NCBI RefSeq assembly: GCF_000003605.2
Contig: NW_003153751.1
Coordinates: forward strand, 26,756-70,749
Reading direction: 5' to 3'
DNA from: Saccoglossus kowalevskii
Taxonomy: Eukaryota; Hemichordata; Enteropneusta; Harrimaniidae
DNA length: 43,994 nt
Positions 1 through 43,994 of this stretch are shown here, piece by piece; within the stretch, counting starts at the first letter, position 1; the number at the start of each line of letters is the position of its first letter. The translations under genes and the position numbers were made by a program. A model generated the notes under the pieces. It made no database searches. It saw only the letters and a program-made list of their open reading frames with translations, and was not told the origin of the DNA.

Positions 1-1756
1 CAATTCGGCATCTCGCTATATGCAGCGCTGAGCAATTACAACTGGGTAATACCACATACTATTAGCAGTAGTACTTTTGATGACCACATAAAGCATCGAT
101 AATTAGTTATGAATACGTTCGATTTGATACTAGGTTCTTGTGTGGGTATTTTTACCTACACATAGTTTCTGGAGGTTCTCGCTTGGTATAAGCACAGTCC
201 CTCCGGTGTTGAGGGACTGTGGTATAAGCTTGAACGTACGCTCGCGTGACAAATGATACTTTTCTGTTATCACTGGCAGAACTATCACAGAAAGTAATGT
301 TATTATATCTTGCATACAGTCTCTTGTTTGTTTGTTTTTCGATATTAATAATCTTTTTTGCAAGTGTGTATTTGGCAAAAGCCGAGTTAACGAATTTCTG
401 TGAGTTTGCGAGACAAACTTGAGTCTGCTCTGATGTTCGGTGCGTGATGATGCAATGATTGACATGCTCATGAATACGCCAGTGCTACGTCAAAAATGAG
501 TTAAGTTGTTTTACAAACAATATTTATCTCATTCATTTCACAAGTTGCATCTTGCAGTATTCTGTGATTTGTTCGGTTGTTTTTCCAATGGCATTGCAAT
601 ACAGTGTCGAATGTACAGCGAGGATACTAGACTATTCATCCCTTCGATGTCCCGAAGGTGCGCCCTATCGCTAGTCTCGGAAAGCTTTGAGCATTCTTTT
701 TATGGTTATCCGATTTTTGACCACCATACAATGCATTTCAGAGTCTTTTTTCTCTCCCCGATATCTCTGATAGCTCTTCCCACCGCTATCACCTCTGGGC
801 TTTCGACGCCTTCCAACTGTGGTCGCCCATTCCGCCCCTGCCACCCCTAATAGCTCATTCATCCCCTATCACCTTTCCCACCCCTGCCACCACCGACCTC
901 CTTTCCCGCCCTACCATCTCTAATAGCTCTTATCCCCTGCAACTCTGGTAGCTCTTTCCTCCCCTGTCTCATCTGGCCGCCATTTGCTCCAGCCCCGACT
1001 CCAGCATACAATGTGGTATAGCCGCTTGTTGAACTTCAGAATGTGGTACTCGCGAGACACCTACACACTATCATCATAACATCGCGTTCAAATTTAACAC
1101 CATACATCAAGTCGTGTCTCATATACTGTGACGTCATTCACGCCTAAGTCCTTGTTCATTGTATAAATTTAAATATTTTGTCGTGATATCGTGTTTTCCA
1201 AGTAGGTGCACGTTGTTGGGTCGTACTCACTCTAGTTCAAATTCTATCCTAAATTTGATAGCAACAATTTGTCAACCGGAAGTTACGGCCACACACATGT
1301 TATATTTTATCGATTGAGTTAAATAGTTATATTTATTAGCGTATTTATTTACACCTCGTACGTGCAATGTACGAATATATATAACGGCAAATTTATATTA
1401 AGGGTGAGTATATATAAAACAACAAGATCCCACTGCAGTCGAGTGTTTACATACTTCTACCAGATTTATCTTAATTGTTTTCAGAACAACCAGCCACGTC
1501 ACAAATACTGTAAAACTGACATTTATTTTCACTATTTTGAGCATATTCACTGGGTTCTAATTTTGCAAATATGCCAGTTCTAATGTTATTATATATGTTC
1601 GTGGGCATTTAACTAATACAGTATCACGTGACACAAAACCCGGAAATAGTCTGTTCTATCATGAAACTCCATTGTAATAATGGTGTAGATAATTCGGCAA
1701 AAAATGCTTATATTGACTGAGATCAATTTAATCAATCATTTTTCACTATTATGCTA
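1..1756. other. Non-coding stretch with CT-rich low-complexity patch
   Basis: No exon with convincing coding character was found on either strand. Positions about 770-1000 are a pyrimidine-rich degenerate repeat of CCCC-ACC and TAGCTCTT-like words. A short hairpin lies at 193-221 and is listed separately. The open frames here are low-complexity or carry no recognisable motif. Confidence 0.6.
184..228. repeat. Short hairpin, 11-bp perfect arms
   Basis: CACAGTCCCTC (193-203) and GAGGGACTGTG (211-221) are perfect complements around a 7-base loop. The 8-mer GGTATAAG stands directly on both sides. A second hairpin with the same ACAGTCCCT stem and TATAA flanks is at 15062-15103, so this is a repeated structure rather than chance. 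No transposase or RNA family was recognised. Confidence 0.6.
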
Positions 1757-1760
1757 TTAT

Positions 1761-1886
1761 AAAGTGGGAGGGTCGTCACCTGCGCACGCGCGGGAATTGA
1801 GTCCCAAGCGACGATAACAACACACGCTAAAAACACAAAGGCTATGGCCATCTGACGCATGCGTATGTGACGACTCCCCCCGCTTT
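1761..1886. mobile_element. MITE-like element with CG-rich terminal inverted repeats
   Basis: The left end (AAAGTGGGAGGGTCGTCACC, from 1761) is the imperfect reverse complement of the right end, which reads GTGACGACTCCCCCCGCTTT up to 1886. The similarity extends inward into GCGCACGCG / GACGCATGCG for about 30 bases. The element is about 126 bp with no coding capacity, so it would be non-autonomous. A lone end of the same type occurs near 3451-3485. The family is not identified. Confidence 0.6.
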
Positions 1887-1953
1887 AAGCACAGTACCGT
1901 ACTGTCATGTGAGTCTACTAAACCGAGCCGGGGCCGAATTTCGCACAACTTAC

Positions 1954-2116
1954 CTGTTTAAGCTGATGATGGCTAGTGTGAATAAGCACACAATCCCAAA
2001 CCAGAATATAGTGAAACTGTGGAAATAACAGACGACGAGGCCGAATGTCCAGTCACTTACAGTCAATGCGTACAGCGATATAGGCATATCAATACATACC
2101 ATCAACATGTCTGAAA
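1954..2116 (-). CDS. Internal exon of a class A (rhodopsin-like) GPCR, TM2 to TM3
   Basis: Read on the minus strand, this 163-nt exon follows a TTTTCTCTAG acceptor and ends at a GTAAGT donor. It enters in phase 1 and leaves in phase 2, splitting the Arg codon of the TM3 DRY-type motif (here LNR). The peptide shows the family order: V-S-D at the TM2 aspartate, a hydrophobic TM2 with a Pro, the W-T-F-G box of extracellular loop 1, the conserved TM3 cysteine (VVCYF), and a hydrophobic TM3 ending LAIISLNR. TM1 should lie to the right on this strand and TM4-7 to the left. Neither was found, and the latter is probably beyond the window edge. The ligand class (peptide, amine, opsin) cannot be told from one exon. 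GPCR identity is well supported by motif order; the exon limits are inferred. Confidence 0.75.
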
Positions 2117-2119
2117 CTA

Positions 2120-3696
2120 GAGAAAACAGATAATTCAAAAAAATACAGAATTTTCTTGATCGTGAAGGCAGTATGGATAATTTAATAATACTAGTAGTTC
2201 GTCTGATAAAGTTTGGTGTTATATTCGCATTACCTTATTGTAGCTAACTGACTTCATATTACAAAGATATATTTACGCAGTATTGCAGAGTTACATAAAA
2301 GAAATGATGTTTTAAATGGAGTTGACATAGACGGCAATTCTTCCACACATTCATACTATACACTTCTCCAACGAGAAACACATTACGCACAATTTGAGTG
2401 ACGTCACTTCTAGCCAGGTTTGCACAGTTGCATTTTTTCTATACAGAGTGAAGCCTCGAAAACGCTGAACGGAAGCCACTTATCGAAACAAATACTTCGT
2501 AATAATAGTATCGTCAGCTTAATCGTGTTGCATTATGAAAATTATTTATTTACATAAATTAATCAAGCATGTGACTAAATACTTAAAACTTTGTTTCAAG
2601 AAATATGACACATAGACATGTACTTATCATACATAATTGTATATTATCACACTATCTCAGGCTAATTAGCCATTTTAAACTGCATTTATCTTAATTTTCT
2701 TTAACTTCTATTTTTATTACTGTTTTTTTTAATTTATTACATAACAGCCTGAAATGATTTGTTAACTTTCATTATGATGTAATAAATGAAATTATTATTA
2801 TTATTATTATTGTACAGAAAGTGTAATTATCCAGGTGGTCTTTGAAAGATTACTTAATGTTCGTCAAATATGCGAAATGAAACCCCGAAGAGAAAATAAA
2901 ATTATTGATATCCATTCGTATATTCTGTGATATGCCTGTGGTACAACAACCAAGGTTTATTACTAAATGGCAACCCACGATCTAACAAACGACATACCAA
3001 AGATACCACTGTCTATTAGAGACGCACACAAAGTGTTTATAGGTGTTGATTAATCTCACGCGAATTGGAGAAAAGTCTCGCGAGATGATCACAGAATTAT
3101 AGTTATCCGCAGTGAAAAATACCTACTTGATCTGAACAAAATGTTTCCCTTCGCGAGTCGCTGACCAAATTATGCTAAAATAATTAACGATAAATTTGAC
3201 TAATACCTATTGCAGAGTTCATCTCATTAAGTATGCAGCATAGACAGCAACACGCACCTTAGTCTGATTTGACTTTTTCTAAAAAAATTGTTTATCTTTT
3301 TCTTGTCTTTACTTATTTTGTTGTTAGTTTTCCACTGTTTTTTAAATTGTAACCCTTTTCACCTCTTTCGAGGGATGTTATGTGTTAATAGATACATTAC
3401 TAATGCATAACGATACGTGAGTGTGAACAAATCTAGTGTGGTGTTCGAGTCTGACGCATGCGCAGGTGACGACTGCCCGCTTTAACTTATGAAGTGCGTT
3501 GATCTATGGTTGGACGTTGTGCACTAATGTACAATTCACTAAAAAATTTGAAATGTGTGTTTTTGTACACCTATGTATGAATATAAATGTGATATAGACA
3601 CGACTTGTACATTATCTCTGTGATATAATCAGCACTTAGTTATACTGACAGACGAATGTGTGACGTCCGATCCATATCTGTCTTTGTTTACACATC
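2120..3696. other. Non-coding stretch; LINE-type (ATT)n tail
   Basis: No exon was recognised. An AATAAATGAAATTATTATTATT segment at 2780-2812 looks like the 3' end and (ATT)n tail of a 5'-truncated non-LTR retrotransposon. A lone CG-rich inverted-repeat end (GACGCATGCGCAGGTGACGACTGCCCGCTTTAA) occurs at 3451-3485. Confidence 0.5.
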
Positions 3697-4181
3697 GCTA
3701 CTTCGAGATGCTGAATTGTTCGAATTAAGAACATCGAGATACGAAAACATCGAGTAACGAACATCGAGATACGAAAACATCGAGTAACGAACATAGAGAT
3801 ACGAAAACATCGAGTTATAAAATGATCACGCCCATATTTCAGAAACGACGCCCAATTTGTAAGTTTTAGTAACTCGAACTTTAAATATCAGTTAACCGAA
3901 CTTCGAACTACGGGAAATACTAGTATACAACGTTAAACAAAACAAGAACTCGAAGTTCGGTTAACTGTTAATTAAAGTTCGAATTACTAAATGTGGACGT
4001 TAAACGAAAACAAAAATATATATTGCCCGTAACTCGAAGTTCTGTTAACTGGTAATCGAACATCGAGTTACAATTTGGGCGTGGTTTCGAAAAAGTGGGC
4101 GTGGTTTCGAAAATATTTTGTAACTCGATGGTTTTGTAACTCGATGTTTGTAACTAGAACAATTCAACATCTCCGTTACTT
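3697..4181. mobile_element. Foldback-type element with long nested inverted repeats
   Basis: The outer arms of about 58 bases (from 3697, and ending near 4181) are imperfect reverse complements, both containing GAATTGTTC and repeated ACATCGAG words. Inside, the segment around 3863-3905 (with CAGTTAACCGAACTTCGA) is the reverse complement of 3949-3988, giving a second nested inverted repeat. The left arm also contains a 30-bp tandem repeat (ACATCGAGATACGAAAACAT...) repeated about 2.7 times at 3730-3815. There is no coding capacity. The structure is that of a foldback or MITE element; the superfamily is unknown. Confidence 0.65.
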
Positions 4182-4185
4182 CACA

Positions 4186-5125
4186 GTATATACATAAGCA
4201 TTAAAAACACCACGAGGAGGTGTGAGTTAGACTGGCCCAGCTGTGGTGATTTTTTTTTTTCAGTTAAATTATAATAATAACAAACTTGGGGAAAAAATAG
4301 TTTTAGGGCGGTAGTTGTCGCGCCACGCATGCGCGAGATATATGGGTCTCATATAAACAAAGATGGCAACTTTGACTGTTGCGCAGATCAACGACTACAA
4401 ACTGAGTCGTTACGTAGCTTTAATTAGATATGCATCGCGTCGCACCGCTGTCGGTCGCACTGTACTGACATCTTGTCGTACGTGCCGAACCACATCGTGT
4501 GGTACCAAATCGCGATAATTTAAAATCAAACAGTCGAAAACGCATAAATAATCACAGTACGTTCCAAAATCCGTCAAATCGTATGGAGGCGATTTAATAA
4601 CGCTCTATGTACCGTGTAATTGAGAGGTGATTGATGAATACTTGCTGAGTAATGTGTTTGTTCACATTCCAATACAAGACGATTAATGTTAAATTTGGTG
4701 TCATTTTGGAATTTATTAATGTTTTAGCATTGCATATAATTTACCGAATAAACATTCCACGGGCAGTTTAGGCTCATTTGTATACGTTGCCTCATATTTA
4801 TATTTTATTTTTTAATCTTACTAGTAGTTTTATTTTGAAGCCGATTTGGAAGGGGTAGTTCCGGCAAATTGCATGCTGGTAATTATTTAATAATCACTTC
4901 ACGACACGAATATCGGCATGAGTCGCTCATATTTTGCGACAACGTGAGATTATGTTTTTTCATGTGCAAACACTTATTTCTTCCTAATTGCAAACATAAC
5001 AAATAGTCCAGCTTTCTTTTTACACATTCCTGTATCCAAACAAAGATATGCTGAGTGAATATTTTGATACAAATCTTGTATAGCTTGGGAGCAACATCAC
5101 TATTTCTAAATACTATGGGTAATAT
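4186..5125. other. Non-coding stretch with one inverted-repeat end
   Basis: A CG-rich end at 4305-4420 (GGGCGGTAGTTGTCGCGCC, then CATATAAACAAAGATGGC) matches the left end of the element at 12883. No partner end and no exon were identified in the rest of the stretch. Confidence 0.5.
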
Positions 5126-5372
5126 ATCTTAGAGGCAAATAGCCGCCTAGATCTCGTTGGGAACGAGAAAGCTGCGAGACTTGCGTTTATCCCTCATTTT
5201 CATTCGCTCCGTCATCGCATTCATGTCCCGATAGCCACGGTTGAGTAGTTCAGTAGAACAGTAAACGCAACGACAGAAGAGATTAGAACACTACTCATGA
5301 CTTGAAAGACAAAAACCAAGTCTCGTGGCTCTCGCTGCCAACGTGATCTTGGCCGCTATTTGCATCTAAGAT
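5126..5372. mobile_element. MITE, about 247 bp, with roughly 48-bp terminal inverted repeats
   Basis: The left end, ATCTTAGAGGCAAATAGCCG and on into AGATCTCGTTGGGAACGAGA, is mirrored at the right end by GCTATTTGCATCTAAGAT preceded by the complement of the AGATC/ACGAGA part. Internal sequence contains no gene. The same terminal words (AGATCTCGTTGAGAACGAGA, GGCGGCCA) recur at 6806-7432 and about 8583, which makes it a local repeat family. Confidence 0.65.
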
Positions 5373-5778
5373 CTTTCCAATCAGTCACCATAACGAAGCA
5401 CGGGCGTATCACACAATGCTATAGGAGAAACAAAATACTAACAAATCAAGATTTTACCCTAAAAAACCTAAAGTATGTGCATGATTAGTAATCGTAGTTT
5501 TTTTTATTCGACATATATAATAGAGGAAATATATGTCGTTGATAAAAATAATCACGTGACAGCATCCTGTCAAGTGGTATTAGATCTAGATGAATACTGT
5601 AGGGTCAGTTTTGATGGCATAGATGGGTTCAAATGAGAATTAAGGTATCAATTCTAAGTACTTTACAACAAATAAAACCTACTAATGATGTGTGACCAAC
5701 GAGAGAATCAAAATAGAAATGTTATTGTTAACAGAATGAGCAAAAGATTCAGTTTGCCGATGTGTCGGATGTGTCAAC

Positions 5779-5868
5779 AACCAATCGTAAGACTGGTTAC
5801 GAACCACACCGAGGTTACGACTTGGTTAGCCTCGCTCAACTGGTTCGTAACCAGTCTTGTGATTGGTT
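5779..5868. repeat. Large hairpin, 28-bp arms
   Basis: The left arm 5779-5806 and right arm 5841-5868 are reverse complements except for two positions (core AAGACTGGTTACGAACCA). The spacer is 34 bases. It could be a very short palindromic element. There is no evidence for a processed RNA. Confidence 0.65.
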
Positions 5869-5869
5869 C

Positions 5870-6799
5870 TTGAAAAATTCTGAACAGGCCACGCCTCCAA
5901 CTGTGCCGTGCGTTCGGGTCAACCGTTAATTATTCATAAATGGAGTCAATTTGTGTAGATTTCTTGATTTATTCTGCAGATATAGGTAAAATATATGTAA
6001 GCCTTTGGTGAAATTTAAAAGAGCAACTAACATTTTTAAACCTCGTATTTTTTATAGATTTTATTTTTCATTCTGTTCGTCTGTTTTTTCAAGTTTAAAA
6101 AATGTGAGCTGGCTGGAGCCTTCATCTCTTGTCTATTTCTTGCACGAGATACCAGCCGATACCCCCCCCCCCCCGCTTATAGGGAGTGCGTACAGTTGAT
6201 CATAGTTCCTGGGCTCACTGTGATTATACCAACACTATTGTTATACTAGGGAAACTTTGTTTCATTTCCATCGAATTATTGATGTGATACGAATGCAGAG
6301 TACAATACGTGACTTACCTGCTAAGTTTAGAATCAAGTAGTTCGCTATTGTGTGTAATTTAGAATTACAACACGTGACCGTTATCACTAAACAATTACCC
6401 ACGATGCCTTGCACCATTATGAATGCCTAAAATAGAACAGAATATGGAAAATACATTATTGTATCAGTGGAATGAATTGACGGTTTCACTACAATGTGTA
6501 TTTGCCTCTCATTTGACATCGTCCCTATTACCCATAAATCATTGCGTTAGTCCGGCACGAGATAAACCGCATACGATAAAAATGAATATCGTCGCAAGAA
6601 TAACCAATTCACTATTGTATGAAAATTATGTTTTTGGGGAAATCGGATAATTTACACAATCTAATGTTTCGTCTGAAACGATCGAAAATTGTTCGTGCCA
6701 CGTTCTCATCAATATTATGTTTTTATATAGGAAGCAGCATTGAATACAAATAGAAACACTATATTTATTGAAATGTGCTTCATCACGTGCATCAGACCT
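5870..6799. other. Non-coding stretch
   Basis: Nothing beyond a homopolymer C run at about 6161-6174 is recognisable. The short open frames show no domain motif and no convincing splice pair. Confidence 0.5.
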
Positions 6800-7432
6800 T
6801 GGACGAAAATGGCCGCCAAGATCTCTTTGAGATCGAGCTGGCCAGGTGACCTGTTCTTTCAAATAGTCTCTCATTCTCTTCCGTCACCACGCCACTATTC
6901 CCTCGTCTTTATAACTGTGGTGTTTTGAACAACAGTGACAGGAAAGAATAGAACACTTTTTGGGTCACAAAAACAAGCCTCACTGATATCTCGTTCTCAA
7001 CAAGACTCGTGTCTCTCTCGTTCTTTGCGAGATCTTGGCGGCCACGTGACCTGTTCTTACAAATAGTCTCTCATTCTCTTCCGCCACCACGCCACTATTC
7101 CCTCGTCTATATAACTGTGGTGTTTTGAACAACAGTGACAGGAAAGAATAGAACACTTTTTGGGTTACAAAAACAAGCCTCACTGATATCTCGTTCTCAA
7201 CAAGTCTCGTGTCTCTCTCGTTCTTAGCGAGATCTTGGCGCGTGAAAGAACAGGTCACGTGACCTGTTCTTTCAAATACTCTTTCATTCTCTTCCGCCAC
7301 CACGCCACTATTCCCCCATCCTATATAAGGTTGGGTATTTGGAACAATAAACAGGAGAGAATAGAAAACAAATTTCTCGTGGCTCTCTCGTTCTCAACGA
7401 GATCTCGGCGGCCATTTCTACCTCAGATCTAC
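6800..7432. mobile_element. MITE-related region with about 200-bp tandem copies
   Basis: Terminal words of the 5126-5372 family bound the block: ATGGCCGCCAAGATCTCTTT near 6810 and its complement around 7395-7420. Between them a segment beginning GTGACCTGTTCTT is present three times, at 6846, 7046 and 7259 (about 200 and 213 bp apart). The first two copies are nearly identical and the third is shorter and more diverged. A perfect 32-bp palindrome sits at 7243-7274. The open frames here are translations of the repeat and not genes. Confidence 0.65.
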
Positions 7433-9367
7433 GATTACAACATATATAAACTCATTTGGTTATTTCATATTATTTTATTAATTATTCAAGAGACACCTAC
7501 AGGTTTCCCCTCAATCACGCCACTCGCATGTGTACAACACTATCTACATTATCAGCAGTGATGGGTCCAGCAAAATGTATTGGGGGGGGTCCAAGCTTTG
7601 CTTAAGATATACGGAGCGTAAATCGCAGAGAAGCTATGCGTAATCCAGATCATATGAATCGTCATGCGTTGAGGGGGAGGAGATTGACCCCCCCCTCCTC
7701 TGGATCCGCCACTGATTATCAGTGTTGTAAAGTAAAGTAAATAACTTTATTGATTTCGTATCCTTATTGGAATCTTGAAAATAATACAATAAAGTGTGTT
7801 GTTTACATAAACAACAGCTAGCTAAACTTGAAAAAGTGGCAAACTAAAGTAAACAATTAGAAAATTAAATCAATAAGTAAAACAGAACAAAAATAAAACA
7901 ATACGAGAAATGTAAAATTGGGTGATTATTTTGGGGTTGGCTGGTGTGTTTTTCAGTGCAGTATATCTCTGCAGTTAAAGCTGTTAAAATTAATTTTGCA
8001 TAGTCAGTGATTTCTCTGTTGTCGGTAGAGGTGAGAATTGTTATCATGATTTCTTCCTCAGCTACACCAGCTGAGGGTAAGTTATGTTCAGTGAACAGTT
8101 TAATACTCTATTGGTGCAGTTTGTATTTAGCAGAAAGTGTTTCTCGTCTCCTGTCATCAAGATCGCAGACTTTGCATTTTGTCAATGTAAATGTAAATGT
8201 TGTTTGAAAAGTCAAGGCAGCGAGGGATAAAAAAATGTTTCCGTAAATGTGTACGATAGCGTGGTAGTTTAAAGGGTAAAACATACGTGATAGTGCATGA
8301 AAATAACTTTGGAGTCAGAATTTCGTGTAACACGTATGTGACACGCGTCGTATTCGTCACATTGGATTCGTAGCGTAGCGTTTTATGACATTCGATATTA
8401 TTACTGATATATGAGCCAAAAGTGAGTAAAAAGCCTCGTTAATAGACCGATTGCTTGAGCAGGTTTGGCATAATGATTTATGTACGTCACAAAGTAGTGA
8501 TACGTCACAGAGTTGATACATATGTGGAATTCAGTCTGAAACCACCTAGTGTGGCTCAATAGACATTCCATCCAAATGCACCCGAGATCTCGTTGAAAGT
8601 GGACATGTTTTGTCTTTCAATTATTGTTCCATTCTCACCCGTCATCGTGCACAAACATCATGGCAGAGGCGGCGGCACTGAATTTGACATGGGGGCAAGA
8701 TCTGCGTAGGAGGTGCGACCTAACTAGAGGGTCTTGGAGCATGTTCCAAGTTAAAAAAAATGAAATCTAGACCCTCTGAAATGCTATTTCCTGCATTTTG
8801 AGGGGCAAATTTTGCTGACACGAAGGGTTTCAGCTTGATTTTAGAGGGGCGACGCCCGAACATTTTTTTCGCCGCCACTGCATAGTGATATAGGTCATGG
8901 TGAATATTATAAGAATTGTAACACATACGAATGCATTCGTCCAAATATTAATAATATGCGTAGATATGTACACTTTGTGATGGGGGTAATATGCATTGTA
9001 TTAGTGGATTTGATATGCAATAATCTCTCAATGATCAGCATTTCAATATTGAGCTATAAAATAGATTCAAATTCAAAATCAAATCGTCAGATGATCGGTC
9101 CGCGTCGTTCACGCATTACGCGCGATCTCGCGGAAAATCACCTATTGGTTTTGAAAAACGGACAGATTCATTTAGAGTGAGCAGTCAGCTAGGTCACCTT
9201 TTTTAACACTGCCAATACTAGTTTAGTTATATCGTTTTTTAAGGATTTTCAAAATGATCTGTGATTATGTTATTTACTATCTAAACTGTGACTCATTGGT
9301 TACGTGCATAAAATAATCCTGTGAAGTTGTTATACTGTCGTCTATGGACAGTTTAAAAAAAGGTATC
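7433..9367. other. Non-coding stretch with repeat fragments
   Basis: A partial relative of the GAGATCTCGTTG family occurs at 8583-8660. No exon with domain motifs or paired splice sites was found. The open frames at 8720-8944 and 8956-9180 carry no recognisable motif. Confidence 0.45.
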
Positions 9368-9499
9368 TTAAAGCACGGTGGTCGTCGCACAGCGCGTGTT
9401 CGAATTTCATGTAAATAAACAATGTATTTTACACGCGTTGTATACGTCGCTATGAGTCCTTATCGAACAGGACGCGGCGCGACGACTGCCGCCCTTTAA
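9368..9499. mobile_element. TTAA-bounded MITE, copy 1
   Basis: Starts TTAAAGCACGGTGGTCGTCG and ends CGACGACTGCCGCCCTTTAA, 132 bp, with terminal inverted repeats. The interior (GCGCGTGTTCGAATTTCATG ... TATCGAACAGGACGCGGC) is shared with the copies at 10526-10647 and 11844-11976. The TTAA at each end is compatible with piggyBac-type target duplication, but the family assignment is only an inference. Confidence 0.7.
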
Positions 9500-9568
9500 T
9501 ACTTTAAGCTCAATCAGTTGTCTGCAAGCTTTCAGGCAAAATCCAATTATAGGCAAAGTGCTAGTCAC

Positions 9569-9691
9569 CTAGTCCATATCTTGTTTAATATTTTCCTTCT
9601 CATCTGTGACAACAACGTCATCTGGAAGACCGACTGATTTCGCGTAGGACTGGTAGTCTTCAAGTTGACCGATATAAACAAATGCATGGAC
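9569..9691 (-). CDS. Possible terminal exon of an unidentified gene
   Basis: On the minus strand, an acceptor-like GACCGCAG precedes an open frame of 40 codons that reads VHAFVYIGQLEDYQSYAKSV and then LPDDVVVTDEKENIKQDMD before a TAG stop. The composition (mixed charged and hydrophobic, no repeats) looks like real protein rather than random AT-rich translation. An ATTAAA polyadenylation-like hexamer lies about 70 bases downstream, inside the adjacent MITE. The frame also stays open upstream of the acceptor to 9763. I do not recognise the family and found no upstream exon. Confidence 0.35.
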   Translation of the reverse strand, partial: VHAFVYIGQLEDYQSYAKSVGLPDDVVVTDEKENIKQDMD

Positions 9692-9699
9692 CTGCGGTC

Positions 9700-10525
9700 C
9701 CATCAGTGGATGTGTGAGGGTCGGCAAGGGGTATTTTCGTAATTTAAATAAATAAATAAACACAAATTTGTAGACATGGACAAGATGTAAAATGTAATAA
9801 GCTATTTTATTCGTTCGTAATTCGTTGAAAGGTCTTATTTTTTGTAAGCGTATAAAGCATTTTTCACATTAAATTAAATGTCGTAATTCGTACACAATTT
9901 CCAATTTTGACTCTTAAACACAAATTATCAAATATATTTCCTGTAAAAACGTAAAATGCTTTTGCTAATTCCTGTAGTCTCTACCGTTCAGCTATCCCCG
10001 CTTGCCCATTCATGTGTGTCAGTGTTACAGTCGCTACTCAGCTTCATGATGCATACAGCGTGTGTCATTTTCCGCCAATCAGAATACCAGTTATATCGTG
10101 CATCGGTTACGCTCTCGTTATAATGTGCCGTAAATAGTATCGCATTTGCACTTATTGTACGTACCAAAAAATGGCTACTGCACATGCGTATTAGAGAATT
10201 TCATTGCTTAATCGAACAATTACTCAAATGTGTGCTACAAAAACAGCGTTTAATTTCATGATGAGTCCAATGTTTCTATCAATATACGGTGTCAAACAGC
10301 AATATTAAAAATGAATGTATTCTCGATTCTCGGGGAGCTACGTCACGTTCTGCGTTGCTAAGGCGCGCACCACTGTACCATGTATTTCTAGAGAATGTGA
10401 GCTGCCGTGGAATAGCCAATGAAAACAGCTGAACTACGAGAAAATCTTGTGCAACCAAATATTTATATGTTGGACATTTAGCCGAAATCTCGTTACACTG
10501 TTCAGGGGAGTCTCAACAACTATCC
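9700..10525. other. Non-coding stretch
   Basis: No supported feature. CCAAT-like words occur near 10072 and 10420, but no linked promoter or first exon can be argued. Confidence 0.4.
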
Positions 10526-10647
10526 TTAAAGGGCAGTGGTCGTCGCGCAGCGCGTGTTCGAAATTCGTTTAAACAAACAATGTATATTACACGTTGCTAT
10601 GAATCTAATATCGAACAGGATGCGGCACGACGACTGCCGCCCATTAA
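10526..10647. mobile_element. TTAA-bounded MITE, copy 2
   Basis: 122 bp from TTAAAGGGCAGTGGTCGTCG to CGACGACTGCCGCCCATTAA. Same orientation and interior as copy 1, with about 10 bp missing around the ACACG(CG)TTG segment. Confidence 0.7.
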
Positions 10648-10649
10648 GT

Positions 10650-11840
10650 ACAGTTTTCTGAGAGTTTCGGCAAGGCGGTGAAAATGCCCGAATGTCCGCC
10701 AGGGAATATATTGCATCTTTAAAATACGCCCACATACGTCAAACGAGTTTATGCCTACCTATTATTTCGACAATACGTCCAACTTTAGGAATCCTTATCT
10801 ATCCCTGGGTAAACCTTAGGGAAACGTATCAGAGGATGGTACTCAGTAATCGTTGTCTTTGGTAATTATTCAATATAACCATACGTCTCGGACAACGTGA
10901 CCTTTTTCGCTGGATGGTAATCTATCACTAAAGAATAGCACATTTCCCGTAACGTCTGGTTTTATATTGATTGTGACAATCTAATACTATTTTCTACTGT
11001 ATTTATCAGTTCTAACAGATTTCCTATTTTTTTAACATATCAGAGTGACGTGGATTGGGGAATGGTGTTACTTGGAAAGTAACAACACTCATTGTTATTT
11101 CACGTATTGGTGAGTATTTTCAGAATAAATTGGTTAGGCCCCCCTCTCATTACGTATAAATATGCGAGGAATTGAGCTATTGTTGTTATTTTACCCCGAA
11201 ATTCCGACTACCTGCCAATTTTGACTACCAGATTGGTGTAAGCTCATGTCAGTGTGTAAATTACATATGGTCACGTGATCTTACACAATAATGTGTTAAC
11301 CTTTTTAACACAATAAACTCGCGTAATGATTCCTAGATTTAAAACAATTATCAAGACAATAGGTGATGATGAAATATGATTATTTGATTCAAAATTTACA
11401 TTGGTATTAAAGAAAAATATATAAAAATGTGGTCCACAAAGTTTGGCTAAAAATATTATTACGTTCAAAGAGTTCAACCTTAGGAACTAGAACATCACGA
11501 ACTGTTGTTAGTCACTTAACAATGTTCATAAAATATGAGAACAACTGTTACATTCGTTGCCACCTGTTCTCGTACGAATAATAAGAATGGTATTATTTTG
11601 TAATTGTATTTTAACTTATATATTATATACACATATTGATATATTCCAAAATGTAGAACATTTTAATTAAAAAAAAAATTAATGTATGTTAGTGAAGTTC
11701 TTATCCGAAAACGAGATCGGCGACGGGTCTCAAATTGATTTGGTTGGCCTAATTCAAAATATTTTGATGCATATGCATTCAATTTCGATACAAATGCGAA
11801 ACATTAATGACAATTCCACCTTAAATGCACTGTAAAAAGT
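10650..11840. other. Non-coding stretch
   Basis: AT-rich sequence with no recognisable exon, RNA gene or element end on either strand. Confidence 0.45.
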
Positions 11841-11843
11841 GTC

Positions 11844-11976
11844 TTAAAGGGTGGCGGTCGTCGTGTCGCGTCCTGTTAGATATAGGACTCATAGCGACGT
11901 ATACAACGCGTGTAAAATACATTGTTTATTTACATGAAATTCGAACACGCGCTGCGCGACGACCACGGCGCTTTAA
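11844..11976. mobile_element. TTAA-bounded MITE, copy 3, inverted
   Basis: 133 bp, opposite orientation to copies 1 and 2. Starts TTAAAGGGTGGCGGTCGTCG and ends GCGACGACCACGGCGCTTTAA. Contains the reverse complement of the shared interior (GTATACAACGCGTGTAAAAT). Confidence 0.7.
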
Positions 11977-12147
11977 ACTACAGTATGCAGCTGTGGAATG
12001 GACACACTTGAACCACGATGAACGCGGATATTTTTTCATGAACTCTAAGTGTTATTTGCTGAATAAAAGACGAACAACCACAATACAATAACATGTCTCA
12101 TGTCAAATGGCAATTACTACAATGCAGAATAGGCACAAACACCTATC

Positions 12148-12183
12148 CACGGTTACGAGAAGAATTTTCTTCTAGTAACCGTG
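12148..12183. repeat. Near-perfect 17-bp hairpin with a 2-base loop
   Basis: CACGGTTACGAGAAGAA (12148-12164) pairs with TTCTTCTAGTAACCGTG (12167-12183) at 16 of 17 positions. It stands alone, without recognisable flanking repeats. It could be a cruciform or an RNA hairpin; no function can be assigned. Confidence 0.6.
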
Positions 12184-12428
12184 ACCTATCTTAGTCACTG
12201 CTTAACCGTTCACAGTGACAAACTAAATACAGAGTACTCTTTTCATTTTCTTTAATAATGTAAACCAACGTCACCTTTTTTTAAATTAATAACTTTTGAA
12301 CAAAACGTGTTGTCAATGTTCAAATCTGTATAGTGTATCCAAAATCAACATTCGAATTAAATTGAGAGCATGTGCGTTATTATTTTGGCGGGAAATGACA
12401 ATGACACGAAATTTTCGACTATACTCAC

Positions 12429-12596
12429 CATTGCCGCTGACTCGAATATCTTTGTACCATCCTCTCTGTCCTGCAGTGCTTTCCACACCGTGGCGTTCAG
12501 GTTGTGATACATGCTGCCCCAGTGAACGTTTTCTTTTCCTAAGCTATGTAGTCTGCACCGCTGATGGCTAGCAGCTACTACTAGTGTGCCAACCAA
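12429..12596 (-). CDS. Possible internal exon, unknown protein
   Basis: A minus-strand open frame ends at a strong GTGAGTATAG donor after residues FESAAM. It reads through KENVHWGSMYHNLNATVWKA and LQDREDGTKIFES, which has real-protein composition and an N-glycosylation-type NAT. Upstream the frame is closed by a TGA just beyond 12600. Several AG dinucleotides (for example CCATCAG near 12565) could be the acceptor, so the 5' limit is uncertain. No family was recognised and no partner exon found. Confidence 0.3.
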
Positions 12597-12882
12597 ACCC
12601 CAATGTACTCAGTGATTACATCTTCTTTTGGACTGATCTATTACACTATAGGGGTAACATGTCGCATTGGAGGGATTGTATAATCGTCGCTAATTTACTG
12701 TATCGGCGTTTTATTAAAGGCTGAATGTGAGAGAGTTTAACGGTTTACCGTTTGTAACCAAAAGATGTATATTATTTTTATGAACAAGACTTTCGAAAAT
12801 GTAGCCCACCGATTCCTCCAATTGTCATGTGACACGTGTGTGTGGTTAAAGTGATAGTTTTCTTTAGAATGTATTTTGTTTA

Positions 12883-13268
12883 AAGGGCAGTAGTCGTCGC
12901 GCCGCGCATGCGCGGGATATGGACCGCATATAAACAAAAATGACTATTTTGATTGCTGCGCACACCAACTAGTACAAACTGAGAGGTTACCAAGCTTTAT
13001 TTAGGTATTTTGGTGTTTGAAAGGTATCGCGTCTAATGTTTTTTTCGTCAGAATTTTATGACGAATGTCTGCACAACAAAACACATGTTTACGTCACAAA
13101 AGAGATTTGCTAATCAGTGCATCACACGAAATTAGACCGTAAAGTTTATCTAAGTGAATTACAGGATCATATGTGTCCATAGTGTCCAGACCAAACCTCC
13201 CATTCCGCCATATTAAGTTTTTAGTGGTTTCTGGCAAATCTCGCGCATGCGTGGCGCAACGGCCACTA
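12883..13268. mobile_element. Inverted-repeat element, about 385 bp
   Basis: Left end AAAGGGCAGTAGTCGTCGCG, then CCGCGCATGCGCGGGAT. Right end, reverse-complemented, AGTGGCCGTTGCGCC, then ACGCATGCGCGAGATT. The left portion, including CATATAAACAAAAATGAC, is shared with the fragment at 4305-4420. There is no coding capacity. Confidence 0.5.
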
Positions 13269-13269
13269 T

Positions 13270-15060
13270 ATTGTTGAGCAGACCATTTACAGTGTACGTA
13301 ATAATAATAACGTTCTAAAACGAGTGAAGAATAGCGCATGACAACCATACAGACCAGTGTATCCTTCCGCCCGTTTCACCGTAAATGAAAATACTATTTT
13401 GATTACTACTGAATTTACCATTTCCATGGCTTTCTTCAAGTTAATTTGCCAGGTGTCAGATTAAAACGAAATTGAGGATAACAACTCGGATTTCAAAGAA
13501 ACAGGGAAGCAAGGAAATTTCAAAATAATATTTAATCGAAACATAACAAATTATAATTACTATAGGTTTTTCCTGAATACCTGTAAATAAACAAAATCAT
13601 GTTCAAAACATAAGTTTATGATGATCAAAATGATTTGTTCTAATATCTTTCAAAATCAACTTAAAAATCTAACTAGAAATGTCAACTTGTTTATGCGGTT
13701 GCAATAAAACTCTATCTTATCTTATTTCATCATTGTTTTCGCATGCCTATATTGACATGGAATGTCTAGCCGCCTCATTCGAGATAGGTATCCCCCGTAA
13801 TTTACAACCGTGTCGGAAAGTTTAAGTAAAGCTGAACAACACACCCACCTCACACCCATGTAATCTCATGTAATATCTTCGTGTCAAATGTGACAGTACG
13901 TACTAGATATCTCAATTAAAATGATGGATTAGTTGTGATGAGATCACGCTTGTCATGCGCACAGACCAGATTTGCATCATATGCCTGCACGATTGCATTA
14001 CGTGGGCGTGGCAATAGACGATATTCCCGGAAGTCGAAGACACGGCGTTTCGCATGCGCGCGCATGCCGTTTTGGGGTGTAACGTAAACTTGTACGCGTG
14101 TTATGATGTTTCTGGGTGTACCAATTGACGTCACAAAAATAAAATTCCCTTCTATCGACTATCAGCAAACTGACATGTTTGTATTTTCCGCCGTGACAAA
14201 GCAGGAGTATTTTTGTACCTCAGTTTTGCTACTTCCGGGAAAGAAAGTACTAGAGCAGATACATATTGAAATATTTGTTTGCGGATTCTTGGTCACGTGA
14301 TATATTTATCGGTTACATGACCAGCTTGCAGCATCATTCAAAGATGAATTTATTTATTCAAATCATGAAAAGTGATTCATCGATACTGTTATAACAGCCG
14401 TCTGCGCTCATCAGTATGTCTTTCATACAACGTTTTATTACACGTATCTAGGAATGATCGAGAGAGGGCGGGTGTCTATCATATTATAAGTAAACTATAG
14501 AGGGCGTTTATAACCCAGGGTGAATGAACTGTCACGAGATCTTATAAAACATATGCTAGTATATTATTTAGTAAAGATTTGTAAGTTGTTTTTTTTGGCA
14601 TATTCAAATAATTTTGTTCGGGGCTGATTGAAAACAAAAAACATTGGAGGACAAAGTCTAAACCACATGCTAAACTTGCAAAATAACCCTACCTGTAAAA
14701 TAGGTAGCGGTGTGTAAATTATACACTTAGATAGCAAGTCACAAAAACGTGTTTGTGAGATTATGGAACATTCTCTGAAAAAAATCAATTCACAATTTGC
14801 ATCTCGATGTTCGTAAAAAATGTACAAGATGATACACCAATATCTTGGTTATAAATAATTTAAAGTTTAATAGGTTGAATTATAATGCACTTCCGTTTTA
14901 TTTGATATAAGCTAGTACATACTAAATACATATGCCAAACTCTTAACCTAAGAATCTAACGTCCTAACTGCGAAATGCAAGTCCTAATTTTGGCGTTAAG
15001 CAGGGGAACAGGGGCACAGCGCCCTCTTACAGAACCTGGAACAGTCAGTAGATTATGATC
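13270..15060. other. Non-coding stretch
   Basis: No supported exon. GCAATAAAACTCTATCTTATCTTA around 13705-13728 resembles the 3' end of a truncated retroposon. A GCATGCGCGCGCATGC palindrome lies near 14053-14068. Confidence 0.4.
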
Positions 15061-15061
15061 A

Positions 15062-15103
15062 GTTATAACACAGTCCCTCTATCCCAGGGACTGTGGTTAT
15101 AAC
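15062..15103. repeat. Short hairpin, same stem as at 193-221
   Basis: GTTATAACACAGTCCCT and AGGGACTGTGGTTATAAC face each other around CTATCCC. GTTATAAC is itself palindromic and stands on both sides. The ACAGTCCCT/AGGGACTGT stem is identical to the hairpin at 193-221. Confidence 0.6.
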
Positions 15104-15190
15104 AAATATAGAGTGTTACCAATGGTAACAAAGGTGTGCTACCTCTTATTGTACACTCGCCTACAAAGTCTCATCACGTTTTGCTAAGTT

Positions 15191-15373
15191 ATGTTTTATT
15201 TAGATATTACCTGTGCGTGGAGAGAAAAAACGTCTATGGAAAAGAAAAGGAATTCTGGAATTGGACAGTTGAATATGAAGAACACGTGCCGCAACAATAA
15301 AATAGTTTTGATTATGGTGTTGTTGTTTGTGTTTGCGCCAGATTCATTGTCAGGGAAGCTGCCTCAGGCTTAA
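15191..15373 (+). CDS. Short open frame with signal-peptide-like segment, doubtful
   Basis: An in-frame Met at about 15275 begins MKNTCRNNKIVLIMVLLFVF followed by APDSLSGKLPQA and a stop. This has the basic N-region, hydrophobic core and small-residue end of a signal peptide. There is no obvious GT donor at the end of the hydrophobic part and no mature domain follows. It may be a fossil first exon or chance. Confidence 0.15.
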   Translation: MFYLDITCAWREKTSMEKKRNSGIGQLNMKNTCRNNKIVLIMVLLFVFAPDSLSGKLPQA

Positions 15374-15595
15374 ACTTTACTCAAGTATTTACATTTACGT
15401 TCGGCGAAGGGGGGGGGGGGCAAAGTGAAAAACAATTGCGTCAGAGATGGTTAAAATAATAATGTTGCATGACATTGCATCAATTGGAACTTCTCATTTA
15501 AATAAAAATAAGATGGATTTAGGATAAAAAAAATCTTGAGTAAACAACAAAACAACAACAACACTCAAAGATAATAACACTCACAGAATTTTTTT

Positions 15596-15697
15596 CAGGT
15601 GACAGGAGATAGTAGGTTGCATCACCTCTGCGTACTATGGGATTTTCCAATCGATTCTACAGTGTACTACCGAAAATCCTACTTCTCCTGCCTTGTG
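15596..15697. repeat. Imperfect inverted repeat of about 100 bp
   Basis: GGTGACAGGAGATAGTAGG near 15598 and the complement of CCTACTTCTCCTGCCTTGTG near 15679-15697 are similar with gaps. It may be a short MITE. Confidence 0.3.
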
Positions 15698-15844
15698 AAG
15701 CTATATATTAATTGTCTGCATTATATCTGTGAGAGATACGTTTTTTTTAACTGGTTTTTAGAAGAAAACTAACTTGCCGTACAGCTTAGCTTGGCTAAGC
15801 TAGCTTGGTTACCTCATTGATAATTCACTAAATTAACACCTTAA

Positions 15845-16682
15845 TTGCGTAACTATTATCGGAACGTGCCTAAATGTGTTGACTGCGGTAAAATAAAGAA
15901 TGTCACAGTCACGGATGATGATATACCATTGTGTAAAAAATGTGGAAGTAGCCGACTGGAGTGTTTGGAGACAGGTCATGGAGAAAAACAACCATCCTTA
16001 GTTAAAATTATGAATGAATTTTCTTATATTTTTATTGCTGAATTGAAATTAGGACAAGAGGGCGTAGTTAAATCTGTAACATTCATGAGTGACAAATTTG
16101 AAGAAATGGCGAGAGAAATTGCGCTACTCAAGAAGGCGAACGCAGAGCTAAACCAAGATAATCACCGACTACGAAGTCAAGTTAATACTATAGAAAAGGA
16201 CCTCAATGAACTGAATCAGTACCATCGCAGGATTAATTTGGAGATTACTGGCATCCCAGAGACACGTGATGATGAAAACACAGAAAACATAGTACTCAAT
16301 GATCGATCCCGAAACTACTAAGCACGATATCGATGTTACACATCGTATTGGTAAACGTGAAGATTCACAGCGGAACGATCGACCAAGACGTATCATCGTA
16401 CGGTTCACGACCAGAAAGAAAAGAAATGTAATCTATGGCGGAAGACGTAAACTGAAAAATATTACCACGAGAAATATCGGATTTGATGTTAATAACCCAA
16501 TATTCGTAAACAAAAACCTGCACCATAGCACACGACAACTACTCGGGAAAGCGAATGAAGCCAGAAGGAGAGCTAAATATAAGTATTTGTGAACAAACAA
16601 CTGCCGTATATTTGTAAGAAAGGGCAGTGATTTGAGACCTATAATTATCAATGATGAGACTGACCTCTCTAAAATACGGTAA
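15845..16682 (+). pseudogene. LINE ORF1, zinc-ribbon plus coiled coil, broken
   Basis: This is the first open frame of a decayed non-LTR retrotransposon. Residues about 10-35 hold two CxxC pairs (CVDCG ... CKKCG), a zinc-ribbon-like knuckle. Residues about 75-130 form a coiled coil (KFEEMAREIALLKKANAELN ...). Then comes the INLEITGIPE box that opens the RRM-like part of L1-ORF1p-like (Transposase_22) proteins. A one-base frame shift occurs near 16299; the reading continues as THRIGKREDSQRND and NKNLHHSTRQLLGKANEARR. An in-frame TGA at 16590 (probably a former Trp codon) interrupts the tail, which ends INDETDLSKIR at 16682. ORF1 would bind the element RNA. There is no ATG at the expected start, so the copy is inactive. 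Confidence 0.75.
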
Positions 16683-16733
16683 TTTGTTATATGCAATATC
16701 TAATGGTCAAACACGTAAAATGATTTTCATAAC

Positions 16734-17424
16734 ATGGACCACACATTCTTTGATGACGATTTTCACGTCTCACACAATGTTGTAAATGACTCGTTTCCCC
16801 CCTCTGAATTTAATGAAAAGTTTAGTTCAGATTCCAATAGTTTGTCCAGTGTTTCTCACATAAACATCCGTTCACTTAACAGAAATATTGATAATTTTAA
16901 ACTGCTTTACGAAACTTGCCTTAATCTATAATTTAAAATAATTGGAATATCAGAAATTTGGCAGTTTAATAATCCACAAATGTTTCATATCCCATCATAT
17001 ACATTTGAACATAACATTAGAAATAATGGAAGGGGAGGGGGTGTGGGTGCCTATATACACAATTCTATTGATTATCGACTTCTAAACTATAATGTAAACC
17101 ACGCAGAGAGTTTGTGAATAGAAATTAAGTCTGGTAAAAAGGAAATAGTTGTTGTTGTTCGATACAGAAAGCCGGGTACAGATATTACAGAGTTTAGTTA
17201 GCGTAATGTGTAAAATTAAAATTGATAAATATTTCTGTGTATTGACAGGTGATCTCAACATTGATGTCTCAAAACATAACACCCATTCTGATAATTTCTT
17301 AGCAACCCTCGAAAGTTTTTATTTATATCAACTTATTAATGTTCCAACTCGTGTTACTAGTACCAGCAGTACTATTATTGACCACATATATTCTACATAT
17401 ATTCCAATATTGCAGAGAAGTTAA
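16734..17424 (+). pseudogene. LINE ORF2 apurinic-type endonuclease domain, broken
   Basis: Contains the hallmark order of APE-type endonucleases of Jockey/CR1/L2-like LINEs: SHINIRSLNRNIDNF, IIGISEIWQ (catalytic Glu), GGGVGAYIHNS, VVVVRYRKPG, TGDLNID (Asp/Asn) and STIIDHIYST (Asp-His). The frame is interrupted by a stop at 16929, a TGA at about 17115, a TAG at 17198 and a frame shift near 17200. The element would nick target DNA; this copy cannot. It follows ORF1 on the same strand. Confidence 0.8.
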
Positions 17425-17720
17425 AAACTATAAGTCAAACAATTTTAAAAACGATTTGTTTATTCAATCTTGGGACATCACGCCTCTCATGAATTTGCCA
17501 CCTATAAAATATAGCGCAACATGCTTACCAGTGTATTAAGAAAAGCAGAGCACATCTATTATTCAGATCATAATAATTCTGGTAAAACTTGGACTTACTT
17601 GGTCCCACTCAATGACGTCATACAAAAAGCACATCACTGCACTGTTTGGGACATTCCATTTTCTCATAGTAGAACATGGTTTTATAGTTTTTCATTTATA
17701 CAGTACCATCCAAGTTGATA
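17425..17720 (+). pseudogene. LINE linker between endonuclease and reverse transcriptase, truncated
   Basis: A short frame from 17521 reads SVLRKAEHIYYSDHNNSG and KTWTYLVPLNDVI, the kind of KAKxxYY...SKKTWxxLNxxI segment found just before the reverse transcriptase. No reverse transcriptase motif follows, so the copy ends near 17.6 kb. Confidence 0.5.
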
Positions 17721-17789
17721 GCCACTGACTGCGGGACACTTTCACTGTAATTTATATATAATTGTACATTGCATTATCAATGACAGAAT

Positions 17790-18072
17790 GGGTATTGAAG
17801 CCATATCAACGATACTGAGGCACTATATCAATGATTGGAAGAGACTATATCAAAGATGGGGGGGGGGGTAATTGAAGCCGCAACAACGACGGGGAAGGGG
17901 GTATTGAAACCATGTCAACGATGGGGAGAGACCTTATCAACAACGGGAGAGGGTATTGAAGCCATATCAACGATGGGAGTGGGTATTAAAGCCATAGCAA
18001 CAATGGGGAGGGACCATCTCAACGACGGAAGGGGTATTAATGCAAATATCAACGATGGGCAGGGGTATTAAG
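17790..18072. repeat. Minisatellite, about 35-bp unit
   Basis: Degenerate tandem copies of a unit like GGGTATTGAAGCCATATCAA followed by CGATGGGGAGGGACC, about eight copies, with a G homopolymer run near 17858. The open frame across it is a translation of the repeat. Confidence 0.75.
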
Positions 18073-18079
18073 GTATAGA

Positions 18080-18763
18080 TGCAGGTTCGTGCGCACTTGG
18101 GAGTGAAAATTTTTTGTTTTGCTTCTTATTATCCAAACAGTATTGGCTATAGACTCTTAAAATTTTGCAGCATTGTGAGTAGTGGAACATACTCAAAAGA
18201 CGATTTTAAAATATAGAAAACAGGTACAAACATTCTCTTTTTTAATGCTTAACAAGATTTAGCAAGGCTGTACATAAATAATCAAAAAGAAACATGGTGA
18301 AAAAAAGTAATGACGGGATCTCCATATTATGCACTATATTTAACTTTTCACAAATCGATAATAGTTTTAAATTTGGGACTGTTACAGCCATTTTTATTAT
18401 GAGCATTAGAAAACTTCTTACTGAGTGAATGGTTATGCAAATTAGCGATTATCTCCACTTGTGTTTTTCAGTTTACCAGGGAAGTTCAAATCTAAATAGC
18501 TCTCACAATTGCTGTTTATTTCAAGTGTAACGTTCACAGTGTGTTTATCTGTTGTTTAACAAATGGGCGTCCAGACGTATATATAATATGTTTTGTTTTC
18601 CTATTACAAAGTTGTCAAGCAGGATGTGTGCCATATATTCAATCTCGGTCAGTATTTCACACTTCGAATGTCATTGTCCGAGAATGCAAAGCTTTAAAAA
18701 TAAGCCCAGAAAACACAAACGGAGAAAGTGACGTTAATCGTCCACAAAAATGGCTATTGCATC
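18080..18763. other. Non-coding stretch before the duplicated block
   Basis: The open frame 18541-18831 straddles the edge of the duplicated block and has no recognised domain. No other feature was seen. Confidence 0.4.
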
Positions 18764-19665
18764 ACGACGACATGCCAAAATCCACCATACACCGACGCTT
18801 GCTGATGTTCAATCGCCAGATAAAAAAATAAAATAAAAACATTTACAATTCAAGGGAAACGGACAAAAAATCGTCTGCGAAGCCAAAATCTCATGTGAAA
18901 ACTGTCATGGCGTCGTGTTATCATTTCCACTTAGGGAGGGGCACAACGGATTAAGTTAAGTCGACGAGATGTTCATACAGTTATATAAACATAGCGATCG
19001 TCATTGGGTGGGTTGAGTCTAAATTTACCTTTCCTCAAACCTTTAAAAAATACTTTGTATGACGCAATTTTTCGCGATCTCCAGTGAGATGGACCGTGTG
19101 AAGTTAGACGATCCGGACCGATTGAAATGGGCCGTAATATTTTGCCACACAACGGCTATTCGCGGTTTTTACTACTCAATCGCTCAAACGCAGGTGAGAC
19201 ATATTCGAAATGAAGTCGCACTGGAAGGCAAACCTTTGTAAATCGAGACAGGTATCATTCAACTGCAGACGAGACGGGTCGATACAATTCAAACAAACCC
19301 TGGCCCCAGGAAATACCTCATTCATAGAGTGCCTTAGTACCAGAGGTCGCCCAGCACGGCCGTACAACGTACTTTGCTACATTCCTACAGATGCATGCTA
19401 ACTGACAAGGGGGTTTCCGATTAAGGTAACCAAGATGGCACCGCAGAGTGCTCGATTTTTCCGCGGTGTTTAAAAACAGCATCTCGTTGCTGATTTTTCT
19501 GTAATTTTCAAGGGTATTTTTTTTATTTTTAATTAACCGAGCATTTTATGTTTGTGTATTTTGCGACTGAAAAGTTAGTTATAGATGACAGCACAGCAAT
19601 GGTGTTTATCCATTGCATCTCAATGCTATCAGCACGGTGATCGTTACAGCGAAACGAAAAATGTA
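18764..19665. repeat. 0.9-kb direct duplication, copy 1
   Basis: Starts at ACGACGACATGCCAAAATCCA and ends at GCGAAACGAAAAATGTA. It matches 20289-21189 along its whole length with scattered substitutions and small indels. Open frames inside both copies (59 to 78 codons) contain a similar peptide with KLDDPDRLKWAVIFCHTTA, but the flanks diverge and no family was recognised. Confidence 0.85.
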
Positions 19666-20288
19666 TAAGTCATTTTTAAAATGCCTTTGGGGAAAAAAAA
19701 ATGTTCACACTGTTATGTGTAGTTCAAAAGTGACTTGAAAGCATTTGGGGTTATTCGAGTGTCATTTGCGCGAGCGAACATATTGCAGATAAATCGATTG
19801 TCGTTGCTGATATAATTAGACAATAGAAAGTATATATCTAGGGTAAAGGTCGCGTCGATATGGTAATATACACTCAGTTAAATAGCTACTGTATACCACT
19901 ATGTCTGTCAAGTGTCATTTAGATTAGATATTTTTGTCGGTGAAAACAAAGAAAACTAATGACAGGCAGTACTTGTTTAATTTAACTGATAACTTGTTAG
20001 ATAATCAATATTGGCAGCATGTTATTTCCCATGCACTCAATAACGTCAGTGATGTATGTAGTATTCTATATTGTGCTGAACACACAGTGTCAAAACTTTT
20101 GGCCGCGTCTATGTTTACAAGAATGCTGTCAAATTCAGTTTAATTCCCTTTTGCTATATTTCGCCATTTATTTACTTTGATGTACAAGAATACTGTATCC
20201 ACATTTCCATTAATCAACATATGTGATTCACGGACATTTAGGGCAAGGATGTCAGTCAAGATAAAAACTTAAATGAAAATAGAAGTTT
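19666..20288. other. Single-copy spacer between the duplicated blocks
   Basis: About 620 bp with no counterpart in the duplication and no recognised gene. Confidence 0.5.
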
Positions 20289-21189
20289 ACGACGACGTGC
20301 CAAAATCCATCTTACACCAACGCTTGATGATGTTCAATCGTTAGATAAAAAAAATAAAATAAAAACATTTACAATTCATGGGAAACTGACATAAAATCGT
20401 CTGCGAAGTCAAAATCTTATGTGAAAACTGTCATGGCGTTGTGTTATCATTTCCACTTATGGCGGGGCACAATGGATTACGTTAAGTCGACGAGATGTTC
20501 ATACAGTTATATAAACATAGCGATCGTCATTGGGTGGGTTGAGTCTAAATTTACCTTTCCTCAAACCTTTAAAAATACTTTGTATGACACAGTTTTTCGC
20601 GATCTCCGGTGAGATGGACTGTGCGAAGTTAGACGACCCGGACCGGTTGAAATTGGCCGTAATATTTTGCTACACAACGGCTATTCGCGGTTTTTACTAC
20701 GCAGTCGCTCAAACTCCGGTGAGACAAATTCGAAATGAAGTCGCACTGGAAGGGAAACCTTTATAAATCGAGACAGGTATCATTCAACTGCAGACGAGAC
20801 GGGTCGATAATAATTAAACGAACCCTGACCCTAGGAATTACCTCATTCATAGAGTGCCTTAGTACCAGATGTCTCCGATTACGGCCGTACAACGTCCTTT
20901 GCGACATCGCTACAGATGCATGCTAGCTGACAAGGGGGTTTCCGATTAAGGTAACCAAGATGGCACCGCAGAGTGCACGATTTTTCCGCAGTGTTTAAAA
21001 ACAGCATCTCGTTGCCGATTTTTCTGTAATTTCCAAAGGTATTTTATTATTTTCAATTAACCGAGCTTTTTATGTTTGTGTATTTTGCGACTGAAAAGTT
21101 AGTTATCGATGACAGCATAGCAATGGTGTTTATCCATTGCATCGCAATGCTATCAGCACGATGATCGTTACAGCGAAACGAAAAATGTA
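20289..21189. repeat. 0.9-kb direct duplication, copy 2
   Basis: Second copy of the block at 18764-19665, same orientation, about 1.5 kb downstream. It ends at the same GAAACGAAAAATGTA, after which the sequences differ. Confidence 0.85.
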
Positions 21190-22260
21190 GAAAAAATGCG
21201 TGTAAATAAAATATTTAACAGTGAACCACTGGAAGCTGCCTGGCTAGAAGTTGTCGACATGTTGCGAGATATGGGGTGAAAAAGTTTACTTATCATTTAC
21301 AACTGTACGTTTTTTTTATTCTGCTTGTATACTGGACGCGTCTACGTTTTGAGAGTTATTAAAGCCAGGAGCTTTAACTCGATATTTGGTGTATGTGTAT
21401 TTCATTTTCAGTACTATTGTCTTGTCTACCCCATACTAGCAGTGAAAGAACCCCCTGTCCAGTGTGAGTTCTGTGAGTGGCCCTCTCAATTGCGATAAGC
21501 AGGCCTTACATTGTGACACTGTCAAAATTCATCATCATCAGCAATTTCTGTCATTCCATAACAGTTTTTTTCAGTCGAAAGTTGTTGAAAATTGGTACAT
21601 ATATTGGCCATTTTGGAACTACTGTGCAAAACGCTTTTCTGCAGATCAGATTTAAATTGGCCTACAGGCAGCTATTTTGTTTATTGAAAGCTATTGTGGA
21701 ACCATATCACAGACATGGTTGACAAAACACATTCAAACTGCACACGTATATCATACATATTGGGATGCATATGAACGTGAATTTATTTTGTGATAAGATA
21801 ACCAATTGGTGGCCATTTTAGCGACATTTTTGTGAATGCTGTTTTAGAACCACGTGTCTGACAAGCCTTGACCAATCATGCTTCATACATCACCTCGCAC
21901 TGACTCATGTGAAAGTTGTTAAAATTGAACTAAACACCCATTAATTGTACCAAACAAAGTAATTGCAAACTTGGCCAACACTATTTCAGGAACACCTTAT
22001 TAGCTCATATTGTATCTAATTAAACATGGAGCAGATTATTGACTATATCCTATGCGCGTAGAAAAAAACAGATAGCCTTGTCAAAATAATCATTATTTGA
22101 ATAATTGCATAGTGTTATTGACAAACGATCAGCCCTGAGATCATTATATAATGGACATATCTCGTATAATCGTTTAAGCATTATATAACATGTTTTCTGG
22201 TACCGGCTATTTTTTCAGTTCAAGTAATTTCAACCAATACGAGATACAACGCTTGAAATA
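21190..22260. other. Non-coding stretch with dispersed-repeat words
   Basis: Segments around 21560-21830 (AATTGGTACATATATTGGCC, CAAACTGCACACGTATATCA, TTGGTGGCCATTTTAG) resemble those at 35760-36170, 39320-39480 and 40680-41290, a dispersed repeat family in both intron and intergenic DNA. Confidence 0.4.
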
Positions 22261-22261
22261 A

Positions 22262-22615
22262 ACACAGCATAATCACGACAGCCTCCCACATTCGCCCAAC
22301 ATCGCCACATTGTTTGTACAACTATTTACACCAAGTAGATATCTGCAAAAATGTGTCTGTACCCTCCCGATGGTCTCCGAATATTCGTACCCCCATATCC
22401 CGCTACAATAACAAATAGCTGACACAATGATTGCATCAAACAAATTAAATGCACTATCCAATGGCATACCACCAAGTTTATTAACAGTATATAAATGTTT
22501 TTGTTCACTGTAAATCTGTTTTTTTTGGGGGGGGCGGTAAAATAATATGCATTCGATGGTATTTTCTTTTATGAACCCACTACAAATATTGTCAATTTTC
22601 CAAGACATCAAAAAG
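22262..22615 (-). pseudogene. LINE reverse-transcriptase C-terminal fragment
   Basis: The minus strand reads GGMPLDSAFNLFDAIIVSAI then CYCSGIWGYEYSETIGRVQT then HFCRYLLGVNSCTNNVAMLG and ECGRL. This is the pattern of the region after the reverse transcriptase in many animal LINEs (LFDxxxxxxxxYGSEIWG ... FCxxxLGVxxxTxNxxxxGExGR). The fragment lacks both ends; a homopolymer and unrelated sequence adjoin it at 22520. Confidence 0.75.
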
Positions 22616-22619
22616 AAAC

Positions 22620-23388
22620 GTTTCAGGCATTATATATATATATCACTTTTTCATCATATGTTACCGAGAAAAATTGTGAGATATTGGGATATATGTTTGC
22701 CATAAAAAACAATAGTAATATGCCCCAAAACAGACAAAACATTCTAGCTTCACCGTATTTTATTGATCGAGTACAATGACCCCAAATTTTGTATTTCATT
22801 TTCTTCATTCTTGTAACATTTTTTACATGATACAAAAAATGTATATCATGTATATAAAAATAAAGAAACTGACAATAGTTTGTGTAGCACATTACTCTGA
22901 TAACGCAGACTTTGGCATATCACACAATACATTACACAAGTTATAATCCTCCTTGGCTGTTACTTGCGAACGTATCCACAACACAATCAATATCTATTTC
23001 TCGACGAATGTAGAGGACAGCTAGAGATGTCAATCTCTCTTGCCCCTTTTCAATGTGAAGATCTGCGCTCACACTCACAGCTTGTCACTGAAATGACCGC
23101 AGTTTTTGTAGTAAGACGAATATGTTTGAAAAGTATGTTTCATCGCATACTTTCAGTGCTGAAGCAACGCACTGGAGTAAATTGTTGACTGCGAGATGCT
23201 CTTCGACCTATACAACTCGAGATCGAACAATTTTGCTTTCACTATTGTCCAATAACACAGTCTATACCCACCAATACAATAAGTTGAATACATTTGGCAG
23301 ATTTATAACAGCTTGTCCATTTATAACAACTTTTTTGAATGACAGGCCTGATGCCGCATATAACTTGATGTCACGTGACACACATATT
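22620..23388. other. Non-coding stretch
   Basis: No supported exon. Contains a short TA repeat near 22632. Confidence 0.4.
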
Positions 23389-23553
23389 GCGTAGCTGGTA
23401 TAAAGTCTGACAGATAACAGAAAGATAANNNNNNNNNNNNNNNNNNNNNNNNNNNNNNNNNNNNNNNNNNNNNNNNNNNNNNNNNNNNNNNNNNNNNNNN
23501 NNNNNNNNNNNNNNNGCGTAGCTGGTATAAAGTTGACAGATAACAGAAAGATA
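23389..23553. other. Assembly gap flanked by the same 38-40 bp sequence
   Basis: Ns run from 23429 to 23515 (87 bases). GCGTAGCTGGTATAAAGT...ATAACAGAAAGATA ends immediately left of the gap (23389-23428) and begins again immediately right of it (23516-23553), with a 2-base difference. The gap either hides a tandem repeat or marks an imperfect contig join. Confidence 0.9.
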
Positions 23554-25620
23554 AGCGACATTTTTGTTTTTCCAATTTCATTATGTACTGTTTGTGCGTA
23601 GATTTGCCGCCCCCCCCCCCCATAGTAAGAATTTCCCATTCTTACTCATAGACACATGTTGATTTGTATAGTAGAAGACGATATAACAACTCAATAAAAC
23701 TTCCAAGTACAGCGTCACCAATCTAAACGTCGAACATCGACGTAATTTTGAAAAAAACTATGTTTTTGAACCAGCCTGGAATGCAGAACATCGTGGTATA
23801 TTTATAATATCACGATTATCTGTCTGATAAGACATATGTATTAACTAACATTGCTATAAATACGACATACATTGTCATACAGTTTACATAGAGACCACAG
23901 CCAGCTGACTTGACCACATCTCAACGCTTTACCGCTTCCTCGTCAAAGTTGCGTCATCGTAGATCCATATAATACCCGTCATCTTCACGTTCGCTGGCGA
24001 CTGAATCTGAACACCCCCAACACACAAACGGTGAGTTTTTTTTAGTTTAATTAACTAATAAGGGTAGATATTTTTACCAGCCATGTAAAATCAGAGACAT
24101 AATTCACCGCACAGTGTATATACAGTCGGCGAGTTTTTGATTATAACTAATTAGGATAGACGTTATTTGTCATTTCACGGGATTTAAATGGTAAATATAT
24201 CCAATATACACCTGTTTAAATGAGACAGTGGACAATTATTTGGCTGTGCTGGCAGGTCTTCCAACCTCATACCCATTTCCTAAGCTGGCAAAAATACTAA
24301 AATGCAAACCCATTTTAGGCAGTGTATCGCAAAAATGTACATCTTCTCAGACTATGATTTTTTTACTTCAATTATGTGTGATGTTATTCTTTTCACGCAA
24401 GGCATTTTTTACGCTTTTAGTGAATTTCGAGGAGTTATTTATAATTTCAACAATGTTTTAGGAATGTGTAGATTTGTTTGCAGCACAGCAATATAGGTGC
24501 AATGGCGTAGCTTTGAAGTCGTGGAAAATATCTACCTCGATTGGCTATAGTTTAGATTCTGCCTACCCAAGTAATAATACATTATAGATATTATACAATA
24601 ATATCATGATAACAATGTTGTTTTATGAGTTGCACGATTGCGCATGAACTCAAAAAATTGATCGAGACCGGTCTGAACATTGGTTCAGCTCCGTTCATTT
24701 TGTAGAGATGATACCACCAACTGCACTAACTCGTGCACAAACATACTGTTGGGCATTATGTTGTTCGTAGAACTAAACTTCCTAGAACAGGATTGGAATA
24801 GTAAATTTTGAAATTCACATTAAATCTTATTTGGGCTGCATAGTAGAATCCCTGGTTGATCGTCTACGGGTGATGTCACCCGCCTACTGTGTGGCGAGAT
24901 GTGAAACTAATATCTGTAGTTTGCGTTGTTTCTATTAGCTATGCGGATAACTTGACATCTGTACAAAAATTAATCCCGACCTCTGATCGATTGTTACTTT
25001 ACGGCGATGTAAATTCCTTGGAAATAACTTTCAATGGATACTGTTTATGTATCGTGCGATTGGTAGGCCCATTAGCTGTATTCATCTCAGCGGATCTTAC
25101 GATTTTGTACGGTCGTGCCGTGAACTAGTTTCGTTACGGCGTCAGAATGCCATTTTTATCCTCTACACTGTGCATTATCACAATATCCTACACTTTTATT
25201 GTATACCCTTAACTTCCGGTAGCAGGATGTTCTCTCTCGGAGGGCAGTCAAATATTCGGTCGAACGGCTTCGCCGAAATTGCGCATGTAAACTTGACAAG
25301 CGAATATATAGATTGTTATTTTCATGGTGGTTTGAGTACCGGGTGTAGTTTCGCGTATTTCGTCACCAGTGACCTCGACATGATGTCATTCTCCGCCCGT
25401 GAAGTAGATGATTCGGGCCAATGCAATGTTAATACATGGTGATACGTTTTTCATGAAAGAAATTAATATCACAATGCACATTTAATAGCAGCTATATGAA
25501 TTTTTCAAAATTGCTTTAGTGTTCAAATACATTCACAAGTCCTTTATAATGCCAAGGGCAAACTTTCTTTCTTAATGGCATTGTGTTACTTCCGTCAGCA
25601 TGAAATGACCAGCGCTTCAA
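23554..25620. other. Non-coding stretch
   Basis: A poly-C run lies at 23610-23621. AACACACAAACGGTGAGTTTT near 24030 contains a good donor sequence but no coding exon can be attached. The 131-codon frame at 25047-25442 has no recognised motif. Confidence 0.4.
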
Positions 25621-25629
25621 AATTCATTT

Positions 25630-25995
25630 TCCCGAGTGCAGTTTTTGTCAAGCCGATCAGGCGTTCTCAAAAACTCCCTTGCCTGGGAGCTCGTTTAGGT
25701 ATGACCATCCACGTTAACTGTATTTTCAGCGAGAAGTTTAGGTGATGACAATGGTTTATGCAATTCGTGGATGCCGCCAAATAAGTCGATGCGTTATCGG
25801 AATCGCCTTGCTGCAAATCGTCGAAAGCTAACATGAACGAATGCCCTGACAGGTCGGGTACAAGTTCCAAGTGTACACTGCGGGTTACCGCACATGTGAA
25901 CAAACTTACACAATGCACCGATAAAATCAACCCCGGTGACAGTCACACGGTATTTCAGAACCGGCGCGTCTTATCACGCTGCTATCAGGGGTAAA
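25630..25995 (-). pseudogene. BEL/Pao retrotransposon integrase fragment
   Basis: The minus strand contains VTGVDFIGALC, then in another frame CVSLFTCAVTRSVHLELVPD followed by LSGHSFMLAF, and then FRRFAARR in a third frame. The order (GVDFxGPL, then LFTCAVTRAVHLE, then FRRFxARRG) is that of the integrase core of BEL/Pao elements. At least two frame shifts and internal stops make it a fossil. Neighbouring sequence up to 27.3 kb shares short words with it and may include LTR remnants. Confidence 0.75.
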
Positions 25996-26633
25996 ATCTT
26001 CTACCTGGGGTTCTCCACACTTGTCAGGGGGAAATCTCGTCTCGTCTCTCTATCGCGTCCCCTTGAGGTACGGGATCGGGAATGTCACTTTTACCTTACA
26101 GTCAAATAAGACACGCACAACGAAATACGTTTCAACTCTCGTCTTAGTCGATCAGTCGAGCACTCTATAAGACACAGCGCCCTGTGGAAAAAATCCCCAA
26201 GACTCTCTTAGACTGCGTCAACACTCGCCCCAAGGCTCTCCAGGACTGGACCACGACTCTCAGGACTGCACTCTCTCTACTGCGTCTATCGTGATGTGCT
26301 CCCCAAGACCAACTCAAACTCTCTTTATTCATTTTCAAAACTCTAACCAATTACAATGCAGTAAAAAGATTCTAGGGCGTAACCTTCAATCATAAAGCCA
26401 ATCACACTAAGTACTGAATACGTCATATCTTTTGATTAATCGTTCACTACATTAATAACTATGAATATAAACTGTCAGAATCGCGACGGTTATCTGGTAA
26501 TTAGTTCCAAATCACCGAGCCAAGTTCCGTCCAAAACTTCAAATAGGCCTAAACGATGACAGACATAACACAGCAATTCGCTCGTAATCAACTAATTAAG
26601 TCGGTTAACAGATACGCAAAAACAAATTCATGA

Positions 26634-26754
26634 CACTGCATACATTTGGTTATTTGTCTAGTTTAGTAGATGCTCGGGTGTTACATTTCCCACGCTTAAG
26701 GTTTATATATGCAATGTAATGTGAGAAAGCCTACCCGCATGGCGCAAACATGAC
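26634..26754. repeat. Direct repeat, possible LTR remnant, copy 1
   Basis: About 120 bp with TGTTACATTTCCCACGCTTA in the middle, repeated at 27168-27277. TGTTA starts are common in BEL LTRs, and the integrase fossil lies nearby, so an LTR relic is possible. Confidence 0.6.
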
Positions 26755-27167
26755 ATCGGTATTTTCCTGAACCATTAAGTTGTAAGGTCATAACGATTTG
26801 AAATATATGCATATCCTAATTTGATTCGTGTCTTCTAAGTTTCTCGTTTGGGTGTCCTCGCGGCGTCTTCACCGGTGGTCTAGTGTGTGTCGCGATGTCT
26901 TCTTCTGCGTTGTCTTGATTGAGTAGGTGTATCGCGATACCCTCACCGTCGAACGCTAAAAACATTTCCCACCACCAAGGGGTCCATTAGATCTTGAGAC
27001 CGAACACCAAAATCATTCACACGCAGTCAGTTGTGTATCATTACAAGTAGAATCTTTAATTGCCAACATCTATCAACATCATCGCTCCACTCCAAAACCC
27101 CGACCTCCAATCTCTCTTTTAACCCCCGTTATCGATGCCAATTTACAGCTGCGGTCGCGTCTTATCA

Positions 27168-27277
27168 CACTGCATAAATTTGGTTATTTGTCTAATTTAG
27201 TAGGTGCGTGGGTGTTACATTTCCCACGCTTAAGGTTTAGATATGCAATGTAATGTGAGAAATGGCGCAAACATGAC
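27168..27277. repeat. Direct repeat, possible LTR remnant, copy 2
   Basis: Second copy, same orientation, with a deletion of about 10 bp before ATGGCGCAAACATGAC. Confidence 0.6.
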
Positions 27278-28144
27278 AATATAGTCAGTTGCACCGTAAG
27301 CTTGCATCTGCGAAAATATGTAATTCACAATATTTATTCAAGCTATTCGTGGTTTCCATAGTTCTTGCACAAACAATTTTGCTTTAACAGTTACTGGCGA
27401 CAAGATCCCTAACACAACTAACAGTTTCGCTGCCGGTTACCGGTAGACAAAAGTTTAACATTACTGTAAAAACCTGCATGCTTCACCGGCAGTGGTTGAC
27501 CCGGAGACGTAAACATATAAATCATTGCGTAGTAGGTGCCATACAGTTAGATTGAATATGAATATTACTGCTTCACTGTAAATCAAGTAGCGGTGGACCT
27601 TCAAAATTGGATTGTCATTAGCTTTGCAACTACCGTCATATACTATACGTCACGTATTGGTGTTGGTGTTGTTTCGGAGTTCTTTTTTACTGGATGATGG
27701 GATGAATAATGTCCTGATTCGGTATCATCTTCAATTTCTATTTCAATTTATTGTAAGTGTTTTCTAATTAAGCGATCGTTCATTTGAATAAGTTCAGGCG
27801 TTAATTAGTAGGTAGTGGAGCATGATCACTCTTCCAATGTAACTTGGCAATAAATTTGTTACCTTCTCTGCGCAGATGAGTAGTAGAATATTGTTTATTC
27901 TGTTCATGATTGTTAGTAGTAATAATATCATAACACACTGGACTCAATGTCACAGAAACGGCAAAGTGACTAGTCTAGTTGCGTGTTTATATTTACTTGA
28001 TCAATGTCAGCAGGGTTTGTTCTCATTGACGACGACGTCATCGACGAGACTGGGGGAATGTCGTTCAGAAGTTTCACATACATTGTAGACATGTTTCCGC
28101 GAAATCGGATGCAATAAACGCGACCATATTGTTTGATGATAAAA
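27278..28144. other. Non-coding stretch upstream of the exon array
   Basis: No start exon or promoter for the downstream gene could be argued. The boundary at 28145 is abrupt: array homology begins there in the middle of a type A exon. Confidence 0.4.
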
Positions 28145-28172
28145 AGCAAAGTACCAGACACAATGGCAACTG
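28145..28172 (+). pseudogene. Type A exon, copy A0, 5' part missing
   Basis: Only the last 28 nt of the 114-nt type A exon remain (AGCAAAGTACCAGACACAATG...), followed by the GTAAGAAATATTC donor and the typical intron. Over 126 bp the copy is identical to the A2 unit (31629-31754) apart from one base. The acceptor and first three quarters of the exon are absent, so it cannot be spliced in as a normal A exon. Confidence 0.7.
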
Positions 28173-28270
28173 GTAAGAAATATTCAAATATGCCATTTGC
28201 ACGCCAAGCCCTAATACAGTGTATGAAATATGCTGTGCTGTTGTCAAAAGTAATCACAATTGTTGCCCAT

Positions 28271-29437
28271 TGTCACGAGGTCACGGGATCAAATATTACC
28301 CCAAAATATCAAAAAGTATACAATACTTTTACCACCTCGTGTGCGGTTCTTAACCAATATAAAATTACACAATTCGTGCAACACAGGTATAATTTAGACT
28401 GATGGGCTCCAGTAGAGTTCAATATAACTATATGCACATACATTTTGTATAAGCAGCAATAATGCACACCAGCCAATCTTACACATACAACACTACACAT
28501 GAATTACGTGAAACCATAGTTTATTTGACACACAAAACATATGCTTGCTACAGTTCTCTCCGTCGGTATCGTCCGCCCCTGCAGAGGTTCAGCACAACAC
28601 GCGGCCCTCACCACGCACCAACGCAACTATATTATTGGTAAGAGGAGAGGGTTACGAAATTTCGCACTGTAGACACTACAGCAAAGTCGGTAACGACCCT
28701 ACGAATAGGGGAGGAACGGCGTACCCTACTAGTCACGTAAATCAGTGCCATGCACTCCTGAAATGTTACATATTAAAATAAACTGGCCAGGAAAATAACA
28801 ATTTTAGAAATTAACAAGATAATATAATAACTCAAAGCCCAAGATTAACTAGTGTGTGTGTAGGAATGTGTGAACAGTGTCAGTCGGCGGCGTCGCCCGG
28901 TGAATTATAAGAAGCCAGCAACAGTAGTTAGCGACTTGAACTCTACCTTCTCATCCACAGCGCCAAGGCTTCCTTCCCGGTTAGACTTCAGACTGATGTT
29001 CAACGCCGGGTTCGATTATGGTAGTATGTGGTGGCCCTGTTCGCCGCTTCCAGGGTCGTACAAAGCGTGGATCGTTGGTCACGATCTCCAGCAGCAGCAA
29101 CAACCCAGCACCACGCTGTCTCAGTCTTTAAATACCATGCCATCATGTGGCTAATTGTGTCAATCACTAATTGGTCTTCGACACCTGTTCATCACACAGA
29201 TACTCGTCCAGCAGTGTACAGGTGCGACTTCGAGGTCACATAACAGGTACTTTCTGTACGTGTAGTGTCAAATGCGGCTACCTACTGGGCTATAAAACCT
29301 ATCTCTGGGCTGTTATCAATTTATACTATAACAATGAATTAATAAATACAAAATTACATCTTGCGTGTATAACGCATAATAACAAGTGTGTCTATTTAAT
29401 AATACAGTTTCTGGTATGATTCAAACACCTCATGATA
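28271..29437. mobile_element. 1167-bp insertion with 5-bp target duplication, likely solo LTR
   Basis: The A-unit intron reads GTTGCCCAT at 28262-28270 and resumes at CCCATATAGCG (29438), whereas the uninterrupted copy at 31745-31760 has a single CCCAT. CCCAT is therefore a 5-bp target-site duplication. The insertion starts TGTCACGAGG and ends CCTCATGATA, inverted at 8 of 10 positions, and contains TATAAAA at about 29292. TG-start, inverted ends and a 5-bp duplication fit a solo LTR (Gypsy-like), with a DNA transposon as the alternative. Open frames inside (28545-28781, 28870-29154) show no recognised domain. Confidence 0.75.
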
Positions 29438-29690
29438 CCCATATAGCGTTGACCTTAATTAAAGTTTAATTTTTGTCTTATTTAGGGTTAGACCATTTAA
29501 AAACTCTGGAATGGCTGAATTAAAAAATCATGGAAATAAAATCCTACAGGTATCAATAACACAACCAAATTTCCGGACTCCTATTTCTCAGGGAAACCAT
29601 TACACACAGACACAATAAAACATGCAGTGAATTATCAATAAAAAAATAGCACACATTTATTTGAAGAAAAAAAAAGGATTTTGTATTTTT
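29438..29690 (+). repeat. Array unit remainder (intron after A0)
   Basis: Homologous to the intron that follows the other A exons (CATTAATTAAAGTTTTATTT, ACTCTGGAATGGC..., CACAGACACAATAAAACATG). It continues the unit broken by the 28271-29437 insertion and leads directly into A1. Confidence 0.75.
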
Positions 29691-29727
29691 CTCTAATCAA
29701 GTTCTGTTTTTATTTTGATAAATCCAG

Positions 29728-29841
29728 TTACACATAGCATGGCAATTAGAAAAAATGGGACAGGAGGGAAAGCAAAGACTACAACTGCAACAAAGAAGAC
29801 AGCTGCTACAAAGAGCAAAGTACCAGACACAATGGAAACTG
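29728..29841 (+). CDS. Type A exon, copy A1 (38 codons, phase 1-1)
   Basis: Acceptor GATAAATCCAG, donor GTAAGAAAT, 114 nt. Reads THSMAIRKNGTGGKAKTTTA, then TKKTAATKSKVPDTMET, leaving one base of the next codon. It is Lys/Thr-rich, hydrophilic and probably disordered. It has an in-frame ATG at 29739, so it could in principle also serve as a first coding exon. Same length and frame as A2, A3 and A4. It belongs to the array that precedes the ZU5 exon on the same strand. No database family is recognised. Confidence 0.55.
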
Positions 29842-30249
29842 GTAAGAAATTTTCAAATATGTCACTTGCACGCCAATCCGTAATACAGTGTAACAGTGTA
29901 TGGAATATATGCTGGGATGTTAGCAAAACTAATCAGAATTGTTGTCACATATAGTAGTGACATTAATTAAAGTTTTATTTTATCTTATTAAGGGCAGGCC
30001 ATTAGAAACTCTGGAATGGCAGAATTAAACAAAATCATGGAAATAAAGTCCTACAGGGATCAATAATAAAACCAAATTTCTGCACTCCTATTTCTTTGGA
30101 TAAAACATTACACACAGACACAATAAAACATGTAGTGAATTATCAATAAAAAAATAGCACAATTTTATTTGAAGAAAAAAAAATATTTTGTATAGTTTTT
30201 CTGCCATCTCTCATTTACAAAATATAAAAGTGTTTACAACTACTTAGTT

Positions 30250-30981
30250 AGTCCCTGTTTCAGGCGCAGCCTGAAAGACGGACCATCAATTCTTATTTCA
30301 ATTTTCTGTCTGTGACATCTCTAACATTTTCTCAGAAATGCTGCAGCAGGTTGATGAACAAGTCTCTGCCGAATATGCACGTAATTTTTTTTACAGATCT
30401 TAAAATCCTACGTGGGTCTTTTTCATGATTTTCATCCAAAATTACCACTCCCTGCTGCACTGACAGAGCAACTGAGCATGGTCAGAATAAATAATTACCT
30501 TAGATTGTAATGCTAGGGTTTTTAGGGATGTCATGACCTGGTCATGACCTTGATCTGAACCAATGACAGATGGGTCGTACCATTACCAATTTCAGTGGAA
30601 AAATGTAGAGGGGTGTCAGGGCTACATTTTGATGGGAATTATAGTGGTGATACTGAAACAAACCCAGGTCCTGGTAATATACAAAGATCTGAATTAACAA
30701 AGAAGTCAAGTTGTTATTAAAGGTACATCAATGTTTACTCAGATTTATGAATGCAGTTTCTTGAGCATGTATGAGACATAGTTTGGTTGCACTTGTGTAC
30801 TCTGAGATTTTGGACCGGATCAATGAAAGTTTTCAGTTATCTGATTAAGGGAAATCACTTTATGATGAGTTGTACCCACATAGAGTACATATTAATTCAA
30901 TTGTTTGCAATGTTCCATGTATCATTTTAACACGAGTATCTTATAATTAAATAAAGGGGACTGTGACATTCATGTCTTGTT
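30250..30981. mobile_element. About 0.73-kb insertion inside the array unit
   Basis: The other units read ACTTAGTTCAAGCTGTG without interruption. Here ACTTAGTT (to 30249) and GAAGCTGTG (from 30982) are separated by 732 bp. The left end carries an imperfect hairpin (GTCCCTGTTTCAGGC/GCCTGAAAGACGGAC). The segment includes the 2A-like peptide at 30646-30672, which points to a 5' LINE fragment, but no clean target duplication was found. Confidence 0.5.
30646..30672 (+). other. 2A-like motif GDTETNPGP
   Basis: An open stretch without an ATG reads GLHFDGNYSGDTETNPGP and stops 14 residues later. It matches the D-x-E-x-N-P-G-P consensus of 2A ribosome-skipping peptides, known at the N-terminus of some LINE ORFs in marine invertebrates. 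It is best explained as a relic of such an element. Confidence 0.5.
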
Positions 30982-31195
30982 GAAGCTGTGTATAATATCA
31001 TTCCATTGTTTCAGTCAATGCGACATAAACATTTCTTTTATTTTACTTCATTTGTGTTCTGGTGGTAGTTACATTTTCTCTTTTAAACATAGCTTTACTA
31101 GAATATGTTTTTAATTAGTGACATTGTATTGTGTTCAATTTGTTGGTATAATATTATACACGTTTACAATTGATTTGAATATCTTTCAATACTAG

Positions 31196-31264
31196 GTGCA
31201 CTACTCACAGCAAAGCGCAAAAGGAAATGTAATGAAGACCAGTCTCTGGAACAGGAAGTAGCTG
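31196..31264 (+). CDS. Type B exon, copy B1 (23 codons, phase 1-1)
   Basis: Acceptor CTTTCAATACTAG, donor GTATGTTTATT, 69 nt. Enters and leaves in phase 1; reads ALLTAKRKRKCNEDQSLEQE then VA. The KRKRK cluster resembles a monopartite nuclear localisation signal (inference). It lies between A1 and A2 in the array preceding the ZU5 exon. Intact copies B3 and B4 keep the same length and frame. Confidence 0.6.
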
Positions 31265-31542
31265 GTATGTTTATTCCACTTTTATTGTGTGTAATCTTGT
31301 CATTATATAGATATCAAGCCCAAATAGTTCATAGTAACATGTTAAAAGAATTCTGTGTACATTCATTTGTTTTATAATCCAAAATATTCACTGTGTCTAC
31401 AGATTAATTATTGCTATTTAGTAACCATAATGCATTTTTGGGCCACGTACAGTAGTTATAATTTTACAAAATTTGTGTAGATATATTTACGAGAAACAGT
31501 GCACTTTTCTCCAATAATTTTTTTTTATTTTGATAAATCCAG

Positions 31543-31656
31543 TTACCCGTAGCATGACAAGTGAAAAAAATGGGACAGGAGGGAAAGCAAAGACTACAAC
31601 TGTAACAAAAAAGACAGCTGTGACAAAGAGCAAAGTACCAGACACAATGGAAACTG
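31543..31656 (+). CDS. Type A exon, copy A2 (38 codons, phase 1-1)
   Basis: Acceptor GATAAATCCAG, donor GTAAGAAATATTC, 114 nt. Reads TRSMTSEKNGTGGKAKTTTV then TKKTAVTKSKVPDTMET. It is the last array exon before the ZU5 exon; its phase-1 end joins the phase-1 start of the exon at 32507 to give ...MET-E-TPATK. The protein segment would be a basic Thr/Lys-rich linker. Lys and Thr codons dominate, which explains why the antisense frame looks hydrophobic. Confidence 0.6.
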
Positions 31657-32506
31657 GTAAGAAATATTCAAATATGCCATTTGCACGCCAAGCCCTAATA
31701 CAGTGTATGAAATATGCTGTGCTGTTGTCAAAAGTAATCACAATTGTTGCCCATATAGCGGTGACATTAATTAAAGTTTTATTTTATCTTATTAAACTCT
31801 GGAATGGCAGAATTAAAAAAATCATGGAAATAAAATCCTACAGGTATCACTAACAGAACGAAATTTCTGCACTCATATCTCTCAGGGAAAACATTACACA
31901 CAGTATTTTAAAAAAATGATGTGAATAAAAAAAATATTTTTGGATAGTTTTTCGCCAACTTATTTGTGTTGAAATTTATTGAAATCAGACCACTGGCACA
32001 AAGTACTTCCCTCCAAGATTATCTTCACCAAATCTCATAGTTAATAACTCATTTATTTAAAAATTTAACCGGTATAACAAATCTTCTGTTAAAAGCTAAT
32101 AATATCACCCCTGGGTTTGTCGTTCTAAATAACCTGTGGACTCGTTATTATGATATTACATAACTGCACTCTACTTTTCAAATAATTGTTTGTATGAAAC
32201 AACAGCTCACAGTTAAGAACCAATCAGATCACTGGGGTTAACACTAGTTTCAATTACCGGTTATATACAATCTTATGACATCGAATGAGTCAAACAATGT
32301 CATCAAAACTGATATTGCCTATGACCTTTAAAATAATGGGTAAAACATCGGATGAAAACTGTTATAATTTTTGTAAGTTCAAATGCAAAGGTCCACGTTT
32401 TCAAATTTGAACAACCCAATATAATATGAAAAGAATAGTCTGGCTGTTCATTGACATTACTTGAATGTTTAATGTGTGTGTGTATTTGTGTGTTTTTTTT
32501 CTACAG
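31657..32506. other. Intron between array and ZU5 exon
   Basis: The first 270 bases are typical array-unit intron and the rest is unique. It ends in a TG-repeat and a polypyrimidine tract (GTTTTTTTTCTACAG). Confidence 0.6.
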
Positions 32507-33123
32507 AAACTCCTGCTACAAAATATCCTTATGTCATTGATAGATCCGATGTATCTGACTTGCCAGACTTCAAACCATCCTTCGACAGGAGATATGTCGC
32601 AGGAATGTTTGATATCAATGGAGGTAGCTTGATTTTACCAGATACAGGAGTGAAACTCTACATACCAAAAGGTGCCATAAAGAAAGGAATCAAGCAACCT
32701 GTTTTTATTTGCGTGACTGACGAGAAGCAATACCAGGTTCCTCTGAAAACAAATGAAGTTGCCCTAACACCAACTGTATTCTGTGGTCCAAATGTTCTGA
32801 AATTTCAGACATACATATATTTAACACTACCACACCAAGCAAAATCAATTGACAATGTCGGTGACTTTAACATTCTATTTACGCCCACTGATATTGATAA
32901 AAATACGGCCTGGGAAAAATACATCGATGTACAGAAAGTCATCTCTAGTGATACCATTACGCTGCTCATTAATCATTTCACTGGGTTTGGGGTTACGGGG
33001 AAAAAGGCGATTAAAAAACAGTCAACACCAAAAAAGAAGTACATAAAGGTCTATCCATATATTCAAAAATGTGTGGATGAAATGAAGTTAAGAGTCCATT
33101 GTATACATCCAGATATGGGTTGG
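32507..33123 (+). CDS. ZU5 domain exon and start of UPA
   Basis: 617 nt, acceptor TTTTCTACAG, donor GTAAGT, phase 1 in and 0 out. Begins ETPATKYPYVIDRSDVSDLP. The ZU5 signature starts about 45 residues in: GGSLILPDTGVKLYIPKGAI, close to the GGxLxxPxTGVxLxIPxGAI of UNC5. Follow P-T-V-F-C-G-P, the FNILFTPTD strand and INHFTGFGV at the domain end (HFT at 32974-32982). The last part, KVYPYIQKCVDEMKLRVHCI, is the first UPA strand pair (compare the LRVYC of UNC5). ZU5 domains bind partners or, in the FIIND subset, self-cleave at a His-Phe-Ser site. Here the third residue is Thr. The whole ZU5 in one exon shows no break. Confidence 0.9.
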
Positions 33124-33299
33124 GTAAGTAAATGTCTTGTATTGCTAATGTGACTAAAGAATCATTGTTAGAGGTGGGCGTCCCATACATGGAATATATT
33201 TGTTTTTGCCTGTAATGTGAAAGGAATGTGTTATAACAATTATGTACGTAGCATTGTTGTCGTCGTCATTGTTGTTTTTGTTGTAGTAGTTGATGTAAT

Positions 33300-33434
33300 T
33301 ATACTACACTGCACTGCACTAAACTAAACTACACTACACTGCACTACGTACACTGCACTGCACTGCACTGCACTGCACTGCACTACACTACACTACACTA
33401 CACTACACTACACTACACTACACTACACTACACC
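33300..33434. repeat. (CACTG)n/(CACTA)n pentanucleotide microsatellite
   Basis: Alternating blocks of CACTG and CACTA repeats within the intron after the ZU5 exon. Confidence 0.9.
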
Positions 33435-33654
33435 ACTTATGGTGTAATTCACTATTTTTTAACAATCAGGATTTGCTAATTTTTGCACTTCTTGATTTTC
33501 ATGTTGTTCTTGGGATCATCTGCTAGCATACAGTTGTGGTTCAGGCCTTGATATTAGTTTGCAGATACTAATTTCCATTTTTTTCTATTTGTGTAATGCT
33601 TTGAGGCAAATGATTTCTAACTAACCTAATAATCAGTTTCATTTTTAATAACAG

Positions 33655-33804
33655 CATCCTGAACACGAAGAAAACAAACTTGGAGGAAAACTCGCTGAAT
33701 GTTCAAAATCATTGTCATTTAACAGTGATGCTAATACTAAGCTGAAAATAATGAATAAAACTCATAATGAATGGGTCATTTTACAAGAAATGACTAATAG
33801 GAAG
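33655..33804 (+). CDS. UPA domain exon, part 1
   Basis: 150 nt, acceptor AATAACAG, donor GTAAAC, phase 0 both sides. Reads HPEHEENKLGGKLAECSKSL, then SFNSDANTKLKIMNKTHNEW and VILQEMTNRK. The LGGKL...KxLxF...LxI...W pattern matches the central part of UPA in UNC5-type proteins. It packs against ZU5 in known structures. It is separated from the next exon by a compact 132-nt intron. Confidence 0.85.
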
Positions 33805-33936
33805 GTAAACTATATGCTTTAAAAAAATACCATATGTCTTAAAATTTAAATATCTTTCAGACAAAACTTAAATCGTCAAGCAAATCGGGCAGCATTTAGA
33901 ACATTAAATTTTTCTTGTGTAAATACCATTTTTTAG

Positions 33937-34101
33937 GAAATGGAGATTGACTGTGAAACCATTTTCGACACAACAACAGATTATGTGACATATGTATGTG
34001 TACGGGATGAGCTCATAAAGAAATTTTCTTGTGATGTATCAGTGGAGCAGATAGGGGGAGCGTCTATTGATTTTTATATTTCAAACGAAGTGTTTATAGA
34101 G
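33937..34101 (+). CDS. UPA domain exon, part 2
   Basis: 165 nt, acceptor CCATTTTTTAG, donor GTGAGT, phase 0 both sides. Begins EMEIDCETIFDTTTDYVTYV and continues CVRDELIKKFSCDVSVEQIG to FYISNEVFIE. It consists of alternating hydrophobic beta-strand residues as expected for the rest of UPA. The downstream intron is enlarged by a LINE insertion. Confidence 0.75.
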
Positions 34102-34139
34102 GTGAGTCATATATAACTAGACAACAGTTTAGTATAGCT

Positions 34140-35300
34140 GCTCGTTTTTCAGTCTTAAAGTATCCTACATCTGAATCTCTTCCAATCACCATGGGTGTGC
34201 CACAAGGCTCAATACTAGGCCCACTGCTGTTTATAAGGTAAAAAAATTGTTTTGTTGCCCTCAGCGGCCGAACGAAAAATATGAAAATATCGGGTCGCGT
34301 TTTTTTTTAATAGGCCTAAATATTAAAAACGCACCATTTTGAGCAGTAAAAAAGTGTTTCCTCTAAATATTAACGATCCCGGACCGTTGTTTGATCCACA
34401 GGGTCCCCGGGGGGATAAGTGGCGACTTTGAACCTCGTGTTGATCTGTATTAATCTGACATGTTCCGAATACTATGAAGTCCATATACCTCGGCTATTTA
34501 CGATACCCTTAGTTTTCACGAGTTTTCTCGGACTCTGCTAATGTAGAAGCGTGGTGTAAAACTAATAAGATGATCATGAATAGTGAGAAAAGTCAAACAA
34601 TGTTAGTTACAACTTCCCAAAAATATCAAAAGTTATCTGTTGAGGAACTTAACATTTCAGTAAATGATTCAAAATTAGAGCATGTAAAGTCAGAAAAACT
34701 ACTCGGTGTCATGGTAGATCAAAATCTGTCATGGAAAGATCATATTAATAAAGTTCATAGAGTAGTGAGTATGCTTCTCGCCCGATTCAGGGGTATAACA
34801 CCGTATCTTCTCACAGCTATCCGTATCAAATTTTGTAATGTTTTTATCTTTCCCCATTTGGACTACTGTATCAAAGTCTGGGGATAAGCCCAGTTAAACA
34901 GACTATATAAACTACAGAAAAGATCGGCTAGAATGATTTTTGATCTTCCTTCGCGAACTCCTACTAAACCTCTATTTCAAAAAATTGAGATGGATGACTG
35001 TGATGGATAGGGTTGATTACCGGCGCTCTGTTATGGTCTATGAATCATTAAATAATTTTGCTCCAATTTATATGAGACAAATGTTTAAATTGACCAGAGA
35101 AGTCAGCACTAGGACTACCAGAAATTCAGACAGTTCCAAGTTATACTTGGCTCCAGGTAAAATTCTTAAAGTATATTCAGATAGCTTCTAATTCTCGGCT
35201 GCTGAATTTTGGAATAAAATACCTCTACCAATTCGTTATAGTGACTCAATTGGAGCTTTTAAAAGTACCTATTTTAAATGGTTCATGTCAAAAATGTAGT
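34140..35300 (+). pseudogene. LINE reverse-transcriptase 3' half in an intron
   Basis: Reads SESLPITMGVPQGSILGPLL at 34160-34238 (reverse transcriptase PQGS box). Then comes about 290 bp of unrelated sequence where the YADD region should be, then NVEAWCKTNKMIMNSEKSQT from about 34540 and LEHVKSEKLLGVMVDQNLSW. The C-terminal part continues in another frame after 34940 (VYESLNNFAPIYMRQMF) to a final WFMSKM-stop at 35300, with several stops and a frame shift. AATAAA (35385) and an (ATT)n tail follow. It belongs to a Jockey/CR1-like group, same orientation as the host gene. Confidence 0.85.
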
Positions 35301-35393
35301 TGTTATGTTATATTTCTGTACTTCTTTATTTAAAAATGTATTACTAATTTCTGTATATAGTACTTATTGTTTTTATCCTCTTTAAATAAAGTC

Positions 35394-35394
<1 letters not shown>

Positions 35395-35469
<75 letters not shown>
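35395..35469. repeat. (ATT)n tail of the LINE
   Basis: About 25 ATT units directly after AATAAAGTCT, the usual 3' tail of this LINE type. Confidence 0.9.
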
Positions 35470-37008
35470 TGACACTGTGTGATCATGTCGTGGTAATATT
35501 TGTTGTATATGTTTTTGAGTGGATTTATAACTTATTTGTTTATTCTTGAAAAAAAAACTATTCCAAAAGTTTTGATATTTTATATCTAGCTACTGACCTC
35601 TAAAACGAAGTTCAAACACGGGAACGTATAATTCGGTCTTCATTCGGTCAGAGTCATATTTCAGAAAACCTCTGGAGCAATTCTGTTTGTTCTTTGCATT
35701 TGCTTAGTACTTTATATGACGTGTGCACATGCAGTGGCTAAGTAAATTGAAAATGTGGTTTCTTAGAATGCTTTGTCAGTTTTTGTTCGCATTCGGTACA
35801 TACATTATACTTGTTAAGATACATTTCCATGAGTATTTGTTTTACAATCGGTGGCCATTCTGTTTTTCGGCCATACTACAATATACTATATATTTATGGA
35901 CCATTTTCATTCATAATTAGCACATGATAATAAGTTGGCCGACTGGCAGCCATCTTGTTTTTTTTTTAAAGTGGTATTTTGGACATCTGTTTGTGTCAAA
36001 TTTGGTACATACATTATACACTTTGAGATTCATGTTCGCAAAGATTTGTTTCACAATCGGATCAAAGATGGTCGCCTGGCAGCTATATCTATGCATAATG
36101 ATTATCAAATTCCCTACCTATATCTCAAAGACTACTCATTTCAATATGCTTTGGTACACAAGTGTCTGGGAACAATATTTAATGCTAAAGACCTAATTAT
36201 TTTTCGAGCATACTAATTGGCCAATTTGCATAATATGCATAATTATCACGTTTCATTGAAATTTGGTTCATAGATGCTCTTGGGTAATCCACAGACGTGA
36301 TTAATTTAAACTAAACTTTCTTTGACTTGTGCGTGTTTGTTGAGTGGATTAGTTTAATACATTTTCCCAAATTCTCATCGCTTAGGCTTTGTAGGACAGC
36401 TCCTCGTAATAAAAAATCGTCTATAATTATTCGTCCATAATTAGTTATTATTTTCATTATTGCTATTTGCATGGCAACATCACCTTAATGTAATATATTG
36501 ATTAAGGGCGTGTGTCAAGGGCGATACTTCATAACAATTCGTTCTTAACATTTGATTATTGAATACAGAATCGTTCATACATTACAGTTTCTATGGCAAC
36601 TGGATCCAGCTGTGTCTCAAACAAATTATTACTTCTGTCAAGAACAATCCATATCCTGAGTATTGGTCTATAACGTGTTCAGTTATTATTTTGACAGGCA
36701 CCCATACATATGAAAGACGAACAAACAAACAATCCAAGAGCAGCAAAAACAAAAACAGATGAGAGTGTGCATGTATTGTTAGCGGCTTGCACTCCTAAAC
36801 TCCTGAACAGACTAGCTTGTTGTCCTCTATCCATTCCTTATGTGTTATCCTAATAAGTAGCAGTACTAGTATACAAAGATATTCTGAGTTAAATATTGTA
36901 TACAAATGAATAATGCTACACATATTGTGTAACAGCACATGTGCTGAATGTAAACTGTAGATGTGATAATAACGTCATTTTCATAAGATTGTGTTTTTAA
37001 ATTTATAG
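35470..37008. other. Rest of the large intron, dispersed repeat fragments
   Basis: Segments at 35780-36170 (TTCGGTACATACATTATACT, TTTGGTACATACATTATACA, AAGATGGTCGCCTGGCAGC) belong to a dispersed family also seen at 39320-39480 and 40680-41290. No exon with the required phase 0 was found. Confidence 0.5.
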
Positions 37009-37282
37009 AAATCCAATAAAGAGGCGTTTGTGAAACCATGCAAAAAGTTTCCACATCAGGAGGAAACATGTTCAGTGCTTAATGCTGATGATGATACATT
37101 AAAGAAAGTAGAAAATGAATTAGGAGTAGTGCATAATATGCCACCTTCACAAGACACAGCTAATGTTATATTGGACATGGTGGAAATACTACCAGGTAGT
37201 TCACTACAGAAAACCCAACAGGTAGCAGAGATTATCAGAGAGGGGGAAAATGAAGAACTAGCAGAGAAAATACAGAACAAAG
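37009..37282 (+). CDS. Linker exon between UPA and DED
   Basis: 274 nt, acceptor AAATTTATAG, donor GTAAAC, phase 0 in and 1 out. Reads KSNKEAFVKPCKKFPHQEET, then the charged helical stretch DDTLKKVENELGVVHNMPPS and, after a short gap, VAEIIREGENEELAEKIQNK. It is acid-rich at the end and probably flexible or partly helical. No domain is recognised. It separates UPA from the death-fold module as in other ZU5-UPA proteins. Confidence 0.75.
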
Positions 37283-37608
37283 GTAAACATAGTAATAATG
37301 AGAATTAAATGTATATGTTATCACATTGAATATATAATCTATTTATAATGTTTATTTTACAGTTAAATGATATCAAAATATGATTGCTGTATGAGCATGT
37401 ACATGTTAAATAATGTGTTAGCTTTCAAGCGTTCACATGCACTATATAGCAAATATAGAATTGCTTGTTAATCAATGATATCACAGTGACAGATTCACAT
37501 ACACTATATAGCATATAGAATTAATTGTTAATTCATGATATCACAGTGACAGATTTACTATTGTTATGTTAACATCATTATATATTCGATGTACCAGGTA
37601 GTACGTTG

Positions 37609-37737
<129 letters not shown>

Positions 37738-37759
37738 GTATGTTGTAATCTTTCTGTAG

Positions 37760-37816
37760 TTGATGAGGATATGTTCAATAAATTGTTTGTTGAGTTGAGT
37801 CAGCATATAGGCAAGG
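37760..37816 (+). CDS. DED helix 1 micro-exon
   Basis: 57 nt, acceptor ATCTTTCTGTAG, donor GTGAGT, phase 1 in and out. Reads DEDMFNKLFVELSQHIGK, an amphipathic helix fitting helix 1 of a death-effector domain (F-x-x-L-L-x-x-x-S-x-x-L). Phase agreement with both neighbours supports it. Without it the DED would lack helix 1. Confidence 0.7.
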
Positions 37817-38039
37817 GTGAGTAACATATCCCTAATCATTCTACACACTGAGAAATTAGACTCTCCCAAGAATTAAATGCCTCATGTTCCAATCAAGGAT
37901 ACTGACATCTGCATGATGGGTAGCTATTGCCAGCCAGACATCAAAATAAATTATTCTGACCTTTTTTTTTTATTTTTACAAAAACTAGTCTGATTCATAT
38001 AATACAAAATACAATGTATTATTACATATGTACTGCTGT

Positions 38040-38530
38040 TTATTTTGATTCGTCCCTGAAATCAAAATCGGTATTTCCACACCCCATATGCAAATGAGGT
38101 CTGAGAGCGAACAAAGTACTCCCTTCAGGAGTACCGTTTTTCGAAACATAGCAGAAATAAACAATATTTTTCGCTTGGGGTACATGAATATACTCGCCGA
38201 GTGAAATGAAATTTGAACAACTGTAATGGTACTTTAAGGCAGTCACTTATTTTGACTAAAACTAATTTGCATATCACCCATGCAATAATGTCTTCGGTAT
38301 TTTCACGGTCGATATGCAAATGAACATGGTATTTCCATTGGCTACCGAACTATTTTTATTTTGTAAACACCGTTTCGTCTGCTATTTTTATCCGATTCAA
38401 ATCGTTTTTGGCATACTAGGTGTACATGACATGGAATACTACGATTGGGAGAACTTAATGACCACCTGGAAACTGAGTTTTATGAACCTTGAAGCTGCCT
38501 TGAAGGGCTCTCAGAAGAACCAACCGCAGT
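38040..38530. other. Intronic sequence, no supported exon
   Basis: A frame with HDMEYYDWENLMTTWKLSFM follows an AG at 38419 and could be phase 1, but it ends at a stop 36 codons later without completing the DED. The exon at 40093 continues the domain better. Confidence 0.35.
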
Positions 38531-38632
38531 AAAATCAGCGATTACTATGGCGCCACAACCATCAACATCGAGATACCAGGAGGTTTGTGCTGGCGGCGTT
38601 ACTCAGTTCCAAATAAAGATTATTAAAGCCAA

Positions 38633-38920
38633 ATGAGCAACATTTTAACCGGCAACCAAGACTCATTCAATCCACGACCACAAAGCAACATCACAAACGA
38701 AGTTGTAGCGTCCAGCTCAACGACGACCACTGTCGACGAAAGTCATCCCGTCAGTGGAGTACCGCAGCTGCACGGCATGTTTGCCAATGCACAGATCTGT
38801 GAAGGAACTTTTAACTTTAACATAAACTGTGTATCATAGTCGTCCAGTTCAAGTTCTGGTTCTGTCGTGGCCCCAACTAAACGTCCACGAGTTATTTATT
38901 CGGACAGTGATTCAGATTAG
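38633..38920 (+). pseudogene. C-terminal tail fragment resembling Crypton/DUF3504 proteins
   Basis: One frame reads VPQLHGMFANAQICEGTFNF, then NINCVS, an in-frame TAG (38837-38839), then a Ser run, APTKRPRVIYSDSDSD and a stop. A FxNCxIxGxFxxN segment followed by a Ser-rich stretch, a basic KRxRV patch and an acidic SDSDSD end is the tail I associate with Crypton-type tyrosine recombinase (DUF3504) proteins. This is recalled pattern, not a search. The recombinase domain itself is not present. Confidence 0.35.
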
Positions 38921-39119
38921 ACGTCTGATTACTTTATTTTCACACAGACGCGTTCTACACTGACACGTGTTGCTAGGGCGTAACACTATCTTGGAACATA
39001 TTAATGAGCAATGGGGTTCCCCACCTATATCTCATACCGGTTTGTTGCACGTTCTTTCTTTAATATGAAATAATCAAATATGGAACATATGTAATAATAA
39101 CAGAACCCTACACCCTCGA

Positions 39120-39198
39120 GATGCGGTGTATTCTGCTGTACTTTCACTCGCTTCGCTCGCTTCGCTCGTGAAAGTACGGCCGCAGGATACACCGCATC
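39120..39198. repeat. Long hairpin with TCGCTTCGCTCG loop
   Basis: GATGCGGTGTATTCTGC-TGTACTTTCAC (39120-39147) pairs with the complement of GTGAAAGTACGGCCGCAGGATACACCGCATC (39168-39198) with one mismatch and one 3-base bulge. The 20-base loop is a CGCTTCGCT repeat. It lies in the last intron of the gene. Confidence 0.65.
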
Positions 39199-40092
39199 AC
39201 TCGTGAAAATAACTTCCATACGCAACGAAAGCCATGGGTAGGGTATGGGCTTCTGTCATATTAATCTTCGTCTGAATGCAGTCCCAAAACATAGATCTTT
39301 ATTTGTCTGACGTCTGGTTTGTCCATGTTTATTTAATGGTCGGATTTCAATATGCACAGTTTTTGGGCGAACTTGGTACATACATTGAGCATAATGGGAT
39401 TTGATATATGTCACTGTTTTTCTGATTGGATTTGAATTAGTCGGCTGATTGACATGTTGTAAAAATAAATGAATTAGTTCCAGACACATCTCTATGAGAT
39501 GTTTTAACTAATTTTTATGGAAATTATTACATTTTGACGGGACTTAAGAATACAAGGCTAAAACATCCAAACTAATCAACTTCCTTTTTTTCTTGAGTAT
39601 CATTAAATTCACAGATGTGGTTTGCGTTTGAAATTATTTGGATCGGTGACATATTTTGGCAGCAATATTGGATTAAAAAAACAGCCTATAAAATACTCAA
39701 AAATCAATTCCCTATTTCTCTGGAATCAAATACATTGATCTGTTATATGACTTATGTGTGACATGTACCTTTAAAAACACACCACAATTGATCTTGTGCT
39801 ATGCAGTCATCTTGGATTTAAGTGAAACAGGAAGTGATATGCTATATTTTTCACAATTGTGATCATTTAAGATATAGTATGTGTGTTTTAATAACGCGAA
39901 AAGTTCTATTTTATACAAACTTAGTATCTAGTATATATGGATAACTTTCTGAACATGAAACAGTTTTGAAATTCAGTAATCATCACTATTTATTAATTTG
40001 TACTAAGTTGTATTGATGGTTCTTACAACTATCATTTAGATTTTCTAAAAATTCCACATATAATTCAGGATTATTTTATGTGCATATTACAG

Positions 40093-40388
40093 AACCATTA
40101 AGGTCATTAAAACAATACTGCAATCCGAATATACCAGAATCACGCATGGAGAAGCTCGAAACCGCATATGATGTCTTTAAAGATCTGTATCATCAGAGAA
40201 TCATCAGCTACACGAATACTAGCTATTTGGAAGAGATTTTAACAAAAATTGGAAAAGGTATCCTGATATCTAAAATCGATTTCCATCTATATGGTACGTT
40301 AAAAGGGCAATACAGCATCTTGAAAAGTGTTAAATGCTATGGGCGTGGGAAACGAATTCAATGTACTATCATAATATCTGATTTTTGA
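40093..40388 (+). CDS. DED helices 2-6 and C-terminus, last exon
   Basis: 296 nt, acceptor TGCATATTACAG, phase 1 in, TGA stop. Reads EPLRSLKQYCNPNIPESRME, KLETAYDVFKDLYHQRIISY, then TNTSYLEEILTKIGKGILIS. The pattern L-K-x-x-C, a short loop, LExxxDxFxxLxxxxxIS, LxEIL is that of FADD/caspase-8 DEDs, and EILTKIGKGILISKID lines up with the last helix of FADD. The RxDL motif there is replaced by KGIL. A weak GTATCC donor at 40257 would cut this helix, so read-through is preferred. The 30-residue tail after it is unremarkable. No canonical AATAAA was seen just downstream. A general death fold is more certain than DED over Death or CARD. Confidence 0.7.
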
Positions 40389-41330
40389 AACACTTTTCTA
40401 ATTGATTCAGAGGCAAACTTAATTAATATAACCCATATGCACTGCAAATAAGAATACATGTTGAGAAATGCTTGTATAGTTGGTTTGTTATCATGGAGTA
40501 GCGATCATTTTAGTTAACGTCATTGATTCTTTATTCTCACAAATATTTTTCTATTTTTGGCACAAATCGTTTAATCTCCCTGAAAACTACCAGCCCAATT
40601 GATTTAATGTTTGTTGTGCATAGAATGTTCACGAACATTTTAGTCCACGTGCGTCCGTGTGTCCATGCATCCGTGCGTGCGTACGTCTGGACGTGTATCT
40701 TTGACATAACTGGACCAATTACATTCAAACTGCACACATACATCATACGTAGTATTATGCCGAATGGCAGCTATCTTTGTACTGAAAATCATCAAAATCA
40801 AGCATTTCTTGGCTGTTTACAGATGTATTTTGTAAGTATATACATTGAACATTATGGGACCTTTGTTTTTCAGATAAGATTCAAAATGGACAAATAGCGG
40901 TCATTATGTTTAATGAATGTAGTTCTAGTGCCATATCTCTGACATGCTTTGACTGATAATGTTCAAATGTTATATATTCATTATACATCATGTCATAAGG
41001 GCCGAATGGTTGCCACTTTTGTGCTGAAAAATCACGCATTTCTGGCATTCCGGAACTTGGTACATAAATCAGACATTATTGGTTCTTGATGCGCGTCATT
41101 TTGTTTGTCGGATTAAAAATGACCGACTGGCAGCCATTTTGTTTTAATGAATGCGGTTCTAGTGCCATATATTTGACTTGCTTTGACTTATTTTATATTT
41201 TATATATTCATTATACATCATGTCATAGATATACAGATGTATTGATATGACAATCTGATTCAAAATGGCCAACCAGTGGCTATTTTGTTTTATTTAATGC
41301 AGAGCAATATTTCTGAATATGACTATATAA
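40389..41330. other. 3' flank and dispersed repeat
   Basis: About 40680-41290 contains three imperfect repeats of a CAAAATGG...GGCAGCCAT / CATTATACATCATGTCATA family. No polyadenylation hexamer of the AATAAA type was identified with confidence. Confidence 0.4.
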
Positions 41331-41517
41331 CTATATAACTTAGACATAAATATTTCTTTATTTTACTTCATCTGTGTTCTGGTGGTAGTTACATTTTCTC
41401 TTTTGAACATAGCTTTACTAGAATATTTTTTAATTAGTGACATTGTATTGTGTTCAATTTGTTGGTATAATGACGTTAAACCTCTTTACAATTGATTTGA
41501 ATATCTTTCAATACTAG

Positions 41518-41585
41518 GTGCACTACTCACAGCAAATCGCAAAAAAAATGTAATGAAGACCATTCTCTGGAACAGGAAGTAGCTG
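41518..41585 (+). pseudogene. Type B exon, copy B2, one-base deletion
   Basis: Acceptor and donor are intact, but the exon is 68 nt: the CGCAAAAGGAAATG of B1 is CGCAAAAAAAATG here. Inclusion would shift the frame, while skipping would be harmless because neighbours share phase 1. Confidence 0.75.
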
Positions 41586-41843
41586 GTATGTTTATTCCAC
41601 TTTTATTGTGTGTAATCTTGTCATTATATAGATATCAAGCCCAAATAGTTCATAGTAACATGTGTACATTCATTTGTTTAATTATCCAAAATATTCACTG
41701 TCTACAGATTAATTATTGCTATTTAGTAACCATAATGCATTTTGGTGCCATCTAGTTTAAATTTTTCAAAATTTGTGCAGATAGATTTACAAGAAACAGT
41801 GCACTTTTCTCTAAGCACGTTTTTCTTATTTTAATAAATCCAG

Positions 41844-41957
41844 TTACCCGTAGCATGACAAGTAAAAAAAATTGCACAGGAGGGAAAGCAAAGACTACAA
41901 CTGTAACAAAGAAGACAGCTGTGACAAAGAGCAAAGTACCAGACACAATGGAAACTG
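41844..41957 (+). CDS. Type A exon, copy A3
   Basis: 114 nt, phase 1-1, acceptor AATAAATCCAG, donor GTAAGAAATTTTC. Reads TRSMTSKKNCTGGKAKTTTV then TKKTAVTKSKVPDTMET. Differs from A2 mainly at E-to-K and G-to-C. Open throughout. Confidence 0.55.
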
Positions 41958-42062
41958 GTAAGAAATTTTCAAATATGTCATTTCCGCGCCAAGCCCTAAT
42001 ACAGTGTATGAAATATATGCTGGGATGTTAGCAAAAGTAATCAGAATTGTTGCCACATATAG

Positions 42063-42146
42063 TGGTGACATTAAAAAGTGAAAACGGTACAGGAAAAAAA
42101 GAAAAGACTACACTTGTAATAAATTGTGCAGACACAAAGGAAATTG
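42063..42146 (+). CDS. Diverged short A-type exon (84 nt, phase 1-1)
   Basis: After ACATATAG the frame reads VTLKSENGTGKKEKTTLVIN then CADTKEI and ends at GTGAAGG, aligned to the A-exon end (GAAATTG versus GAAACTG). It resembles a type A exon with its middle removed, yet keeps a multiple-of-three length, symmetric phase and no stop. It may be a decaying copy or a distinct cassette. Confidence 0.35.
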
Positions 42147-42435
42147 GTGAAGGAAAACATTTTTTTTACAGTTTTACTGCCATCATTCATTTACCAAATA
42201 TAAATTGTTTTCAACTACTTAGTTCAAGCTGTGTATAATATCATTCCATTGTTTCAGTCAATGTGACATAAACATTTCTTTATTTTACTTCATCTGTGTT
42301 ATGGTGGTAGTTACATTTATCTTGTGAACATAGCTTTACTAGAATATGTTCTAATTAATGACATTGTATTGTGTTCAATTTGGTATAATGACGTTAAACC
42401 TTTTTACAATTGATTTGAATATCTTTCAATACTAG

Positions 42436-42504
42436 ATGCACTACTCACAACAAAGCGCAAAAGGAAATGTAATGAAGACCATTCTCTGGAACAGGAAGTA
42501 GCTG
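42436..42504 (+). CDS. Type B exon, copy B3
   Basis: 69 nt, phase 1-1, acceptor AATACTAG, donor GTATATTTATT. Reads ALLTTKRKRKCNEDHSLEQE then VA. Open, with the KRKRK cluster retained. Confidence 0.55.
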
Positions 42505-42762
42505 GTATATTTATTCCACTTTTATTGTGTGTAATCTTGTCATTATATAGATATCAAGCCCAAATAGTTCATAGTAACATGTGTACATTCATTTGTTTAA
42601 TTATCCAAAATATTCACTGTCTACAGATTAATTATTGCTATTTAGTAACCATAATGCATTTTTGTGCCATGTAGTTTAAATTTTACAAAATTTGTGCAGA
42701 TAGATTTACAAGAAACAGTGCACTTTTCTCTAAGCACGTTTTTCTTATTTTAATAAATCCAG

Positions 42763-42876
42763 TTACCTGTATCATGACAAGTGAAAAAAATGGGACAAGA
42801 AGGAAAGCAAAGACTACAACTGTAACAAAGAAGACAGCTGCGACAAAGAGCAAAGCACCAGACACAATGGAAACTG
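42763..42876 (+). CDS. Type A exon, copy A4
   Basis: 114 nt, phase 1-1. Reads TCIMTSEKNGTRRKAKTTTV then TKKTAATKSKAPDTMET. Its intron (AATATGTCACTTGCACGCCA...) matches that after A1 almost exactly, so A1 and A4 are the closest pair on that side. Confidence 0.55.
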
Positions 42877-43500
42877 GTAAGAAATTTTCAAATATGTCAC
42901 TTGCACGCCAATCCGTAATACAGTGTAACAGTGTATGGAATATATGCTGGGATGTTAGCAAAACTAATCAGAATTGTTGTCACATATAGTAGTGACATTA
43001 ATTAAAGTTTTATTTTATCTTATTAAGGGCAGGCCATTAGAAACTCTGGAATGGCAGAATTAAACAAAATCATGGAAATAAAGTCCTACAGGGATCAATA
43101 ATAGAACCAAATTTCTGCACTCCTATTTCTTTGGATAAAACATTACACACAGACACAATAAAAAATGCAGTGAATTATCATTAAAAAATAGCACAAGTTT
43201 ATGTGAAGAAAAAAAAATATTTTGTATAGTTTTTCTGCCATCTTTCATTTTACCAAATATAAATTTGTTGTCAAATACTTGGTTCAAGCTGTGTATAATA
43301 TCATTCCATTGTTTCAGTCAATGTGACATAAACATTTATTTTATTTTACTTCATCTGTGTTATGGTGGTAGTTACATTTTCTCTTTTGAACATAGCTTTA
43401 CTAGAATATTTTGTAATTAGTGACATTGTATTGTGTTCAATTTGTTGGTATAATGACGTTAAGCCTGTTTACAATTGATTTGAATATCTTTCAATACTAG

Positions 43501-43569
43501 GTGTACTACTCACAGCAAAGCGCAAAAGAAAATGTAATGAAGACCAGTCTCTGAAACAGGAAGTAGCTG
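43501..43569 (+). CDS. Type B exon, copy B4
   Basis: 69 nt, phase 1-1, acceptor AATACTAG, donor GTATGTTTATT. Reads VLLTAKRKRKCNEDQSLKQE then VA. Open. Confidence 0.55.
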
Positions 43570-43811
43570 GTATGTTTATTCCACTTTTATTGTGTGTAAT
43601 CTTGTCATTATATATATATCAAGCCCAAATAGTTCATAGTAACATGTTAAAAGATTTCTGTGTGCATTCATTTGTTCAATTATTGCTATTTAATCACGAT
43701 AATACATTTGTTGTGCAATCTAGTTTAAAATTTCCAATATTTGAGCAGTTAGATTTTCAAGAAACAGTGCACTTTTCTCTAATCAAGTATGTTTTATTTC
43801 ACCAGATCCAG

Positions 43812-43864
43812 TTACCTGTAGCAAGGAAGGAAATAATTTTAAATGTCGGACTCAAAAGCAATAA
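43812..43864 (+). pseudogene. Type A exon remnant A5, ends in a stop
   Basis: After CCAGATCCAG the exon begins TTACCTGTAGC like A4 but then reads TCSKEGNNFKCRTQKQ and TAA in the array frame. It is either a decayed copy or an alternative terminal exon. A TTTTTTATTCTAG acceptor at about 43897 shows splicing signals continue beyond it. Confidence 0.45.
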
Positions 43865-43994
43865 CATAAAATAATTGTTGTATTTTTTTATTCTAGGCAA
43901 AATAATTACTAGTAGAATATAACAAATCAATAATTTCCGCTGTAGTCACTGAATCTGTTTGATTTGTCGAGTTTTGCTTGGGGTCAGTATATTA

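What the first reader, a model, noticed from the sequence alone, without database searches (positions are those of the whole stretch)
29728..43864. Array of two alternating short exons, all phase 1-1, amplified beside the ZU5 gene
Type A (114 nt) and type B (69 nt) exons recur: A1, B1, A2 upstream of ZU5, and B2, A3, B3, A4, B4, A5 downstream. Each has its own acceptor and donor. The four full A copies and three of four B copies keep exact length and an open frame while the introns drift. Because all are symmetric phase 1, any subset can be included, giving a tunable basic Lys/Thr-rich N-terminal segment with KRKRK motifs. This resembles a modular exon cassette system and is the strongest candidate for something undescribed.
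Basis: partly seen in the sequence, partly recalled or inferred. Interest (0 to 1): 0.88.

Follow-up and report, generated by a model that had tools for sequence, protein, structure and literature searches.

The report
Tandem exon repeats around death-domain gene
A one-kilobase stretch carrying two short, probably protein-coding exons has been copied several times on both sides of a cell-death signalling gene in an animal genome, but the extra copies look like ordinary duplicates rather than a proven mix-and-match system.

Summary
The array is real and, in the searches made, found only at this locus. Four full 114-nt A exons and four B exons (three of 69 nt, one frameshifted at 68 nt) lie in ~1-kb A-B units; a truncated A0 and a decayed A piece were missed. 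Intact copies are phase 1-1 and in frame with the gene between them, which encodes ZU5, probable UPA and a death effector domain. The claim that exons keep while introns drift is not borne out for substitutions: pooled divergence is about equal (A exons 7.7%, flanks 7.7-9.3%; B exons 5.6%, flanks 5.9-8.3%), exons beat both flanks in 4 of 12 pairs, and pN/pS is 1.2 (A) and 1.5 (B). Indels are rarer in exons (none in A), a hint of frame constraint. A has coding-like codon usage; B is weak. Three dispersed elements lie in or beside the array. Best reading: local tandem duplication of a two-exon segment, A2 the likely start exon, the rest spare copies changing nearly neutrally. Not excluded: a fast-changing N-terminal tail on a CARD8-like protein.

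The parts
28141..28270 (+). A0: truncated A copy (3' ~32 nt of the exon, donor after 28172, start of its intron)
   Evidence: 128/130 identical to A2 region; blast match
28271..29437 (.). dispersed element inserted in the A0 intron, CCCAT on both sides
   Evidence: 60 matches elsewhere (40 of 131 candidates scored), five near full length at 83-86%; CCCAT at 28266-28270 and 29438-29442
29438..29690 (+). remainder of the A0 intron, joined directly to the A1 acceptor region (its B copy is missing)
   Evidence: blast matches to the A2 and A4 downstream introns
29728..29841 (+). exon A1, 114 nt, phase 1-1
30248..30981 (.). high-copy dispersed element in the A1-B1 intron
   Evidence: 48 matches elsewhere at 76-96%, 40 of 382 candidates scored
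31196..31264 (+). exon B1, 69 nt, phase 1-1
31543..31656 (+). exon A2, 114 nt, phase 1-1; likely N-terminal coding exon of the ZU5 gene (ATG at codon 5)
32507..33123 (+). ZU5 exon (in phase 1, out phase 0)
   Evidence: PF00791 E=5e-20; phases
33655..33804 (+). exon e2, UPA-like region
   Evidence: UNC5B alignment over residues 31-302 of the body protein
33937..34101 (+). exon e3, UPA-like region
   Evidence: paralogous exon on C2689
37009..37282 (+). exon e4, linker
37760..37816 (+). exon e5, first part of the death effector domain
40093..40293 (+). exon e6, rest of the death effector domain; donors possible after 40257 and after 40293, both phase 1; reading through, a stop lies at 40386-40388
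   Evidence: DED 55.6 bits with the short form, 59.8 with the long form
40648..41322 (.). high-copy dispersed element between e6 and B2; array homology resumes at 41343
   Evidence: 85 matches elsewhere, 40 of 2389 candidates scored
41518..41585 (+). B2, 68 nt, frameshifted
41844..41957 (+). exon A3, 114 nt, phase 1-1
42081..42123 (+). decayed extra A remnant in the A3-B3 intron
   Evidence: 77% match to A over 43 nt
42436..42504 (+). exon B3, 69 nt, phase 1-1
42763..42876 (+). exon A4, 114 nt, phase 1-1
43501..43569 (+). exon B4, 69 nt, phase 1-1

Best explanation
A ~1-kb segment holding two symmetric phase-1 exons (A and B) at a ZU5-UPA-death effector domain gene was multiplied by local tandem duplication and unequal exchange, and patched by exchange between copies. 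Shown: the units, their phases, no A/B exon elsewhere in the searched genome, their mosaic identity, dispersed elements in and beside the array, and decay of some copies. Inferred: A2 (34 residues from its ATG, Lys/Thr-rich, probably disordered) is the ordinary first coding exon spliced to ZU5, with B1 and A1 as optional in-frame additions. Copies B2 to A5 lie 3' of the death effector exon and are mostly surplus; if transcribed they could extend the C-terminus or belong to a gene beyond the window. The copies change close to neutrally, so no tuned cassette code is needed.
For: Locus-specific: 4 of 4 DNA hits to the B unit and 8 of 8 protein hits at E<=10 are on contig C4344; the 16 off-contig hits of 23 touch only an intron stretch at 29997-30208. 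Tandem spacing and unit identity. Near-neutral change: pN/pS 1.21 (A, six pairs) and 1.48 (B1, B3, B4), no significant bias among codon positions; pooled exon and flank divergence about equal. Random substitution leaves all four A frames open with P=0.65 and three B frames with P=0.79. Decay: B2 frameshift, A0, A5 and the 42081 remnant. Elements inserted. Coding origin of A: its phase-1 frame is the best of six in all four copies and its mean score is reached by 0.5% of 3,000 stop-free non-coding windows. ZU5 exons of three close paralogues also start in phase 1 (by eye).
Against: No transcript seen. No indel in A in six pairs against 11 (downstream) and 6 (upstream, three pairs) in its flanks, and 7.3 per kb in B against 15-17 (related copies, so few independent events): this fits a frame constraint. 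Exons are above both flanks in 4 of 12 pairs, and in three of the five comparisons exons are at or above the neighbouring introns. Only 17 variable columns in A and 6 in B, so weak selection of either sign cannot be excluded.
Confidence: 0.57

Rival explanations
1. Functional cassette array: variable numbers of A and B exons are spliced in to change the length and charge of a basic tail.
For: All intact copies are phase 1-1 and in frame across the whole locus; A has coding-like codon usage; no indels in A and fewer in B than in flanks.
Against: pN/pS 1.2-1.5; pooled exon divergence about equal to introns, and exon identity below the better flank in 8 of 12 pairs; B2 is broken; copies 3' of e6 cannot feed the N-terminus by ordinary splicing; B codon score is weak (6.7% of background reaches it).
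Confidence: 0.18
2. Collapsed tandem genes: the ancestral gene was A - ZU5...DED - B, and the A-B units are copies that lost the body between A and B.
For: A and B alternate and the body sits between A2 and B2, where A-unit homology ends at about 31961 and B-unit homology starts at 41343, points about 80 bp apart in the A4-B4 unit. Adding B to e6 raises the DED score from 55.6 to 58.4 bits.
Against: The natural continuation of e6 scores higher (59.8 bits), so B is not needed to finish the domain. A dispersed element lies directly left of the B2 homology and may explain that border. The ~80 bp has no match in the body introns at E<=0.01.
Confidence: 0.12
3. The downstream copies B2-A5 are used by this gene as a C-terminal tail, or by a second gene beyond the window.
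For: e6 has phase-1 donors, and two DED paralogues (L055, L059) have phase-1 GTGAG sites after helix 6; e6-A3-B3-A4-B4 is open and A5 would end it with a stop.
Against: The closest DED paralogue (L054) and several others of the 13 looked at end with a stop in the same exon soon after helix 6, and e6 itself has an in-frame stop at 40386-40388. The parts of the contig fetched beyond the window read N, so the neighbour cannot be seen.
Confidence: 0.08
4. A and B are not exons; they are parts of an intergenic tandem repeat that happen to be open.
For: Near-neutral change, and open frames cheap by chance; in B another frame scores higher than the coding one.
Against: A's coding frame scores best of six in all four copies; matching phases and splice borders beside a ZU5 exon that needs an upstream phase-1 exon.
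Confidence: 0.05

Closest known systems
Tandem exon duplication (PMC9013439, abstract and outline seen; Dscam arrays PMC3236188, start of abstract seen in a search listing)
   Same: Head-to-tail exon copies inside or beside a gene, with own splice sites and compatible phase
   Different: Two exon types alternate as one unit, both symmetric so exclusion is not needed, no clear sign of selection keeping them, and most copies lie 3' of the gene body
CARD8 / NLRP1 (disordered N-terminus, FIIND = ZU5-UPA, CARD; PMC3210808 and PMC10249858, passages seen)
   Same: N-terminal tail (probably flexible, inferred), then ZU5-UPA-like module, then a death-fold domain
   Different: Death effector domain instead of CARD; HFT instead of SF/S or HF/S at the cleavage site; no autoproteolysis or sensing shown; tail would come from duplicated exons
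UNC5 / PIDD ZU5-UPA-death domain proteins (domain order recalled and from PMC3210808 passages)
   Same: ZU5 and UPA-like region aligned to UNC5B over residues 31-302
   Different: Ends in a death effector domain related to caspase-8 and FADD; no transmembrane or LRR part identified in the window (not searched for separately)

Membership tests
Tandem exon duplication | adjacent homologous copies of an exon with splice borders | tested here: met
Tandem exon duplication | copies used in spliced transcripts | not testable with these tools
   no transcript data held
Functional cassette / mutually exclusive exon system | symmetric or matched phase of the copies | tested here: met
   all full copies but B2 are phase 1-1
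Functional cassette / mutually exclusive exon system | amino-acid constraint on the copies (pN/pS below 1) | tested here: not met
   1.21 for A, 1.48 for B; few changes
Functional cassette / mutually exclusive exon system | exons better kept than introns | tested here: inconclusive
   substitutions about equal, indels fewer in exons; closest pairs favour introns, several distant pairs favour exons
Dispersed transposable element | A/B exons found at many places in the genome | tested here: not met
CARD8/NLRP1-type autoproteolytic sensor | ZU5-UPA module followed by a death-fold domain | tested here: inconclusive
   ZU5 and DED over cut-off, UPA below Pfam cut-off (12.5 of 27 bits); UNC5B alignment spans the UPA region
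CARD8/NLRP1-type autoproteolytic sensor | SF/S or HF/S cleavage motif at the end of ZU5 | tested here: inconclusive
   HF invariant in 7 of 7 aligned ZU5 exons of this genome; next residue Thr in 6 including this one, Ser in 1; ZO-1, not known to self-cleave (recalled), also has DHF there
CARD8/NLRP1-type autoproteolytic sensor | self-cleavage and activation on loss of the N-terminus | not testable with these tools
   needs a bench assay

The most novel reading that the evidence does not exclude
The A/B exons form a rapidly diverging, copy-variable disordered tail on a ZU5-UPA-death effector protein, working like the CARD8/NLRP1 N-terminal tripwire: cleavage or degradation of the tail would free the UPA-death effector part. 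Exchange between array copies would renew the tail while flanking introns are homogenised and the frame is kept. In support: in A1/A4, A3/A4 and B2/B3 exons diverge more than one adjacent intron (post-hoc Fisher p 2e-6, 0.013, 0.07), all five A4-private changes are non-synonymous (my reading), and indels are rarer in exons. Against: pooled over all pairs exons do not diverge more than introns, and all of this also fits neutrality with exchange of introns.
Probability: 0.05. Interest if true: 0.75.

Novelty: new member of a known kind. Interest (0 to 1): 0.3.

Why it matters
If ordinary, it is a clear worked case of how alternating symmetric exons can arise and look like a designed cassette system while changing almost neutrally. 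If the tail is used and under diversifying selection, it would suggest a counterpart of the CARD8/NLRP1 tripwire built by exon amplification.

Tried and rejected
B as the last helix of the death effector domain: B raised the score (58.4 against 55.6 bits) but e6's own read-through does better (59.8), so rejected. The body as an insertion in an A-B intron: borders fit, but a dispersed element abuts the B2 border, so left as a rival only. Antisense reading of A: one minus frame is stop-free with pN/pS 0.42, but the minus-frame codon scores of A are negative and the three minus-strand ORFs tested have no Pfam match at 0.1. A/B exons as a dispersed element: rejected. Intron 31950-32510: only itself found in the genome; nothing learned.
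Full report
What is there. The window lies in contig C4344 (118,141 bases) of an unnamed 572-Mb genome, an animal's by its gene content (inference); the stretches fetched outside the window read N. Between 28,141 and 43,826 there is a tandem array whose unit is exon A (114 nt), an intron, exon B (69 nt) and a second intron of about 260-280 nt; neighbouring units repeat at 919 and about 1,050-1,065 nt downstream of the gene. Full A copies: A1 29728-29841, A2 31543-31656, A3 41844-41957, A4 42763-42876. B copies: B1 31196-31264, B2 41518-41585, B3 42436-42504, B4 43501-43569. B2 is 68 nt and goes out of frame to a stop.

Three dispersed elements lie in or beside the array. 28271-29437 sits in the A0 intron between two CCCAT copies and has 60 matches elsewhere, five near full length at 83-86% (40 of 131 candidates scored). 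30248-30981 sits in the A1-B1 intron and has 48 matches elsewhere at 76-96% identity (40 of 382 scored). 40648-41322 lies just left of where B2 homology starts and has 85 matches elsewhere (40 of 2389 scored). The A intron also holds a dispersed stretch at 29997-30208, which accounts for all 16 off-contig hits of the 23. Exons A and B themselves were found nowhere else: 4 of 4 DNA hits and 8 of 8 protein hits at E<=10 are on this contig. Withheld stretches and the search's scoring limits mean that distant copies could be missed.

The gene between A2 and B2. Exons ZU5 32507-33123, e2 33655-33804, e3 33937-34101, e4 37009-37282, e5 37760-37816 and e6 40093-40257 or -40293 join in frame. The product has ZU5 (PF00791, E=5e-20), a sub-threshold UPA match (E=0.12), and a death effector domain (PF01335, E=1.6e-13 in the whole protein; 59.8 bits with the longer e6). 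UNC5B aligns over residues 31-302, across ZU5 and UPA, and caspase-8 and FADD align to the death effector part. The ZU5 exon starts in phase 1 and its first Met lies inside the domain, so an upstream coding exon with a phase-1 donor is needed. In three close paralogues (52, 50 and 45% identical over the ZU5 exon) the exon also starts in phase 1, read by eye. A2, 850 nt upstream, has an ATG at its fifth codon with A at -3 and a phase-1 donor. That A2 starts the protein is inference.

Is the array under selection as coding cassettes? pN/pS, pooled over pairs, is 1.21 for A (six pairs of four copies) and 1.48 for B (three pairs; B2 left out because it is frameshifted). Variable columns fall 6/7/4 (A) and 2/2/2 (B) over codon positions 1, 2, 3. 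With the observed number of random substitutions all four A frames stay open in 65% of simulations and the three B frames in 79%, so open frames alone say little.

Exons against introns, all 12 pairs (105-150 nt of flank; the upstream flank of A1 is not homologous, so three A pairs lack it). A exons differ at 53/684 (7.7%), downstream flanks 55/591 (9.3%), upstream flanks 34/440 (7.7%; exons of those same three pairs 20/342, 5.8%). B exons, B2 included, 23/411 (5.6%), downstream 65/780 (8.3%), upstream 52/884 (5.9%). The exon is above both flanks in 4 of 12 pairs and below the better flank in 8 of 12. Indel events: 0 in A exons against 11 and 6 in the flanks; 3 in B exons (all pairs with B2) against 12 and 15. 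So substitutions show no clear exon constraint, while indels hint at a kept frame; pairs share history, so independent events are few. The pattern is a mosaic: A1/A4 exon 101/114 against downstream intron 239/240; A3/A4 exon 105/114 against upstream intron 177/180; B2-A3 against B3-A4: B exon 94.1%, B-A intron 98.4%, A exon 92.1%; but B1-A2 against B2-A3: A exon 96.5%, adjacent introns 93.0 and 91.4%. This is what exchange of parts of units would give. Post-hoc Fisher tests of exon excess give p = 2e-6, 0.013, 0.07 and, for A4-private changes, 0.025; these were chosen after seeing the data and confound selection with exchange of introns.

Are they exons at all? Codon scores trained on 14 ORFs (3,699 codons) from other ZU5 loci of this genome give A its best value in the phase-1 frame in all four copies; 0.5% of 3,000 stop-free non-coding windows reach A's mean, against 6.7% for B. 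In all four B copies another frame scores higher than the coding frame. So A is probably of coding origin; B is open to doubt.

Where could the copies be used? Only A1, B1 and A2 precede ZU5. B2-A5 follow e6 and could only extend the C-terminus or serve a gene beyond the window. e6 offers two phase-1 donors and, if unspliced, a stop at 40386-40388. Among the 13 DED loci examined besides this one, the closest (L054) and several others end in a stop soon after helix 6, while L055 and L059 show phase-1 GTGAG sites there. This is undecided.

Comparison. The arrangement is a tandem exon duplication in the general sense of PMC9013439 (abstract and outline seen). Domain order resembles CARD8 and NLRP1: N-terminal tail, ZU5-UPA (FIIND), death fold (PMC3210808 and PMC10249858, passages seen). 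CARD8's disordered N-terminus is described as a rapidly evolving tripwire (PMC10249858). Here the cleavage position reads NHFT; HF is invariant in 7 of 7 aligned ZU5 exons, followed by Thr in 6 and Ser in 1. That is a lead only, because ZO-1 also shows DHF there. A search for papers holding both 'ZU5' and 'death effector domain' gave 7; I read passages of two of them and saw no ZU5-DED gene with duplicated exons there, which does not show absence from print.

Verdict. I rate it an ordinary but instructive tandem duplication, with a small chance of a diversifying tail.

Noticed in passing
window 32971-32982 (ZU5 exon); paralogue L039: The end of ZU5 carries HF followed by Thr (Ser in the C2689 paralogue), the position of HF/S or SF/S self-cleavage in PIDD, CARD8 and NLRP1 (PMC3210808 passages).
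   Followed up: partly
whole genome: 32 ZU5 matches and 28 matches to this DED at E<=10, several on one contig, C3952: both families look expanded here.
   Followed up: no
window 34150-35470: LINE-like remnant (reverse-transcriptase-like 3' end and TTA-repeat tail) in the e3-e4 intron; the label is recalled, the ORF tested had no Pfam match at 0.1.
   Followed up: partly
window 15845-17424: Another LINE-like piece (label recalled) with a weak endonuclease match (PF03372, E=0.008, below its cut-off).
   Followed up: partly
window 31490-31783, 41755-42027, 42686-42967, minus strand: Hydrophobic antisense ORFs of 91-98 aa across three A copies, no Pfam match at 0.1; one antisense frame of A has pN/pS 0.42, perhaps a by-product of Lys/Thr codons.
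   Followed up: partly
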